Source: Nitrospirota bacterium (lineage in GTDB: Bacteria; Nitrospirota; JACRHL01). Taken from it: DNA of 64,000 bases. Shown here one piece after another: positions 1 through 64,000 of the stretch. Position 1 is the stretch's first letter. Every line of letters starts with the position of its first letter. The DNA lies in the NCBI GenBank assembly GCA_016212085.1, contig JACRHL010000019.1:186001-250000 (forward strand), read 5' to 3'. The position numbers and the translations under genes were made by a program. Under the pieces are notes generated by a model. It saw nothing but the letters and a program-made list of their open reading frames with translations, was not told where the DNA came from and searched no databases.

Positions 1-521
1 GGCCGCTGCCGTGGCAGTATGCGGGCATCGTGCTGGTGCTGGCGGGGGTGGTGCTGCTGTCCATGCGTGGATTCGGGCGCGGCCTGGGGCGGCAGGCGCC
101 CCAGGGCCAGGCCCTGGGGGTGGCCCCGGCGCTCACCGCCATGACCCTGTTCGGCCTGGGGCTGTTCGGCATGAAGCTGTGCGTGAGCGCCGCCGGCCCC
201 ACCACCGTGGCCCTGGCGGTGCGGGTGATCGGCGTGGCGGCGCTGGGGGCGTGGCTGCTTGCCGGCGGGCGGCTGGCGATGCCCCCGCGCGAGGTGCGCG
301 GGGCGCTGATCGCCGCGGGGCTCCTGGACGCGGCGGCGTTCGTCTTCTTTTGCGAGGCGCTCACCCGCACCCTGCTGTCGCTGGTGGCGCCCATCTCCAG
401 CACCATCCCGGTGGTCACCGTGGCACTGGCCTATTTTCTGCTGCACGAGCGGCTGCGCCCCAACCAGTGGGCGGGGCTGGCCATGGCCGTCACCGGCATC
501 GCCCTGGTGGCCGCCGGCTGA
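1..521 (+). CDS. EamA/DMT-family membrane transporter, C-terminal part (5' end outside window)
   Basis: The frame is open from the left edge to a TGA at 519-521, giving the last 172 or so residues of a drug/metabolite-type exporter. Several hydrophobic helices are visible, and the end (a segment around SSTIPVVTVALAYFLLHE, then a final helix ending VAAG) is typical of the second EamA repeat. An in-frame ATG at base 30 is internal, because the residues before it (PLPWQYAGIVLVLAG) already form a helix. The substrate cannot be predicted. marC follows 50 bp downstream on the same strand. Family assignment is good; function is not resolved. Confidence 0.8.
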   Translation, partial: PLPWQYAGIVLVLAGVVLLSMRGFGRGLGRQAPQGQALGVAPALTAMTLFGLGLFGMKLCVSAAGPTTVALAVRVIGVAALGAWLLAGGRLAMPPREVRGALIAAGLLDAAAFVFFCEALTRTLLSLVAPISSTIPVVTVALAYFLLHERLRPNQWAGLAMAVTGIALVAAG

Positions 522-571
522 CGGCGCGCTATACTCGTCCCCTGGCGGCGCACACGGCGGAGGCGTGATCG

Positions 572-1207
572 GTGGAAACCTGGTTCGACGGGCGATTGGT
601 CAGCGAGTTCGTCACCTACTTCGTGGTGCTCGACCCGCTGGGCATGGCGCCCCTGTTCTGGGCCCTCACCCACAAGGGGTCGCGCCCCTACCAGGTGCGC
701 ATGGCGCTGATGGGGGTGGGGCTGGCCACCGCCATGCTGCTGCTGTTCGCCTTCACCGGCAAGGGGATCCTGCTGACGTTCGGCATCTCCATGCCCGCGT
801 TCCGCATCGCCGGCGGGCTGCTGCTGTTCCTGCTGTCCATCGACATGATCTTCGCCCGCCAGTCGGGCCTGCGCTCCACCACCGTGCGCGAGCAGGAGGA
901 GGCCGCCCACCGGGAGGGCATCGCCGTGTTTCCGCTGGCGTTCCCGCTCATCGCCGGGCCCGGCGCGCTCACCACGGTGCTGCTGTTCTCGGAGCGGCCG
1001 CAGGGGCTGGTGGCGGCCCTGCCCAGCCTGGTGGTGATGCTGGTGGTGCTGGGCATGCTGCTGGGCTGCCTGCTGGCGGCGGACACCCTCATGCGGCGCC
1101 TGGGCGAAACCGGCGCCAACGTGGTGTCGCGCGTGCTGGGGCTGATCCTGGCGGCCCTGTCGGTGCAGTACGTGATCGACGGCATCAGGGACAGCCTGCT
1201 GCCCTGA
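572..1207 (+). CDS. MarC-family (UPF0056) integral membrane protein
   Basis: This 211-residue protein is almost entirely hydrophobic, with six likely transmembrane helices. The N-terminal FVVLDPLGMAPLF segment and a central AGPGALTTVL segment are characteristic of the MarC/YchE/YhgN family. It acts in the inner membrane; members are called putative amino-acid or multiple-resistance transporters, but the true role is poorly known. The GTG start is chosen because a GGAGG motif lies eight bases upstream and the next ATG would remove the first helix. A TATACT hexamer at 530-535 could be its -10 element. Length is normal for the family. Confidence 0.88.
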   Translation: METWFDGRLVSEFVTYFVVLDPLGMAPLFWALTHKGSRPYQVRMALMGVGLATAMLLLFAFTGKGILLTFGISMPAFRIAGGLLLFLLSIDMIFARQSGLRSTTVREQEEAAHREGIAVFPLAFPLIAGPGALTTVLLFSERPQGLVAALPSLVVMLVVLGMLLGCLLAADTLMRRLGETGANVVSRVLGLILAALSVQYVIDGIRDSLLP

Positions 1208-1315
1208 AGGCCCCCCCCTTCGCGCGCCCCCCTTTCCGCGCTTCTGCAAAACCCCTTATAGTTAGCGGAGTACCCTTTTCGCGGCGGGCCGGATGCCCCC
1301 GCCGATGGAGGCCCC

Positions 1316-1939
1316 ATGGACGCGGCACGCCACCCGCTCAAGGTTACCGTGTACTCGGACTACATCTGCCCGTTCTGCTACGTGGGCGACCGCCGCCTGC
1401 GCCGGCTGGCGGAACGCTTTCCCCTGGACATCACCTGGCGGCCGGTGGAGATCCACCCGGAAACCCCGCCCGAGGGCATGCCCCTGGAGCGGCTCGGCTA
1501 CCCACCGGAGGTGTGGGAGAAGATGATGGCGCACCTGGGCAACATGGCCGCCGAGGAGGGCATCGCCCTGGCGGAGCGCCACTTCACTACCAACTCCCAC
1601 AACGCCCTGCTGCTGGCGGAGGCGGCCCGCGAGCTGGGCGAAGAGGTGTTCGGGCGGGTGCACGAGGGGCTGTTCCACGCCTTCTTCTGCGAGGGGCGCA
1701 ACATCGGCGAGGCGGCCGTGCTGGCCGACATCGCCGTCCGGGCGGGCATGGCGCGGGAGGCCTTCGACCGGGCCCTGGCCGACCCCCGCCACGAGGACGC
1801 CCTGCGCGAGAACTTCGTGTCCGCCCGCCAGGACGGGGTGACCGGCGTGCCCACCCTGGTCATCAACGGCCACCGGGTGCAGGGGGCCGTGCCCCTGGCC
1901 AACCTGCTTTTGCTCGCCGAGGAACTGGTCGAGGGCTGA
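1316..1939 (+). CDS. DsbA-family (FrnE-like) thiol oxidoreductase
   Basis: This 207-residue thioredoxin-fold protein has a helical insertion. The motif CPFC is at residues 18-21, directly after a beta strand (KVTVYSDYI), and the cis-proline loop GVPTLVING is near residue 180. That arrangement matches the FrnE/2-hydroxychromene-carboxylate-isomerase-like branch of DsbA proteins, which act as cytoplasmic dithiol oxidoreductases. No signal peptide is present, which supports a cytoplasmic location. The ATG is preceded by GGAGG at four-base spacing. A GNAT gene starts four bases after the stop, so the two are probably cotranscribed. The substrate is unknown. Confidence 0.88.
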   Translation: MDAARHPLKVTVYSDYICPFCYVGDRRLRRLAERFPLDITWRPVEIHPETPPEGMPLERLGYPPEVWEKMMAHLGNMAAEEGIALAERHFTTNSHNALLLAEAARELGEEVFGRVHEGLFHAFFCEGRNIGEAAVLADIAVRAGMAREAFDRALADPRHEDALRENFVSARQDGVTGVPTLVINGHRVQGAVPLANLLLLAEELVEG

Positions 1940-1943
1940 CCGG

Positions 1944-2453
1944 GTGGCCGCGATCCGCATCCAGCCCGCCCGGGCCGACGACATCCCGCGCCTCGCCGAG
2001 TGGATGGTCGCCTTCGTGCGCGAGCTGCGCTCCTTGAGCGCCGATCCCTACCTGGCCGCCGCCCCCCCGCTGCCCGCCGCCGCCTGGGCGGTGCGCTTCC
2101 GCAACTCGGTGGGGGTGGCCGACCGGTTCCTGCTGGTGGCCAGCGTGGACGGCGATCCGGCGGGCTTCGTGTGGGCCAACGAGGTGCTGCCGTTCATCCC
2201 CGACAGCAGCGTGGGCGCCGTGGGCCGCATCGAGGCCTGCTGGGTGGTGCCGGCGCACCGCAAGCGCGGCGTGGCCCGCGCCCTGGTGAGCGCCCTGGAA
2301 ACGGAGCTGGCGCGGCGCGGCGTGCGCTTCGTGGAGGCCAACTGGCTCATGGACAACCCGGACGCGGGCCACGCCTGGGCGGCCCTGGGCTTTGCCCCCT
2401 GCCGCACCCTGGTGCGCAAGGCGCTGCCCGGCGAGCGGACGCCGCACGGGTAA
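1944..2453 (+). CDS. GNAT-family N-acetyltransferase
   Basis: This 169-residue protein has the GNAT pattern: an N-terminal strand-helix (AAIRIQPARADDIPRLAEWM), a central IEACWVVPAHRKRGVARALV segment that forms the acetyl-CoA pyrophosphate loop (R-K-R-G-V-A form of the Q/RxxGxG/A motif), and a C-terminal ALGFAP strand. It would transfer an acetyl group from acetyl-CoA to an unidentified amine. It starts with GTG four bases after the DsbA-like gene, implying translational coupling. Nothing in the context fixes the acceptor. Confidence 0.85.
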   Translation: MAAIRIQPARADDIPRLAEWMVAFVRELRSLSADPYLAAAPPLPAAAWAVRFRNSVGVADRFLLVASVDGDPAGFVWANEVLPFIPDSSVGAVGRIEACWVVPAHRKRGVARALVSALETELARRGVRFVEANWLMDNPDAGHAWAALGFAPCRTLVRKALPGERTPHG

Positions 2454-2525
2454 AGCCGGGGCCAAATCCGGCCGAAAGGAGGGGGAGCGGTCCGCCTTGT
2501 CCGCGGCCGCCCCGATGGGAGTGTC

Positions 2526-2756
2526 ATGGCAACCGTCTACTACACATCCGAGGGCCCCCACTCCGCCGGCAACGAGCTGCACATCGACCAGGTGGTGACC
2601 CTGTTCCAGGGCCGCCCCAAGATGGCCATCGGCCTCACGCCGCCGGCCCTGGCCAGCGCCGTCAGCGGCCAGAAGCCCTACGCGGTGGTGGAGATCGGCC
2701 CGGAGGAGGTGCGCCCGCCGGATTTCCTGGACTTCGGCTTCTACCTGGTGGGCTAA
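2526..2756 (+). CDS. Small conserved-looking hypothetical protein (76 aa)
   Basis: The product is unrecognised. It is a soluble 76-residue protein without signal peptide or membrane segment, starting MATVYYTSEGPHSAGNELHI. It begins 72 bases after the GNAT gene, behind the sequence GGGAGTGTC, which could act as a ribosome-binding site. Codon use matches the neighbours, which argues that it is real. Its TAA stop overlaps the TAG stop of the convergent nnrS gene (bases 2753-2756 read CTAA), so the two genes meet with no intergenic space. Confidence 0.6.
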   Translation: MATVYYTSEGPHSAGNELHIDQVVTLFQGRPKMAIGLTPPALASAVSGQKPYAVVEIGPEEVRPPDFLDFGFYLVG

Positions 2757-3919
2757 CCCGAGCCGTCCCCCGGCCCCGCCCACACGGGCCCGTATACCCA
2801 CAGGAACAGCGCAAAGGCGGCGATCCACAGCCCCCCCGCGAGCACCGTCATGCCCGCCCCCGGCCAAAACGCCGCCCACAGCCGCGCCAGGGCCGCCAGG
2901 TTGGCCAGCGCGAACGCCGCCACCACGGGCGCCGCCGCCACCATGGGGCGCCCGGTGTGCCCCAGGGACACCCGCGCCATCATGCCCAGGGTCAACGTGC
3001 CCAGCGCCCCGGCGGCCAGGGCGTGGACGGCGGCGCCGGGGGGCACCAGCCCGAGGCGCGCCAGGCCGTCCAGCGCCAGCCCCGCCACCAGCCAGCCGTA
3101 GCCGCCGAACAGCACCCACAGCAGCGGCACGCGCCCCACCCCCGGCCGCCACCAGCCCCCCATTCGCGCCCCGTGCAGGGCCGCCGCCGCCAGCGCCAGC
3201 GGCCCCAGCACCATGTCGGGCAGCCCCGCCTGCCCCAGCGCCCAGGCGCCCAGGGCGCCCAGCGCCGCCCGCTCCCGCCACGGCGGCAGGGGCGCCCGCG
3301 CCCCTGCCAGGGCGCGGCCGGTGAACAGGGGGAACGCCCAGCCGGCGACCAGGGCGATGAGCAGCACCATCAGCCCCAGGCCCAGGGCGGGGCCCAGGCT
3401 GCCCCGGACCACCCCCAGGGCCTCCGCGTGCGCCAGGGCGTTGGCCAGCGTCAGCAGGCCCAGCAGCGGCAGGATGGAGCGGTTCGGAAAGGGCTCCCCC
3501 CGGCTGAGCGGCCGCGCCAGGGCGGCCATGAGGGCGGGCAGGAAGGCCAGGTCCAACGCCGCCACCAGCGGCCCCGGCAGGGCGGCCAGGGGCGCCAGCC
3601 GCCCCGCCAGCCACAGCAGGAACAGGGCCGCCAGCCGTCCGCCCGTGGGGGTGGGCAGGCCGGTCCAGTTGCGCACCCCCACCAGCAGGAACCCGGCGAT
3701 CACCGCCACCGCGTAGCCGAACACCATCTCGTGGCCGTGCCAGCCGATGGCGCCGTAATGGGGCGGCGCGGCGCCCCCCGCCAGCATCCACAGCCAGCCC
3801 GCCATGAGCAGCACCGCCGCCAACGCCGCCCCCAGGAAGAACGGGCGGAAGCCCAGCGACCACAGGGGCATCCCCGGCGGCGGGGGCGGCTTGGATGACA
3901 GGGTGCGTAACGGGTCCAT
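2753..3919 (-). CDS. nnrS: NnrS family haem-copper membrane protein (nitric oxide stress/denitrification)
   Basis: This protein of about 388 residues has roughly twelve hydrophobic helices. The N-terminal block (PLWSLGFRPFFLGAAL, then GAIGWHGHEMVFGYAVAV) is diagnostic of NnrS, an inner-membrane haem- and copper-containing protein tied to nitric oxide metabolism and protection of iron-sulfur enzymes. Two starts are possible: ATG at 3928, or ATG at 3919 preceded by GGAG. I prefer 3919 because the predicted transcript begins near 3940. An exact FNR-type site lies upstream at the class II distance, so expression should rise under oxygen limitation or NO. It converges on the small gene at 2526-2756. 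Confidence 0.88.
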   Translation of the reverse strand: MDPLRTLSSKPPPPPGMPLWSLGFRPFFLGAALAAVLLMAGWLWMLAGGAAPPHYGAIGWHGHEMVFGYAVAVIAGFLLVGVRNWTGLPTPTGGRLAALFLLWLAGRLAPLAALPGPLVAALDLAFLPALMAALARPLSRGEPFPNRSILPLLGLLTLANALAHAEALGVVRGSLGPALGLGLMVLLIALVAGWAFPLFTGRALAGARAPLPPWRERAALGALGAWALGQAGLPDMVLGPLALAAAALHGARMGGWWRPGVGRVPLLWVLFGGYGWLVAGLALDGLARLGLVPPGAAVHALAAGALGTLTLGMMARVSLGHTGRPMVAAAPVVAAFALANLAALARLWAAFWPGAGMTVLAGGLWIAAFALFLWVYGPVWAGPGDGSG

Positions 3920-3946
3920 GGGCTCCATCCGGCACGGGTCCGGCCC

Positions 3947-3988
3947 ATCATCCGGCCGGGCCCGACGCCACGCCTTGATGTGGATCAA
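3947..3988 (-). promoter_or_regulatory. FNR/Dnr-type promoter of nnrS
   Basis: The 14-bp sequence TTGAT-N4-ATCAA at 3975-3988 is a perfect FNR/Anr/Dnr box. On the minus strand a GATGAT hexamer at 3952-3947 can serve as -10, predicting a start near 3940. The centre of the box (3981.5) is then at -41.5, the canonical class II activator position. The same box is also about 61 bp upstream of a predicted start near 4043 on the plus strand (TATAGT at 4031-4036), so it might also serve the FG-GAP gene. Whether oxygen (FNR/Anr) or NO (Dnr) is the signal cannot be told from the box alone. Confidence 0.8.
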
Positions 3989-4044
3989 ACACCGGGCGCG
4001 GGGCGCGGCCGGACGCGCGCCCCCCAATGGTATAGTAATCCCCC

Positions 4045-6363
4045 GTGAGCCGCCGCCCCCTGATAGCCCTCCTGCTGCTGGCCCTGACCGCCGCCTGCGC
4101 CGACAACCCGCCCACGGCGCCGTGCGGGGGGGCCATGCCGGCCGGCGACCCGCCCACGCCGGTCATCGGCGATTTTCCCAAGGTGACGAGCCGCTCCACG
4201 GGCTTCCCCATCGCCGGCTGGCGGGCGCCGGGCAGCGCCGTGCGGGTGGGTGCCGGGCACACGGTGGCCGCCTCCTGCGACCGCTACTGGAGCACCACCA
4301 TCGACCTGCCGGACGAGGGGGCCAACACCTTCACCGTGTTCGCCGAGAGCACCACCCTCAACGTGTCGGCCCCCACCACCCTGGTGATCGTGCGCGACAC
4401 GGTGGCCCCCGCCGCGCCGGCGGTGGACACGGTGCCCCCCGCCACCCCCGGCACGGCGGCGGGCGTGATCGGCGTGTCCGGCAGCCGCGAGGCGGGGGCC
4501 ACGGTGCGCCTGAACGGCCTGCCGCTGGTGCCCGCCGGAAGCGCCACCGCCTTCACCGCCCAGGTGGCCCTGCCCCTGGGGGGCGGCGCCGTCAACACCC
4601 TGTCGTTCACCCAGGTGGACGCGGCGGGCAACGAAAGCCCCCCCACGCTGCTCTCCATCACCCGCACCAGCACCCCCGGCACGCCGCCGCGCCTCAACTT
4701 CCCCCTCGACCGGCAGCGCCTGGCGGTGCCGCCGTCGTTCCCGCGGATGCTGCTCATCTGGAACCAGGCGGCGGCGCTGGCCACCTATCACGTGCAGGTG
4801 GCCGCCACCCCCGCCTTCGACCCCCTGGTGGTGGAGGCGGACGCCGCCGGCCTGTCCCTGCCCGTCACCCTGGCCAACGGCACCTGGTTCTGGCGGGTGG
4901 CGGTGGTGGAGGGGGGGGAGGTCACCTACGGCCAGGCCCGTTCCTTCACCCTGGGGGCCCAACCGGGAGACGTGGACGGCGACGGCTACTCGGACCTGAT
5001 CGCCGGCAACCCCGGCCAGGACAACGGCGGGCAGATCTCCGACAACCCCGGCGGCGTCAGGCTGTTCCCGGGCGGTGCCGACCTGGAGGCCGCCAGCCCG
5101 GTGGCGGCGGCCCTCATGGTGAACGGCCCGGAGGCGCGCGCCGAGCTGGGCATCGCCGTCACCGGCGGCGACCTGAACGGCGACGGCCTTGCCGACATGG
5201 CCGCCGGCGCCCACCGGGCCGACCCCAACGGCAACGGCTCCGGCTCCGTGCACGTGCTCTACGGCGGCGCCACGCCCGACGCCGCCATCGACCTTACCCT
5301 GAACGGCCAGAACGCCGACGACCAGTTCGGCCTCGACCTGGCCTCCGGCTTCGACCTGAACGCCGACGGCATCGACGACCTGGCGGTGGCCGCCTGGCAG
5401 TACGACCGGGAGGGTACCGACCTGGCGGACAACCGGGGCCGGGTCTACATCTTCCTCGGCGCCGTGGGCGGCATGGACGGGGTGCCCGACCTGATCCTCA
5501 CCGGGGCGGCGGAGCGCGACAACTTCGGCTCGGGCCTTACGGGCGGCTTCGACCTGAACGGCGACGGCTTCGACGACCTGGCCGTGGGCGCCCCCCTGGC
5601 GGACGCGCCGGGGCCCATCACCAACGCCGGGGCGGTGAGCATATTCTACGGCGGCCCCGCCGTGGACGGCGTCGCCGACCTGACCCTGTACGGGCTGGCG
5701 GCGGAGGAGCACCTGGGCTCGGCCCTGTCCGGCGCGGGCGACCTGGACGGCGGCCGCTTCGACTGGCTGGCGGCGGGCGCCCCCGCCTACGGCAGCGGCG
5801 GCACCCAGGGCATCGGCCGGGTACACCTGTTCCAGGGGGGCACGGCGCCGGACACCACGGCGGACCTCATCATCCCCGGCGCCACCGAATGCGAGGCGTT
5901 CGGCTTCTCCCTGGCCGGCGGCGGCGACCTGAACGGCGACGGCCTGGCCGACCTGGCGGTGGGCGTGCCGTTCTCCAACGTGGGCGCCGCCGACCCCACC
6001 TGCGCCTCCCAGGCGGGCGACCAGGGGATGGTGGAGATCCACCTGGGCGCCCCCGCGCCGGACACGGCGTGGGACGCGCGCTTCACGGGCGCCTTCGCCA
6101 ACGACCGGCTGGGCATGGGCCTGCACCTGGTGGCCGACGCCAACGGCGACGGTCTGCACGACCTGGTCGCCGGCGCCCCCAACAACGACGAGGGCAGCAC
6201 CGTGTTCGGCGACTCGGGCCGCGCCTACGTGCTGTTCGGCCCCGGCGCCGTGGGCTGGAGCGGCCAGCAGCCCATCACCGGCGCGGGCGGCGCCATGACC
6301 GTGCCCGGCGCCATCCTCGCCAACGACGGCGACAAGGACGGCATGGGCACGTCGGTCTGGTAG
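4045..6363 (+). CDS. FG-GAP (integrin-alpha-like) repeat surface lipoprotein
   Basis: This 772-residue exported protein begins MSRRPLIALLLLALTAACAD, a lipoprotein-type signal with Cys18, although Thr rather than Leu is at position -3. Residues of about 35-290 form Ig-like or fibronectin-like segments. From about residue 310 there are six or seven FG-GAP beta-propeller repeats, seen as recurring GGDLNGDGLADLAVG-type blocks with Ca2+-binding DxNxDG loops, alternating with strands such as VHVLYGG. Such propellers mediate adhesion or protein binding at the cell surface. The GTG start follows a TATAGT hexamer by only eight bases, so the leader may be very short. It is divergent from nnrS. Confidence 0.85.
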   Translation: MSRRPLIALLLLALTAACADNPPTAPCGGAMPAGDPPTPVIGDFPKVTSRSTGFPIAGWRAPGSAVRVGAGHTVAASCDRYWSTTIDLPDEGANTFTVFAESTTLNVSAPTTLVIVRDTVAPAAPAVDTVPPATPGTAAGVIGVSGSREAGATVRLNGLPLVPAGSATAFTAQVALPLGGGAVNTLSFTQVDAAGNESPPTLLSITRTSTPGTPPRLNFPLDRQRLAVPPSFPRMLLIWNQAAALATYHVQVAATPAFDPLVVEADAAGLSLPVTLANGTWFWRVAVVEGGEVTYGQARSFTLGAQPGDVDGDGYSDLIAGNPGQDNGGQISDNPGGVRLFPGGADLEAASPVAAALMVNGPEARAELGIAVTGGDLNGDGLADMAAGAHRADPNGNGSGSVHVLYGGATPDAAIDLTLNGQNADDQFGLDLASGFDLNADGIDDLAVAAWQYDREGTDLADNRGRVYIFLGAVGGMDGVPDLILTGAAERDNFGSGLTGGFDLNGDGFDDLAVGAPLADAPGPITNAGAVSIFYGGPAVDGVADLTLYGLAAEEHLGSALSGAGDLDGGRFDWLAAGAPAYGSGGTQGIGRVHLFQGGTAPDTTADLIIPGATECEAFGFSLAGGGDLNGDGLADLAVGVPFSNVGAADPTCASQAGDQGMVEIHLGAPAPDTAWDARFTGAFANDRLGMGLHLVADANGDGLHDLVAGAPNNDEGSTVFGDSGRAYVLFGPGAVGWSGQQPITGAGGAMTVPGAILANDGDKDGMGTSVW

Positions 6364-6403
6364 CGTAACAGGGGTGCCCCGGGGGGTGCCCGTGACGTAC
6401 AAT

Positions 6404-6436
6404 GGGCGTCCCTTTTTTGGGGCGTCCCTTTTTTTC
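6404..6436 (+). repeat. Tandem duplication GGGCGTCCCTTTTTT in the mfd leader
   Basis: Two consecutive copies of a 15-16 base unit, GGGCGTCCCTTTTTT, lie between the FG-GAP gene and mfd. Each ends in a T-run, and the upstream stretch (6371-6391) is rich in GGGGTGCCCC. The stretch could terminate FG-GAP transcription. It also follows a TACAAT hexamer (6398-6403) that could be the -10 of an mfd promoter, in which case the repeats would be in the mfd leader. The function is inferred only. Confidence 0.4.
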
Positions 6437-6456
6437 GCCGACACGACGGCCACTGC

Positions 6457-9400
6457 ATGCCCGACTCCCCCATAGCGTCCCTCGCCGCCGCCCTCGCGGG
6501 CGCCACGCCACCCGCCGTCCACGGCGTGCCGGGGGCGGCGGGGGCGCACCTGATCGCGGCCCTGTCCAGGGAGGCTCCGCTCCCCACCCTGCTGCTCGCC
6601 GCCGATGCCGAGGCCGCCCGCGCCCTGCATGGCGACCTGCTCCTGTTCCGGCGCCTGGACGGGCTGCCGGAGCCCCTCTACTTCCCCGCCTGGGAAACCC
6701 TGCCCCACGAGTTCGCCTCGCCCCTGCCCGAGGTGGCGGGGATGCGCATGGCGGCGCTGATCGAGGCCCGCCGGCAGGCGGCGCCGCTGCTGGTGGCGCC
6801 GGTGGCCGCCGTGCTGCACCGGCTGCCGCCGCCGGACGTTCTGGCGGCCTTCTCCCTGGAGCTTCGCGTGGGCGCCGTGGTGCCGTTCGACAGGCTGGCG
6901 GAGCGGCTCGCGGCGCTGGGGTACCAGGATGCGGCCCAGGTGTCGCAGCCCGGCCACTTTGCCATCAAGGGCGACATCGTCGACATCTTTCCGCCCCACC
7001 TGGCGCAGCCGGCGCGCATCGAGTGGTTCGGCGACGAGGTGGACCGGCTGGTGGCCTACGACCCCGTGGACCAGAAGGCCACCGACCCCCTGGAGCGGGT
7101 GCTGGTGGCCCCGATCACCGAGCTGCCGCACAGCCCGGAGATGGTCGCCCGCGCCCGGCGGCGGGTGGCCGCCATCTGCGCCGAACGGGGGCTGGACCCG
7201 GCCAGCACCACCCTGGAGACGGGCCGCCTCGACCGCTCCCCGCGCACGGACGGCATCGAGACCTGGGCGCCGTTCTTCTTCGAGCACCCCATGGTGGACG
7301 TGACCGCCTACCTGGGCGGGCGCCCGCGCGTCGTGCTGCTGGGCGCCGGGACCGTGCGCGCCACCGCCCGCGGCCTTGCCCAGAAGGCCCTTGATGCCAT
7401 GGCCGACGAGGCCCGGCGCGGCACGGTGGTGCCGGAGGCGGACGCCCTGTTCGTCACCTTGGACGCCCTGTGCGGACGCGCGCCCATCGAACTGGAGGCC
7501 GCGCCGGACGCGGACCGGCCACGCCCCTGGACCGACGCCGACGCCCTCGGCTTCGGCCCGGTGGACCCGGCGCAAAAGACCGCCAAGGGCGCCCTGCCCG
7601 CCCGCTTCGCCGCCCTGGCGGCGCTGGCCGCCAGGGCGCGCGTGACCATCGCCTGCCCGGACGCGGAGCGCGCCCGCGCCTTTGGCGAGATCCTGGGCCA
7701 GCACCAGGTGCCCCACGGCCACACGGCCGCCCCCGGCCGGGTGGCGCTGGCGGTGGGCGACCTGTCCGGCGGCTTCGGCGCCGATGGTGGGGTGTTCCTC
7801 ACCGAGGCCGAGATTTTTGGCCGGCAGACCGCCGTGGCGCCGCCGCCACGCTCCCACATCGCCCTGTTCCTGAGCACCTTCGACGACTTGAAGGTGGGCG
7901 ACCCGGTGGTCCACATCCAGCACGGCATCGGCCTGTACCGGGGCCTGAGCCGCATCACCGCCGGCGGCATGGAGTCGGACTTCCTGGAGGTGGAGTACCT
8001 GGGGGGCGACCGCATCTACGTCGCCATGGACCACCTGCACCTGGTGCAGAAGTACCAGGGCGGCGGCGACGGCTTGCCCGCCCTGGACCGCATGGGCGGC
8101 AAGAGCTGGGAGAAGAAGCGCGGCCGCGCCAAAAAGGCCCTGGCCGAGCTGGCCCAGGACCTGGTGGACCTGCACGCCGCCCGCGAGCTGGCCAAGGGCC
8201 ACCCGTTCGCCCCGGAGGGGGCCGCCGGGGTGGAGTTCGCCGCCAGCTTCCCCTACACGGAAACGCCGGACCAGCTGCGCGCCATCGGCGAGGTGCGCGC
8301 CGACATGGCGGCCCCCCGCCCCATGGACCGGCTGGTGTGCGGCGACGTGGGCTACGGCAAGACCGAGGTGGCCATCCGCGCCGCCTTCAAGGCCATGCTG
8401 GACGGCCGCCAGGTGGCCTTTCTGGCCCCCACCACCCTGCTCGCCCAGCAGCACTTCGCCACCTGCTCCAAGCGCTTCGCCGCGTGGCCGTTCAAGGTGG
8501 CGGTGCTGTCGCGCTTCCAGGGCGAGGCCGACCGGCGCGATGTGCTGCGGGGCCTCGAGGACGGCACCCTGGACCTGGTGATCGCCACCCACAAGCTCAT
8601 CACCAAGCCGGTGGACTTCGCCCGGCTGGGGCTGCTGGTCATCGACGAGGAGCAGCGCTTCGGGGTGGCCCAGAAGGAGCGCGTCAAGCAGTGGAAGACC
8701 AGCGTCGACGTGCTCACCCTCACCGCCACGCCCATCCCGCGCACCCTGCAACTGTCGCTCATCGGCGTGCGCGACCTGTCCATCATCGACACCCCGCCGC
8801 CGGACCGCCGCGCCGTGCAGACCCGCGTCACCCGCTTCGACCCCACCCTCATCAAGGAGGCCATCGAGCGCGAGCTGGCGCGCGGCGGCCAGGTGTTCTT
8901 CATCCACAACCGGGTGCACGACATCGGCGCCATGGCCCAGTTTTTAAAGCGCCTGGTGCCCACGGCCGAGATCGCCGTGGCCCACGGCCAGATGCCGGAG
9001 CGGCAGCTGGAAACGGTCATGGGCCGCTTCGTGAGCGCCCAGGCCAACGTGCTCTTGTCCACCTCCATCGTGGAGTCGGGGCTCGACATCCCGCGCGCCA
9101 ACACCATCATCATCAACCGCGCCGACCGCTTCGGCCTGGCCGAGCTGTATCAGCTGCGCGGCCGGGTGGGGCGCTCGGCGGTGCAGGCCCACGCCTACCT
9201 GCTGGGCCCGGAGGACGGCTGGAGCGGCGAGGCCAAGGAGCGGCTGATGGCCATCCAGGCCTTCACCGACCTGGGCTCCGGCTTCCGCATCGCCGCCCGC
9301 GACCTGGAGATCCGCGGCGCGGGGTCGCTGCTGGGCCACAAGCAGTCGGGCCAGATCGCCGCCGTGGGCATCGACGCCTACATGGGGCTGATCAAGGAGG

Positions 9401-9873
9401 CCATGGCCGAGATCCGGGGCGAAACGGTCCAGCCGGACTTCGAGCCCGACATCAAGCTCGACGCCGCCGCCAGCATTCCCCACGCCTACGTGGCCGACGA
9501 CGCCACCCGCCTGGCCCTCTACAAGCGCGTGGCGGGCCTCAAGTCCGAGGCGGACGCCATCACCCTGGCGGAGGAGATGGCCGACCGCTTCGGGCGCCCG
9601 CCCGCCGCCGTGTCGGCCCTGCTGGGGCAGGCGGCGCTCAAGGTCATCTGCCGCCAGTTGCGGCTGGCCTCCCTGCGCCACCTGGACCACGGCCGCTACC
9701 AGCTCGGCTTCGATGCGGACAACGCCCTGAGCGAGTCGGGCCTGGCCATGCTGCTGGCCCAGTACGGCCCGCGCCTGCGCTTCCTGTCCGAATCCGCCTT
9801 CGAGCTGGACCTCAAGGCCACGCCGGAGCAGGGCGGGCTGGAGACCCTGATCGCCCTGCTCAAGGGGCTGTAG
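6457..9873 (+). CDS. mfd: Transcription-repair coupling factor Mfd
   Basis: This 1138-residue protein has the full Mfd layout. An N-terminal UvrB-homology region lies at about 1-350. A CarD-like RNA-polymerase-interacting domain is near 460-540 (VGDPVVHIQHGIGLYRGL). Next comes a RecG-like superfamily 2 helicase with Walker A in GDVGYGKTEVA and motif II in IDEEQRFGV, then motifs V and VI (SGLDIPRANT, YQLRGRVGRS), and a C-terminal TRCF domain. Mfd displaces RNA polymerase stalled at DNA lesions and recruits UvrA. The ATG start gives the usual family length. The next gene begins two bases after its stop. Confidence 0.97.
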   Translation: MPDSPIASLAAALAGATPPAVHGVPGAAGAHLIAALSREAPLPTLLLAADAEAARALHGDLLLFRRLDGLPEPLYFPAWETLPHEFASPLPEVAGMRMAALIEARRQAAPLLVAPVAAVLHRLPPPDVLAAFSLELRVGAVVPFDRLAERLAALGYQDAAQVSQPGHFAIKGDIVDIFPPHLAQPARIEWFGDEVDRLVAYDPVDQKATDPLERVLVAPITELPHSPEMVARARRRVAAICAERGLDPASTTLETGRLDRSPRTDGIETWAPFFFEHPMVDVTAYLGGRPRVVLLGAGTVRATARGLAQKALDAMADEARRGTVVPEADALFVTLDALCGRAPIELEAAPDADRPRPWTDADALGFGPVDPAQKTAKGALPARFAALAALAARARVTIACPDAERARAFGEILGQHQVPHGHTAAPGRVALAVGDLSGGFGADGGVFLTEAEIFGRQTAVAPPPRSHIALFLSTFDDLKVGDPVVHIQHGIGLYRGLSRITAGGMESDFLEVEYLGGDRIYVAMDHLHLVQKYQGGGDGLPALDRMGGKSWEKKRGRAKKALAELAQDLVDLHAARELAKGHPFAPEGAAGVEFAASFPYTETPDQLRAIGEVRADMAAPRPMDRLVCGDVGYGKTEVAIRAAFKAMLDGRQVAFLAPTTLLAQQHFATCSKRFAAWPFKVAVLSRFQGEADRRDVLRGLEDGTLDLVIATHKLITKPVDFARLGLLVIDEEQRFGVAQKERVKQWKTSVDVLTLTATPIPRTLQLSLIGVRDLSIIDTPPPDRRAVQTRVTRFDPTLIKEAIERELARGGQVFFIHNRVHDIGAMAQFLKRLVPTAEIAVAHGQMPERQLETVMGRFVSAQANVLLSTSIVESGLDIPRANTIIINRADRFGLAELYQLRGRVGRSAVQAHAYLLGPEDGWSGEAKERLMAIQAFTDLGSGFRIAARDLEIRGAGSLLGHKQSGQIAAVGIDAYMGLIKEAMAEIRGETVQPDFEPDIKLDAAASIPHAYVADDATRLALYKRVAGLKSEADAITLAEEMADRFGRPPAAVSALLGQAALKVICRQLRLASLRHLDHGRYQLGFDADNALSESGLAMLLAQYGPRLRFLSESAFELDLKATPEQGGLETLIALLKGL

Positions 9874-9875
9874 GC

Positions 9876-11051
9876 GTGGCCCTCGGGGTGCTGGCCGTGG
9901 AGCCGTGGCACGCGGGCTCCCACCGGGACTTCTTGCAGGGGCTTTGCAGCCGCTCGCGCCACCGGGTCACCCCCGTCACCCTGCCCGGCCGCTTCTGGAA
10001 ATGGCGCCAGACCGGCTCGGGCATGATCCTCGCCCGCCGCGCCCTGGACCTGTGGCGGGCCACCCGGGGCGCCACGGGTCCGCATGCCGCGCCGGACCTG
10101 ATCCTCGCCTCCGACTTCCTGAACCTGCCGGATTTCCTGGCCCTCACCCGCCACCAGTGGCCGGGGGTGCCCGCCGTGCTCTACATGCACGAGAACCAGC
10201 TCTGCTACCCCCTGGCGGAGGGCCACGTGCTGGACCCGGCCTACCCGCAAGCCAACCTGTCCAGCGCGGCGGCGGCGGACCAGGTGTGGTTCAACTCGCC
10301 CCACCACCACGACGCCTTCTTCGAGGGGCTGGAGCGCCTGCTTGCCGCCTGCCCGGACTTTCCCCCCCGGCACCTGGCCGCCGACATCCGCGCCAAGTCC
10401 AGGGTGCTGCCCCTGGGGGTGGACCTGGCGGGCTTGCGGCAAGCGGCGAAGCCGGACAAGTCGGGCCCGCTCGCCATCCTCTGGAACCACCGCTGGGAGC
10501 ACGACAAGAACCCGGAGGAGGCGTTCGACGCCCTGTTCCGGCTGGACGGCGCGGGGGCGGACTTCCGCCTGCTGGTGGCGGGCCAGCGCTTCGGCGCGGC
10601 GCCCGGGGTGTTCGCCCAGGCCAAGAAGCGCCTGGCGCACCGCATCGACCACTGGGGCTACCTGGACGACCGGGCCGCCTACGCGGCGCTGCTGGCCCGG
10701 GCCGACGTGGTGATCTCGCTGGCGCACCACGATTTTTTCGGGGTGGGCGTGGTGGAGGCCATGGCCATGGGGGCGCTGCCGCTCCTGGCCAACCGCCTCA
10801 ACTACCCGCACCTGGTGCCGGCGCCCCACCACGCCACCTGCCTGGTGGCGGACGCCGGCGCCCTGCTCGAGCGCCTGGCCGCCCTGTGCGCGGACCCCGC
10901 CGCCACCCGCGCCACCGCCGCCGGCCCCGCCGGGTGGGTGGCCGGCTTCGACTGGGCCGCCATGGCGCCCGCGTTCGACCAGGCATTGGACCGGGCGGCG
11001 CACGAAAACGGGGCCCATGGGGCCGCGTCGGGCGGACGTTCCGGGGAATAA
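9876..11051 (+). CDS. tRNA-queuosine alpha-mannosyltransferase-like glycosyltransferase (DUF3524)
   Basis: This 391-residue GT-B protein starts GTG-ALGVLAVEPWHAGSHRDFL; the EPW-GSH opening and the later LYMHENQLCYP block mark the DUF3524 family (human GTDC1/QTMAN-like). Known members attach mannose to queuosine in tRNA-Asp; bacterial homologues are less studied. The C-terminal half holds the nucleotide-sugar domain (LWNHRWEHDKNPEEAF, then a VISLAHHDFFGVGVVEAMAMG segment). The start is placed two bases after the mfd stop, implying cotranscription. The TAA stop is part of a TAATAA sequence duplicated on the far side of the adjoining repeat element. Activity on tRNA is an inference from the family. 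Confidence 0.82.
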   Translation: MALGVLAVEPWHAGSHRDFLQGLCSRSRHRVTPVTLPGRFWKWRQTGSGMILARRALDLWRATRGATGPHAAPDLILASDFLNLPDFLALTRHQWPGVPAVLYMHENQLCYPLAEGHVLDPAYPQANLSSAAAADQVWFNSPHHHDAFFEGLERLLAACPDFPPRHLAADIRAKSRVLPLGVDLAGLRQAAKPDKSGPLAILWNHRWEHDKNPEEAFDALFRLDGAGADFRLLVAGQRFGAAPGVFAQAKKRLAHRIDHWGYLDDRAAYAALLARADVVISLAHHDFFGVGVVEAMAMGALPLLANRLNYPHLVPAPHHATCLVADAGALLERLAALCADPAATRATAAGPAGWVAGFDWAAMAPAFDQALDRAAHENGAHGAASGGRSGE

Positions 11052-11054
11052 TAA

Positions 11055-11218
11055 GGGCACCTCTATTAACCGTCGCGAGCGCCCTGAGTGCAAGGCGCCC
11101 CGAGCGGAGCGGCACCGTTACACCGCGCAGAACCCGAAACATATCATGGTGATAGGCGAGGGTTCGAGCACCGCCCAACGCAGCAATCGCGGCGCGCAGC
11201 AGGTTATTAGAGGTGCCC
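11055..11218 (+). repeat. Short inverted-repeat element, copy A (MITE-like)
   Basis: A 164-bp element whose left end GGGCACCTCTATTAACC (11055-11071) is answered by its near-perfect inverse GGTTATTAGAGGTGCCC (11202-11218). It is flanked by TAATAA on both sides (11049-11054 and 11219-11224), a probable target duplication that includes the stop codon of the preceding gene. The interior is shared with the copies at 50295 and, in reverse, 51958. No transposase is encoded. Confidence 0.85.
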
Positions 11219-11224
11219 TAATAA

Positions 11225-11520
11225 GAAACCTCCCGGGCCGCCATACCCTTGGGAGGGATATGTACCGGAGCGGTACCGCTTCTGCGGCGCCGTTCCGGCG
11301 GGCGGTGGCCCGGGAGGATCACGGACGGGCGGCGCGGTTTTGATTCCACGTTTACGGACGCCGACTTCCCCGCCGTTCCAGATCGGATTGACGGAGCGCT
11401 ATCGGAACCCGCGCGCCCTATCCACCTTCAATATAGCACCCTCCGGGGCCACCGCAAGGGCCGCCGGGGCCGCGCCGGGGCGCGTTGATTCGGACCGGTT
11501 TTTGCTTTAATCTTCTGCGG
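11225..11520. other. Intergenic stretch upstream of the di-haem/FGE operon
   Basis: No gene is supported here. The left part has short GC-rich dyads (for example CCTCCCGGG with a later CCCGGGAGG, around 11227 and 11310). The right part (11410-11520) should hold the promoter of the following operon; a TATAGCAC stretch near 11432 is the only weak -10-like sequence I noticed. Confidence 0.4.
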
Positions 11521-12576
11521 ATGCGTGAACGACTGTCGCGGGTGTGGGAACGGGGCCCGGTCCGGCTGGCCGGGGCCGCGCTCGCCTGCGCCCTGCTGGC
11601 GTTCGCGGGCCACGCCCCCGCCGCCCCCGGCGGGGGTGTCGCCCACCCCGGCCCCGGCGAGCCCATCGCCGAGTGCGGCGCCTGCCATGCCGATCCCAAG
11701 TTCGTGCCGCCGGTGCGCACCCTCAAGAGCGACTGCGCCTTCTGCCACGGCGACGGCGTGATCGGCCTGACGCCGGTCACCCACTTGCAGTCGGCCGCCC
11801 GCGAGCGCGGCACCGCCATCCGGCCCGACCCCATCCTGGCGCGGGACGAGCCGACCATCCTGCGGAACATGCTGAAGATCCCCGGCGGCCCGTTCATCCT
11901 CGGCGACGACAGCCGCCACGCGGACGAGGGGCCCATGCAGGAGTGGTCCGTCGCCACGTTCTACCTGGACAGGCTCGAGGTCACCAACAGCGACTACCAC
12001 CGCTTCGTGATGGCCACCGGAGCCGAGCCGCCCGCCCACTGGGGGGCGCACCGCCCGCCCGCCGCCATCGGCGACCACCCGGTCACCTACGTGAGCTGGT
12101 ACGACGCCCGCGACTACTGCGCCTGGCGCGGCAAGCGCCTGCCCACCGAGTTCGAGTGGGAAAAGGCCGCCCGCGGCGACGAGGGCCTCAAGTTCCCGTG
12201 GGGCGACGTGTTCGACGCCACCCTGGCCAACACGCCCCAGTCGGGCATCGGCCACACCACGCCGGTGGGCCGCTTCCCCAACGGCGCCAGCCCCTACGGC
12301 GCGCTGGACATGGCCGGCAACGTGTGGGAGTGGACCGACAGCTGGTACCGGCCCTATCCGGGCAACGCCCGCTCCAACCCCAACTATGGCGAGGTGTACC
12401 GCATCGTGCGTGGCGGCTCGTGGTTCGACTGCGAGTTCTACAAGTGCGGCATCAGCGCCCCCACCTTCAACCGGGGATTCTTCATCCCCAACACCCGCAA
12501 CGACACCTTCGGCTTCCGCTGCGCCTACGCGCGCCCGGAGGCCGCCACGCCCCAAAAGGACCCCGCCGCCCCATGA
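11521..12576 (+). CDS. Di-haem cytochrome c / FGE-sulfatase-fold (SUMF1) fusion protein
   Basis: This 351-residue exported protein has a signal segment at residues 14-35. Two c-type haem motifs follow, CGACH (52-56) and CAFCH (72-76). From about residue 120 to 345 there is a complete formylglycine-generating-enzyme-type domain: GGPFILGDD, DRLEVTN, YDARDYCAWRGKRLPTEFEWE, GNVWEWTDSWY, VRGGSW and GFRCAY. A C-x4-C pair (DCEFYKC) sits near where FGE carries its copper-binding cysteines, though slightly displaced. Periplasmic location is implied by the haem motifs. The ATG at 11521 gives the best signal peptide. The stop overlaps the next gene's ATG. The substrate is unknown; NirV-like SUMF1 proteins of denitrification clusters are one comparison. 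Confidence 0.8.
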   Translation: MRERLSRVWERGPVRLAGAALACALLAFAGHAPAAPGGGVAHPGPGEPIAECGACHADPKFVPPVRTLKSDCAFCHGDGVIGLTPVTHLQSAARERGTAIRPDPILARDEPTILRNMLKIPGGPFILGDDSRHADEGPMQEWSVATFYLDRLEVTNSDYHRFVMATGAEPPAHWGAHRPPAAIGDHPVTYVSWYDARDYCAWRGKRLPTEFEWEKAARGDEGLKFPWGDVFDATLANTPQSGIGHTTPVGRFPNGASPYGALDMAGNVWEWTDSWYRPYPGNARSNPNYGEVYRIVRGGSWFDCEFYKCGISAPTFNRGFFIPNTRNDTFGFRCAYARPEAATPQKDPAAP

Positions 12577-13436
12577 AGCGCATGCCCGCTCCGCGCCCCC
12601 TTGTCCGCCTGCTGCCCGCCCTCGCCGTGGCGTTGCTCGCCGCCTGCCAGCCGGTGACGGACAACCATGCCCCGCTGTTCTTCGAGAAGACCACCCCCGC
12701 GCCGCCGGGCATGGTGCTGGTGCCCGGCGGGCCGTTCATCATGGGTTCCGACGGCGCCGACGTGGAGGACCGCGCCAAGGAGTTCGGCGCCATGAAGCCC
12801 TGGTACCTGGACGAGCACCCCGCCCACCCGGTCGACCTGCCGCCGTTCTACATGGACCGCACCGAGGTGACCAACCGCGCCTTCGCCCTGTTCCTCCACG
12901 CCACCGGCGCCGCCGTGCCGTCCGGCTGGACCGCGGACGCCACCAGCGACGAGAACGGCGACAAGCCGGTGACCGGCGTCAACTGGTACGACGCCAACCG
13001 CTACTGCCAGTGGCTCGGCAAGCGCCTGCCCACGGAGGCGGAGTGGGAGAAGGCCGCGCGCGGCCCCGACGGCCGCGAATACCCCTGGGGCAACACCTTC
13101 GACGCCATGAAGGGCAACACCGGCGCCACCCGCCTGGGCGACGTGATGCCCGTGGGCCATTTTCCCGAGGGGGCCAGCCCCTACGGCGTGCAGGACATGG
13201 TGGGCAACGTGTGGGAATGGACCGGAAGCTGGTACCAGCCCTACCCCGGCTCCGACTTCCGCTCCGACGATTTCGGCGAGCGGTACCGGGTGATCCGGGG
13301 CGGCGGCTGGGGCGGCGTGGGCCACTATACCCTGGACCATTTCTACCGCGCCGCCTACCGCTTCTACATCGATCCGTCCATCGGCTTCAACGACGCCGGC
13401 TTCCGCTGCGCCAAAAGCCCCGCACAGCCCTCCTGA
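12573..13436 (+). CDS. FGE-sulfatase-fold (SUMF1) lipoprotein
   Basis: This 287-residue protein has a good lipoprotein signal (LLAAC, Cys25). A full SUMF1/FGE-type domain begins near residue 45: PGGPFIMGSD, DRTEVTNRAF, YDANRYCQWLGKRLPTEAEWE, GNVWEWTGSWY, IRGGGW, GFRCAK. It is a paralogue of the preceding gene but lacks both the haem motifs and the C-x4-C pair, so it is unlikely to be a formylglycine-forming enzyme; it may be a structural or partner protein. Its ATG overlaps the upstream TGA (ATGA), which implies translational coupling and joint work in the envelope. Confidence 0.82.
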   Translation: MKRMPAPRPLVRLLPALAVALLAACQPVTDNHAPLFFEKTTPAPPGMVLVPGGPFIMGSDGADVEDRAKEFGAMKPWYLDEHPAHPVDLPPFYMDRTEVTNRAFALFLHATGAAVPSGWTADATSDENGDKPVTGVNWYDANRYCQWLGKRLPTEAEWEKAARGPDGREYPWGNTFDAMKGNTGATRLGDVMPVGHFPEGASPYGVQDMVGNVWEWTGSWYQPYPGSDFRSDDFGERYRVIRGGGWGGVGHYTLDHFYRAAYRFYIDPSIGFNDAGFRCAKSPAQPS

Positions 13437-13459
13437 CGCCCCCCCCCTGAACGCCCGGC

Positions 13460-13552
13460 GGGCGCCCCGGGCGGAGCGGAACCCGAGACCTGTCGCCGTG
13501 ATGGGCGCGGGTTCGCGCATCGCCGTAGCGCGGCAGGCTGATGGCGGTGCCC
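13460..13552 (+). repeat. Degenerate copy of the short inverted-repeat element
   Basis: This stretch keeps the interior (GAACCCGAGACC, GATGGGCGCGGGTTCG) and the right end (GGCTGATGGCGGTGCCC) of the element family but has lost a recognisable left end. It lies between the FGE operon and the HDOD gene. Confidence 0.6.
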
Positions 13553-13657
13553 AAAACTCCCCCGTCACCATAATCATATGGGGCCGGACGGCCGATAAGG
13601 GGGTGTTTCGTCCCGCCGCCGGCGGGGGGGCTCCAACCAGGTAACGGGATCGCCAGC

Positions 13658-14506
13658 ATGCCTTCAGTCATCGATATCGCGCGGGAGGTCAAGGCCCTCC
13701 CCGCCATGTCCGTCACCGCGCAACGGGTCATCGAGATCACCCACAACCCCAGGGCCAACGCTGCGGGCCTGCAGGACGTGATCCTCTACGACCAGGCCCT
13801 GTCCACCCACCTGCTCCGGGTGGCCAACTCGCCGTTCTACTCGCCCAGGGTGCCCGTTACCGAGGTGCAGCGCGCGGTGGTGCTGCTGGGCTTCGAGCAG
13901 GTGAAGAAGATCTGCATCTTCTACGCCACCAAGGGCATCCTCAAGCGCCCCGGCCTGGCCGAGACGCTGCTCTGGGAGCACTCCCTGGGCACCTCCATCG
14001 CCGCCCGCGTGGTGGCCGAGCACTGGCAGCCCGACATCGCCGCCCAGGCCTTCACCGCCGGGCTGCTGCACGACGTGGGCAAGAGCGTGCTGATGGGCAT
14101 CCCCGAGGCGGACTACGAGTCGCTGCTGCGCACCTTCTACAACGAGTCGATCCCGCTGGCGGAGCTGGAGCGCGATCGCTACGGCTTCGATCACGCCTAC
14201 GTGGGGGCGCAGGTGAGCCTGCACTGGAAGCTCCCCCAGGTGCTGGTGAAGGCCATCGCCCACCACCACGGCGAGGTGCCCGCCGACCTCACCCAGGACC
14301 AGACGGACCTGACGCGCATCCTGCGTCTGGCCAACCGCTTCGCCCACGCCGCCGGCATCGGCCGGCGCGAGCCGCTGGCCACCTCGGACTGGGGCGCGGT
14401 GGCGGAGAACCCGGGCTTCCCCGGCGCCGCCGTGGCCGGCATCTTCGACCACTTCATGCACGAGTACGAGCAGGAACGCGCCCGCATGGACGTGGCCGCC
14501 ATGTAG
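13658..14506 (+). CDS. HDOD domain signalling protein
   Basis: This 282-residue cytoplasmic protein is made almost wholly of an HDOD domain. It opens with MPSVIDIAREVKALPAMS and a LSTHLLRVANSPFYSP segment, and has an HD-like core (TAGLLHDVGKSVLMG) followed by AIAHHHGE. HDOD proteins lack phosphodiesterase activity in known cases and act as regulators in signalling, cell cycle or motility. The HD pair seen here is better preserved than in many HDOD proteins, so weak hydrolase function cannot be excluded. It appears to be a single-gene unit. Confidence 0.87.
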   Translation: MPSVIDIAREVKALPAMSVTAQRVIEITHNPRANAAGLQDVILYDQALSTHLLRVANSPFYSPRVPVTEVQRAVVLLGFEQVKKICIFYATKGILKRPGLAETLLWEHSLGTSIAARVVAEHWQPDIAAQAFTAGLLHDVGKSVLMGIPEADYESLLRTFYNESIPLAELERDRYGFDHAYVGAQVSLHWKLPQVLVKAIAHHHGEVPADLTQDQTDLTRILRLANRFAHAAGIGRREPLATSDWGAVAENPGFPGAAVAGIFDHFMHEYEQERARMDVAAM

Positions 14507-14606
14507 GTGGCCCCCAGCCCGTTGTTGACTGGGCGCCGGAAGCGGGTTTAACTTTCTTGCCTGCCCCCGGCGGCGCCCGCCAGCCGGGCGCCGCCCGGCA
14601 CCGTTT

Positions 14607-14745
14607 GGGCACCTCTGATGACCGTCGCGAGCGGTTCGCGTGCAAGGCGGACTGAGGCCCCGAGACCCGTCTGGGTGATGGGCGCGGGTTCGAGCATCGC
14701 TTCAGCGCGGCAACCGAGCCGCGCGGCAGGTTGTTGGAAGTGCCC
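14607..14745 (+). repeat. Short inverted-repeat element, copy B
   Basis: A 139-bp copy with ends GGGCACCTCTGATGACC (14607-14623) and GGTTGTTGGAAGTGCCC (14729-14745). It is flanked by GTTT on both sides (14603-14606 and 14746-14749), a 4-bp target duplication. It ends 36 bp before the cold-shock gene and therefore forms most of that gene's upstream region. Confidence 0.85.
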
Positions 14746-14781
14746 GTTTGTTCGACTTAAGCAGGCAGGGGATCCTTCCGC

Positions 14782-14982
14782 ATGGCCAACGGCATCGTCA
14801 AATGGTTCAACACCAAGAACGGCCTCGGGCTCATCATCGACGAGGCCGGCAACAACGTGCGGCTGCACTTCTCGGCCTTCAAGGACGACAGCTACAAGAC
14901 CATCCAGGCCGGCGACCCGGTGGAGTTCGAGGCCAGGGAGGGGCGGCGCGGCCCCGAGTGCGTGATCTGCCGCAAGCTCTGA
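14782..14982 (+). CDS. Divergent cold-shock-domain protein (66 aa)
   Basis: This is a single cold-shock domain of normal size, opening MANGIVKWFNTKNGLGLIID. The fold signature is clear (GIVKWFN, then LHFSAF and GDPVEFEAREG..GPE). However the RNA-binding motifs are altered: RNP1 reads NGLGLI instead of KGFGFI, and RNP2 reads VRLHF instead of VFVHF. Three stacking phenylalanines are thus replaced. A GGGGAT sequence precedes the ATG at a usable distance. Nucleic-acid binding may be weakened or changed. A repeat element is inserted just upstream. Confidence 0.85.
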   Translation: MANGIVKWFNTKNGLGLIIDEAGNNVRLHFSAFKDDSYKTIQAGDPVEFEAREGRRGPECVICRKL

Positions 14983-15306
14983 CGGGGTGTTGACCAGGCC
15001 CCGCCGTGGGCTGTTTCCAGGCAACGCCGCAAGCGCGCGGATTTCCGGCCGCTCCGGATGCCAGGCACCCGAGCCCCCGGAATCCGCCGGCACGTTCCCG
15101 TGCCGGATGGGGGTGCGCCGCGGGACGGCGTTTTCCGGCAACCCGCCGAAGGCCCCTTCCCGGCGCCGGGTTTCCCCGCCGATTATGGTATAGTTGGCGC
15201 GGCGTTTTTTTAACGTGCGGCCGCGGCCCGTGCCCGCGCGCGCCGTTCCGGCCCGCCCCGTGCCGGGCCCCGCAAACATTTCCCATTTGGCAGCATCCGT
15301 GACGCT
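14983..15306. promoter_or_regulatory. secA upstream region
   Basis: About 320 bp without a gene. A TATAGT hexamer at 15189-15194 in an otherwise GC-rich stretch is the best -10 candidate for secA. It is followed by a T7 run (15205-15211), which might be part of a leader. No good -35 is visible. There is no sign of a secM-like upstream open frame. Confidence 0.4.
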
Positions 15307-17988
<2,682 letters not shown>

Positions 17989-18009
17989 CCGGACATCCGG
18001 AAGCCCCCC

Positions 18010-19056
18010 GTGAGCCCCGACATCCAACAAGTCAAGGACGACTTGGTCAAGGCGGAAACCGAGCTGGCGTTCTTCATGGAGCTGGGGCGGGCACTCACCG
18101 CCACCCTGGACGACCTGCGGGTGCTGGAAATCATCGCCCTGGCCATCCACACCTACCTGAAACCCAGCCACACCACCCTCTACGTCACCGGCGGCAACCG
18201 CCGCACCTACCACCTGGCCCTGGCGCGCGGCTACGAGGCCCCCGCCGGCCCGGCCAAGATCCCCATCATGGAGGGCATCTGCGGCGAGGTGCTGCGCACC
18301 GGCCGCGAGCTGCACCTGAACAATGCCCGCCTGGCGGGCATGGCCCCCTATCCGCCGGACCTGGTCATGCCGGAACCGCCGGACGACCTGCTGTGCATCC
18401 CCATCATGCACGGCAAGCGCCCGCTGGCGGCCATCCTGGTGGGCCAGAACGCCGATGCCGGCCCGCTCACCGCCGACCACCGGGTGCGCCTGGTGCGCGT
18501 GCTGGAGCAGAGCCGCATGGCGGTGGACCGCGCCCTGCTCTACCGCAAGACCGCCGACCTGGCCATCACCGACGACCTGACCCAGCTCTTCAACCACCGC
18601 TACATCCAGCAGTCGCTGGACGTGGAGATCCACCGCGGCGCCGACCGGCACAAGCCCCTGTCGCTGCTGTTCATGGACCTGGACAAGTTCAAGATCATCA
18701 ACGACACCCACGGCCACCTGGCGGGCAGCCAGGCGCTCACCGAGGTGGCGCAGATCCTCACCGACAACCTGCGCACCGGCGACATCATCGCCCGCTACGG
18801 GGGCGACGAGTTCGTGATCATCCTGCCGGAAACCTCCCTCGACGTGGCCGTGACCATCGCCGAACGCCTGGTGCAGCGCGTCTGCGCGCACCGCTTCCTG
18901 CCCAGGCTGGGCGGCATGGAGCTGGGCGCCAGCTTTGGCGTGGCCTGCTGCCCGGACCACGGCGACAGCCCGCGCAAGCTGGTGCAGTTCGCCGATCAGG
19001 CCATGTACCAGGCCAAGGCGCTGGGCGGCAACCGCGTGGTGGTGTACCACCCTTGA
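18010..19056 (+). CDS. GAF-GGDEF diguanylate cyclase
   Basis: This 348-residue soluble protein has an N-terminal GAF-like sensory domain at about 20-175 ([16 protein letters not shown], then [18 protein letters not shown]) and a C-terminal GGDEF domain. The active-site motif is intact ([11 protein letters not shown]), and an RxxD inhibitory site (RTGD) lies five residues before it, so product inhibition by c-di-GMP is likely. The metal/guanine segments [17 protein letters not shown] are canonical. It would make c-di-GMP in response to an unknown cytoplasmic ligand. The GTG start follows the secA stop by 21 bp. Confidence 0.9.
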
Positions 19057-19111
19057 ATCCCGGCCAGCCACGGCCGCGTTTGTCCAGAACCCCAACACAC
19101 AAGGAGCCCCG

Positions 19112-19843
19112 ATGCCCCGCCCCGACAACCGCCCGCCGGACGCGTTGCGCCCCGTTTCCATCGAAACCGGATTTCTGCCCTACGCGGAGGGTTCGGTGCT
19201 GATCCGCGTGGGCGAAACCCACGTGGCGGTGAGCGCCAGCGTGGAGGAGCGCACGCCGCGCTGGCTGCGCGGCAAGGGCAGCGGCTGGGTGACCGCCGAA
19301 TACGGCATGCTGCCGCGCGCCACCCACGAGCGCACCCAGCGCGAGGTGAGCCGCGGCCAGGCCAGCGGCCGCACCCAGGAGATCCAGCGGCTGGTGGGCC
19401 GCTCCCTGCGGGCGGTGACCGACCTGTCCCTGCTGGGGGAGCGCACCATCTGGATCGACTGCGACGTGCTGCGCGCCGACGGCGGCACCCGCACCGCCAG
19501 CATCACCGGCGCCTTCGTGGCCCTGAGCCTCGCCGTGGGCAAGCTGATGGCGGCGGGCCGGATCGCCCGCAACCCGCTCACCGATACCCTGGCGGCGGTG
19601 AGCGTGGGCATCGTGGACGGTGTCCACATGCTGGACCTGGCCTACGCGGAGGATTCGCGGGCGCAGGTCGACATGAACGTGGTGATGACCGGCAACGGCG
19701 AACTGGTGGAGATCCAGGGCACCGCCGAGGACACCCCGTTCCCCCGCTCCGGGCTGAACACCCTGCTGGACCTGGCCCACAAGGGGGTGACCGAGCTCAC
19801 CGCCCTGCAACGGGCCCACCTGCCGGCGGGGATGCCCTGGTGA
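19112..19843 (+). CDS. rph: Ribonuclease PH
   Basis: This 243-residue phosphorolytic exoribonuclease trims tRNA 3' ends. The family signature is clear: [19 protein letters not shown] at the start, [17 protein letters not shown] near residue 65, and [19 protein letters not shown] near residue 125. The ATG is preceded by AAGGAG at six-base spacing. Its GTGA stop/start overlap with rdgB makes the two an operon, the usual rph-rdgB order in proteobacteria. Confidence 0.96.
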
Positions 19844-20448
19844 GCCTGGAGCTGCTGCTGGCCACCGCCAACCCGGCCAAGGCGGCGGAGATGGCGCGGC
19901 TGCTGGGCGGCCTGCCCCTGACCCTGCGCACCCGCGCCGACTTTCCCGGCCTGCCCGACGTGGACGAGGACGCCGCCACCTTCGTGGGCAACGCCATCAA
20001 GAAGGCGCGGGCCCTGGCGGACGCCACCGGCCTGATGGCCCTGGCGGACGACTCGGGCCTGTGCGTCGACGCCCTGGGCGGCGCCCCGGGGGTGTGGTCG
20101 GCGCGCTACGCGGGGCCCGGCTGCACCGATGCGGACAACAACGCCAGGCTGCTCGGGGCCCTGGAGGGCACGCCGGACGCCGCGCGCACGGCGCACTTCG
20201 TGTGTGTGGTGGCCATCGCCCGGCCGGGCGTGGCGCCGGTCACCTTCGAGGGCACCTGCGAGGGGCTGATCGCCCCCAAGGCCGCCGGCACCGCCGGGTT
20301 CGGCTACGACCCGCTGTTCCTCATCCCCGAGGCGGGCCGCACCTTCGCCCAGATGACCGCCGACGAGAAGGCGCGCATCAGCCACCGCGCCCGCGCCTTC
20401 GCCCAGGCCCGCGCCTGGCTGGCCCGGCAACTGGAGCCGGATCGCTAG
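19840..20448 (+). CDS. rdgB: XTP/dITP diphosphatase (RdgB/HAM1)
   Basis: This 202-residue house-cleaning pyrophosphatase hydrolyses non-canonical purine nucleotides such as dITP and XTP. Characteristic blocks are [13 protein letters not shown] at the start, [34 protein letters not shown], and [14 protein letters not shown] followed by the [12 protein letters not shown] helix. The GTG start overlaps the rph stop by four bases. The TAG stop is immediately followed by GGCC, part of a recurrent stop-adjacent sequence (see repeats). Confidence 0.95.
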
Positions 20449-20467
20449 GGCCTTTTGTGTTAACAGC
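20446..20467 (+). repeat. Half copy of the GGGCC-end repeat at the rdgB stop codon
   Basis: The sequence CTAGGGCC at the stop is followed by TTTTGTGTTAACAG. The second part is close to one end of the 50141-50285 element (TTATGTTAACAGGCCC). Similar CTAGGGCC junctions occur at the stops of rlmL and mlaF. Confidence 0.45.
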
Positions 20468-20959
20468 CCCGCGCCGTCCGGCGCGGGAACCGCACGGCCC
20501 GGACCGTCGGAAGGGAAAAACGGGAGGCGCCTCCGCCGTGGCCCGACGCGGCCAGGGTGGCCGCCCGGAGCCAAAAAGTGGCCGGGTGGCGTTGGGCTGC
20601 GCCACCCGGCCGGCATGCCGTTACGAGGAGGACAGGGATGACCTTCCCAAACAGCACACCCACTCGAAAAAATCCATCGCGCGGCCGGGGCCCAGCCACG
20701 GGCACGCGCCGTACCCAGTCGTATCGGCATGACCGCCGACGGCAACAAGGTTTTCCCGGGGGTGCCTGGACCACGCGGCGGGGTGGCCGGCACCCGCCAT
20801 CCAAAGAAGGTCGCGCCAGACCGGAGCACACACCGGGCCTCCCTGGCGCGCAGGGAATGCTTTTGGCGGACCACGCCGCCACGGCATCCGTGCCTTACTG
20901 ATTAATTCTACCGCCCCCCCGGTAGCCGTCAACCACGGGCGGCGGACGCCCCGCCGCCC
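20449..20959. other. 511-bp structured intergenic region between rdgB and nikR
   Basis: No gene is firmly supported. A hairpin CCCGCGCC-gtcc-GGCGCGGG lies at 20468-20487, probably ending rdgB transcription. A 12-bp perfect stem, GGCCGGGTGGCG with CGCCACCCGGCC, is at 20580-20611. An ATG at 20638 behind GAGGAGG opens an 88-codon frame (MTFPNSTPTRKNPSRGRG...) of low-complexity, Arg/Pro-rich sequence whose codon use differs from real genes here; I do not call it. The region could encode a structured RNA. Confidence 0.4.
20580..20611. other. Strong 12-bp stem-loop
   Basis: GGCCGGGTGGCG (20580-20591) and CGCCACCCGGCC (20600-20611) form a perfect stem with an eight-base loop. No T-run follows on either strand, so it is not a classic intrinsic terminator. 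It precedes a well-placed GAGGAGG ribosome-binding-like sequence. Confidence 0.5.
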
Positions 20960-21499
20960 TCAGCGCGGGTGGGGATGCGGGTGCGGGTGGCCCTGACCGT
21001 GGCCCTGACCGTGGCCGTGGTTATGGCCGTGGTTGGGGTCGGGGCCGTGGTCATGCTCGCCCTCCCCGGCGCAGCCCACGCACGACACCATGCTGCGGCC
21101 GGTGGTGGTCATGGTCAGCTTGCCGTGGCGCACGCCGCGGGTGCCCACCAGGCGGTCGGCAAAGTGCTGCAACAACTGGCTGCGGCCGCGCACCACCAGC
21201 ACCTCCAGGCAGTTGTGATGGTCCAGGTGCACGTGCAGCACGCTGATGATCTCGCCCTCGAAGCTGTGTTGCAGGTGGGTGAGGTTCTCCGACAGCTCAC
21301 GGGTGTGATGATCGTAGACGATGGTGATGGTGCCCACCGTCTCCTCGTTGTTGTGCCACTCCTCCGTGACCATGTGATCGCGGATCAGGTCACGCAGGGC
21401 CTCGGAGCGGTTGCTGTAGCCCTTCCGCTCGATCTGTTCGTCGAACTGCTCCAACAGCGCCGCGTCGATGGAAACGCCAAAGCGCGCCAACTCACTCAT
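20960..21499 (-). CDS. nikR: Nickel-responsive regulator NikR with His-rich C-terminal tail
   Basis: This 179-residue protein has an N-terminal ribbon-helix-helix DNA-binding domain (RFGVSIDAALLEQFD, then GYSNRSEALRDLIR) and a C-terminal ACT-like nickel domain. The four square-planar nickel ligands are present as His78, His89, His91 and Cys97. Typical NikR proteins end near residue 135-140; here about 30 extra residues carry eleven histidines in HG/HP repeats. The tail may buffer or chaperone nickel. A NikR-type box lies in the divergent upstream region, so autoregulation is plausible. No nickel transporter or nickel enzyme is in the window. Confidence 0.93.
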   Translation of the reverse strand: MSELARFGVSIDAALLEQFDEQIERKGYSNRSEALRDLIRDHMVTEEWHNNEETVGTITIVYDHHTRELSENLTHLQHSFEGEIISVLHVHLDHHNCLEVLVVRGRSQLLQHFADRLVGTRGVRHGKLTMTTTGRSMVSCVGCAGEGEHDHGPDPNHGHNHGHGQGHGQGHPHPHPHPR

Positions 21500-21583
21500 A
21501 TGGTTTCACCAAACGGTCCCAGGAAGGTAAAGGGTTGGGGGTGGTCACCGACACACGGGTGGGGCCGGAAACACCGGCCATGC

Positions 21584-21611
21584 GTATCACGTTATCTTAA
21601 ATTGGTAACAC
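21584..21611. promoter_or_regulatory. Candidate NikR operator
   Basis: GTATCAC-N14-GTAACAC lies between the divergent nikR and DUF971 genes. The right half-site matches the GTGTTAC-N13/14-GTAACAC consensus known for NikR in archaea and some proteobacteria exactly; the left half matches at five of seven positions. It is 85 bp from the nikR start and 166 bp from the DUF971 start. Confidence 0.55.
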
Positions 21612-21776
21612 CGGGGGTGCGTTCTGTCAATTTTTTCCCGCCCGGCGGCGGCGGCCGCCCCTATCGCAGCCGCGCCGGGATGGGACATAATCAGGCGGTT
21701 TAAAAACGCCGCCTTCCGGCGCGCCCGGAGCCCGCCCCGCGCGCGGGGCGCTGGCGCAACCTTGGAGCCTGGAACC

Positions 21777-22103
21777 ATGAGCACCCCCTTCCCGCAGCCG
21801 GTGGAGATCCGCCGCGACGGGCGTACCGAGATCGTCATCACCTGGGCCGATGGCCACTTGCAGCGCATGACCAACCACTACATGCGCTGCAAGTGCCAGT
21901 GTGCCGCCTGCGTGGACGAGTGGACCCGCAAGCCCCTGCTCGACCCGGCCCAGATTCCGGCGGACATCCATGCCGACCAGATCGCGGTGGTGGGCAGTTA
22001 CGGCATCCAGCCGTTCTGGTCCGACGGCCACACCACGGGCATCTTCTCCTTCCCCCTGCTGCGCGGCATCTGCCCCTGCGACGCATGCAAGGCGGCGGCC
22101 TAG
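21777..22103 (+). CDS. DUF971 (gamma-butyrobetaine-hydroxylase-like N-domain) protein
   Basis: This 108-residue protein is a stand-alone DUF971/GBBH-like N-terminal domain: PVEIRRDGRTEIVITWADG, a Cys-rich strip CKCQCAACVDEWT, then the AVGSYG-type strand (VVGSYGIQPFWSDGHTTGIF) and a final CPCDAC. The cysteines suggest a bound zinc or iron-sulfur centre. Other DUF971 proteins occur alone or fused to Mrp-type Fe-S carriers. The ATG at 21777 is preferred over an upstream TTG. The next gene starts inside its last codons, so the pair is an operon. Confidence 0.8.
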   Translation: MSTPFPQPVEIRRDGRTEIVITWADGHLQRMTNHYMRCKCQCAACVDEWTRKPLLDPAQIPADIHADQIAVVGSYGIQPFWSDGHTTGIFSFPLLRGICPCDACKAAA

Positions 22104-23521
22104 ACACCGCCCCGGCCGCCCGCGCGACGGACCCCGCCACCCTGGCGGCCATCGCCCGGGGCCTGGCGGCGGACGGGGTGTACGATCCCCGGCCGGGGGC
22201 GGAGCGCCACTTCCGCATCGGCGTGCCGTTCCCGCTGGCGGCGGACACGGCGGCCCTGGTCGCCGGCCTGGGGGGGCACCTGCTGGCCTTCCAGCGCGCC
22301 GTGGGCAGCCTGTACCGGCGCGCGGCGAAGGGCACCGCCCCGGCCTTCGTGAGCCGCTGGCTCGACCTGGGCAAGCCCGACGACCTGCTGCGCCTGGCGC
22401 GCATGGGGCGCTTTGGGAACGACCTGCCACGGGTGATCCGGCCCGACCTGTTCGTGACCGACACGGGCCACGCCATCACCGAGCTGGACAGCGTGCCCGG
22501 CGGCATGGGCCTCACCGACGCCCTGCAAAGCCGCTACGCCCACGCGGGGTACGCCGTGCTGGGCGGGGCCGACGGCATGGCCCGGGGCTTTTCCGCCATG
22601 CTCAGGGGGCTGCACGACCCGGTCGACACCACCGTGGCCATCGTCGTTTCCGACGAGTCCGCCGCCTACCGCCCGGAGATGGCCTACCTGGCCCTGCGCC
22701 TTAAAGCCCACGGGGTGGACGCGCACGTCCTGGAACCCCGCGAGGTGCGCTTCTCCGAGCACGGCCTATCCCTGGAACGCCACGGCGAGCCGGTGGACAT
22801 CCACGTGCTGTACCGCTTCTTCGAGCTGTTCGACCTGCCCAACATCCCCAAGGCGGAGCTGATGCTCTACGCCGCCAGAAAGGGCACCGTGCGCATGACG
22901 CCGCCGCCCAGGCCGGCCCTGGAGGAGAAGCTGGCCATGGCCCTGTTCCACCACCCGGCGCTGGCGGCTTTTTGGGAGAAGGAGCTGGGGCCCGACAGCC
23001 ACGCGGCGCTCTCCGCCCTGCTGCCGCAAACCTGGGTGCTGGACCCGGCCCCGGTGCCGCCCCACGCGGTGATCCCCGGCCTGACCGTGGACGGGGTGCC
23101 GGTGCAGGGCTGGGAGCAACTCAAAACCCTGGGCCAGAAGGCGCGCCGGTTCGTCATAAAACCGTCCGGCTTTTCCGAAACCGCCTGGGGCGCGCGCGGC
23201 GTGGTGATCGGGCACGACGTGTCCGAGGCCGAATGGGCCCGCGCCCTGGACCACGCCCTGGCCGCCTTCCCGCGCACGCCGCACATTTTGCAACCGTTCC
23301 ACAAGGCGCGCCGCCACCAGGTGCCGTGGCTCACCGAGGGCGGCGCCATCGCCCACATGGGCGCCCGCGCCCGCCTGTGCCCCTACTACTTCGTCTCCGG
23401 CGAGGGGGAGGACATGCACGCCACCCTGGGCGGCATGCTGGCCACCCTCTGCCCGGAAGACAAGAAACGCATCCACGGCATGGCCGACGCGGTGATGGTG
23501 CCGGCCACGCTGGGCTCCTGA
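22085..23521 (+). CDS. Conserved hypothetical protein with ATP-grasp-like features (478 aa)
   Basis: I do not recognise a named family. The 478-residue soluble protein has segments that resemble the ATP-grasp fold: FVTDTGHAITELDSVPGGMG near residue 130, a Lys-containing strand RFVIKPSGFSETAWGARGV near residue 355, and HILQPFHKARRH. These resemble circularly permuted ATP-grasp/glutathionylspermidine-synthase-like enzymes, which ligate acids to amines or amino acids. The ATG at 22085 overlaps the DUF971 gene by 19 bp. With a NikR-type box upstream, a metal-linked role is possible but unproven. Confidence 0.7.
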   Translation: MQGGGLDTAPAARATDPATLAAIARGLAADGVYDPRPGAERHFRIGVPFPLAADTAALVAGLGGHLLAFQRAVGSLYRRAAKGTAPAFVSRWLDLGKPDDLLRLARMGRFGNDLPRVIRPDLFVTDTGHAITELDSVPGGMGLTDALQSRYAHAGYAVLGGADGMARGFSAMLRGLHDPVDTTVAIVVSDESAAYRPEMAYLALRLKAHGVDAHVLEPREVRFSEHGLSLERHGEPVDIHVLYRFFELFDLPNIPKAELMLYAARKGTVRMTPPPRPALEEKLAMALFHHPALAAFWEKELGPDSHAALSALLPQTWVLDPAPVPPHAVIPGLTVDGVPVQGWEQLKTLGQKARRFVIKPSGFSETAWGARGVVIGHDVSEAEWARALDHALAAFPRTPHILQPFHKARRHQVPWLTEGGAIAHMGARARLCPYYFVSGEGEDMHATLGGMLATLCPEDKKRIHGMADAVMVPATLGS

Positions 23522-23878
23522 CCCGCCCAGCGGCCCTCTGCGGACAATGTTGGTCCGGGCCACCTCAGGGGCTTATCGCAGCTGGCAGCTTCGATTACCC
23601 AACTCAACTTAGCGAGTCCCCATTACAAAAATTAGTGAGACTCCACAAAAAAGACGAAAGTCAATAAAACCTTACTTTTTTACTTTACCTGTCGTAGCCG
23701 TCCGAGATCGCGCCGGATCCAAGGCGCGCGAAGGGGAACGACCGCAGGCGTGGCAGCGCCACGTTGAGGATCGTTCCTCGAGCGCAACGCGGGAGACGGC
23801 GTGATATCGGGCGGCGGCACCCCAGCGAGGCCCCCCCAATTGGCCGCGCGGGCCCGCCCGTGCGAGAATGGCGCCCTG
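23522..23878. other. AT-rich islet and adjacent dyads, probable mobile-element relic
   Basis: Bases about 23570-23692 are strikingly AT-rich for this genome (for example ATTACAAAAATTAGTGAGAC and ACCTTACTTTTTTACTTTAC). The flanking part to 23815 contains a dyad GAACGA...TCGTTC around GGCGTGGCAGCGCCACG. No plausible gene is encoded on either strand. The composition break suggests acquired DNA. The promoter of the GIY-YIG gene should be at the right edge (GAGAATGGCGCC, 23864-23875). Confidence 0.5.
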
Positions 23879-24190
23879 ATGGCCATCCGTATTTCCCTCC
23901 TCGCCCCCATGTCCACCCCGGCGCCCGCCTCCGCATCCTGCTTCGTCTACGTCCTTGGCAGCCCCGCGCGCCGCCGCACCTACGTGGGGTGGACGGTGGA
24001 CCTGGAGCGCCGCCTGGAGCGCCACAACGCGGGCACCGGGGCCAAGGCCACGCGCGGCGCGCGCTGGCTGCTGCTGTACGCCGAAAAACACCCCACCCGC
24101 GCCCAGGCCATGGGGCGCGAGTGGCGCCTGAAGCGCGACCGGGCCCTGCGCCGGGCGCTGGCCGCCACCCTGACGGGGCTGGCGCCGTGA
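23879..24190 (+). CDS. GIY-YIG domain protein (UPF0213-like)
   Basis: This is a small single-domain GIY-YIG protein of 103 residues from the ATG at 23879; a shorter version could start at 23909. The domain opens with FVYVLGSP, continues TYVGWTVDLERRLERHNAG (the YVG form of the YIG motif plus the conserved Arg), and ends with the MGREWRLKR helix that replaces the usual E-W-x-K region. Such YhbQ-type proteins are cytoplasmic and may act on DNA, but the role is unclear. It overlaps the rlmL start by four bases (GTGA). Confidence 0.83.
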   Translation: MAIRISLLAPMSTPAPASASCFVYVLGSPARRRTYVGWTVDLERRLERHNAGTGAKATRGARWLLLYAEKHPTRAQAMGREWRLKRDRALRRALAATLTGLAP

Positions 24191-25347
24191 GCGAGAAGTT
24201 GGACTTCTTCGCCACCTGCGCCAAGGGCGTGGAGCCGCTGCTCGCCGCCGAGCTGCGCGCCCTGGGGCTGGACGCCGTGCGCGACACGCGGGGCGGCGCC
24301 ACCTTTGCCGGCCCCGTGGCCGCCGGCTACCGGGCGTGCCTGTGGTCGCGCCTGGCCAGCCGCGTGCTGCTGCCCGTGGCGCGCTTCCACTGCCCGTCGC
24401 CCCTCGACCTCTACGAAGGCATGCGCTCCGTGAAGTGGTGGGAGCACCTGGACACGGACGGCACCCTGGCGGTGGACTTTTCCGCCTCCAACTCCGCCAT
24501 CACCCACGCCCACTTTGGCGCCCTCAAGGCCAAGGACGCCATCGTGGACCAGTTCCGCGACCGCCTCGGGCGCCGCCCGTCCGTGGACACGGCCCTGCCC
24601 GACCTGCGCGTGAACGTGTACCTGGAGCGCGACCAGGCCACCGTGTCGCTGGATCTGTCCGGCGAAGCCCTGCACCGGCGCGGCTACCGCGTGCAGGGCG
24701 GCAAGGCGCCCCTCAAGGAGAACCTCGCCGCCGCCATCCTGCACTCCGCCCGCTGGCCGGCCATGGCGGTGGACGGCGCGCAACTGGTGGACCCCATGTG
24801 CGGCGCCGGCACCCTGCTGGTGGAGGGGGCGCTGATGGCGGCGGACGTGGCGCCCGGCCTGGGGCGCGAGCGGTTCGGCTTTTCCCGCTGGCTGGGGCAC
24901 GACGGCCAGGCGTGGGGGGCGCTGGTGGCCGAGGCCAGGGAGCGCCAGGCGGCAGGCGTGGCCGGGCTGGCGCCCGACCGCATCCACGGCTACGACCGCG
25001 ACATGCGCTCCGTGAACGCCCTGAACGAGAACCTCTACCACGCGGGCCTCGAGGACAAGGTGCGCGTGACCCGCCGCGCCGTGGAGGACACGGAACCCCA
25101 GCCCGGCCCCCCCGGCCTGGTGGTGGTGAACCCCCCCTACGGCGAGCGCCTGGGGGCGGACGACGACCTTGCCGCCCTCTACGCCGCCCTGGGCACGGCG
25201 CTCAAGGTAAATTTCCCCGGCTGGCGCGCCGCCGTGTTCACCGGCAACCCCGACCTGGCCCACCACCTGCGCCTGGCGGCGGACCGCAAGGTGACCCTGT
25301 ACAACGGGCCCATCGTGTGCCGGCTGCTGCACTACGGGATCGGCTAG
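24187..25347 (+). CDS. rlmL: 23S rRNA guanine-N2 methyltransferase (RlmL-type, THUMP domain)
   Basis: This 386-residue protein has an N-terminal THUMP RNA-binding region (FFATCAKGVEPLLAAELRALG, about 1-160) and a Rossmann methyltransferase (LVDPMCGAGTLLVEGALMAA near 205 as the SAM motif, NPPYGERLG near 318 as the catalytic motif IV). It matches the RlmL half of the enterobacterial RlmKL fusion, which makes m2G2445 in 23S rRNA; the RlmK half is absent here. The GTG start overlaps the GIY-YIG stop. The TAG stop lies in a CTAGGGCC repeat junction. Confidence 0.9.
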   Translation: MSEKLDFFATCAKGVEPLLAAELRALGLDAVRDTRGGATFAGPVAAGYRACLWSRLASRVLLPVARFHCPSPLDLYEGMRSVKWWEHLDTDGTLAVDFSASNSAITHAHFGALKAKDAIVDQFRDRLGRRPSVDTALPDLRVNVYLERDQATVSLDLSGEALHRRGYRVQGGKAPLKENLAAAILHSARWPAMAVDGAQLVDPMCGAGTLLVEGALMAADVAPGLGRERFGFSRWLGHDGQAWGALVAEARERQAAGVAGLAPDRIHGYDRDMRSVNALNENLYHAGLEDKVRVTRRAVEDTEPQPGPPGLVVVNPPYGERLGADDDLAALYAALGTALKVNFPGWRAAVFTGNPDLAHHLRLAADRKVTLYNGPIVCRLLHYGIG

Positions 25348-25376
25348 GGCCTGTCGACACAACGGCAACGGCGGCG
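25345..25376 (+). repeat. GGGCCTGT-end repeat remnant at the rlmL stop codon
   Basis: The last G of the TAG stop begins GGGCCTGTCGACACAACGGC, which closely matches the left end of the element at 50141 (GGGCCTGTTGACACAAAGGC). No matching right end follows, so this is a partial copy. Confidence 0.5.
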
Positions 25377-25475
25377 TTGCGCCCCGCGGATCTCTCTCCC
25401 CCTTTCCCGCCGCGCGGGTTAGAATGGTCCCATGCGCGCGGTGGCACGATGGCGCCGTGCCGGGGGTGACCACGC

Positions 25476-26093
25476 ATGCACGACGGTGAACGCTTCAACA
25501 CCATCAGCGCCGCCATCGGCGCCGCCGCCTCCCTGGCGGGGGGGACCGTGCTGGTGGTGCTCGCCGCGTTGCGCGGCAACCCGTGGAAGACCGTCTCCCT
25601 GAGCGTGTACGGCGCCACCCTGGTGCTGGCCTACCTGATGGCCACCCTCTATCACGGTCACAAGGGTGCCTACAAGCCGCTGCTCCGGCGGCTGGACCGG
25701 GTGTCCATCTACCTGCTCATCGCGGGCACCTACACCCCGTTCATGCTCATCACCCTGCGCGGCCCCGTGGGGTGGACCATCTTCGGCATCATCTGGGGCC
25801 TGGCCGGGTGCGGCATCCTGCTCGATTCGTCCAGGGAGAAGCGGCGCGGCGTGCTGCCGGTGATCGTCTACCTGCTCATGGGCTGGCTGTGCGTGATCGT
25901 CATCAAGCCGCTGCTCGCCGCCCTGCCGTTCAACGGCTTCCTGTGGCTGCTGGCCGGGGGCCTGTTCTATTCGGCGGGCGTGGTGTTCTTCGCCCTCGAC
26001 CGGCGGGTGCGCCACTTCCACGGCGTCTGGCACCTGTTCGTGCTGGCGGGCAGCGTCAGCCACTACGTGGCCATATTGGTGTATCTGGTGTAG
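25476..26093 (+). CDS. Hemolysin III family (PAQR-type) membrane protein
   Basis: This 205-residue protein has seven predicted transmembrane helices. The family motifs are present: SLYHG-type motif as ATLYHGHKGAYKPLLRRLDR near residue 60, IAGTYTPF in helix 3, and the C-terminal HFHGVWHLFVLAGSVSHY with the metal-binding histidines. It belongs to the bacterial progestin/adiponectin-receptor superfamily, possibly acting in membrane fluidity homeostasis rather than haemolysis. The ATG start and length are typical. A TAGAAT hexamer at 25420-25425 may be its -10. Confidence 0.9.
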   Translation: MHDGERFNTISAAIGAAASLAGGTVLVVLAALRGNPWKTVSLSVYGATLVLAYLMATLYHGHKGAYKPLLRRLDRVSIYLLIAGTYTPFMLITLRGPVGWTIFGIIWGLAGCGILLDSSREKRRGVLPVIVYLLMGWLCVIVIKPLLAALPFNGFLWLLAGGLFYSAGVVFFALDRRVRHFHGVWHLFVLAGSVSHYVAILVYLV

Positions 26094-26429
26094 CGGCGCG
26101 CTCCGCGCGACGGGGCAGCGAAGGCCACACCGCCTCCGCGCTGGGAAAAAGTCTTCCCACACTCGCCCGCCAGCCACCCATGCGGCCCCACGACCCGCGC
26201 ACCACAATCCCGCAAATTCATATCGGAATAACGCACGATTCCCGCGCCGCCAGCGGCGCGGAGGCACGGCGGGAAAAAAATTACCCACCCGGCACGAAAG
26301 CTGCATGGTCAAGCAAACCCGATTTCACACATTGCGAGACGTCACCCGTTTTTTTGCGAAACCCGCTGATGGGGCGGCGGGTTTCGGGTGGGCCGCCGCC
26401 GGCCGAGGGCCTTGGGAGGGGTACCCCGT
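26094..26429. other. Intergenic region with two stem-loops ahead of the exported EF-hand protein
   Basis: A stem CCGCGCCGC-ca-GCGGCGCGG lies at 26242-26261. A second, CGAAACCCGC with GCGGGTTTCG, lies at 26357-26386 with a ten-base loop. The second stem stands just before the ribosome-binding site of the next gene and could act in its leader. An A8 run at 26273-26280 follows the first stem. No gene is supported. Confidence 0.5.
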
Positions 26430-28466
26430 TTGTTCATTGTCCGTGTGATCGGTTTCCCATCCGCGCCCGGCGCGCCGACCCGCTTGCGCCCGGGCCGCCT
26501 GGCCGCCGGCGCCGGGGCCGCCCTGCTCGCCCTGGCCCTGTGCGCCCCGTTTGCGGCCCATGCCAACAACTCGCAGACGGTCAACGCCTCGGAGCTGGGC
26601 AACCGCTTCGGCATGCTGCTGGCATCGGCCCCCGCCAGTTGCCTGTCCGTGCCCAACGGCGCCTACGAGACGAAGGCCAACTACCATCCCGGCGAGTCCG
26701 GCGACTGGTCCGGCTGCGAGGAGCGCGGCCGGGCCGCCGTGGACGCCGCCGCGCAGGCGGGCATGTTCGCGGACACCGGCTGGAGCGACCTGGATCACAC
26801 CTCCATCGAGGACGGCACCACCATCCTCCGCGAGCGCGACGTGGATGCCAACCAGGTCGAATATTATTTCACCGGAACCGATGTGAAGGCGGACACCAAC
26901 TTCGGCGCGAGCTGGGTGCCCACCGCGTGCGTGGGGCCCCACTGCGGCCACCTGCTGCGCGGCGACGTGAAGCAGTTCGACGAGAACGGCGACGGCAGGT
27001 TCGACGATACCTGGATCGACTACAACAACAACGGCGTCATCGACAGCGGCGAGATCGACCGGCTGCGGGCGGACCAGTTCGCCTGGGGCGCGACCTCCGT
27101 CGCCCTCACCCAGGAAGAGTTGGACATGGGCATCGGCGGCAACCTGTACCCGGCGGGCACCGGCCGCATGGGGGTCCGTTTCGCCCTGGGCCAGTTGAAC
27201 GCCGACCAACCCACCTTGGCGCAGTGCAACGGCCGGATGACCAACGCGGACGGCACGCCCAACACCGCCTGCCTGGACGGCAACAAGACCCCGCCCAACC
27301 CGTTCAACGTGGAAAAGGACCACTGGGCGGTGTGCGACCCGGACAAGTTCGTGCCGGTGACCGAGCCCGGCGGCAACCCGCTGATCGCCGACTGGACCGT
27401 GGCCCAGCGCGCCCTGGACAACTGCCTGTGGTTCTACGCGGCCGTGCCCATGGGGTTCGGAACGGCGCTGCCCGGGCCGGAAATTCTGCCCGGCGACCCC
27501 CTATGGGCCGACCCCACCCAGTCCACCCAGAACAACGACGGCACGCCGTTCGACGTGACCGGCCGCACCACCTGGGAAAACCAGGTGGTGCGCGCCATCA
27601 TGGATCACCGCGCCGCGACCACCGGCGTGGACAACCAGGATCTGCTCATCTCGGCGATGGTCACCTACGGCTTCGTTCCCGCCAGCCCCGGCAACACCGA
27701 CCTGGCCCGGGCCCGCTACTACAACGACTGGCAGCTGATCCAGTATGACGGTGATCCCGACAGGTCCGTGAACGGCGTGCTCGCCCACCCGGACATCCTG
27801 GCCCGCGACGCCGGCGGCGCGCTCACCGGCGCCACCGCCCTGGGCGAGCCGGCGGTGGGCAGCGTGGGGCCGGGCGGCTCGCGGGACACCTACGACAACA
27901 CCCTGCTCATCCAGCACCGCACCCTGGGGCGCGGCCGGGGCCGCGACTTCGCGGGCAACGTGCTGCCCGAGTGCGTGGGCTCCTCGGCCCCGGAATGCGA
28001 CGGCACCACCAACAACACCTACGACCCGTTCTGGGGCACCCAATACGTGCGCGACGGGTCGGGGAACATCGTCATGGAACCCGATCCCGACCCCCTGGCC
28101 CCGCCCGGCAGCATGCTGCCGGTGATCGACTGGGGCCGGGTGTTCAACTATCGCGATGGCGAGCCGTGCGACGGGCCGTGCCAGGCGTCGGGCGTGGGCC
28201 ACGTGGGTGGCATGAACCCGGACGGCACCTGGAACAGGAACGGCCTCATGTTCCTGACCGCCCAGGACGTGACCGGCTTCTTTTCCAGTTGCCTGAACTG
28301 CGACAGCCGGGTGAACGGCACCGAGCACATCTTCACCCCCAACGCGCCCAGCCTCGAGTTCATGCCCTACACCAACATGTGGCGCGACCTGCCCAGCATC
28401 TCCCACGGCGCCTCCGGCGGCAACCTGTCCGCCTATGCCGCCATGCCGGGCGATCCGGGCCCGTAA
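26430..28466 (+). CDS. Large exported protein of unknown function with EF-hand-type Ca2+ loops
   Basis: I do not recognise this 678-residue protein. A long signal peptide ends in ALLALALCAPFAAHA. Two consecutive EF-hand-like loops, DENGDGRFDD and DYNNNGVIDSGE, lie near residues 184-212. Several cysteine pairs (CVGPHC, CDGPCQ, CLNC) probably form disulfides. The protein is rich in Asn, Asp and Gly, as in secreted enzymes or surface proteins. The TTG start is chosen because GGGAGGGG lies eight bases upstream; a GTG at 26388 is the alternative and lacks such a site. It stands alone between stem-loops and a convergent DUF411 gene. Confidence 0.72.
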   Translation: MFIVRVIGFPSAPGAPTRLRPGRLAAGAGAALLALALCAPFAAHANNSQTVNASELGNRFGMLLASAPASCLSVPNGAYETKANYHPGESGDWSGCEERGRAAVDAAAQAGMFADTGWSDLDHTSIEDGTTILRERDVDANQVEYYFTGTDVKADTNFGASWVPTACVGPHCGHLLRGDVKQFDENGDGRFDDTWIDYNNNGVIDSGEIDRLRADQFAWGATSVALTQEELDMGIGGNLYPAGTGRMGVRFALGQLNADQPTLAQCNGRMTNADGTPNTACLDGNKTPPNPFNVEKDHWAVCDPDKFVPVTEPGGNPLIADWTVAQRALDNCLWFYAAVPMGFGTALPGPEILPGDPLWADPTQSTQNNDGTPFDVTGRTTWENQVVRAIMDHRAATTGVDNQDLLISAMVTYGFVPASPGNTDLARARYYNDWQLIQYDGDPDRSVNGVLAHPDILARDAGGALTGATALGEPAVGSVGPGGSRDTYDNTLLIQHRTLGRGRGRDFAGNVLPECVGSSAPECDGTTNNTYDPFWGTQYVRDGSGNIVMEPDPDPLAPPGSMLPVIDWGRVFNYRDGEPCDGPCQASGVGHVGGMNPDGTWNRNGLMFLTAQDVTGFFSSCLNCDSRVNGTEHIFTPNAPSLEFMPYTNMWRDLPSISHGASGGNLSAYAAMPGDPGP

Positions 28467-28498
28467 CACCGTCGCCGGCGGATCGCGCGGGGCCGCCG

Positions 28499-28984
28499 TC
28501 AATAGCGGCTGAACACCCGGGTGTTGCCGTTGCCGTCGAACGAGAGCACGTCATACCCCTCCGGCACCTTGCCGGGCGCCTGCATGCCGGGGGATTTCTT
28601 CGGCATGCCCGGCGCCGTCAGTCCACGCACGGGGGGGCGCTCCGCCAGCAGGCGCTGGATGTCGGCAGCCGGCACATGCCCCTCGATCACATAGCCCCCC
28701 ACCAGGGCCGTATGGCACGAGGCCAGGCTGTGCAGCACGCCGTTTTCCGCCTTGACCGCGTCCATGTCGTCCAGGTCGATGGCGGTCACGGTGAATCCCT
28801 CCGCGCGGAGGTGCGTGATCCAGTCCCCGCAGCATTCGCAACTCGGGGACTTGTACACGGTGACCGCCGGCCCCCCGGCCCCCTGCGCCGCCACCGGGGC
28901 GGCCAGGCCGCCGACCAGCAGCAATGCCCCCATGACCGATCGTAGCAGGGAGCGGATATGTCTGCCTTGGCAACATTTCCACAT
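28499..28984 (-). CDS. DUF411 metal-binding exported protein
   Basis: This 161-residue protein has an N-terminal signal (LLRSVMGALLLVGGLAAPVAAQ) and a DUF411 domain with the diagnostic CECCGDW metal motif and a SCHTALVGGYVIEGHVPAADI block. Family members bind copper or silver in the periplasm and are often encoded near metal-resistance genes; the CusCBA operon lies 2 kb away on the same strand. The ATG is preceded by GAGGTGATG. It starts 12 bp after the glucan phosphorylase stop and is probably cotranscribed with it, a pairing I cannot explain functionally. Confidence 0.88.
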   Translation of the reverse strand: MWKCCQGRHIRSLLRSVMGALLLVGGLAAPVAAQGAGGPAVTVYKSPSCECCGDWITHLRAEGFTVTAIDLDDMDAVKAENGVLHSLASCHTALVGGYVIEGHVPAADIQRLLAERPPVRGLTAPGMPKKSPGMQAPGKVPEGYDVLSFDGNGNTRVFSRY

Positions 28985-28996
28985 GGCATCACCTCA

Positions 28997-30712
28997 TCAG
29001 AAATAGGCCTTCAACACATACTGCTGGAGCATGCGCTGGGCGTTGAAGAATGACCCGTTGAGCGCGACGGCGTGGCGCATCACATCGGTGAAGCGCTGCC
29101 GTCCGTTGGTGAACAGGGGCACGATGTCGTGCTCCAGCCGGGCGTAGAGCTGGTCGGCGTCCGCCACGTGGTCGGGCGGCTCGCCCATGGCGTGGTTGCG
29201 GTCGTTCGCGCCGATGGCCCAGCCGGTCACGCCATCGATGCACCCCTCGATCCACCAGCCATCCAGCACCGACAGCGACGGCACGCCGTTCACCGCCGCC
29301 TTCATGCCCGATGTGCCCGAGGCCTCCAGCGGCGCCTGCGGGGTGTTCAGCCACACGTCCACCCCGGCGGTGAGGAGGCCCCCCAGCGCCATGTCGTAAT
29401 TGGGCAGGAACACCACCCGCACGTCGCCCTTGAGCGCGTTGGCGGCGCCGAACACCTTGCGGATCAGCTCCTTGCCGGCACCGTCGCCAGGGTGGGCCTT
29501 GCCCGCGAACGCCACCTGCAAACCACCCGCCTGGCGGCCGATGGCGGCCAGGCGCGGCAGGTCCCAGAACAGCAGGTCGGGGCGCTTGTAGGGCGTCATG
29601 CGGCGGGCGAAGCCGAGGGTGAGCGCCTCGGTGGAGAAACCCGCGTTGGTGACCCGGTTCACGTGGTCGATCAGCGCGGCCTTGGCCTGACAGTGCGCGT
29701 CCCACACCTCGCCGCGGGGGATGCCCAGGGCATAGCGCAGCGAAAAACTGTCCTCGCGCCAGCCGGCGATATGCCGGTCGAACAGGGCGGCGAACGGGGG
29801 CGAAACCCAGGTCGGCACGTGCACGCCGTTGGTGATGGAGTCGATGGTGTAGCGCGCGAACTGATGGCGCGCGATCTCGCCGTGTTTTTTGGCCACGCCG
29901 TTCACGTAGCGCGACAGGTTGAGGGCAAGGTAGGTCAGGTTCAGTTCGCCCTCGCAGCAGAACACGTCGGGCATCCCGAACTCGTCGCGCGGCCCCAGCA
30001 CCCGTTCGACCAGGTCCATGGGATAGCGGTCGTGCCCGGCCGGCACCGCCGTGTGGGTGGTGAACACACAGCGCTCCCGGGCCGCGCGCACGTCGGCCAT
30101 CTCGGGCTTGGCGCGCCCCTGGGCGGCCATGTGCTCGGCGATCAGCTCCAGGGTGAGGAACGCCGCATGGCCCTCGTTCATGTGGAAGCGGGCGATGTCC
30201 GCATGGCCCAGCGCGCGCAGCATGCGCACCCCGCCCATCCCCAGCACCACCTCCTGGCAGATGCGGTAGCGGGCGTCGCCGCCGTACAGACGGTGGGTGA
30301 GAGTGCGGTCCCAGGGGGCGTTGTCCGGCAGGTCCGCATCCAGGAACAGCACCGGCACCCGCCGGCCGGTGACGCCGGTGACCACGAGGCGCCAGGCGCG
30401 CAGCGCCACCGTCCTGCCCTCCACCGGCACCGTGGCGCGGGCGGGCAGCGCCTCCAAGGCGTCGGCGGGGTTCCATCCGGCGGGCGCCTCGGACTGCACC
30501 CCGTTGGCGTCGAGGGTCTGGAAAAAATACCCCTCGCGGTGCAGCAGGGTCACCGCCACCATGGACAGCCCCAGGTCGGCGGCGGCGCGCACCGTGTCCC
30601 CCGCCAGCACCCCCAGGCCGCCCGCATAGGTGGGGATGCTGTCGCGAAGGGCGATCTCCATGGAAAAATAGGCGATGCGCGGCGCATCGGCCACGGCTTG
30701 GCGACCGGACAT
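28997..30712 (-). CDS. glgP: Alpha-glucan (glycogen) phosphorylase, short form
   Basis: This 571-residue protein belongs to the short phosphorylase branch ([28 protein letters not shown] at the N-terminus, split here as FSMEIAL and [11 protein letters not shown]). The PLP lysine lies in [12 protein letters not shown] near residue 490. It releases glucose-1-phosphate from alpha-1,4-glucan in the cytoplasm. It lacks the extra regulatory segments of the 800-residue form, which is normal for this branch. The ATG gives the expected N-terminus. No other glycogen gene is in the window. DUF411 follows after 12 bp. Confidence 0.92.
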
Positions 30713-30918
30713 CCCGCGCCTACCCGGACCCGGATGGATGGGTGCCGGCGGGCGCCGCCACGCGGTTCCGGTGCGCCAGCGCCGCCATGCCGTCCCCTGA
30801 TTGCCCAGGCCGGTTCATGTGTCCTCCATCGCCACCCCGGGAGAGGCCGGCAGCCCGACGCCCCCTCGGCCAACAGTATCATGGCCGGGCTGGTGCGCGC
30901 CCGGCCCGTGGCAATGCA

Positions 30919-33900
30919 TCACGATTCATCCGCCTTCCCCTCCTTCACCTGCAACACCAGGGCATGGACCACCGGCAGCACCAGCAGGCACAGCACGGTG
31001 GTGGTGACCATGCCGCCGATCATGGGCGCGGCGATGCGCCGCATCACGTCGGACCCGGCTCCCGCTCCCCACATGATGGGCAAGAGGCCCGCGATCACCG
31101 CCGTGGCGGTCATGGCGATGGGGCGCACGCGCCGGGCGGTGCCCGAGAACGCCGCGTCCAGCAGCTCGTCCCGGCTGAGGCGGCGCCCAAGGCCCTCGCG
31201 GCGGCGCGCCACCTCCTGGTCGATGAACGTCAGCACCAGCACGCCGATCTCCACCGCCACCCCGGCCAGGGCGATGAACCCCACCGCCACGGCCACCGAC
31301 AGGTTGTACCCCAGCAGGTAGACCAGCCACACCCCGCCCACCAGGGCGAACGGCACCGACAGCATCACCACCAGCGGCGACACGACGTTGCGGAAGTTGA
31401 GGAACAGCAACAGGAAGATCAGCCCCAGGGTGAGCGGAATCACCACCTTGAGCCGCGCCGCCGCCCGCTCCATATACTCGAACTGGCCGGACCACGCCAG
31501 GGTGTAGCCGGCCGGCAGGGCCACCCGCTCCTGCACCACCCGCTTCGCCCGGGCCACGTAGCCGCCGATGTCGGAGGTGCGGATGTCCACGTACACCCAC
31601 GCGTTGGGGCGGGCGTTCTCGCTCTTGATGCCGGGCGCCTCGCGGCGCATGACGATGCGGGCCACCCGCCCCAGCGGCACCTGCACCCCCGTGGGGGTGG
31701 GGATCAGCACCCGCGCCAGCTGCTCCGGGTTGTCGCGCAGCTCCCGGGGGTAGCGCAGGTTGACCGGGTACCGTTCCAGCCCCTCCACCGTGCTGGTGAC
31801 GTTCATGCCCCCCACGGCGGACTCGATCACGTCCTGCACGTCACCCACGGTCAGGCCGTAACGGGCCGCCTCCGCCCGGTCGATGTCGAAATCGAGATAA
31901 TACCCCCCCGCCGCCCGGTCGCCAAAGGCGGAGAGGGTTTCGGGGAGCGTCTTCACCGCCTGCTCGACCTCCCGCGACAGGCGTTCCAGCTCCGCCAGAT
32001 CGGGCCCGCTCACCTTCACGCCGACGGGCGTCTTGATGCCGGTGGACAGCATGTCGATGCGGGTCTTGATGGGCATGGTCCAGGCGTTGGACAGGCCGGG
32101 AAAGCGGATGGCCGCGTCCATCTCGCGCATCAGGTCGGCGGTGGTCTTGCGCGGGTCGGGCCACAGTTCCCTGGGCTTCAGCCGCACCGTGGTCTCCATC
32201 ATCTCCAGGGGCGCGGAGTCCGTGGCCGAATTGGCGCGGCCCGCCTTGCCGAACACGCTTTCCACCTCGGGGAAGGTTTTCAGTATCTTGTCCGTCTGCT
32301 GCAACACCTCCCTGGCCTTGGTGATGGACATGCCGGGGAAGGCGGTGGGCATGTACAGGATGTCGCCCTCGTCCAGGGGCGGCATGAACTCCGAGCCCAG
32401 CCGCGTGGCGGGCCAGGCCGCCGCCGCCAGCACCAGGGCCGCCGCGAGCAGGGTGATCCCGCGCCAGCGCAGCGCCCCCTTGAGCAGCGGCGCGTGGGCC
32501 CAACGCAGGGCCCGGTTCAGGGGGTTGCTCTCCTCCGCCGGCAGCCGGCCGCGGATGAGGTAGCCCATCAGCACCGGCACCAGGGTGACGCACAGGATCG
32601 CCGCCGCGCCCATGGCATAGGTCTTGGTGAACGCCAGCGGCGCGAACAGCCGCCCCTCCTGGGCCTGCAACGTGAACACCGGCAGGAACGACACGGTGAT
32701 GATGAGCAGCGAGAAGAACAGCGCCGGCCCCACCTCCCGCGAGGCGGCGGCCACCACCCGCCAGCGCTCGCCCGCGTCCAGCGCCGCCGCTTTTTCGTGA
32801 ACGGCCCGTTCCAGGTGCTTGTGGGCGTTCTCGATGAGCACGATGGCGCCGTCCACCATGGCACCCAGGGCGATGGCGATGCCGCCCAGCGACATGATGT
32901 TGGCGTTCAGCCCCTGCAACCGCATGACGGTGAAGGCCGCCAGGATGCCCAACGGCAGGGTGACGATGGCCACCAGCGCCGAACGGGCGTGCAGCAGGAA
33001 CAGCACGCACACGGCGGACACCACCAGGAACTCCTCCACCAGCTTGCCCTTCAGGTTGGCCACCGCCCGCTCGATCAGCCCGCCCCGGTCGTACACGGGG
33101 ACGATCTCCACCCCGTCGGGCAGCCCCTTCGCCAGTTCCCCCAGCCGCTCGCGCACGGCGCGGATGGTGGCCAGGGCGTTCTCCCCGTAGCGCATGACCA
33201 CGACACCGCCGGCCACCTCCCCCTCGCCGTTCAGCTCGGTCACCCCCCGGCGCAGCTCGGGCCCGATCTGCACGTTGGCCACGTCCCCCAGGCGGATCGG
33301 CGTGCCGTTCCGGTTCACCCCCACCGGAATGCCGCGCAGGTCGTCCAGGGACTTGATATAGCCGCGGCCGCGCACCATGTACTCGGTCTCGCCCATCTCG
33401 ATGAGGCGCCCGCCCACGTCGTTGTTGGAGCGCATGATGGCGTCCCGCACCGTGGACAGGGGGATGCCGAGGGCGGACAGGGCGTTGGGGTTCACCTCCA
33501 CCTGGTACTGTTTGACGAAGCCCCCCACCGAGGCCACCTCCGCCACCCCCGGCACCGCCTGCAACGGATAGCGCAGGTACCAGTCTTGGAGCGACCGCAA
33601 TTGCGCCAGGTCGTGGGCCCCGGAACGGTCCACCAGGGCGTATTCGTACACCCAGCCGACGCCGGTGGCGTCCGGCCCCAGGGACGGGTTGACCCCCTCC
33701 GGCAGCCGGCCGCGCACGTAATTGAGGTATTCCAGCACCCGCGAGCGGGCCCAGTACATGTCGGTGCCGTCCTCGAAGATGAGGTAGACGAACGACGCCT
33801 CGAAGAACGAGTAGCCGCGCACCACCTTGGCCCCCGGCACCGCCAGCATGGCGGTGGTGAGGGGGTAGGTGACCTGGTCCTCCACCACCTGGGGCGCCTG

Positions 33901-34065
33901 GCCGGGGAACTCGGTGTACACGATCACCTGCACGTCCGACAGGTCGGGGATGGCGTCCAGCGGCGTGTTGCGGGCCGCCCACACCCCGGCGCCCACCAGG
34001 AACACCGTCGCCAGCAGCACCAGCAGGCGGTTCCCCAGGGACAGGTCGATGAGCCGCCGGATCAT
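30919..34065 (-). CDS. cusA: Copper/silver efflux RND transporter CusA
   Basis: This 1048-residue RND pump begins MIRRLIDLSLGNRLLVLLAT. It has the twelve-helix HME architecture: a large periplasmic loop after helix 1, the intramembrane Asp-containing helix 4 (LGGIAIALGAMVDGAIVLIEN) and a second loop after helix 7. The three CusA methionines that ferry Cu(I)/Ag(I) are conserved, in YMPTAFPG, LEMMETTV and RIDMLSTG, so copper/silver rather than zinc/cobalt is the likely cargo. The ATG overlaps the cusB stop (ATGA). It is the last gene of cusC-cusB-cusA. Confidence 0.95.
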   Translation of the reverse strand: MIRRLIDLSLGNRLLVLLATVFLVGAGVWAARNTPLDAIPDLSDVQVIVYTEFPGQAPQVVEDQVTYPLTTAMLAVPGAKVVRGYSFFEASFVYLIFEDGTDMYWARSRVLEYLNYVRGRLPEGVNPSLGPDATGVGWVYEYALVDRSGAHDLAQLRSLQDWYLRYPLQAVPGVAEVASVGGFVKQYQVEVNPNALSALGIPLSTVRDAIMRSNNDVGGRLIEMGETEYMVRGRGYIKSLDDLRGIPVGVNRNGTPIRLGDVANVQIGPELRRGVTELNGEGEVAGGVVVMRYGENALATIRAVRERLGELAKGLPDGVEIVPVYDRGGLIERAVANLKGKLVEEFLVVSAVCVLFLLHARSALVAIVTLPLGILAAFTVMRLQGLNANIMSLGGIAIALGAMVDGAIVLIENAHKHLERAVHEKAAALDAGERWRVVAAASREVGPALFFSLLIITVSFLPVFTLQAQEGRLFAPLAFTKTYAMGAAAILCVTLVPVLMGYLIRGRLPAEESNPLNRALRWAHAPLLKGALRWRGITLLAAALVLAAAAWPATRLGSEFMPPLDEGDILYMPTAFPGMSITKAREVLQQTDKILKTFPEVESVFGKAGRANSATDSAPLEMMETTVRLKPRELWPDPRKTTADLMREMDAAIRFPGLSNAWTMPIKTRIDMLSTGIKTPVGVKVSGPDLAELERLSREVEQAVKTLPETLSAFGDRAAGGYYLDFDIDRAEAARYGLTVGDVQDVIESAVGGMNVTSTVEGLERYPVNLRYPRELRDNPEQLARVLIPTPTGVQVPLGRVARIVMRREAPGIKSENARPNAWVYVDIRTSDIGGYVARAKRVVQERVALPAGYTLAWSGQFEYMERAAARLKVVIPLTLGLIFLLLFLNFRNVVSPLVVMLSVPFALVGGVWLVYLLGYNLSVAVAVGFIALAGVAVEIGVLVLTFIDQEVARRREGLGRRLSRDELLDAAFSGTARRVRPIAMTATAVIAGLLPIMWGAGAGSDVMRRIAAPMIGGMVTTTVLCLLVLPVVHALVLQVKEGKADES

Positions 34066-35543
34066 TGGTCCGCCCCCGTCCCGTGGTCGGGCATGGCGCC
34101 CATGTCGTGGTGGTGCGGGTTCTCCGCCGCGCCCGCGGCGGGCGCCGGCATGGCGGCCATGTCGTGCCCCCCCGTGGCGGCATCCCCGCCGCCGCGCGGG
34201 GTTGTCCCGGCGCTGGCCGGCACGGCGCCCGGGGCAACCGCCGGGGTGACCTCCATCATCTTGGCGGTGGCCTCCTTGAGCTTGGATTCGGAGTCGATCA
34301 GGAACTGGGCGCTGGTGACCACCTCCTCGCCCGGCTCCAGGCCGTTCACCACCTGGGTGAGCCCCTCGGCGCTGACGCCGAGGGTGACCGGGCGCGGCTC
34401 GAACTTGCCCGGCCCGCGCACCACGAACACCTGCTCGCGGGCCCCGGAACGGATCACCGCCTCGGCGGGGATCACCACCGCGTCCACCTGCCGGCTGGCA
34501 TGGATGGTGATGTCGGCGAACATCGCCGGCTTCAGCACCTGGTTGGGATTGGGAAACTCCAGCCGCACCTTGGCGGTGCGGGTGGTGGGCTCCATGTACG
34601 GATAGACGTAGGTGATCAGCCCCTCGAAGGTGCGCCCCGGCACCGCCGCCAGGGTCATCACCGCGTGGTCGCCGGCGCGCACCCACGGCAGGTCGGATTC
34701 GTACACGTCCACGTACACCCACACGCTGGACAGGTCGGCGATGGTGTACAGCTCGGTCTCGGGGGTCACGAACTCCCCCTGGCGCGCCCCCACGTTCACC
34801 ACCACCCCGTCGAACGGGGAGTGGATGTGCAGGGTCTTCTTGATCCGCCTCAGCAACTCCAATTCGGTGATCTGATGCTCGGGCACGTCCAGCAGGCGCA
34901 GGCGCCCGCGGGTGGAGACCACCAGCTCCTCGGCGCCGGAGCGGATGTCCGGGTAGGGGCTTTCCGCCAGTTTTTCCCGGTTTTCCAGGGCCAGCAGGTA
35001 CTCCTCCTGGGTGACCACCAGCTGCGGCGAATAGAGCGCCAGCAGGATGGTGTCCTCACTCACCGGCGCGCCGGTGCTGCCCACGGACAGGGCCTCGATC
35101 CACCCGTCGGTCTTGGGGTGCAGGCGGGCCACCCGCTCCTCGTTGAAATCCACCCGCCCCACCGTGCGGACCTCCCTGGCCAGGGTGCGGCGCTCCGCCC
35201 GCGCCGTGCGCACGCCGATGTTCTGCATCGTCACCGGATCGATGCGCACCGTGCCGCCGGGGTCGCCGGAGACGGCGCCGTCCGCGTACACGGGGATGTA
35301 GTCCATGCCCATGGAATCCTTGATCGGCACCGGGCTGGTGACCTCCGGGTTCATGGGGTTGCGGTAGAACAGCACCCTGCGCCCGTCCGCCTCCGGCGCG
35401 CGGGCGGCGGACGGCGCGTGGGGCGCCATGCCATCCCGGCCCGCATACGTCATCACCAGGTAGGCCCCCGCGATCCCCACCGCCAGGCCGATGGCCGCGC
35501 CAATCCAAGTCCGTCCGTTCATGGTGCCTCTCCGTCCGTTCAT
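34062..35543 (-). CDS. cusB: Efflux periplasmic adaptor CusB
   Basis: This membrane-fusion protein (493 residues from ATG at 35543, or 486 from ATG at 35522) has an N-terminal membrane anchor and a Met-rich metal-binding domain (YRNPMNPEVTSP, SMGMDYIP near residue 55-80). Hairpin, lipoyl and beta-barrel domains follow (HIHSPFDGVVVNVGARQGEFV). The C-terminal tail, rich in His and Met (GGHDMAAMP, NPHHHDMGAMPDH), may chelate Cu(I). The first 13 bases after each ATG, ATGAACGGACGGA, are duplicated, so two starts each have a good ribosome-binding site; 35543 overlaps the cusC stop and is preferred. Confidence 0.93.
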   Translation of the reverse strand: MNGRRGTMNGRTWIGAAIGLAVGIAGAYLVMTYAGRDGMAPHAPSAARAPEADGRRVLFYRNPMNPEVTSPVPIKDSMGMDYIPVYADGAVSGDPGGTVRIDPVTMQNIGVRTARAERRTLAREVRTVGRVDFNEERVARLHPKTDGWIEALSVGSTGAPVSEDTILLALYSPQLVVTQEEYLLALENREKLAESPYPDIRSGAEELVVSTRGRLRLLDVPEHQITELELLRRIKKTLHIHSPFDGVVVNVGARQGEFVTPETELYTIADLSSVWVYVDVYESDLPWVRAGDHAVMTLAAVPGRTFEGLITYVYPYMEPTTRTAKVRLEFPNPNQVLKPAMFADITIHASRQVDAVVIPAEAVIRSGAREQVFVVRGPGKFEPRPVTLGVSAEGLTQVVNGLEPGEEVVTSAQFLIDSESKLKEATAKMMEVTPAVAPGAVPASAGTTPRGGGDAATGGHDMAAMPAPAAGAAENPHHHDMGAMPDHGTGADQ

Positions 35544-36856
35544 TGTTCCTCCTCCCCCATCATGCCGGACGGCAGGGGCTCGCCCACGGCCGCTTCCAGC
35601 CTGCCCAGCGCCGCCTTGGCCTGGGACAGCAGCTCCCAGTAACGGGTTTCGTAGTCGTGGAGGGTGACCTGGGCCTGGACCAGGTTCGAAAAGTCCACAC
35701 CGCCCACCTGATACCCCGCCCGCATGGAGGCGACGGTCTGCTGCGAGAGGGGGATGATGCCCGTGCTCAGCAGCCGCGTCCGCTCCCGCGCCGCCCGGTA
35801 GGTGGCGTGGGCGGTGGCGATCTCCTCGCGCACCTGGTCGCGGGCGGCCTGCCGGGCGGCCTGGGCGGCCTCGAACTCGCGCAGGCGCTGGGCCACCAGC
35901 CGGTCCTGGCGGCCGTCCCGGTCGATGGGCACGTTGAAGGTCAGCATCACCGTGGCCAGGTCGGGCCAGGGCGAGCCGTCCGGCTCGTGGCCGCTGCGGA
36001 ACCCGTAGGCGGCGTTCACCATGAAATCGGGCAGGTGCGCCCGGCGCGCCAGGTCCAGCTCCACCCGCGCCTGCTCCGTGGCGCTGACCGCGCCCGTCAG
36101 CATGGGCCGTGTCCACCCCGCCAGGGACACCAGATGGTCCACGTCCGGCACCTCCGGCAGGTCCGTATCGACCTGTTCCGGCAGGCGGATCTCCTGCCCG
36201 GCGGGCCACCCCATCAGCCGGCTCAACCGCGCCGCCGCCTGCGCCCGCTCACCGTCCAGCGCCAGCCCCATTTCGAGCAGCTTGGCCAGTTCCACGTCCG
36301 CCAGCAGCACGTCCTGCTGCAATCCCTTGCCCAGTGCATACTTGGTGCGCGCGATGTCGGTGAACAGGTGCAACGGTTCCTGGTTGTGGCCCACGATCTC
36401 CAGGGCCCGGTCCAGGTAGAACAGCCGCCACCAGGCCTCGGTGACATCGCGCGCGACCTCACGGCGCAGCTCCCTGCCATCCGCCGCCGCCACCAGGGAG
36501 GCGTGCCGCGCCGCGTCCACCTCCAGGGCGCGCCGGCCGGGAAACGGAAACACCTGGCCGATCCCCACCTGGATCTGGGTCATGGGCTCCCGGTCCAGGG
36601 CCAGGCTGTCCACCGGCAGGCTCATGGCCGCCAGTTGCAGGCTGGGGTCCGGCAGGGCGCCCGCCCGCGCCGGCACCTCGCCGAGCGCGGCGGCCGTGGC
36701 CTGGGCGGCCACCAGCAGCTGGTTGTTGGACAGGGCGGCGGCGAGCGCCCGGTTCAGGGTCAACGCCTCGGCGCCCCAGGCGGGGCCCGCGAGGGCCGCC
36801 ACCAGGGCGATGGGCAGGCACAACGCCCACCGGGCGCATCGGGGGGATCGGGTCAT
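35540..36856 (-). CDS. cusC: TolC-family outer-membrane efflux protein CusC-like
   Basis: This 438-residue protein has a signal peptide (LCLPIALVAALAGPAWGAEA) and a TolC-like OEP fold with two helical repeats (LTLNRALAAALSNNQLLVAAQ; VELDLARRAHLPDFMVNAAYGF). It completes the tripartite pump with CusB and CusA across the outer membrane. The ATG at 36856 is chosen because AAGGAG lies seven bases upstream; an ATG at 36874 and a longer frame are possible. The stop overlaps the cusB start. No lipid-modified cysteine is evident. Confidence 0.9.
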   Translation of the reverse strand: MTRSPRCARWALCLPIALVAALAGPAWGAEALTLNRALAAALSNNQLLVAAQATAAALGEVPARAGALPDPSLQLAAMSLPVDSLALDREPMTQIQVGIGQVFPFPGRRALEVDAARHASLVAAADGRELRREVARDVTEAWWRLFYLDRALEIVGHNQEPLHLFTDIARTKYALGKGLQQDVLLADVELAKLLEMGLALDGERAQAAARLSRLMGWPAGQEIRLPEQVDTDLPEVPDVDHLVSLAGWTRPMLTGAVSATEQARVELDLARRAHLPDFMVNAAYGFRSGHEPDGSPWPDLATVMLTFNVPIDRDGRQDRLVAQRLREFEAAQAARQAARDQVREEIATAHATYRAARERTRLLSTGIIPLSQQTVASMRAGYQVGGVDFSNLVQAQVTLHDYETRYWELLSQAKAALGRLEAAVGEPLPSGMMGEEEQ

Positions 36857-36995
36857 TCCCCGGCTCCTTGTCATGATTCGGGACACGCAACGGGTCCAAC
36901 GGATCGTTCCGGCCCGTGGCGGCATGGCGCCGGGCCGGAACAGGGATGGACCACCCCACGGGGGGGTGGACCGCACCGCACGGGAAGGCGGGGGT

Positions 36996-37394
36996 CTAGA
37001 TCAGGAAGGTCTGGAGGAGAACGTGGCGCCGGGCGGCAAACGGCCGGGGCGGCGGCCCGCGGGATGGCGTCACCGGTTCCGGTGCCGAGGCCGCCAGCGG
37101 GGCGGGCACCCCGCCGGACACCACCGCCACCGGCGGCTTGTCCAGCGTGACACCCTTGGCCAGCAGCGCCGGCGTATCGACGCAGCAGGCATCGGCCTGC
37201 ATGGCCGCGTGCGGCGCAACCACCGCCTCGTCCATGGCGCCGGGCGCCATGTGGTCGTGCCCGTGCCGGTCCATGGTGAGGGTGTGGGCGAAGGCGTGCG
37301 CCGCCATCAGGCCGCACTGGCCGAACACCATCACCCCCACCAGCAGCAGGCGGGCGAGAACGCCGGAATGGATGTGTCTGGTGACGGTCCGCAT
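36996..37394 (-). CDS. Small His-containing membrane/exported protein ahead of cusCBA
   Basis: This 132-residue protein has a hydrophobic N-terminal segment (LARLLLVGVMVFGQCGLMAAHAFA) followed by a His/Met stretch (TMDRHGHDHM) and a CC pair (DACCVD). I do not recognise a family, but such short metal-ligand-rich proteins often head copper-efflux operons. It ends 139 bp before cusC on the same strand. A GGAG sequence precedes the ATG. Coding status is supported by the signal-like segment and codon bias. Confidence 0.6.
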   Translation of the reverse strand: MRTVTRHIHSGVLARLLLVGVMVFGQCGLMAAHAFAHTLTMDRHGHDHMAPGAMDEAVVAPHAAMQADACCVDTPALLAKGVTLDKPPVAVVSGGVPAPLAASAPEPVTPSRGPPPRPFAARRHVLLQTFLI

Positions 37395-37417
37395 GCCTCC
37401 GTATCCGAACTCCCATC

Positions 37418-37446
37418 AAGGTAGCTCCGGGAAACCGGCGGGTCAA
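37418..37446 (-). promoter_or_regulatory. Candidate promoter of the cus operon
   Basis: On the minus strand TTGACC (-35, 37446-37441) and TACCTT (-10, 37423-37418) are 17 bp apart. The predicted start is about 20 bp before the small His-protein ATG. The spacer contains CCGGTTTCCCGG, a short dyad, but no clear CueR or CusR box. Support is moderate. Confidence 0.4.
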
Positions 37447-37478
37447 GCCCGGAATGGCGTTGCCCGCCGGCGGGAGAC

Positions 37479-37506
37479 CCGGGCGCGGCGCGATTGCCGC
37501 GCCCGG
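37479..37506. terminator. GC-rich stem-loop between convergent/divergent units
   Basis: CCGGGCGCGGC-gcgatt-GCCGCGCCCGG forms an 11-bp perfect stem. There is no T-run. It lies 113 bp past the stop of the exported gene at 37619-38725 (same strand order) and upstream of the cus promoter, so it may insulate the two. Confidence 0.4.
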
Positions 37507-37618
37507 TCCAGGGTTGTGTCCGGTCCGATGCCGGCACTCCCGCCGTGGGCCGAGGCGACCCAGGGGATCGGGTTGCCTCGGCCCGCGGGGAAACGCCCGG
37601 GGAGTCCGGACGCCCGCG

Positions 37619-38725
37619 TTACTTGCGGTAGCCGCCCAATTGGGTCATGAACATGCCCTGGAGGGCCAGCATCATGTCGGTGCTGCGGGCGTAGTAGGTG
37701 TCCATGTCGAAGGTGTAGGTCTTGTCTTCCGTCGTGGATGCCTTCTTGATCTTCTTCCAGGCACCCACGAGCGCGCCCATGCCTTCCTTCGTCTCGGCCT
37801 GCTCCACCGCCGGGGCCTCGGCGGGAACCTCCTCCCAGAACGGCCGGTCCGACACCAGGTGCTGCTTCAGGTCCGCGCGGACCCAGTTGGGCTGTCCATA
37901 GCCCATGAAGCGGAACGAGGAGTTCCTGGCTTGCAGGTGGTGCACCATGTCCGCGTCAACCTGGTAGGACAGGAAGCTCTTGTCCGCCTCCACCGTCGCG
38001 AAGTCCACCACCATGTTCACGGACAGGAGCGCCATGTCCTTGTGGGCGAAGATCACCTTCATCTCCTTGTAGTTGGTGTTCTTGAACATGCCCGAAAGGC
38101 CCTGCAAGGCGTTGGCGCGCTCCAGGTTGTCCATGTACAGCGCCATGCCCGTGGGCGCCACGAAGATCGAGTTGGAATCCTTGGTCTCCGTCACCCAGGG
38201 CGACGCGTGCAGGGAACCCTCGAAGTTTTCGTACTCCGGCATGGCCTTCAGGGTGTCGTAGGACACCACCTCGATGCCCATGCCCTGCAACGTGCCGGTC
38301 AGGTCGGCATACGACTTGTCCACCATCGCCTGCAACGCCGCCATGTCCAGCATGGGCAGGCCCCGGCTCTTCTGTTGGGAGTGGGTCGTGGTGGTCCGGG
38401 TTTCGATCCCCGTGGCCGTGTTCTCCGACCATCCAGACGATTGCCGCGAGTTGGACGCTTCCTTGTATGCGGTGAACTCGATGTTGTAGTTGATGATGGC
38501 AAGCTTCGTGATCTCGCCAAAATGCTTGGCGCCGGACAGGTCCACATACGTCTCCGCCTGAGCGGCCGGGCCCGCCGCAAAATCATAGGCCGCGGTCCGG
38601 GCAGCCTTGTCCTTGGCCAGCGCGTCCGGCACGGCGGACGGCACGCAGAACGGCACCAGCACGGCCAGGGCCAGCCCGCCGATCCGGGAACGGGTTCCGA
38701 ACCGCCGCGTCACATCATTCATCAT
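37619..38725 (-). CDS. Exported protein of unknown function (368 aa)
   Basis: I do not recognise a family. The protein has a signal peptide (GGLALAVLVPFCVPSAVPDALA) and a mixed alpha/beta body with features such as LAIINYNIEFTAYKEASNS near residue 80 and repeated Met-containing segments. The body describes no enzyme motif I know. The ATG at 38725 follows GGGAG by eight bases; a second ATG is the next codon. It appears to be monocistronic, with its own upstream region at 38726-38886. Confidence 0.72.
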   Translation of the reverse strand: MMNDVTRRFGTRSRIGGLALAVLVPFCVPSAVPDALAKDKAARTAAYDFAAGPAAQAETYVDLSGAKHFGEITKLAIINYNIEFTAYKEASNSRQSSGWSENTATGIETRTTTTHSQQKSRGLPMLDMAALQAMVDKSYADLTGTLQGMGIEVVSYDTLKAMPEYENFEGSLHASPWVTETKDSNSIFVAPTGMALYMDNLERANALQGLSGMFKNTNYKEMKVIFAHKDMALLSVNMVVDFATVEADKSFLSYQVDADMVHHLQARNSSFRFMGYGQPNWVRADLKQHLVSDRPFWEEVPAEAPAVEQAETKEGMGALVGAWKKIKKASTTEDKTYTFDMDTYYARSTDMMLALQGMFMTQLGGYRK

Positions 38726-38886
38726 TAGGAGCACTCCCTTGAGGTAAAAAAATCAGCGATTCATGGCAACGGTGGCCGCGCGGCACGGCGGAAAGCCTCC
38801 CCGGATCGGCCGGGCGCGCGGCATGGGCGCTATTTTCCGTGCCGGTCCCGGCAAAACGCAACACCGGGCGCGATTCCGGCGAGGGG

Positions 38887-39585
38887 TCAATAATGCAACT
38901 CCAGCGCCTCGGCGATGAACCTCACCAGCGGCCCGGCCTTCTGGAACGCCGTCTCCGCCTCATCCAGGAAATCCGCGCGCAGGACGCGGGCGGGGTCCAG
39001 GTTCTTCAGGGCGAACAGGCTCTTGCGCTTCAGCCATTGCACGTGCGGATGGGCGGGGTCGATGCCCCGGGACGGCCGGGTGAGGGATTCGCCCTCCAGG
39101 CCGTCGAAATAGTCGCGGTAGGCGATGTCGTCCACCACCGCCGCCCACGCCTTGGGGCGCTGGATGATGGCGGCGCGGATGCGGGCCAGGGTGGGGGCGT
39201 CGGGCTTCCAGATGCCGCCGCCCAGGAACACCTCGCCGGGGGCCAGGTGCACGTAGAAGCCCGGCGCGTGCACGTCCCTCCCCGCCGCGTGGCGGAACTG
39301 GCAGCCCACGTTCTCCTTGTAGGGGCGCTTGTCGCCGGAAAAGCGCGTGTCGCGGAAGATGCGGAACATGGAGCCGCCCTGCCTGCGCGGGTCGGCCACG
39401 AAGGCGTCGGAGACGTGCGGCAGCACCCGCTCCCCCACCGCCTGGATGAAGGCCTGCACCGGCGCCACCACGTGCCGCTCGTAGCGCTCCCTGTTGGCCT
39501 GGAACCACTCCCGGTCGTTGTGGGCCGCGAGGTCCGCGAGAAAGGCGAACAGGTCCGGCGGAAAGCCCTTGAAATCCATGCCCAT
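38887..39585 (-). CDS. DUF2461 domain protein
   Basis: This 232-residue soluble protein has the DUF2461 hallmarks: GFPPDLFAFLADLAAHNDREWFQANRERY (split as DLFAFLADL and NDREWFQANR), MFRIFRDTRFSGDKRPYKEN in the middle, and GFYVHLAPGEVFLGGGIW. The biochemical role of the family is unknown. The ATG at 39585 is favoured by GGAGG eight bases upstream. It lies 70 bp after the globin-like gene and could be the last member of that operon. Confidence 0.87.
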   Translation of the reverse strand: MGMDFKGFPPDLFAFLADLAAHNDREWFQANRERYERHVVAPVQAFIQAVGERVLPHVSDAFVADPRRQGGSMFRIFRDTRFSGDKRPYKENVGCQFRHAAGRDVHAPGFYVHLAPGEVFLGGGIWKPDAPTLARIRAAIIQRPKAWAAVVDDIAYRDYFDGLEGESLTRPSRGIDPAHPHVQWLKRKSLFALKNLDPARVLRADFLDEAETAFQKAGPLVRFIAEALELHY

Positions 39586-39655
39586 GGTGGCGTCCTCCCT
39601 CACGCGCGGGTGCCCGCTGTCCCCGATAACCGCCCCGAAGGGGGGTGACATTCCC

Positions 39656-40066
39656 CTACGGGATCACCTTTTGCACGCCGGCGGCGATCACCCGGCGCCA
39701 GGAGGCCTCCAGGGTGGCGCTGTATTCCGGGTCGATGCCCCGCACCGAGTGCATGAGCGACTCGACCCAATGGACGAACCACTCGGGCCGCACGTTCAGG
39801 GAGTCCGGCCCGTGGTGCGTGCGCACGTAATCCAGCTTGGACGCCGCCTGGGGCGAACCGGCGGCGTCCATCAGCAGCAGGGTGATGGCATTGCGCAGGA
39901 AGTTGCGCAGGATGCGCTCGTCCGCCCCGGCGAACAGCGCCACCGCGCCGGGCGCGCGCCGCGCCAGCTCGTCGAAGAAAACCTCGTGGAACGCCGGCGC
40001 GGCCAGGCAGCGGCGGGCGCTGGCGGTCACGCTGGAGAGGGCGGATGGGTTGTCGTCGTTGACCAT
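39656..40066 (-). CDS. Globin-like protein
   Basis: This 136-residue protein has the pattern of a single-domain globin: FHEVFFDELARRAPGAVALF as helix A/B, DERILRNFLRNAITLLLMDA as helix E, a proximal-histidine candidate in YVRTHHGPDSLNV, and WFVHWVESLMHSVRGIDPEY as helix G. It is diverged, so haem binding is likely but not certain. The ATG follows AAGGAAGGGGGG. It lies 32 bp after the HD-GYP gene, implying that it provides gas or redox sensing to that signalling unit. Confidence 0.68.
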   Translation of the reverse strand: MVNDDNPSALSSVTASARRCLAAPAFHEVFFDELARRAPGAVALFAGADERILRNFLRNAITLLLMDAAGSPQAASKLDYVRTHHGPDSLNVRPEWFVHWVESLMHSVRGIDPEYSATLEASWRRVIAAGVQKVIP

Positions 40067-40098
40067 GTCCCCCCTTCCTTGTGGGAGTGGTGCGGGCC

Positions 40099-41505
40099 TT
40101 ACAAGAAATAGCGCGACACGTCGATGCCGGCGGCCCGCGCGTCCACCACCCGCGCGATGTGGCGCACGTGGGCGCCGTCCGGCCCGCGCTCGTCCAGCGC
40201 GGCGTGGGCCGGGTGGCCCAGCGGCGTGCCATCGGTGGTGGTGAGCAGGCGCACCGGCGGCCGGTCGGCAACAAACGGATCGCGGTGGGTGCCGGTCACC
40301 ACCGCCAGCTCGCCGCTGGTGAGCTGCAACAGGGTGCCCACCGGGAAGATGCCCACGGCGTTCACGAACACCTTGGTGAGCACCGGATCGAAGGCGCTGC
40401 CCGCCTTGTTGAGCAGGAACCGCAGGGCGCGCTCCGGGCTGACCGGGGTGCGGTTGTAGACGCGGGCGCTGGTCATGGCGTCGTAACAATCGGCCAGGGC
40501 GATGACGCGGCCGAACAGGGACAGGTCGCGCCCGTGGGGCAGGCGCGGATAGCCGGAGTGGTCCAGGTTCATGTGGTGCTCGAAGGCGCCGCTGGCCAGG
40601 CGGCTGAAGGACGCGTCGGCCCCCTTGAGGCGCAGCACGGCCTTGACGCCGTCCACCGGGTGGCGGCGGATCAGCGCCCATTCGTCCTGGGTGAACTCCG
40701 CCGCCTTGTCGAGCACCGCCGGCGGCACGCCGCCCTTGCCGATGTCGTGCAGCAGCGCGGCCATGCCGAGCTGCGCCAGCATGGGCCGGGACAGCCCCAG
40801 CCGCCGCCCCAGCGCCAGCGCCAGCACGCACACGTTGACCGCATGGTGGCCGGTGTACGCGGCGTGGCAGCGCAGGGTGGTCAGCCCCAGCAGTTGGGCC
40901 GGGTCGGCCCACAGCGCGTCCACCAGCCGGTGCACCACGCGCTTGGCGCGCCGGAGGGGCGGCGCCTGGCCGGTCCCGACGCCGTCCATCACCTCGGCCA
41001 CGGCGTGCAGGGCGCGGGCGTACAGGGCCTTGGCGGCCTCCGCCAGGTGCGGCGCGGCGGCCTCGGCGCGGGCCGGATCGAGGAGCAGGCAATGGTCCTG
41101 CCCGGCGATATCGGCGAGCACGGCGAAGCCCTCCTCCGGGCGGTCCGGGCGGGCACCGCCCCAGGCGCACAGCAGGTCCGTCAACACCTCATCCCGGTAG
41201 CCGGGCCGCACGCTCACGGCACCCACGCCGTGGCTGCGGAAGGCGGCGATCAGCCCCTCGGCGGCGGCCAGGTCGCGCTCCGGGCGCAGCCGCTCGTCGC
41301 CCAGGTAGAGCGCGTTGCCGCCCAGGCGCAGCGCCGCGCCGTCCGCCAGGGTGGCCACCGCGCGCACCTTCTCCAGGGCCGGGCCCCAGGCGCCATCGGC
41401 CGCGCCGTGGGTGCGCGCCAGGCGCATCAGCACGGACAGCTGGCGCACCAGCTCCAGGCCGAGGCCGGTCCGTTCCCGCTCCAGGGTGTGGCGGCCGTCG
41501 CTCAC
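40099..41505 (-). CDS. HD-GYP domain phosphodiesterase-like protein
   Basis: This 468-residue protein has an N-terminal region of unknown type (about 1-190) and an HD-GYP domain at about 215-390. Metal ligands are present: HHAVNVCVLALALG, LLHDIGKGGVP, and HHMNLDHSGYP (the GYP segment with D-H-S in place of D-G-S). Loss of GIP (here GGVP) and DGSG changes may alter activity. It would hydrolyse c-di-GMP or a related dinucleotide. The GTG start overlaps the upstream HEAT gene stop. Residues 58-125 resemble the N-terminal region of that HEAT protein. Confidence 0.87.
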   Translation of the reverse strand: MSDGRHTLERERTGLGLELVRQLSVLMRLARTHGAADGAWGPALEKVRAVATLADGAALRLGGNALYLGDERLRPERDLAAAEGLIAAFRSHGVGAVSVRPGYRDEVLTDLLCAWGGARPDRPEEGFAVLADIAGQDHCLLLDPARAEAAAPHLAEAAKALYARALHAVAEVMDGVGTGQAPPLRRAKRVVHRLVDALWADPAQLLGLTTLRCHAAYTGHHAVNVCVLALALGRRLGLSRPMLAQLGMAALLHDIGKGGVPPAVLDKAAEFTQDEWALIRRHPVDGVKAVLRLKGADASFSRLASGAFEHHMNLDHSGYPRLPHGRDLSLFGRVIALADCYDAMTSARVYNRTPVSPERALRFLLNKAGSAFDPVLTKVFVNAVGIFPVGTLLQLTSGELAVVTGTHRDPFVADRPPVRLLTTTDGTPLGHPAHAALDERGPDGAHVRHIARVVDARAAGIDVSRYFL

Positions 41506-43202
41506 GGGGCGCCCTCCAGCTCGCGCAGGGCGAACCCGCAGGCGGCCCGCACCCGCTCGTTATGGTGGCGGGAGCCCTCCTGGAGCAGCGACCGGGCCGC
41601 CGGGGTGCCCACCGCCTTCGCGCCGGACACGGCGCACAGGGACACCTCCTCCCCCTTGCGCCGGCCCCACAGGCGGCGCCGGGCCTTCAGGTGGGGGGCG
41701 AAGAACGGCAGCGCGCCGTCCCCCCCCAGGGTACCGATGGTGGCGAACACGGCGCGCCGCTCGCCCATGCGCATGTCGGCGAACAGCTCCCCGGTGGTGA
41801 GCTGCCGGAGGGGCTCCAGCGCCTCCGTGTAGCGGGCGTCGGTCACCAGGACCAGGGCGCGGCGGCGCAGGGCCACCTCCAGGTCGCACAGGAACGGCAG
41901 CAGCAGTGGATGGCCCATGGGGCGGATGGCGGCGATTGCCTCCAGGGCGGCGCGCCGCACGTCCATCTCGGGGTGGCCGGCCAGCGCCCCCAGGGCGTCC
42001 AGGTCCGCCTCGGCGCCGACACGGCCGATGACCCGCGCGGCGCAGGCGGCCAGGTCCGGGTCCGGATCGGCGAGCAGCGGCAGCAGCGGACCGGCGCCGG
42101 ACCGGCAGAAGCGCGCGGCGGTGCCGAGCAGGCGCTCGCGCACGGGCCCGGCTGGCACCGCCAGGGTGGCGCGCAGCACCGCCGCCGGGTCGCCCGCCGG
42201 CAGCGCGTCCAGGTATGCCCCCAGGGCGGCCAGCGCCGCCGCGTCCGGCTCACCGGCGCCGAACACGCGGCCGATGCCGTCGGACAGGGCGGTGAGGCCC
42301 GGCTCGCCGGCCAGGGTGGCCAGGGTGCCGTCCAGGCTGGCCCGCATGGGGGCGGCCAGGCCCGCCTCCCGCAGGGCCAGCAGGGTGTCGAGCTGGCGCC
42401 CCGCCACGGCAAGGCGGCCCTGCCCGAGGGAGGCGGCGACAAAGCCAGAATAGAGCCGCGCCAGCCCGGCGAACGCCTCCGGGTCGTCCTCGATGGCGAG
42501 CACGTCGCCCAGGATGCCGGCCAGCTCCAGGGCGGGGTCCAGCGCCCGCTCGCGGGCGATGAGCTGGTCCAGGTGGGCCTCGTCGCGCGGGGTGAGGCGG
42601 AACGCCGCCAGGGCCTCGGGCCCGAACGCCACCGGTCCGGGCGGCGCCGGCTGGGCGGCCAGGCGCGCCGCCACGCGGGCGAGGTCGCCCGGCGCCGCCG
42701 GCCATGCGGGGCGCAAGGCCGGCGGGGGGTTGTCCGCCACGGCGGTCAACGTCACGTGGGGGAGGCCCGCCTCCCAGAACAGGGTGACCAGGTCGTCGTC
42801 GTCCAGGGCCGGGCCGGTGCCCTGGGCCAGCAGCGCCACGGCGCGCCCGGCCTGGGATTCGTCCAGCCCGGAGGCCAGGGTGACGGCCCGCACCCCGTCG
42901 GCGTGCAGGCGCGCGCACAGGCCGTCGGGCGCGTCGTCCCGGTACACGGCGGCGCCGTCCCGGTGCAGGTGGTCACGGGCCACCCCCAGGGTGAACGCGC
43001 CGTGCTCCGCCACGAACCGCGCCAGGCGCAGGGCGGTGTTGTCGCGGGTCTGCTGGTGCACGGGGTTGTCCGGTGCGTAGGGGCGCAACGTCTTCAGCGC
43101 CCGCGCCACCGCCTCCACCAGGTCGGCGGTGGCGGTGATCTCCGGGTCGAGCAGTGCGGCGCCGCGGCCTTCCGGATGGCCAGCGGGTGCTTCGGACGGC
43201 AT
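41502..43202 (-). CDS. HEAT-repeat protein with novel N-terminal domain
   Basis: This 566-residue soluble protein is Ala/Leu-rich. Helical repeats from about residue 355 (GPLLPLLADPDPDLAACAARV; DLDALGALAGHPEMDVRRAALEAI) are HEAT-like and would bind proteins. The N-terminal part (AEHGAFTLGVARDHLHRDG, then LCARLHADGVRAVTLASGLD) resembles that of the downstream HD-GYP protein. The ATG at 43202 follows GAGGGGG. The GTGA overlap with the HD-GYP gene indicates cotranslation and probably a complex. An inverted-repeat element lies 68 bp upstream. Confidence 0.82.
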   Translation of the reverse strand: MPSEAPAGHPEGRGAALLDPEITATADLVEAVARALKTLRPYAPDNPVHQQTRDNTALRLARFVAEHGAFTLGVARDHLHRDGAAVYRDDAPDGLCARLHADGVRAVTLASGLDESQAGRAVALLAQGTGPALDDDDLVTLFWEAGLPHVTLTAVADNPPPALRPAWPAAPGDLARVAARLAAQPAPPGPVAFGPEALAAFRLTPRDEAHLDQLIARERALDPALELAGILGDVLAIEDDPEAFAGLARLYSGFVAASLGQGRLAVAGRQLDTLLALREAGLAAPMRASLDGTLATLAGEPGLTALSDGIGRVFGAGEPDAAALAALGAYLDALPAGDPAAVLRATLAVPAGPVRERLLGTAARFCRSGAGPLLPLLADPDPDLAACAARVIGRVGAEADLDALGALAGHPEMDVRRAALEAIAAIRPMGHPLLLPFLCDLEVALRRRALVLVTDARYTEALEPLRQLTTGELFADMRMGERRAVFATIGTLGGDGALPFFAPHLKARRRLWGRRKGEEVSLCAVSGAKAVGTPAARSLLQEGSRHHNERVRAACGFALRELEGAP

Positions 43203-43269
43203 GCCTAATCCCCCCTCGGGCCGCGGCCGCGCCCGATCCGTTGGACGCCCGAAAAGCCCGAATATCAAT

Positions 43270-43424
43270 GGGCACCTCCAATGACCGCCACAAGCGGTTC
43301 GGGTGCCCGGTACCCCGAGCGGAACGGCCCCGCAGAGCCCGGAACCCATCCCGTCGATGGGCGCGGGTGCGAGCACCGCCTTGGCGCGGCAACCGGGGCG
43401 CATGGCAGGTTGGTAAAAGTGCCC
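43270..43424 (+). repeat. Short inverted-repeat element, copy C
   Basis: A 155-bp copy with ends GGGCACCTCCAATGACC and GGTTGGTAAAAGTGCCC, flanked by CAAT on both sides (43266-43269 and 43425-43428). It sits between the divergent HEAT and NifS-like genes and must lie in or near both promoters. Confidence 0.85.
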
Positions 43425-43503
43425 CAATGCCGGGGAGTATAAAAAGCGCGGCCACCGCGCGTCAACGCGGAGACGCGCGCGGCGGAATCCGCGTTGATGT
43501 AAC

Positions 43504-44667
43504 ATGGGCCCGTTTCCCGTGCGTTACTTCGACCACATCAACTGTGCCCCGCCCCTGGAGGAAGTGGTCCGGGCCATGGCCCCGTGGCTGTCGGCCCCCG
43601 CCGACCCGCAGGCGGAGCATGCCGCCGGGCGCCGCGCCCACATGGCGCTGGAGGCGGCGCGCGCCCAGGTGGCGGCGCTGATCGGCGCCTACCCGGCCGC
43701 CGTGCTGTTCACCGCCACCGGCAGCGAGGCCAACAACCTGGCGGTGAAGGGCTACCTGAAGGCCAACCGGCGCCGGGGCACGCGCATCCTGGTGTCGGCC
43801 GTGGAGCACCCCAGCGTGGAGCGCGCCTGCCGGCGCATGACCGCCGACGGCTACACCCTGGACACGCTGCCCGTGGACCGCCACGGCCGGGTGGACCCGG
43901 ACCACCTGGCCCGCCACCTCACGGACGACACCGCCCTGGTGTGCGTGCAGCTCGCCAACCCCGAGGTGGGCACGGTGCAGCCCATCGCCGAAATCGCCTC
44001 GCGCCTGGCCGGCACCCGGGCCGCCCTGATGGTGGACGCGGTGGCCGCCGCCGGGCGGATGCCCATCCACGTCGAGGAGCTGGGGGCGGACCTGCTCACC
44101 CTCTCCGCCAGCACCCTGGGCGGCCCCGCCGGGGCGGCGGCGCTGTATGTGCGGCGCGGCCTCCGGGTGCAGCCCGAGATCGACGGCGGCGTGCAGGAGA
44201 ACGGCCAGCGCGGCGGACTGGAGAACGTGGCGGCGGCGGTGGGCTTCGGCGTGGCGGCCGGGCTGACTGCACAACGGCTGGCCGACGCATCCGCCCGCCT
44301 GAACGCCCTGGCGGAACGCTTCCGGGCCGCGCTCTCCGGCCACCCGGCCATCGCCTTCAGCGGCCATCCGGAAACCCGCCTGCCCGGCCACGTCAGCCTG
44401 CTGGTGGCCGGCGCCGAGGGGCAGAGCCTGCTCACCCTGCTGGACAAGGCCGGGGTGGCGGCGGCGTCCGGCTCCCACTGCGGCGCCAAGGCCATGAAGG
44501 CCTCGCCGGTGCTCACCGCCATGGGCTATCCGGCCGCCCAGGCCCTGTCCGGCGTGGTGTTTTCCTTCGGCCCCGGCAATTCCCCGGAAGAGGTGGACCA
44601 GGGGGTGGAACTGCTGCAACAATGTATTGATGACAGCCAACGGGCCCTGCCGGGCGCCGCGGGATAG
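43504..44667 (+). CDS. NifS/IscS-like class V aminotransferase-fold protein lacking the PLP lysine
   Basis: This 387-residue protein aligns along its whole length with class I cysteine desulfurases: TGSEANNLAVKG, VEHPSVERACR, ANPEVGTVQPI, GGVQENGQRGGLENVAAAVG, and ASGSHCGAKAMKASPVLTAMG with the catalytic cysteine. However the PLP-binding SxHK motif reads LSASTLGGPAG (about residues 200-210), so His and the Schiff-base Lys are Ser and Thr. The Gln in VDAVQ is also Ala. It therefore cannot be a normal desulfurase. TusA follows 75 bp downstream. It may be a persulfide carrier, scaffold or regulator. Confidence 0.85.
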   Translation: MGPFPVRYFDHINCAPPLEEVVRAMAPWLSAPADPQAEHAAGRRAHMALEAARAQVAALIGAYPAAVLFTATGSEANNLAVKGYLKANRRRGTRILVSAVEHPSVERACRRMTADGYTLDTLPVDRHGRVDPDHLARHLTDDTALVCVQLANPEVGTVQPIAEIASRLAGTRAALMVDAVAAAGRMPIHVEELGADLLTLSASTLGGPAGAAALYVRRGLRVQPEIDGGVQENGQRGGLENVAAAVGFGVAAGLTAQRLADASARLNALAERFRAALSGHPAIAFSGHPETRLPGHVSLLVAGAEGQSLLTLLDKAGVAAASGSHCGAKAMKASPVLTAMGYPAAQALSGVVFSFGPGNSPEEVDQGVELLQQCIDDSQRALPGAAG

Positions 44668-44742
44668 GCCGCGCGACCGGGGCGCGGGCGCGGGCATCCC
44701 TTCAAGGCCGGGGCCCGTGCCGATAGCAAGGAGCAAAACGCC

Positions 44743-44970
44743 ATGCAAGCGGACACCACCGTGGATGCCACGGGCCTCTACTGCCCGATGCCGATCATCA
44801 TGACCGCCAAGGAGATCAAGAAGCTCACCAGCGGCCAGGTGCTGGCGGTGAAGGCGGACGACCAGGGCATCCAGGCCGACCTGCCCGCCTGGTGCAAGAC
44901 CACCGGCAACGAACTCCTGGAGCTGACCCGCGCCGGCGCCGTGTTCACCGGCTACGTGCGCAAGAAATAA
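44743..44970 (+). CDS. tusA: TusA-family sulfurtransferase
   Basis: This 75-residue protein has the TusA fold and its signature GLYCPMPI, with the persulfide-carrying Cys14, and a second cysteine at Cys51 (AWCKTTGNELL). TusA relays sulfur from desulfurases or rhodaneses in tRNA thiolation, molybdenum cofactor synthesis or sulfur oxidation. The Cys-Pro motif followed by a PAWCxxxGN segment is the form seen in sulfur-trafficking TusA/DsrE-associated proteins. AAGGAG precedes the ATG. Its partner is probably the adjacent NifS-like protein. Confidence 0.9.
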   Translation: MQADTTVDATGLYCPMPIIMTAKEIKKLTSGQVLAVKADDQGIQADLPAWCKTTGNELLELTRAGAVFTGYVRKK

Positions 44971-45072
44971 CCCCACGGACCGCCCGCAGCGGCCCCATGA
45001 CATACGCAGGGCGCCCTCCGGGGGGCCCCCGAGCAACCCTCACCCGATCCCAATGTTCAAAGGAGCGAGACC

Positions 45073-45657
45073 ATGCCGCAAGTAACCTCCCCGGCGCCGG
45101 ACTTCAAGGCCCAGGCCCTCATGCCCGACAAGACCTTCCAGGAACTGACCCTGTCCAAGTACCGTGGCAAGTGGGTGGTGCTGTTCTTCTACCCGCTGGA
45201 CTTCACCTTCGTCTGCCCCACCGAGATCATCGCCTACTCCGACAAGCAGGCGGAGCTCGACAAGATCAACGCGCAGGCCATCGCCTGCTCCGTGGACAGC
45301 CACTACACCCACCTGGCGTGGGTGAACACCCCCCGCGCCGAGGGCGGCCTGGGCGCGATGCGAATCCCCATGGTGGCCGACCTCACCAAGCGCATCGCCG
45401 CCGACTACGGCGTGCTGCTGGACGGCGGCATCGCCCTGCGCGGCACCTTCATCATCGACCCCAACGGCAACATCCGCCACAGCACGGTGAACGACCTGCC
45501 GGTGGGCAGGAACGTGGACGAGGCGGTGCGCATCATCCAGGCCTTCCAGTACGTGGAGGAGCATGGCGAGGTGTGCCCCGCCGGCTGGCAGCCGGGCGCC
45601 GACACCATGGTGCCCGACCCCCAGAAGTCCAAGGCCTACTTCTCCGCCCACGCCTGA
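45073..45657 (+). CDS. Typical 2-Cys peroxiredoxin (AhpC/TSA family)
   Basis: This 194-residue peroxiredoxin has the peroxidatic cysteine at Cys48 (FTFVCPTE) and the resolving cysteine at Cys168 (GEVCPAGW). It reduces peroxides in the cytoplasm using thioredoxin-like donors. The YF-type C-terminal segment SKAYFSAHA is present, as in oxidation-sensitive Prx1-type enzymes, with the GG-type loop as [16 protein letters not shown] precedes the ATG. It stands 102 bp after tusA on the same strand. Confidence 0.95.
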
Positions 45658-45752
45658 TCCGGCGCCGCCCGGCCCGTGCCCCGCGCGGGCCGGGCGGCCC
45701 CCCTCCCCGCCCGCATGTGGCGGCCGGTTCCTCCGCACATGCCCCAGGTAGG

Positions 45753-45808
45753 CCGTTGAAACCGGCCGTTGAAACCGGTCATCGACGGGCCGTTTCAACA
45801 TCCTGCTA
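45753..45808 (+). repeat. GTTGAAA...TTTCAAC hairpin repeat
   Basis: CCGTTGAAACCGGCCGTTGAAACCGG is followed by GGGCCGTTTCAACATCCTGCTAG, giving alternative stems with GTTGAAACGG/CCGTTTCAAC pairing. The tail ATCCTGCTA matches that of the copy at 57188. It separates the peroxiredoxin gene from mlaE. Confidence 0.6.
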
Positions 45809-45860
45809 GAATAGCCGGCGTGCCCCGCCCCGCCCCGCCATCCACCCCGCGCCAAGCCCC

Positions 45861-46652
45861 ATGAGGTCGCTGTTCTCCGTCCTGGGCGCCCAGGTGCGCA
45901 AGGGCCTGTTCGAGGTCCAGTACGGCACCGCCCTGACCGTGCGCGCCTTCGGCGCGGTGTTCTCCGGTGGCGCCGTGCGCCGCCGCGACATCATCGAGCA
46001 GATGGACGTGCTGGGGGCGGGCTCGCTGGGCATCGTCGCCCTCACCGGCCTGTTCGCCGGCATGGCCATGGGCATGCAGTTCTCCATCGAGCTGGGGGTG
46101 TTCGGCGCCAAGGACTACCTGGGGCGCATGGTCACCGTGTCCATCATCCGCGAGATGGGGCCGGTGCTCACGGCGCTGATGGTGGCCGGGCGGGTCTGCT
46201 CCGGCATCGCCTCGGAGCTGGGCGGCATGAAGATCGGCCGCCAGGTGGACGCCCTCCGGGTGATGGGCATCGACCCGGTGTCGAAGCTGGTCATGCCGCG
46301 CATCGTGGCGGTGCTGGTGATGCTGCCCATCCTGACCATCATCGCCGACACCCTGGCCATCCTGGGCGGCTGGGGGGTGGGCACCACCGTGGGGCACCTG
46401 AGCTTCGACACCTACTGGGCCTCCGTGGACCGGGGCCTGACGGTGCAGAACCTGCTGGGCGGCGTCATCAAGCCCATGGTGTTCGGGGTCATCATCGGCG
46501 CCGTGGGCTGCACCTCGGGGCTGCTCTCGGCGGGCGGCGCGCGCGGCGTGGGGCGCGCCACCACCGAGGCGGTGGTGAAGGCCAGCATCCTCATCCTGAT
46601 CGCCAACTTCGTGGTGGGCTACGTGGTCATCAAGGCGCTGGGCTGGGCATGA
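45861..46652 (+). CDS. mlaE: MlaE-family ABC transporter permease
   Basis: This 263-residue membrane protein has five or six helices. The family motifs are MGMQFSIELGVFGAKDY, IIREMGPVLTALMVAGRVCSGIASELG and the conserved MKIGRQVDALRVMGIDP loop. It forms the inner-membrane permease of a phospholipid-transport (Mla) system that maintains outer-membrane lipid asymmetry. The order mlaE-mlaF-mlaD differs from the enterobacterial mlaF-mlaE-mlaD. It overlaps mlaF by four bases (ATGA). Confidence 0.93.
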   Translation: MRSLFSVLGAQVRKGLFEVQYGTALTVRAFGAVFSGGAVRRRDIIEQMDVLGAGSLGIVALTGLFAGMAMGMQFSIELGVFGAKDYLGRMVTVSIIREMGPVLTALMVAGRVCSGIASELGGMKIGRQVDALRVMGIDPVSKLVMPRIVAVLVMLPILTIIADTLAILGGWGVGTTVGHLSFDTYWASVDRGLTVQNLLGGVIKPMVFGVIIGAVGCTSGLLSAGGARGVGRATTEAVVKASILILIANFVVGYVVIKALGWA

Positions 46653-47371
46653 TCGCCTTCGAGAACGTGGATTTCTGCTACGAGGACGGCACCCAGGTGC
46701 TGTTCGACGTCAACCTGCGCGTGCCCGACGGCACCACCCTGGCGCTGCTGGGCGCCAGCGGCTCCGGCAAGACCACCCTGCTGCACGTGCTGCTGGGCCT
46801 GCTCAAGCCCACGGGCGGCCGCGTGCTGGTGGACGGCCAGGACATCGTGCCCATGCGCGAGAAGGCCCTGTCCGACGTGCGCGAGCGCATGGGCGTGGTG
46901 TTCCAGGACGGCGCCCTGTTCGACTCGCTGACCGTGGGCGAGAACGTCTCCTTCTACATGCGCGAGCGCATGCGGCTCGACGAAGACGAGATGGAACGGC
47001 GCACCCTGGAGCAGCTCAAGTACGTGGGCCTGTCACACACCATGGACCTGATGCCCGACGAGCTCTCCGGCGGCATGCGGCGGCGCGTGGCGGTGGCCCG
47101 CGCCATGGCCGCGTTCCGCCCCACCATCATGCTGTACGACGAGCCCACCAGCGGCCTGGACCCCATCACCGCCGACAGCATCTGCGACCTGATCCGCCAA
47201 GTGGGAACGGAGCAGAAGCTCACCTCGATCATCGTCACCCACCGCCTGCGCGACGCCTTCAAGGTGGCCGACCGGCTGGTGCTGTTCCGCGCCGGGCGCA
47301 TCTATTTCGAGGGCACCTGCGACCTGCTGCGCGCCGCCACCGATCCCTACATCAAGCGCTTCATGGCCTAG
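46649..47371 (+). CDS. mlaF: MlaF-family ABC transporter ATPase
   Basis: This 240-residue ATPase has Walker A ([11 protein letters not shown]), the ABC signature ([16 protein letters not shown]) and Walker B ([12 protein letters not shown]). The sequence [21 protein letters not shown]-type Q-loop is seen as [13 protein letters not shown]. It energises lipid transport by MlaE and MlaD. The ATG overlaps the mlaE stop. Its TAG stop is the first part of a CTAGGGCC repeat junction. Confidence 0.95.
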
Positions 47372-47420
47372 GGCCTGTTCGGGGCAGCAACGCCACCCGC
47401 GAATTTGTGTGCACAGGCCC
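47371..47420 (+). repeat. Small inverted repeat with GGGCCTGT ends at the mlaF stop codon
   Basis: GGGCCTGT (47371-47378) and ACAGGCCC (47413-47420) are perfect inverted ends of a 50-bp segment. Its first G is the last base of the mlaF TAG. It lies inside the mlaE-mlaF-mlaD operon, just before mlaD. Confidence 0.6.
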
Positions 47421-47465
47421 CAAGGTCCCTGGCAAACCGGGCGCCACAAGGTACAATAGGCCTCC

Positions 47466-48404
47466 ATGAAACGCAGCACCAACATGGCCTGGGCCGAGCT
47501 CAAGGTCGGCATCCTGCTGGTGGCGGCGGTGCTCATCGGCACCGTGTCCGTCGTCTCGTTCTCGGGCATCCGCGAGTATTTCCGCCCCACCTTCGAGGTG
47601 CACGCGCACATGGAGAAGGTGGCGGGCCTGAAAACCGGCGCCGTGGTGATGCTATCCGGCGTGATGGTGGGCAACGTGGCCGCCCTGAATCTGGCCGCCG
47701 GCACCGGCCAGGGGGTGGACGTGACCCTCAAGATCTACACCCAGTACCAGAACGCCATCCGCCAGGACGCCAAGGCCACCCTGGGCTCCCAGGGGCTGCT
47801 GGGCGACAAGTACATCGAGATCGAGGCCGGCAGCGGCGACGCCCGGCCGGTGCGGCCCGGCGACATCATCGCCTCCGGCGGAGACCCGTCCGACATCACC
47901 GGCATGGTCGGCCAGGCCGAGGATGCCACCCGGCGCCTCAACACCCTGATCGACGAGCTCACCGCCCTCACCCGCCAGGTGCGCGCGGGCCAGGGCAGCG
48001 TCACCCGCCTGCTGGACGATCCGGCCCTGTTCGAGGGCGCCAGGGATGCCGCCCGGCAGGTGGGCGGCACCGCCCGCGAGCTCTCCGGCACCGCCCGGGA
48101 GGTGAGCGACACCGCCAAGGCCTATGCGGAGCTGGGCGAACGCCTGCGCCAGAGCCTGGTGGAGCAGGACGGCACCCTCAAGCGCCTGGCCCAGGACCCG
48201 GCCCCCTTCGAGCACCTCACCGACGCCATCGTCAAGCTCGACGCCATCCTGCTCAAGGTCTCCCAGGGCGAGGGCAGCCTGGGCAGGATGGTCAACGACG
48301 ACCAGGTGGCCGACGAGCTCACCGGCCTGTTGCAGGACATGCGCCGCCTGGTGAAAAAGATCGAGGAGCACCCCAAGGACTACCTCAAGATCACCGTGTT
48401 TTGA
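47466..48404 (+). CDS. mlaD: MlaD-family MCE-domain lipid transport protein
   Basis: This 312-residue protein has one N-terminal membrane anchor (LKVGILLVAAVLIGTVSVVSF) and one MCE domain (about 40-125; KVAGLKTGAVVMLSGVMVGNV, then LGSQGLLGDKYIEIEAG). A long, mostly helical C-terminal tail follows. The tail makes it longer than E. coli MlaD (about 180 residues) and could reach across the periplasm. It binds lipid for the MlaE/F transporter. A TACAAT hexamer at 47452-47457 might give it an additional promoter. Confidence 0.92.
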   Translation: MKRSTNMAWAELKVGILLVAAVLIGTVSVVSFSGIREYFRPTFEVHAHMEKVAGLKTGAVVMLSGVMVGNVAALNLAAGTGQGVDVTLKIYTQYQNAIRQDAKATLGSQGLLGDKYIEIEAGSGDARPVRPGDIIASGGDPSDITGMVGQAEDATRRLNTLIDELTALTRQVRAGQGSVTRLLDDPALFEGARDAARQVGGTARELSGTAREVSDTAKAYAELGERLRQSLVEQDGTLKRLAQDPAPFEHLTDAIVKLDAILLKVSQGEGSLGRMVNDDQVADELTGLLQDMRRLVKKIEEHPKDYLKITVF

Positions 48405-48419
48405 CCGGGCGCGCCGCCG

Positions 48420-49682
48420 TCAGCCCGCCGCCGGCTCCGGCCGGCGCCGCAGGCTCTTCCACAGCCACCAGCCGCTGACCCCCAGCACCAGCAGCGTCAT
48501 CATCGCCTCCGCCGGCCCCGGCAGGCCGCGCAGGGTGGGCCTGCCGGAAAACAGGTAGTAGGCGTTGATGGTGCAGAACACCACCCCGCACAGCAGGCGG
48601 TGCAGGGCCAGCCGCGCGTCCCACCCGCGCCGGGCCGCGCGCCGGGCGCGCCACAGGCTCCAGCCCCCTTCCAGCAGCAGCACCGCCAGCAGCACCGCCC
48701 CCCCCAGGGTGAGCGGCACCGCCAGCCACTTGGGCACGGCGATGGCGTGGCCGGCGATGAAGAAGCCCGGCCGGGTCAGCTCGGCAAGCTGGCCTTGGGT
48801 GTGGGCCCAGGCGCCGGACAGGTAGTAGCCCCAGTTGCCGGAATACAGGAAATAGTAGCCGTAAAAGCCCAGCACCAGCCCCAGGTAGCCGAAGTACACC
48901 CGGCGCCGGGCCGGGCTGGCCAGGTCGCGCCAGTAGCCGTCGGCGCCGGCCAGGTCGGGGCAGTGGCCGGCGCAGCCCACGCAGTTCACCACCGGCGCCC
49001 CGGCCGGGCCACTCACCGTGGGGCACGGGCGCGGCGCCGGGGCCACGGCCAGGGGCTGCCTGACCGGCCCCAGCAGGCTGCCCGGCTGGGAGAAGATCTT
49101 CTGCACCGGCGCCATGGGGCACAGGTGGTTGCACCAGGTCTTGCCGCCGTACAGCGCCCCCACCGTCACCGCCAGGGCGATGAGCAGCAGGAAGAACAGC
49201 GCCAGGCTGAAGCGGTCCGAGTTGTAGAACAGCAGCCGCCCGCACAGGAACGCGAACAGCAGCCCGAACTGCACGTACCAGTAGTGGCGGGCCAGCCAGC
49301 CGCCGCGCCCCACGGTGGCCGGCCGCCGCGTGCCCGGCGCGCGGCGTTGCAGGCCCAGGCGGCCGGGCAGTTGCATCAGGGTGGAGAGCGGGCACACGCG
49401 CCCCCAGCGCTCCAGGCCGAACACCATCATGCCCAGGGGGATGAGCGGCACCACCACCCCCCACAACAACTGGGTGGCGATGGGATAGGGCTCCCACGGC
49501 ACCGCCCGCCCCTGCACCAGCACCGTGCCGCCCAAGGGGCGCCAGGGGCTGAACCAGGCCTGGGCGGTGGTCAGCCACGGGGTGAACGGGTCCCACAGCA
49601 GGGAGGCGATCAACGCCAGCCAGGCGCCCACGAACAGGCGCCGCAGCCAGCGCACGCGCGCGTTGGAGACGGGGGTCGGCAT
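48420..49682 (-). CDS. Polyferredoxin-type membrane protein (NapH/NosR-like, 4Fe-4S)
   Basis: This 420-residue protein has about eight transmembrane helices. Cysteine clusters lie on the cytoplasmic side: RVCPLSTL near residue 95, CNHLCPMAPVQ near 185, and a CVGCAGHCPD motif near 235. The CxxxCP motif after a helix is typical of NapH/NosR/CcoG-like electron-transfer proteins. Fewer cysteines than two complete 4Fe-4S sites are visible, so one cluster may be incomplete. It faces mlaD, with only 15 bp between the stops. The partner and substrate are unknown. Confidence 0.75.
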   Translation of the reverse strand: MPTPVSNARVRWLRRLFVGAWLALIASLLWDPFTPWLTTAQAWFSPWRPLGGTVLVQGRAVPWEPYPIATQLLWGVVVPLIPLGMMVFGLERWGRVCPLSTLMQLPGRLGLQRRAPGTRRPATVGRGGWLARHYWYVQFGLLFAFLCGRLLFYNSDRFSLALFFLLLIALAVTVGALYGGKTWCNHLCPMAPVQKIFSQPGSLLGPVRQPLAVAPAPRPCPTVSGPAGAPVVNCVGCAGHCPDLAGADGYWRDLASPARRRVYFGYLGLVLGFYGYYFLYSGNWGYYLSGAWAHTQGQLAELTRPGFFIAGHAIAVPKWLAVPLTLGGAVLLAVLLLEGGWSLWRARRAARRGWDARLALHRLLCGVVFCTINAYYLFSGRPTLRGLPGPAEAMMTLLVLGVSGWWLWKSLRRRPEPAAG

Positions 49683-49783
49683 CCGGGCAGTTCGGGCTCA
49701 AGGGGTTCCCGGCATGGCGCCGGAGGCACCATCATACCAAAAAATCCGCCCGCCGCCCCGCCCGAACAACTGCGCAATGTAAG

Positions 49784-49825
49784 CGCATAAATTCCACGTA
49801 TTACACGCATCGTGCTGTTTATGCG
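49784..49825. promoter_or_regulatory. AT-rich control region with an 8-bp inverted repeat
   Basis: CGCATAAA (49784-49791) and TTTATGCG (49818-49825) form a perfect inverted repeat with a 26-base gap inside an AT-rich stretch of about 130 bp. It lies upstream of the small gene at 49915 and downstream of the start of the polyferredoxin gene, so it could be a shared operator. No known regulator consensus is matched. Confidence 0.45.
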
Positions 49826-49914
49826 GTATTTTTAACCGTGATATTGCAAAACGCATGACTCCGCATTATCTCTTAGAGTAAGGGCGTCCTCACACCATAG
49901 CAAAAGAGGGGAAC

Positions 49915-50097
49915 ATGTCGGAAAGCTACGATACCCGTGACGGCACCACGTTCCTGTTCAATCCGGGGCTACAGGGCAACGTGACCATCTTGCGTGGCAA
50001 CACCGAGGTAACCGTGTCCGGCGACTGCCTGCTGGAACTGGTCGAGCAGATCGTCAACCGCCCGCGGCGGGAACCCGCTACCCGCACCGTCCACTGA
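49915..50097 (+). CDS. Small unrecognised protein (60 aa)
   Basis: This 60-residue soluble protein starts MSESYDTRDGTTFLFNPGLQ and has a short beta-like region (NVTILRGNTEVTVSG) and a helix (LLELVEQIVNRPRRE). There is no match to a family I know. It is well supported as a gene by GAGGGG six bases before the ATG and by an AT-rich promoter-like stretch (ATTATCTCTTAGAG near 49864-49877). Strong expression is likely. It precedes the densest repeat cluster of the window. Confidence 0.7.
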   Translation: MSESYDTRDGTTFLFNPGLQGNVTILRGNTEVTVSGDCLLELVEQIVNRPRREPATRTVH

Positions 50098-50140
50098 CGG
50101 CGGTCTCCACGGCCGTTTCTCGGCCCGCCCGCGTCCGCCA

Positions 50141-50285
50141 GGGCCTGTTGACACAAAGGCAAGGGCGGCGACGGAGCGCGGGATCCGAGACCTATCCAGT
50201 GGATAGGAGAGGAGCCGAGCACCGCCCAACGCAGCAATCGGACCGCGCAGCAGGTTTTGAGAGGTGCCCTTATGTTAACAGGCCC
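50141..50285 (+). repeat. Composite inverted-repeat element D (GGGCCTGTT ends)
   Basis: The 145-bp element has ends GGGCCTGTTGACACAAAGGC and, inverted, GGGCCTGTTAACATAAGGGC (17 of 20 identical). The inner part (CGAGCACCGCCCAACGCAGC to GAGAGGTGCCC at 50268) is homologous to the GGGCACCTC family, so this copy seems to combine the two types of end. It stands nine bases before copy E. Confidence 0.75.
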
Positions 50286-50294
50286 TACAGGGAT

Positions 50295-50437
50295 GGGCAC
50301 TTCTATTAACCGTCGCGAGCGCCATGAGTGCAAGGCGGACGGAGCGCAGAACCCGAGACACATCATGGTGATAGGCGAGGGTTCGAGCACCGCCCAACGC
50401 AGCAGTCGGGGCGCGCAGCAGGTTAATAGAGGTGCCC
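50295..50437 (+). repeat. Short inverted-repeat element, copy E
   Basis: A 143-bp copy with ends GGGCACTTCTATTAACC and GGTTAATAGAGGTGCCC. It is flanked by GGAT on both sides (50291-50294 and 50438-50441), a clean 4-bp target duplication. Its interior is almost identical to copy A apart from a short deletion. Confidence 0.87.
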
Positions 50438-50514
50438 GGATGTAGCGGCGGATTCCATGCGCGCAAGCGATTGAGATCCAGGGAACCCGGCGCACCGCGC
50501 CGTTCCGGTTCCGG

Positions 50515-50567
50515 GTTGAAAAAGTCCGTTGAAAAGGCCCACGGACGGGCTTTTTCAACACCCCGCC
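50515..50567 (+). repeat. GTTGAAAAA hairpin repeat
   Basis: GTTGAAAAAGTCCGTTGAAAAG is followed by GGCTTTTTCAACACC, forming alternative stems. It is related to the copies at 45753 and 57188. No gene ends here, so its role as a terminator is less clear than at 57188. Confidence 0.6.
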
Positions 50568-50737
50568 AGGGCCTTCCGGCGGCAAGGCAACGGCGCCGCC
50601 GCGCCGCCCGTGGCGAGGGCGCGGCCGACCCTCGGATTTCCCCTCGCCCACGCCCTCCGGCCCGGTGTACACTGGCCGGAACACCCCCCACCCGAAAACC
50701 CGTCTCAAGGCCAAGCCCGCACGCTTGTCGTCAGGTC

Positions 50738-51151
50738 ATGTCCACGCAAACCCACAAGAAACTGATGCGGCGCTTCTGGCGCGAATTCCTCAAGCCGGAG
50801 GGCGACCTGGCGTCCCTGGTCAGCCCCGACGCCTCCTTTCGCGGCACCCTGGGCATCAACGTGAGGGGCCCGCACGGCATGCGCGAGTATGCCACGCGGG
50901 TGAATACCGTGTTCAACGGCTTCGCCGTGCGCGTGGGCGACATGGTGGCGGAGCGGGACCGCGTGGTGGCGCGCCTGCAATTCTCGGGCACCCACATGGC
51001 CGACCTGTTCGGCGTCCCCCCCACCGGCAAGCTGGTCACCTATCCGGGGGTGGCCATCGCCACCGTGTCCGGCGGGCGCATCGTCGACATGTGGGTCACC
51101 GGCGACGCGGCCACCTGGATGGCCGCCTTCCAGCGCCTGGCCGACACCTAG
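50738..51151 (+). CDS. SnoaL-like (ester cyclase/NTF2-fold) protein
   Basis: This 137-residue protein has the cone-shaped NTF2/SnoaL fold pattern: RRFWREFLKPEGDLASLVSPDASFRG, then GMREYATRVNTVFNGFAVRV, ERDRVVARLQFSGTH and the final GRIVDMWVTGD strand. Members include polyketide cyclases and many proteins of unknown substrate. The ATG at 50738 gives a normal family length. It is monocistronic and ended by a perfect hairpin terminator at 51158. Confidence 0.82.
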   Translation: MSTQTHKKLMRRFWREFLKPEGDLASLVSPDASFRGTLGINVRGPHGMREYATRVNTVFNGFAVRVGDMVAERDRVVARLQFSGTHMADLFGVPPTGKLVTYPGVAIATVSGGRIVDMWVTGDAATWMAAFQRLADT

Positions 51152-51157
51152 CGAGAG

Positions 51158-51187
51158 GTCGAAAAAGCCCCCCTGGGCTTTTTCGAC
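51158..51187 (+). terminator. Intrinsic terminator of the SnoaL-like gene
   Basis: GTCGAAAAAGCCC-ccct-GGGCTTTTTCGAC is a 13-bp perfect stem with a four-base loop seven bases after the stop codon; the internal A/T runs allow termination in both directions. Confidence 0.7.
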
Positions 51188-51250
51188 GCGAACCCGGAAC
51201 AGCGTGGTTTTCCGGGTTCCACGGGCTGGCCGGAAACAGCGTTCCTCAAC

Positions 51251-51280
51251 GGCCCGTCGACACAGGCGGCACGGGCGGCG
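51251..51280 (+). repeat. Partial GGGCCTGT-end repeat
   Basis: GGCCCGTCGACACAGGCGGC resembles the rlmL-adjacent sequence GGGCCTGTCGACACAACGGC. Only one end is present. It overlaps the region just past the stop of the convergent SNase-like gene. Confidence 0.4.
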
Positions 51281-51283
51281 CCG

Positions 51284-51919
51284 TCACGGCGCGCACCAGG
51301 GGGTGCCGTCGGCGGCCCTGGCATGGCCCGCCGCCAGCAGGGCCTGCCCCAGATCGTTGCCGCCCAGGGCCAGCCGGCCGAGGAACAGGCCGGCCTGGCC
51401 GCCGGGCCGGACCTCGCTCACCACCAGCCCGTCCACCCCGTCCAGCCAGCCGCTCGCGAAGGCCGCCGCCGCCACCGCGGCGTCATGCTCGCACGGGGCC
51501 CCGTCCGGGCGCGGGCCGGTCACGCCGTCCAGGCGCAGGGCCACGCGCTGGATCTGCCCGGGCCAGACATGCACGTCCAGGTCCAGGGTGGTGCCGTCCG
51601 CCACCCGCACCAGGGAGGCCCGGTAGGGGCCGAAGGTGCCCGGCGCCCCCATCAGCGGCGTCACCGGCGCCGGTGACGGGCTGGCCGCCGCGGCACTGCG
51701 CCGTGCGGCCTCCTGCTTGGCCAGCGTCCGCTCGGCGGCGGTCCGCATGGGGAAGCGCTTGCCCGCCAGCGGGCCCTCGTGGCAATGGTAATAGCTGCTG
51801 ATCCGGTCCTTGTGGCAGCCCAGATCGTCGAGCTCGCCACGATGGGCGTGGGCGGCGCCGGGGGCGGCCAGCCACCACACGGCGGCCACGATCAGGAAAC
51901 GGGCGGGAGCATGGCGCAT
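51284..51919 (-). CDS. Exported protein with YHYH-like motif and degenerate SNase fold
   Basis: This 211-residue protein has a signal peptide (FLIVAAVWWLAAPGAAHA). It then has a short Cys/His module (LDDLGCHKDRISSYYHCHEG, residues about 28-48) of the kind often placed before thermonuclease domains. The C-terminal part (VRVADGTTLDLDVHVW; RVALRLDGVTGPR; DLGQALLAAGHARA) follows the staphylococcal-nuclease fold, but the GIDAPE-type active-site segment reads GVTGPR, so nuclease activity is doubtful. It is encoded opposite to the SnoaL-like gene. Confidence 0.72.
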   Translation of the reverse strand: MRHAPARFLIVAAVWWLAAPGAAHAHRGELDDLGCHKDRISSYYHCHEGPLAGKRFPMRTAAERTLAKQEAARRSAAAASPSPAPVTPLMGAPGTFGPYRASLVRVADGTTLDLDVHVWPGQIQRVALRLDGVTGPRPDGAPCEHDAAVAAAAFASGWLDGVDGLVVSEVRPGGQAGLFLGRLALGGNDLGQALLAAGHARAADGTPWCAP

Positions 51920-51957
51920 GGGGGGCCTCCTGGCTTGGGGTACGCGGGGATTGTATG

Positions 51958-52121
51958 GGGCACCTCTATTAACCTACTGCGCGCTCCGATTGCTGCGTTG
52001 GGTGGTGCTCGAACCCTCGCCTATCACCCAGATATGTCTCGGGTTCTGCGCGGCGTAACGGTGCCGCTCCGCTCGGGGCGCCTTGCACTCGGACCGCTCG
52101 CGACGGTTAATAGAGGTACCC
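51958..52121 (-). repeat. Short inverted-repeat element, copy F (reverse orientation)
   Basis: A 164-bp copy, reversed relative to copies A and E, with ends GGGCACCTCTATTAACC and GGTTAATAGAGGTACCC. It is flanked by TATG on both sides (51954-51957 and 52122-52125). Confidence 0.87.
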
Positions 52122-52230
52122 TATGGAACCCGGACCCGCAAGAAAACCCCGGCGCTGGAAACGCGGCGGCGTCAAAAAAAATTTGACTGGTCACCTGGAA
52201 GAAATCAGGGAAATCACGTACAATTCCCCT

Positions 52231-52303
52231 TAATGGGTGCCTAAATGGCGCCCGTTGGCCGATGACGTCATTCCCCCATCTGGCGTCATCGGTCTTTTTT
52301 TTT
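52231..52303 (+). ncRNA. Candidate small RNA ending in an intrinsic terminator
   Basis: A TACAAT hexamer (52219-52224) predicts a start near 52231. The stretch then forms a hairpin GGGTGCC-taaat-GGCGCCC (52235-52253), a short linker, and a second hairpin CCGATGACG / CGTCATCGG (52259-52292) followed by TCTTTTTTTTT (52293-52303). No open frame uses this region and no gene ends nearby on this strand, so the terminator must serve a short transcript. The second loop carries CCCCC, which could pair with Shine-Dalgarno sequences. The -35 is poor. Confidence 0.55.
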
Positions 52304-52316
52304 GCGCAAGACGCAA

Positions 52317-52353
52317 GCGCCTCCTCCCACCGCAAGGCGGCGAAAGGAGGCGC
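52317..52353. other. Stem-loop after the candidate small RNA
   Basis: GCGCCTCCT (52317-52325) and AGGAGGCGC (52345-52353) form a 9-bp perfect stem with a 19-base loop. The AGGAGG half would be a strong ribosome-binding site, but no start codon follows. It may be part of the leader of the sensor kinase gene 230 bp downstream. The rest of 52354-52583 holds no gene; a GTATTTACCCGTAATGC stretch near 52471 could be a promoter element. Confidence 0.4.
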
Positions 52354-52583
52354 TCCCCCATCTCGGCGCCACCCCCCCATCCCGGTGCTCCCCCCAGGCC
52401 CCTCATCGAGGCGGAACACCCCCCGTCGCTTCGTTTTCATGGTATGCGTCCGGCCGTTGACCGGGAATACGTATTTACCCGTAATGCCCGGCGGTGCATG
52501 ACCTTAGCGGTTGCAATGCGGCACGGCATCCACTAACTTGGGCCCCGGGTGTGACCGTTGGGGGGGACTGCTGGGGGGGCTGC

Positions 52584-54461
52584 ATGGAAAACAGGACGCG
52601 CTTCCTGCTGGCAAGCAGCGTGCTCACGCTACTGCTGCTGGTGCTATGGGAGTTCGGTATCGAGCCCGCGCTGTCTGGCGGGGCGGCCGAGCCCGTGGCG
52701 GTCCGGTTGCGCTTCGTGTTCGTTGGGGTGGGCGCCGCCACCTTGGCGCTGATCGCGCTGCTCCTGCTCCTGGCGCGCAGCGACCGCCGCCGCGCCGCCG
52801 CCGAGCGCGACCTGAAGGCCCTGTGCGACACCCTCGAACACAAGGTGCGGGAGCGCACCCGCGACCAGGAGCGGCTGACCGAGCAGCTGCGGCTGGAGGT
52901 GGACCAGCACCGGCAGGCCGCCGAACTGTTCCGCGATGTCACCGAGAACATTCACGAGGTGTTCTGGGTCTGCGCGCCGGCGGACCGCCGGCTGCTCTAC
53001 GTCAGCCCCGCCTTCCACGCCGTCTGGGGCCGCGAGCCGGCGGGCACCTGCCCGGCCCTGTGCGCCGACGCGGTGCACCCGGACGACGCCGGCCGGCTGC
53101 CGTCCCTGGAGACGCGCGCCCGACAAGAGGTGGAGGCGTGCTACCGCATCATCCGCCCCGACGGCGCCGTGCGCTGGATCCGCGACCGCTCCACCCCGGT
53201 TCTCCGCGCCACGGGCGAGACGGCGCGCATCGTCGGCGTCGCCGAGGACATCACCCACCTGGAGGAACTGCGCGAGCGGCTGCTGCACTCCCAGCGTCTG
53301 CAAGCGGTGGGCACCCTGGCCGGCGGCGTGGCGCACGACTTCAACAACCTGCTGGGCACCATCATGGCCAGCGCCGAGACGTTGCAGCTGGGCACGCCGC
53401 CGGACGACCCGCGCGCCCCCATCCTGGAACGCATCAACCGCTCCTGCCGGAACGGCGCGGCGGTGGTGCGCAATCTGCTGCGCTTCGCCCGCCGCGAACG
53501 CCTGGCGCCGGAGCCGCTGCACCTGCCCACGGTGATCACGGAAACGGCGCACATGGCGCGCGCCACCTTCGACCGGCGGTGCGGGCTGGAGGTGGACGTT
53601 CCCGACGACCTGTGGCCCATCCTGGGCGACGCCACCCAGATTCCGCAGATGCTCCTGAACCTGCTGCTGAACGGCCGCGACGCGGTGCTTGGAGAGGGGG
53701 GCGGCACGCTCCGCCTCACCGCGCGCAACGTGCCCCGCTCCCAGGCGCCGTTCCCCGATGCGGAAAAGAGCGCGGAACGCTACGTGTGCATCGACATCGC
53801 CGACGACGGCTGCGGCATGACCGACGACGTGGCCGCGCAGGCCTTCAACCCGTTCTTCACCACCAAGGACGGCACGCGCGGCGCCGGCCTGGGGCTGGCC
53901 ACGGCGCACGGCATCGTCAACGCCCACGGCGGCCATGTCGACTTCGACACCCGCCCCGGCCACGGCACCACCTTCCACGTGTGGCTGCCCGCCCTGGCGG
54001 GCGCCATCCCGGCCCCCCCGGCGGCGGCCCCGGAGCAGCCGGCGGCCCGGCCGGCGCCCGCCACGATCCTGGTCGCCGAGGACGAACCCGACCTCCTGGT
54101 CCTCATCGGCGAGCACCTGACGGGCCGGGGCCACCGGGTGCTCTCCGCGGCGGACGGCATCGAATCGCTGGCGCGCCTGGAATCGGACGGCCCGCGCATC
54201 GACCTGCTGATCCTCGACCTGATGCTGCCCGGCGTGACCGGCTGGACGGTGCTGGAGCGGGTGGCGGAAAAACATCCCCAACTTCCCGTCGTGGTCATTT
54301 CGGGCTATGCTGAAGATTGGGAGATTAGCAAAACAGCAGCGATGGGGAAAGTCGCGATGCTCGAGAAGCCGTTCACGCTTGCGCGGTTCGACGCCGTTGT
54401 CGACCGCGCGCTGACCGCAACCCGGATGCCGACGGCGGAAACCCGTGCCCCGCAAGGCTGA
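52584..54461 (+). CDS. Hybrid sensor histidine kinase (PAS, HisKA, HATPase, receiver)
   Basis: This 625-residue protein has two transmembrane helices (about 7-25 and 44-63), a coiled-coil linker and a PAS domain (about 120-235; ENIHEVFWVCAPADRRLLYVS). The HisKA helix carries the phospho-acceptor in GGVAHDFNNLLGTIMAS. A HATPase domain follows (LNLLLNGRDAVL, DDGCGMTD, GAGLGLATAHGIV), then a C-terminal receiver (ILVAEDEPDL, LLILDLMLPG). This CckA-like layout suggests a phosphorelay. The last 17 bases overlap the response-regulator gene, its probable partner. Confidence 0.92.
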   Translation: MENRTRFLLASSVLTLLLLVLWEFGIEPALSGGAAEPVAVRLRFVFVGVGAATLALIALLLLLARSDRRRAAAERDLKALCDTLEHKVRERTRDQERLTEQLRLEVDQHRQAAELFRDVTENIHEVFWVCAPADRRLLYVSPAFHAVWGREPAGTCPALCADAVHPDDAGRLPSLETRARQEVEACYRIIRPDGAVRWIRDRSTPVLRATGETARIVGVAEDITHLEELRERLLHSQRLQAVGTLAGGVAHDFNNLLGTIMASAETLQLGTPPDDPRAPILERINRSCRNGAAVVRNLLRFARRERLAPEPLHLPTVITETAHMARATFDRRCGLEVDVPDDLWPILGDATQIPQMLLNLLLNGRDAVLGEGGGTLRLTARNVPRSQAPFPDAEKSAERYVCIDIADDGCGMTDDVAAQAFNPFFTTKDGTRGAGLGLATAHGIVNAHGGHVDFDTRPGHGTTFHVWLPALAGAIPAPPAAAPEQPAARPAPATILVAEDEPDLLVLIGEHLTGRGHRVLSAADGIESLARLESDGPRIDLLILDLMLPGVTGWTVLERVAEKHPQLPVVVISGYAEDWEISKTAAMGKVAMLEKPFTLARFDAVVDRALTATRMPTAETRAPQG

Positions 54462-55086
54462 GCCCAATCCCACCGTGTTCATCGTCGACGACGACGATGC
54501 ATTGCGCGGCGCATTATGCGGCCTGCTTACCGCCGTCGGCCTGCACGCCGAGGCCTATCCCACCGCCGAGGCCTTTCTGGAGGCGCTCGACCCGGAACGG
54601 CCCGGCTGCGTGGTGCTCGACATCAAGATGCCCGGAATGGGCGGCCTGGCCCTGCAGGAGCACATGGGGCAGTCCGGCTGCCCGCTGCCGGTCATCATCC
54701 TCACCGGTCATGCGGACGTGCCGGTGGCGGTGCGCTGCGTGCGCGCCGGTGCCGTGGGATTCCTCGAAAAGCCGGTCGCCCGCGATGCGCTGGTGGCGGC
54801 CATCGACGAGGCCCTGAAGGTCAACCAGATGGCGCTGGCCGACCAGCGCCAGCGCCGCCGCGTGCACGAGCGCATCGCCTCCCTCACCGAGCGCGAGGAG
54901 CAGGTGATGCGCCTGCTGGTGCGCGGCATGGCCAACAAGATGATCGCCGACCACCTGGGCATCAGCGCCCGCACCGTCGAGGTGCACCGGGCGCGGGTGA
55001 TGGAAAAGACCGGCGCCGGCTCCGTGGCCGAGCTGGTCGAGATGGTGCTGCGCTCCAGGCCGGACGCCGCCGATCTCCGCGCCTGA
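54445..55086 (+). CDS. FixJ/NarL-type response regulator
   Basis: This 213-residue protein has an N-terminal receiver (VFIVDDDDALRGALCGLL, phospho-acceptor Asp in VVLDIKMPGMGG, Lys in FLEKPV) and a C-terminal LuxR-type helix-turn-helix (LTEREEQVMRLLVRGMANKMIADHLG split as LTEREEQVMRLL and NKMIADHLGISARTVEVHR). It should be phosphorylated by the upstream hybrid kinase. The GTG start overlaps that gene. Target promoters cannot be deduced. Confidence 0.93.
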   Translation: MPRKAEPNPTVFIVDDDDALRGALCGLLTAVGLHAEAYPTAEAFLEALDPERPGCVVLDIKMPGMGGLALQEHMGQSGCPLPVIILTGHADVPVAVRCVRAGAVGFLEKPVARDALVAAIDEALKVNQMALADQRQRRRVHERIASLTEREEQVMRLLVRGMANKMIADHLGISARTVEVHRARVMEKTGAGSVAELVEMVLRSRPDAADLRA

Positions 55087-55137
55087 CCGGCGCCGCGCGC
55101 CACCGGGTTGAGCAGAGCGCCGGGAAGGGCTACAATC

Positions 55138-55217
55138 GGACACCTCTAGGGTACCGCCATTAACCGTCGCGCGCGGTTCGAGCACCGCTTCAGCGCGGCA
55201 GGTTTCTGGAGGTGCCA
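55138..55217 (+). repeat. Truncated copy of the short inverted-repeat element
   Basis: An 80-bp remnant retaining GGACACCTCTA at the left, CATTAACCGTCGCG and CGGTTCGAGCACCGC inside, and GGTTTCTGGAGGTGCC at the right. No target duplication is visible. It ends 27 bp before the mtnB start. Confidence 0.7.
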
Positions 55218-55244
55218 CCCCTCCCCCGTGCCTCCCGAGGACCC

Positions 55245-55877
55245 GTGGCGACCCGACCCGACACAAGCGCCGAACTCGCCGCCCGCGCCGCCGAGCTGAT
55301 CGACGCGGGGCGCTTCATCCACGGCCGGGGCTGGGTGCCCGCCACCAGCGGCAACCTGTCCGCGCGCCTGTCCGACGGCAGCGTGGCCATCACCGTGTCG
55401 GGCCGCCACAAGGGCGGCCTCGGCCCGGCGGACATCATGCGCGTGGATGCGGACGGCCGCCCCCTCGACGGCCAGAAGCCATCCGCCGAGACCCTGCTGC
55501 ACACCCGCCTCTACCGGCGCTATCCGGCGGTGGGGGCGGTGCTGCACCCCCACTCCCCCGGCGCCACCCTGGTGTCGCGCCTGTTCGACGGCGCGCTGGT
55601 GCTGGAGGGGTACGAGCTGCTCAAGGCCATGGAGGGAATCACCACCCACGAGGCGCGCGTGGTCATCCCCATCTTCCCCAACGACCAGGACATCCCCCGC
55701 CTCGCCAGGCGCGTGGACGACTACCTGGACGCCCACGGCGACATCCTCGGCTACATCATCGCCGGCCACGGCTTCTACACCTGGGGGGCCACCGTCGCCG
55801 ACGCCCTGCGCCACGTGGAGGCCATGGAGCACCTGTTCGAACTGGAATTGCGCCTGCACGGAGCCAAACGCCCATGA
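55245..55877 (+). CDS. mtnB: Methylthioribulose-1-phosphate dehydratase MtnB
   Basis: This 210-residue class II aldolase-fold enzyme dehydrates 5-methylthioribulose-1-phosphate in the methionine salvage pathway. Recognisable blocks are HGRGWVPATSGNLSARL near residue 25, VSGRHKGGLGPADIM, metal ligands in VLHPHSPGATLVS near 103, and GHGFYTWG near 175. The GTG at 55245 gives the family length. A GTG at 55212, inside the repeat remnant, would add eleven atypical residues. The stop overlaps mtnD by four bases. Confidence 0.92.
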   Translation: MATRPDTSAELAARAAELIDAGRFIHGRGWVPATSGNLSARLSDGSVAITVSGRHKGGLGPADIMRVDADGRPLDGQKPSAETLLHTRLYRRYPAVGAVLHPHSPGATLVSRLFDGALVLEGYELLKAMEGITTHEARVVIPIFPNDQDIPRLARRVDDYLDAHGDILGYIIAGHGFYTWGATVADALRHVEAMEHLFELELRLHGAKRP

Positions 55878-56434
55878 GCATCCTCACCCTTCATGCCGAA
55901 ACCGGCCCGGCCGCCAGCGCCGTGCACACGGACCTCGACGGCATCCAGAAGCAGCTCGCCGACATCGGCGTGCTGTTCGAGCGCTGGCGGGCGGACCGCG
56001 AGCTGGGCCCCGCCCCCGCCCAGGACCAGGTGCTAGCCGCCTATGCGGACCCGGTGGCGCGCCTCAAGGCGCTGTACGGCTTCCAGTCCGCCGACGTCAT
56101 CAGCGTGGCGCCGGACAACCCCGCCAAGGCCGAGCTGCGCGCCAAATTCCTGCGGGAGCACACCCACTCCGATTACGAGGTGCGCTTCTTCGTCCAGGGG
56201 CGCGGCCTGTTCTACCTGCACCCGGACCAGCGCGTGTTCGGCATCCTGTGCGCGGCGGGCGACCTCATCAGCGTGCCCGCCGGCGCCCGCCACTGGTTCG
56301 ACCTGGGGGAAACCCCGTCCCTCTCCTGCATCCGCCTGTTCACCACGCCCGAGGGGTGGGTGGCGGACTACACCGGGTCCGCCATCGCCCAGCGCTTCCC
56401 CACCCTGGAAGGCTACCTGGCGGCCCACGGCTAG
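55874..56434 (+). CDS. mtnD: Acireductone dioxygenase MtnD
   Basis: This 186-residue cupin has the metal-binding set HTHSDYE and a later His in PAGARHWFDLG. It oxidises acireductone to the keto-acid precursor of methionine when iron is bound, or to off-pathway products when nickel is bound. The ATG overlaps the mtnB stop. The mtnC start follows its stop directly. The presence of nikR in this genome makes the Fe/Ni choice of interest, but nothing here links them directly. Confidence 0.95.
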   Translation: MSILTLHAETGPAASAVHTDLDGIQKQLADIGVLFERWRADRELGPAPAQDQVLAAYADPVARLKALYGFQSADVISVAPDNPAKAELRAKFLREHTHSDYEVRFFVQGRGLFYLHPDQRVFGILCAAGDLISVPAGARHWFDLGETPSLSCIRLFTTPEGWVADYTGSAIAQRFPTLEGYLAAHG

Positions 56435-57121
56435 GTGAGCGCCCCCGTCATCCGGGCCGTCCTCACCGACATCGAGGGCACCACGTCGTCCATCTCCTTC
56501 GTGCACGACGTGCTGTTCCCCCATGCCCGGACCCATCTGGCCGACTTCGTGAAGGCCCACGCCCACGACCCGGCGGTGCGCGCCCAGCTCGCCGCCGTCC
56601 AGACCGGCGCCGCGTCGGACGATGCCGCCGTGTCCCAACTGCTGGAATGGATGGACCGGGACGAAAAGGCCACCCCCCTGAAGGCGCTGCAGGGGATGAT
56701 CTGGGAGGCGGGCTACCGGAGCGGCGCCTTCACCGGCCACGTGTATGCCGACGCGGCCCGCGCCCTTGGCGCCTGGGCGGCGGCGGGCATCCGCCTGTAT
56801 GTGTACTCGTCCGGCTCGGTGCAGGCCCAGCGGCTGCTGTTCGGCCACTCGGACCTGGGCGACCTCACCCCCCTCTTTTCCGGCTACTTCGACACCCGCG
56901 TGGGCCCCAAGCGCGAGGCGGCGTCCTACGCGGCCATCGCCCAACAGGTCGGCCTGCCGCCGGATGCGATCCTGTTCCTGTCGGACATCGGCGCCGAGCT
57001 GGACGCGGCGCGGGCGGCGGGGCTGGCCACCTGCCAACTGGTGCGCCCGGCGGACGGCACCCTCCCCCACCCCGGCCACCGCCACGCGGCGGGGTTCGAC
57101 CAGGTGGCCCTGACCACATAG
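56435..57121 (+). CDS. mtnC: Enolase-phosphatase E1 MtnC
   Basis: This 228-residue HAD-family enzyme converts diketomethylthiopentyl phosphate to acireductone. HAD motif I is in VLTDIEGTTSSISFVHDVLFP (the DxEGTT form typical of MtnC), motif II in YVYSSGSVQAQ, the Lys in GPKREAASYAAIA and motif IV in LFLSDIGAELDAA. The GTG start lies directly after the mtnD stop. With mtnB and mtnD it forms a tight three-gene operon. mtnA and mtnK/mtnP are not in the window. Confidence 0.95.
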   Translation: MSAPVIRAVLTDIEGTTSSISFVHDVLFPHARTHLADFVKAHAHDPAVRAQLAAVQTGAASDDAAVSQLLEWMDRDEKATPLKALQGMIWEAGYRSGAFTGHVYADAARALGAWAAAGIRLYVYSSGSVQAQRLLFGHSDLGDLTPLFSGYFDTRVGPKREAASYAAIAQQVGLPPDAILFLSDIGAELDAARAAGLATCQLVRPADGTLPHPGHRHAAGFDQVALTT

Positions 57122-57187
57122 GGCCCCCCGCCGGGAGACACCCGGCCATCACCGAGCGCCCCGAGGGCAAGGCGCCCCCGGTTTCGG

Positions 57188-57228
57188 GTTGAAAAAGGCC
57201 ACGGATGGACTTTTTCAACATCCTGCTA
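57188..57228. terminator. Bidirectional hairpin (GTTGAAAAA repeat) between mtnC and selO
   Basis: GTTGAAAAAGGCC and GGACTTTTTCAAC form a stem at 57188-57220 with T-runs readable from both sides. The conserved tail ATCCTGCTA provides the last bases of the selO stop codon (57226-57228). It probably terminates both convergent genes. Confidence 0.65.
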
Positions 57229-58695
57229 AGACGAGCAGCTGAGCAGCGGCATGGCCTGGTCCCGCGCCGGCGGGGCCGCGTAGGCCGCCATGCCCGGCCG
57301 CTCCGTGAAGGGGTCGCGGGACAGGTCGTGGAGGCGCCCGATCTCCGCATGATCGCCCGCCTCGGCGGCGTCGATGGCCGCCTGCAACAGGTGGGTGCGT
57401 AGCACGTAGAGGGGGTTCACCCGGTCCATGGCCCGGCGCCGCTCGGCGGGGTTCGCCTTCTCGCGGCGCAGCCGCTCGCCGTAGCGGGCGAACCAGGCGG
57501 CGGCCAGACCGTGGGCGCCCGGCTCCAGCAGCGTCGTGCACGCGGCCGGCACCGGCCCGGCGCCGTCGTATCCCGCCAGCGCCCGGAAGAACGCGGAGAA
57601 ATCCGCCCCGCCCTGATCCATCAACTCGAACAGCCCGCCCGCCAGCTCCGCGTCGTCCGGCTGCGCCGTGGCCAGCCCCAGCTTGGCGCGCAGGCGTGCC
57701 GCGTGGGCGGCGTCGAACGCCGGCTGGTAGGCGTCCAGCCCCGCCTGGGCCGCCTCCGGCGTCATCAACGGCAGCATGGCCGTGGCCAGCAGGTAGACGT
57801 TGAAACGGCCGATCTGCGGCTGGCGATTGTATGCGTAAAAACCCGTATGGTCCGTGTGGTTGCGCACGTAATCGTGGCGGTAGTGGTCGATGAAGGCGAA
57901 CGGGCCGTAGTCGATGGTGAGGCCCAGGGCCGACATGTTGTCGCTGTTCAGCACCCCGTGCACGAAGCCGTTGGCCTGCCAGTCCGCCACCAGATTGCCG
58001 GTGCGCCGGGCGATGGCGGCCAGCAGCGCCGGATGGGCGTCCGCCGTTCCCGCCAGCTCGGGGTAGTGGTGGGCGATCACGTGGTCCGCCAGCAGCCGCA
58101 GGTGGTCCACCCGCTTGCGGGCGGCGAACACCTGGAAGGTGCCGAAGCGCACGTGGCTGGGCGCCAGGCGCACCATCATGGCCCCCGGCTCCACCCGCTC
58201 GCGCACCACCGGCTCGTCGCCGCCGATGATGCACAGGGCGCGGGTGGTGGGCACCCCCAGGCCGTGCATGGCCTCGGAGCAGAGGTATTCGCGGATCACC
58301 GAGCGCAGCACCGCGCGGCCGTCGCCCCGGCGCGAGAACGGGGTCTGGCCGGCGCCCTTCAGGTGCAGGTCCCAGCGCCGCCCGTCGGGCCCCACCACCT
58401 CACCCAGCAGCAGGGCGCGGCCGTCACCCAGTTGCGGCACCCAGTTGCCGAACTGGTGGCCGGCATACACGGCGGCGATGGGATCGGCGCCGGGCAGCGG
58501 CCGGGCGCCGGAAAAGTATTCCGCGAACTCCGGCCGGGCCAGCTGCTCCGGCCCCAGCCCCAGCAGCGCCGCCGCGTCCGGATTGACCGCCACCAGGCGC
58601 GGCCGGGGCAACGGCCTGGGCGGCACGCGGGCGTAGAAGTCCTCCGGCAGGTGGATGTAGCGGTTGTCGAACGGCAGTGTCTCGAGGGTGGCCAT
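57226..58695 (-). CDS. selO: Protein adenylyltransferase SelO (YdiU family)
   Basis: This 489-residue pseudokinase-fold enzyme transfers AMP from ATP to protein hydroxyl groups. Family blocks are YAGHQFGNWVPQLGDGRALLLGE, LKGAGQTPFSRRGDGRAVLRS, REYLCSEAMHGLGVPTTRAL, and the metal-binding GVLNSDNMSALGLTIDYGPF. The C-terminus LSCSS has cysteine where eukaryotic SelO carries selenocysteine. The ATG gives the usual length. It converges on mtnC and its stop lies in a hairpin repeat. Confidence 0.95.
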   Translation of the reverse strand: MATLETLPFDNRYIHLPEDFYARVPPRPLPRPRLVAVNPDAAALLGLGPEQLARPEFAEYFSGARPLPGADPIAAVYAGHQFGNWVPQLGDGRALLLGEVVGPDGRRWDLHLKGAGQTPFSRRGDGRAVLRSVIREYLCSEAMHGLGVPTTRALCIIGGDEPVVRERVEPGAMMVRLAPSHVRFGTFQVFAARKRVDHLRLLADHVIAHHYPELAGTADAHPALLAAIARRTGNLVADWQANGFVHGVLNSDNMSALGLTIDYGPFAFIDHYRHDYVRNHTDHTGFYAYNRQPQIGRFNVYLLATAMLPLMTPEAAQAGLDAYQPAFDAAHAARLRAKLGLATAQPDDAELAGGLFELMDQGGADFSAFFRALAGYDGAGPVPAACTTLLEPGAHGLAAAWFARYGERLRREKANPAERRRAMDRVNPLYVLRTHLLQAAIDAAEAGDHAEIGRLHDLSRDPFTERPGMAAYAAPPARDQAMPLLSCSS

Positions 58696-58923
58696 GGGTT
58701 AATGGTCGCCCGCCGCGGCCCCTTGCGCAACGGTCCGGCGGCATCCGGGGCCGGATCGGCCCACCCGCCCCACGGCATCCGGCGGATACGAACCGTCGCG
58801 TTGTTTTTGCTACAAAATAATCACGAACAATACTGTCGCGAATGAAACAAAGACCATCCCGAACCACCCGCAACCAACATGTAACCACCCGATTTAAAAA
58901 GTATTTTCATGTTTTTGTCAACA

Positions 58924-58939
58924 TGGCACGGCGATTGCC
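58924..58939 (+). promoter_or_regulatory. Sigma-54 promoter of glnK-amtB
   Basis: TGGCAC-N5-TTGCC is a near-consensus -24/-12 element, with GG and GC at the right spacing. It lies about 150 bp before glnK. The AT-rich stretch 58890-58920 upstream could hold an IHF site. I did not find a clear NtrC dyad. The remaining 58696-58923 holds no gene; a TACAAAATAAT stretch near 58810 may be the selO promoter region on the other strand. Confidence 0.8.
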
Positions 58940-59084
58940 ATTGTCAGCGGGCAGGCGCAGGGTGTCTCGGGTGGACCCACCATCCCGGATGCCGGCGGGG
59001 CGTCGGCGGGAGGCGGCCACCCAGGAAAACCGCCCGCCCTCCCGGGCGGCACAACCGTTGGATTTGAACCTAAGGATGGTGTGA

Positions 59085-59426
<342 letters not shown>

Positions 59427-59458
59427 GCGTGATGACTCCGAAAGTGAGGAAAACAACG

Positions 59459-60754
59459 ATGTTCAAGAGGATGTGGAAATCCGTGGCCGGCATGGCCGCG
59501 TTGCTGTTGGGGTCGCCCGCGCTGGCGCTGGCGCAGGAGGGCGGGTTGAGCTCCGGCAACACCGCCTGGATGCTGACCGCCACCGCCCTGGTGCTGTTCA
59601 TGACCGTTCCCGGCCTGTCGCTGTTCTACGCGGGCATGGTGCGTTCCAAGAACATGCTGTCGGTGCTGATGCAGTGCTTCGCCATCACCTGTCTGATGAG
59701 CGTCATCTGGGTCGTCTACGGCTACAGCCTGGCGTTTGGCGATGGCGGCGCCTTCTGGGGCGGCTTCGATCGGGCGTTCCTGTCCGGCATGGGGGTGGAC
59801 AGCCTCTCGGGCAGCATCCCCGAGACCGTGTTCATGACCTTCCAGATGACCTTCGCGATCATCACCCCGGCGCTGATCGTGGGCGCCTTCGCCGAGCGCA
59901 TCAAGTTCTCGGCCATGCTGCTGGCCCTGGGCCTGTGGGTGACCTTCGTGTATGCCCCCATCTGCCACTGGGTGTGGGGCGGCGGCCTGCTGAAGGGGTC
60001 GGGCATCCTCGACTTCGCCGGCGGCACGGTGGTGCACATCAACGCCGGCGTGGCGGGCCTGGTGTTCGCGCTGGTGCTGGGCAAGCGCAAGGGCTACCCG
60101 GACACCCCGATGAAGCCCCACAACCTGGGCCTGACCATGGTCGGCGCGGCCATGCTGTGGGTGGGTTGGTTCGGCTTCAACGCCGGCTCCGAGCTGGCGG
60201 CGGACGGCGTGGCCGGCATGGCCATGGCGGTCACCCAGATCGCCACCGCCACGGCGGCCCTGGCCTGGATGTTCGCCGAGTGGATCACCTCCGGCAAGCC
60301 GTCGGCCCTGGGCATCGCCTCCGGCGCCGTGGCCGGCCTGGTGGCCATCACCCCGGCCTCCGGCGCGGTGGGCCCCATGGGCGCGCTGGCCATCGGCCTG
60401 GTTGCCGGCGTGGCCGCCTTCCTGGGCGCCACCCGGTTGAAGCGCATGATCGGCTACGACGACTCGCTGGACGTGTTCGGCGTGCACGCGGTGGCCGGCA
60501 TCGTGGGCGCCCTCCTCACCGGCGTGTTCGCCTCGCCCGCCCTGGGCGGCGCGGGCTTCGGGGTGGACGGCGGCATGGGCGCCCAGCTGATGGCGCAGGC
60601 CAAGGGCGTGATCTACACCATCGTCTACTGCGGCGTGGTCACCCTGGTGATCCTCAAGGTGGTGGACATGGTGATGGGCCTGCGCGTCTCGCCGCAGGAG
60701 GAGACCGAGGGCCTCGACATCTCGTCCCACAACGAGCGCGGCTACGACCTGTAG
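59459..60754 (+). CDS. amtB: Ammonium transporter AmtB
   Basis: This 431-residue transporter has a cleavable signal (KSVAGMAALLLGSPALALAQ) and eleven transmembrane helices. The twin histidines of the pore are present in GGTVVHINAGVAGLV and FGVHAVAGIVGALL, and the ammonium-recruiting segment in ICHWVWGGG. Gating by GlnK is expected. The ATG at 59459 is favoured by GAGGA eight bases upstream; ATG at 59432 or GTG at 59429 are alternatives. Two strong stem-loops follow. Confidence 0.95.
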   Translation: MFKRMWKSVAGMAALLLGSPALALAQEGGLSSGNTAWMLTATALVLFMTVPGLSLFYAGMVRSKNMLSVLMQCFAITCLMSVIWVVYGYSLAFGDGGAFWGGFDRAFLSGMGVDSLSGSIPETVFMTFQMTFAIITPALIVGAFAERIKFSAMLLALGLWVTFVYAPICHWVWGGGLLKGSGILDFAGGTVVHINAGVAGLVFALVLGKRKGYPDTPMKPHNLGLTMVGAAMLWVGWFGFNAGSELAADGVAGMAMAVTQIATATAALAWMFAEWITSGKPSALGIASGAVAGLVAITPASGAVGPMGALAIGLVAGVAAFLGATRLKRMIGYDDSLDVFGVHAVAGIVGALLTGVFASPALGGAGFGVDGGMGAQLMAQAKGVIYTIVYCGVVTLVILKVVDMVMGLRVSPQEETEGLDISSHNERGYDL

Positions 60755-60764
60755 CCGCAAAAGC

Positions 60765-60865
60765 GCCCGCCTTCCGGACCCAAAACCAACCCGATGGGGT
60801 GGGCCCGGAAGGCGGGCACGGCAACGGCAGGGGCCGGGAGCGATCCGCTCCCGGCCCCTTTTTTT
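60765..60865 (+). terminator. Double stem-loop terminator of glnK-amtB
   Basis: The first stem, GCCCGCCTTCCGG with CCGGAAGGCGGGC, is 13 bp and perfect (60765-60817). The second, GGGGCCGGGAGCG-atc-CGCTCCCGGCCCC, is 13 bp and perfect (60830-60858), and is followed by T7 (60859-60865). The second is a textbook intrinsic terminator. Confidence 0.9.
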
Positions 60866-60939
60866 GCGGGCCACGGCGGTTCCGATGCCCCCCGCGATGG
60901 GTCCGCCCCAAAGGGGAGACCTGCCCGTCCACCGCGGCC

Positions 60940-62754
60940 CTACTCCTCCTTGCGCACGAGGCCGGAAAGGCCCGCCGCGAGCAGGGTGCTGCAAAACCAG
61001 CCGGCGGCGATGTGCAGCCACAGGTAGCGCCGCAGCCACATGCCGCAGCGGTATTCCCCTCGGGGCGGCAGCCCCGCCACGCGGGCGAGGCGGCCGAACA
61101 AGCCGTGAGACGCGGCATCGCACCTCCGGTCGGCATCCGGAACCCAATAGTCCTCCATGTGGAAGTTGACCAGGGGCACCAGCGTGTCCAGGGAATACAT
61201 GAACGGGCTGAAGTTGGGGTAGTCCGCCGGAAGCCTTTGATTATTGAACAGGGGGATGGCCTGGTCCCCGGCCCCGGCCTCGCCCTTCGTCGCGGGATTC
61301 AACGCGGCGTCCATGTACACCCGCTCCTTGGCGGGGCTGATGAGATTGCCGCCGTCGCCGAGCCGGAACAACAGGATGCCCAGGAGGAGGAACCCGGCCA
61401 GGCCGATCAGGGGGCGGTAAAGCTGGTAGCCGAACCCGAAGGTGAACCCGAGGAACCGTCGCCACGCCCTCCGCCACCCATTCAGGCCCCCGGCGCGGAT
61501 GCGTTCCCGTTCCAGCTCGATCAGCACCTGGCGGGCATCGTCGTTGTGCCCCATCTGCTTGAGGACCCTGGCCAACTGCACGTAGGGCTGGGGCCGGAAC
61601 GCCCCGGCGGGCTGGAGACCCAGCCATTTGATCCGGCGTTTCGCCTCCGACCAAAACCGGGCCGGACGACGCGGCCGCCACCGGCGGAGACCAAGCCATT
61701 TGATCCGGCATTTCGCGTCCGTGGAGGAACCCGGGGCGATGGCCCCGTAGCTGAAGCCGTCCAGAAAAAGCGCGCCATCCCTCGGCCAGCATTCCTCGGC
61801 GTCCGCCAGCACTCCGGCGCTGGCGCGGGCAAGGTTAACGGTCCCGGTGGCGGAAAAGCCCTCATCCAGGAAGACACTCCCCTTCACCCCCAAACCACCG
61901 GCACCGAGGGCGTTGCCTCCCGCGTTGTTGAAGGTGCCCCCCCGGCAGATGAGGTCCCCCCCCACCGAGGCACCCCGCAGGCGCACCTCCCCGGTGGCGG
62001 TAAAGCCATTATCCAGGAAGACGTTCCCCTTCACCTCCACACAATCGGCACAGAGGGCGTCGCCTCCCGCGTTGTTGAAGGCGCCCCCCCGGCAGCTGAG
62101 GTCCCCCCCCACCGAGGCACCCAGCAGGCGCACCCCCCCGGTGGCGGTAAAGCCATTATCCAGGAAGACATCCCCCTTCACCCCCAAACCATCGGCATTG
62201 AGGGCGTCGCCTTCCGCGTTGTTGAAGGTGCCCCCCCGGCAGCTGAGGTCCCCCCCCACCGAGGCACCCCGCAGGCGCACCGCCCCGGTGGCGGTAAAGC
62301 CCTCATTCAGGGAGACATCCCCCTTCACCTCCAAACCGTCGGCGTCGATGGGGCCGGTGTGGCTGCCATCCAGGTGAAGGCCGGGGAGGGTGGCGTCCTG
62401 CAGCACGAGCCCGTCGGCCAGGGCGCAGTGCATGAGGGCAAGCGGGAACGGCACCCGGGCGTGCCGGAGGTCAACCCTCTCCGTCACCTTCGCCGCCCAC
62501 AGCATGAGGCCGTGCGGGTCGACCCATTGCGCCGCATCGCGGTCGGTGCACAGCCAGCGGATCACCGCCGCGCGGATGGTGCGCTCCGGGCCCCATTGGG
62601 CCGCGTTGGCCGGGTCGCCGCCGCCGGGGGGGAGGCCTTCAAAATTGGCGGCCTCCCCTATCGCCGCCGCCCGCAGCATCACTTCCTCGGGCGCGGTGAG
62701 GTCCGCAAAGCGCGCCCTGCCGAGCGCCGCCAGTTCGTCCGCCGGGTTTGCCAT
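60940..62754 (-). CDS. Membrane protein with near-identical 49-residue beta-helix-like repeats
   Basis: This 604-residue protein has an N-terminal helical region (about 1-125). Next come about three and a half copies of a 49-residue repeat (GDVFLDNGFTATG, VRLLGASVGGDLSCRGG, FNNAGGDAL), which resemble pentapeptide-like or bactofilin-like right-handed beta-helices. A Trp/Arg-rich linker with a repeated RIKWLGL follows, and then two C-terminal membrane helices (LIGLAGFLLLGILLFRLGD; AAGWFCSTLLAAGLSGL). Similar proteins are called membrane-associated proteins without a proven role. ATG at 62754 is preferred over an upstream TTG. Confidence 0.75.
   Translation of the reverse strand: MANPADELAALGRARFADLTAPEEVMLRAAAIGEAANFEGLPPGGGDPANAAQWGPERTIRAAVIRWLCTDRDAAQWVDPHGLMLWAAKVTERVDLRHARVPFPLALMHCALADGLVLQDATLPGLHLDGSHTGPIDADGLEVKGDVSLNEGFTATGAVRLRGASVGGDLSCRGGTFNNAEGDALNADGLGVKGDVFLDNGFTATGGVRLLGASVGGDLSCRGGAFNNAGGDALCADCVEVKGNVFLDNGFTATGEVRLRGASVGGDLICRGGTFNNAGGNALGAGGLGVKGSVFLDEGFSATGTVNLARASAGVLADAEECWPRDGALFLDGFSYGAIAPGSSTDAKCRIKWLGLRRWRPRRPARFWSEAKRRIKWLGLQPAGAFRPQPYVQLARVLKQMGHNDDARQVLIELERERIRAGGLNGWRRAWRRFLGFTFGFGYQLYRPLIGLAGFLLLGILLFRLGDGGNLISPAKERVYMDAALNPATKGEAGAGDQAIPLFNNQRLPADYPNFSPFMYSLDTLVPLVNFHMEDYWVPDADRRCDAASHGLFGRLARVAGLPPRGEYRCGMWLRRYLWLHIAAGWFCSTLLAAGLSGLVRKEE
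61810..62343 (-). repeat. 147-bp in-frame tandem repeat
   Basis: Three full units (62343-62197, 62196-62050, 62049-61903) and a partial fourth repeat at exactly 147 bp. For example GTTGTTGAAGG recurs at 61924, 62071 and 62218. Identity between units is high at the DNA level, indicating recent expansion or gene conversion. Confidence 0.85.
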
Positions 62755-63054
62755 CACCACCCCATGTTGCAGAATGCCCAAGTGGAAGCCGGATTATATG
62801 CCGGTTTCAGCAAGGGCTCGCTTACCCCGTTACGCATCAAAACGGTATTCGGCCACAACCCCTGCCCCGTTGATGGCCTCGGTGGGCGGGGATCGCGCCC
62901 GCAACGCGCCTTGGCGCCATCCGGCGATCCGCGCGCGGGCATGGGGGAGGGGGGCAAACCCATGGGTCGTGCGCGCCACACGCGCCGCCACCCATGCGGC
63001 TCACCGACACACGGCGGACACCCCCAAGGCGCCGCCGGTGCAACCTGTCGAAAT
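62755..63054. other. Intergenic region between the repeat protein and tRNA-Glu
   Basis: Nothing firm is seen here. The right side (62880-63050) should lie downstream of the two tRNA genes, which are on the minus strand, but no clear terminator is visible. Confidence 0.3.
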
Positions 63055-63132
63055 TGGCGTCCCCAAGGGGATTCGAACCCCTGTCGCCGCCGTGAAAGGG
63101 CGGTGTCCTAGGCCAGGCTAGACGATGGGGAC
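63055..63132 (-). tRNA. tRNA-Glu (UUC)
   Basis: On the minus strand a 78-nt cloverleaf runs from GTCCCCATCGTCTAG to GGGGACGCCA. The anticodon stem-loop CCGCC-CTTTCAC-GGCGG gives anticodon TTC. The T-arm contains GGGGTTCGAATCCCC. CCA is encoded (63057-63055). Confidence 0.96.
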
Positions 63133-63261
63133 GCAAGCGGGATGCGTCGGGGGGGAGGCGGTTGGGCGCCTCCGTGAAAAAACCGTGCGGGCCGCCCACG
63201 ACCGGGCCCGCTGGCCGTGCCGGGAAAGCCCGATCGCGATGCGGGCCGCGTCGAGCGAGGA

Positions 63262-63337
63262 TGGTGAGCCGCGTTGGACTCGAACCAACGACCCGCGCCT
63301 TAAAAGGGCGCTGCTCTACCAACTGAGCTAGCGGCCC
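63262..63337 (-). tRNA. tRNA-Lys (UUU)
   Basis: On the minus strand a 76-nt cloverleaf starts GGGCCGCTAGCTCAGTTGG. The anticodon loop CTTTTAA gives anticodon TTT, and the T-arm is TTGGTTCGAGTCCAA. The acceptor stem GGGCCGC/GCGGCTC has one G-T pair, and CCA is encoded. It lies 129 bp upstream of tRNA-Glu on the same strand. Confidence 0.96.
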
Positions 63338-63405
63338 ATGTGCCGTCTCGCGCGGTGCGGACTATACCAACGGGGCGGGGCCCCGGTCAAGGGCGCCGGA
63401 CCCGC

Positions 63406-64000
63406 CTACACGCCGTCCGCCAGCAGCGCCCGCAACACCTCCCCGGCCGCCGCCGCCACCGCCGGGTCCGGCCCGCCCTTCAGCTCCTCGAGCAGGGTGG
63501 CGGCCTGGCCGGGCTGCAAGGTCAGGCGCAGGTAGCGCGCCAGCTCCAGCCGGGCCTCGGCCCCCTTGCCCGCCGCGTCCAGCAGTTCCGACAGGCGGAA
63601 GTGGCTCATGGGGTGCTGGGCATCCGCCTGGATGGCGCGCCGGTAAGCGGCCTCGGCGGCGGCGCCGTCGCCCGCGTCGCGCGCCACCTCGCCCGCCAGG
63701 AACTGGGCCGCCGCGTCGCCGGGGGCGGCCTCCGCCAGGGCGCCGGCCACCGTCCGGGCCTCGTCCCGCCGCCCCAGGCGCAGCAGGGCCGTTCCCAGCG
63801 CCGTGCGCACCGGCGCCGAGGCGGGCCGCTCCGCCGCCGCCCGCTCCAGGTACGGCAGCGCCTCGCCAAAGCGTGACGCGGCGAGCAACGCCACCCCTTG
63901 CGGAAAATCGCCCCCCGGCGCAGGCCGGCGCGCCAGGGCGTCCACCGCCAGCACCCCCTGCAAACGGGCCCAGGCGGTGCCGTCACGGCGCGGCGGCACC
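63406..64000 (-). CDS. TPR-repeat protein, C-terminal part (5' end outside window)
   Basis: The frame is open to the right edge. Tetratricopeptide-like helix pairs are visible (FGEALPYLERAAAERPASAPV; AEAAYRRAIQADAQHPMSHFRLSELLDAAG), so the protein mediates protein-protein contacts. Nothing shows its partner. A GTG at 63999 is unlikely to be the true start because the protein reads straight through. It ends 68 bp before the tRNA-Lys gene's 5' end. Confidence 0.75.
   Translation of the reverse strand, partial: VPPRRDGTAWARLQGVLAVDALARRPAPGGDFPQGVALLAASRFGEALPYLERAAAERPASAPVRTALGTALLRLGRRDEARTVAGALAEAAPGDAAAQFLAGEVARDAGDGAAAEAAYRRAIQADAQHPMSHFRLSELLDAAGKGAEARLELARYLRLTLQPGQAATLLEELKGGPDPAVAAAAGEVLRALLADGV

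Follow-up and report, generated by a model that had tools for sequence, protein, structure and literature searches.

The enzymatic supply of sulfur to Fe-S clusters is generally ascribed to IscS. In A. fulgidus, the PLP-binding lysine of IscS is replaced by an aspartate, and the protein is reported to be without desulfurase activity and to provide a cysteine ligand for the cluster on IscU (PMC7585200). IscS1 of M. acetivorans likewise lacks the PLP-binding residues, including the essential lysine (PMC7585200). In E. coli, IscU contacts the C-terminus of IscS, and IscS without residues 376-404 fails to bind IscU; in the complex of IscS with TusA, the two cysteines lie about 4 A apart (PMC2854127). 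TusA and IscU are reported to compete for E. coli IscS (PMC11302665).

Here we describe a locus in a window of 64,000 nucleotides of DNA from a Nitrospirota bacterium, where a homologue of class I cysteine desulfurases without the PLP lysine (hereafter the window NifS) is encoded with tusA and a peroxiredoxin gene (Table 1). The original prediction, made from the letters of the DNA, had proposed a new use of the fold, as a persulfide relay, scaffold or regulator rather than a desulfurase. The novelty was only partly right, since IscS without the lysine is already known as a kind: an inactive form working with IscU from A. fulgidus, and M. acetivorans IscS1 as well.

Table 1. Features of the nifS-tusA-prx cassette, in window coordinates.
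Feature	Position	Strand	Basis
nifS, class I cysteine desulfurase homologue without the Lys, 387 aa	43504..44667	+	ORF, ATG start
His102 codon, PLP-stacking His, retained	43807..43809	+	alignment
Pro153 codon, site that is Asn in 62/62 relatives with both Lys and Gln	43960..43962	+	alignment
Asp178 codon, partner of the PLP pyridine nitrogen, retained	44035..44037	+	alignment
Ala181 codon, site of the VDAVQ Gln	44044..44046	+	alignment
Thr204 codon, counterpart of E. coli IscS Lys206, which forms the Schiff base with PLP	44113..44115	+	alignment
Cys326 codon, mobile-loop persulfide cysteine (SGSHC), retained	44479..44481	+	alignment
tusA, 75 aa (Cys14 at 44782-44784)	44743..44970	+	Pfam TusA, E 3.5e-23
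prx, peroxiredoxin, third in the cassette, common to all four family genera	45073..45657	+	Pfam AhpC-TSA, E 1e-37

Residues and fold of the window NifS

Pfam recognized the product of the gene as Aminotran_5 (E 3e-55, 188 bits). It misses the NCBIfam equivalog cut-off of class I cysteine desulfurases (NifS/IscS): the best model, that of NifS (TIGR03402), gave 313.6 bits, far under its cut-off of 530.75, and the IscS models gave 223-233 bits for cut-offs of 548-643. As had been read from the DNA, the lysine of the SxHK motif is missing, the motif being S-A-S-T, the glutamine of VDAVQ that hydrogen-bonds PLP is an alanine, and the persulfide cysteine of SGSHC is in place. The claim that only cofactor residues were lost fared less well. 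The lysine and the glutamine are indeed gone, but two PLP contacts, His102 and Asp178, are kept, and further pocket positions have changed as well, namely Asn to Pro153, the His before the Lys site to Ser203, and the LGR arginine to Pro357. This arginine was tried as a marker of loss and dropped, as it varies in both groups with 22 changes on the tree. The assembled genome carries an identical protein (100%) without internal stop.

An AlphaFold2 model obtained with 30 sequences adopted the NifS/IscS fold (pLDDT 90.9, pTM 0.90); the Cys loop (326-329) and the stretch around residues 221-240 were modelled with low confidence. When the model was compared with the PDB by Foldseek, A. fulgidus IscS was the best match, at TM 0.92-0.93, and supplied the first hits (4hvk, 4r5f and 4eb5). 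Human NFS1 followed, and E. coli IscS stood at lower ranks, its complex with TusA among the hits. Sequence search also ranked A. fulgidus IscS first.

The tusA gene begins 75 bp downstream of nifS, the distance given in the original prediction. Its product retains the landmarks Cys19, Asp45 and Asp51 of E. coli TusA and a CPxP motif with the active cysteine, and it scores 58.2 against an NCBIfam equivalog cut-off of 78. After the peroxiredoxin gene come lipid transport genes (window 45861-48401), recognized by eye from their sequences as MlaE/MlaF/MlaD-like, and a like order was seen at two other loci (L207 and L209). Rubrerythrin genes lie close to Lys-less nifS at L041 and about 21 other loci, which parallels the peroxiredoxin of the window family as peroxide defence beside Fe-S/sulfur genes.

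A clade without the lysine

Among 113 homologues of a first set, the lysine was missing in 86, a proportion that is not a population frequency since resemblance to the window protein decided which sequences entered the set. In place of the lysine stood Q, R, A, S, P, D, L, M, T, H, V, G or N. An alignment of 170 rows was drawn from this first set, 60 control NifS/IscS places of the same 61 genomes, and A. fulgidus IscS. The loop cysteine was present in all 170 sequences. Lys and Gln were both absent in 92 of them and both present in 62; 13 had the Lys only and three the Gln only. On the tree, five changes suffice for the Lys state. In a tree of 64 rows, computed without the trait columns, the bacterial Lys-less proteins and the window family fell into one group with an SH-aLRT of 99.4, which also took in three proteins with the lysine (L095, L104 and L102). 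For the 170-row tree, midpoint rooting was unreliable owing to very long SufS-like branches (L168 and L184) and only unrooted groupings were used. According to organism titles and taxonomy, the clade spans Actinomycetota, Chloroflexota, Thermodesulfobacteriota, Myxococcota, Bacillota, Elusimicrobiota, Nitrospirota, Verrucomicrobiota and others.

Two further kinds of protein with changes at the Lys site were encountered. The proteins on the long branches L168 and L184 are distant NifS/SufS-like proteins that read SSGRMGGPPG or SSSRWGGPPG at this site and have no iscU or tusA nearby. In the same phylum as the window, six Rrf2-IscS-IscU operons of family f10 (L175, L180, L185, L190, L191 and L192) encode, within a core ISC operon, an IscS with Leu at the Lys site (NAHL), Ile or Gly for the PLP-stacking His and Asn for the pyridine Asp; it keeps the cysteine and a SPLYEMA tail and is without tusA linkage. 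This loss of PLP residues is independent and more thorough.

In the main clade, the PLP-stacking His and the pyridine Asp were present in all 76 Lys-less members, and they are present in the window family too. As both are retained throughout the clade, the pocket may continue to accept PLP or PMP and support some chemistry. The window NifS could then hold the cofactor non-covalently and keep desulfurase or other PLP chemistry, another residue acting as the base. We consider this unlikely. The residues found at the Lys site (Q, R, L, A, P, S, T, M, V, G) provide no consistent alternative base, the Gln and the His before the Lys are lost together with it, the window family has in addition lost its pocket Asn and LGR Arg, and A. 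fulgidus IscS, where Asp occupies this site, is reported to be inactive (PMC7585200). Since the Lys and Gln are missing, the pocket carries further changes and this precedent exists, we infer that the window NifS is unlikely to desulfurate.

Linkage to iscU and tusA

Flanking ORFs of the loci were clustered and the assignments were confirmed by Pfam on representatives. The clusters, all on the same strand, comprised IscU at 81 loci, TusA at 74, an Rrf2 regulator at 34 and a DsrE-like protein at 25. Among the sampled loci, tusA was linked to 64 of 94 Lys-less genes against 7 of 75 with the lysine, iscU to 73/94 against 30/75, and dsrE to 25/94 against 0/75, these counts being minima as some flanks end at a contig or locus edge. 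Fisher p-values for these contrasts take no account of relatedness; once it is counted, the association between the Lys state and tusA comprises only 3-5 independent pairs and is not significant. Most of the tusA-linked Lys-less genes lay in rrf2-nifS-iscU-tusA-(dsrE) operons. In a control set of NifS/IscS paralogues with the lysine from the same phylum, tusA was found within 4 kb of none (0/51); given this and the linkage across phyla, chance adjacency to tusA was rejected, although the test corrected for phylogeny has too few independent events to reach significance. A few clade members that have the lysine are likewise linked to tusA (L095, L100, L104, L108 and L102). At five loci (L095, L100, L104, L108 and L109), the IscU encoded next to a clade member with the lysine and tusA is about 190 aa long and carries a double zinc ribbon at its C-terminus.

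The partner proteins look functional from their sequences, because the three cluster cysteines of IscU are present in 66 of 66 Lys-less operons and the TusA cysteine in 72 of 73 TusA partners. In each of two genomes rated 100% complete (G006 and G031), the single iscU adjoins a Lys-less gene, and a search for a SufB/D core found none. Each also has a desulfurase with the lysine elsewhere (L139, L193), a possible persulfide source for the cell. In these two organisms, the Fe-S scaffold apparently works beside a Lys-less IscS. IscU, which the first reading of the window had missed, is the usual partner in the clade and is lost in the window family.

The window family

Homologues from three other genera of the family (G001, G002 and G003, G002 being the Nitrospirota MAG of L001) showed 60-62% identity and open frames. 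When these tusA-adjoining homologues were aligned, a check put forward with the original prediction, all had Thr or Ser at the Lys site, Ala at the Gln site and the cysteine in place. In each, tusA lies 20-93 bp downstream of nifS and is followed by the same peroxiredoxin gene, giving the order nifS-tusA-prx.

In none of the four genera was iscU found beside nifS (0/4). The sole iscU of the window genome accompanies an IscS with the lysine on contig C3, in a canonical ISC operon made of an IscR-like Rrf2, this IscS, IscU, ferredoxin and IscX; no SUF was found in this genome. It also contains a tusA-dsrE-dsrE-tusA cluster (C22) and a tusA adjoining an SQR-like flavoprotein gene (C16). DsrC, searched for with regard to dissimilatory sulfur metabolism, was absent in 4/4 of the family. 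Among proteins linked to IscU, 99 of 103 carried a C-terminal LRxxSP motif, as did 22 of 65 unlinked ones; none of the four of the window family had it. The missing iscU and the missing tail, read with the E. coli data on the IscS C-terminus, indicate that binding to IscU has most likely been lost in the window family. On this evidence, the family can be regarded as a further derivative of the Lys-less clade, from which the operon iscU and the LRxxSP motif were lost. TusA is the only sulfur partner remaining in the cassette. The iscU gene has also left the operon in family f6 (L205 and L206), the second such case, where an rrf2-nifS-tusA operon has Arg at the Lys site and a retained SPLY tail, with iscU on another contig.

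The window NifS might still be an Fe-S assembly partner like that of A. fulgidus, its cysteine serving as a ligand for a cluster on IscU, which the canonical ISC operon would provide in trans. The nearest solved structures are A. fulgidus IscS and its complex with IscU, and iscU belongs to the operon in most of the clade. We nevertheless find this role improbable for the window family, whose iscU stands outside the operon next to an IscS with the lysine and whose proteins miss, in 4/4, the C-terminal motif of IscU partners.

A proposed persulfide relay

We favour, at slightly better than even chances, the view that the window NifS is a non-catalytic descendant of IscS/NifS, taking up and relaying persulfide as the partner of TusA. 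Without the usual lysine-PLP internal aldimine, it should not cut the sulfur out of L-cysteine. Cys326 on the flexible loop would instead exchange sulfane sulfur with Cys14 of TusA. The invariant cysteine, together with a linked gene for a persulfide carrier, argues for such a Cys-to-Cys exchange, and the E. coli complex, with its neighbouring cysteines, shows that the geometry exists in this fold. Genomic linkage gives no direction of transfer. A Lys-less partner should be unable to make a persulfide itself, so TusA would most likely be the donor, itself loaded elsewhere, either by the genome's lysine-containing desulfurases or, by way of the DsrE/TusA system, from sulfide/polysulfide. For most of the clade, the sulfur would then pass to the operon-encoded IscU, with Fe-S clusters built from persulfide-delivered sulfur; in the window family, where IscU and the C-terminal docking motif are gone, a TusA-paired relay or buffer would remain beside the peroxiredoxin. 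Both the direction of flow and the final acceptor are what we infer. In the original prediction, the part that set a relay or scaffold against a desulfurase is thus the better founded one: the clade-wide loss of Lys and Gln, the kept cysteine and the tusA linkage support it well, as far as comparison of sequences can.

A regulator or sink has also to be weighed. Pseudoenzymes often act as regulators, and the window NifS could sequester TusA or form mixed dimers with the canonical IscS that tune its output. The reported competition between TusA and IscU for E. coli IscS (PMC11302665) would fit such a role. We hold it to be quite unlikely, because the persulfide cysteine is conserved without exception, which pure binding would not need, and no regulatory gene is linked in the window family. 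Finally, a sequencing error (about 44107-44118) or a decaying pseudogene can be ruled out with near certainty, since four genera share the altered state, the gene order and open frames.

Returning to the relay, a wider reading can be offered tentatively, at clearly less than even chances. Across many phyla, Fe-S clusters would be built by a complex of Lys-less IscS, IscU, TusA and often DsrE, into which sulfur would enter as TusA persulfide without PLP-dependent desulfuration on site. The IscS-to-TusA direction would be reversed, and the window family would be the surviving IscS-TusA half. If this were true, a persulfide pool would supply Fe-S assembly in many organisms, the archaeal case of A. 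fulgidus would be no oddity, and the automatic annotation as cysteine desulfurase would be wrong for a large group. It makes testable where the sulfur comes from when the IscS beside IscU is dead.

Comparison with known systems

In the literature searched, we found no report of a bacterial Lys-less IscS with TusA, which is weak evidence of novelty as many subscription papers lay outside the coverage. The same search returned neither the bacterial clade, its link to TusA/DsrE and the IscU-free, TusA-paired branch, nor complete genomes without SUF in which a Lys-less protein is the only neighbour of IscU.

A. fulgidus IscS (PDB 4eb5, 4eb7 and 4hvk; D199K variant 4r5f) resembles the window NifS in its fold (TM 0.92-0.97), in the missing lysine and in the kept cysteine, and both have Ala at the Gln site. 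The Lys site is Asp in the former and Thr in the latter, where the pocket Asn and Arg have in addition become prolines. While A. fulgidus IscS has an IscU partner, the window NifS has neither this partner nor the LRxxSP tail (each 0/4 in its family). In the full tree, the A. fulgidus IscS clade stands apart from the window clade, although one common group was not rejected (p-AU 0.89). M. acetivorans IscS1, likened here by its published description, also misses the essential lysine but is encoded with IscU1 in an iscSU cluster. The minimal ISC system (MIS), with MisS and MisU, resembles the clade operons in its two-component desulfurase/scaffold layout; unlike the Lys-less clade, it is described with a cysteine desulfurase (PMC12192291).

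The E. coli IscS-TusA relay is like the window pair in its IscS fold and in a mobile Cys loop that faces the TusA cysteine (PMC2854127). Several salt-bridge residues of that interface are not conserved, by eye, in the window proteins. E. coli IscS makes the persulfide from cysteine by way of Lys206-PLP and hands it to TusA, whereas the window NifS should lack such chemistry, so that the flow of sulfur would have to begin elsewhere.
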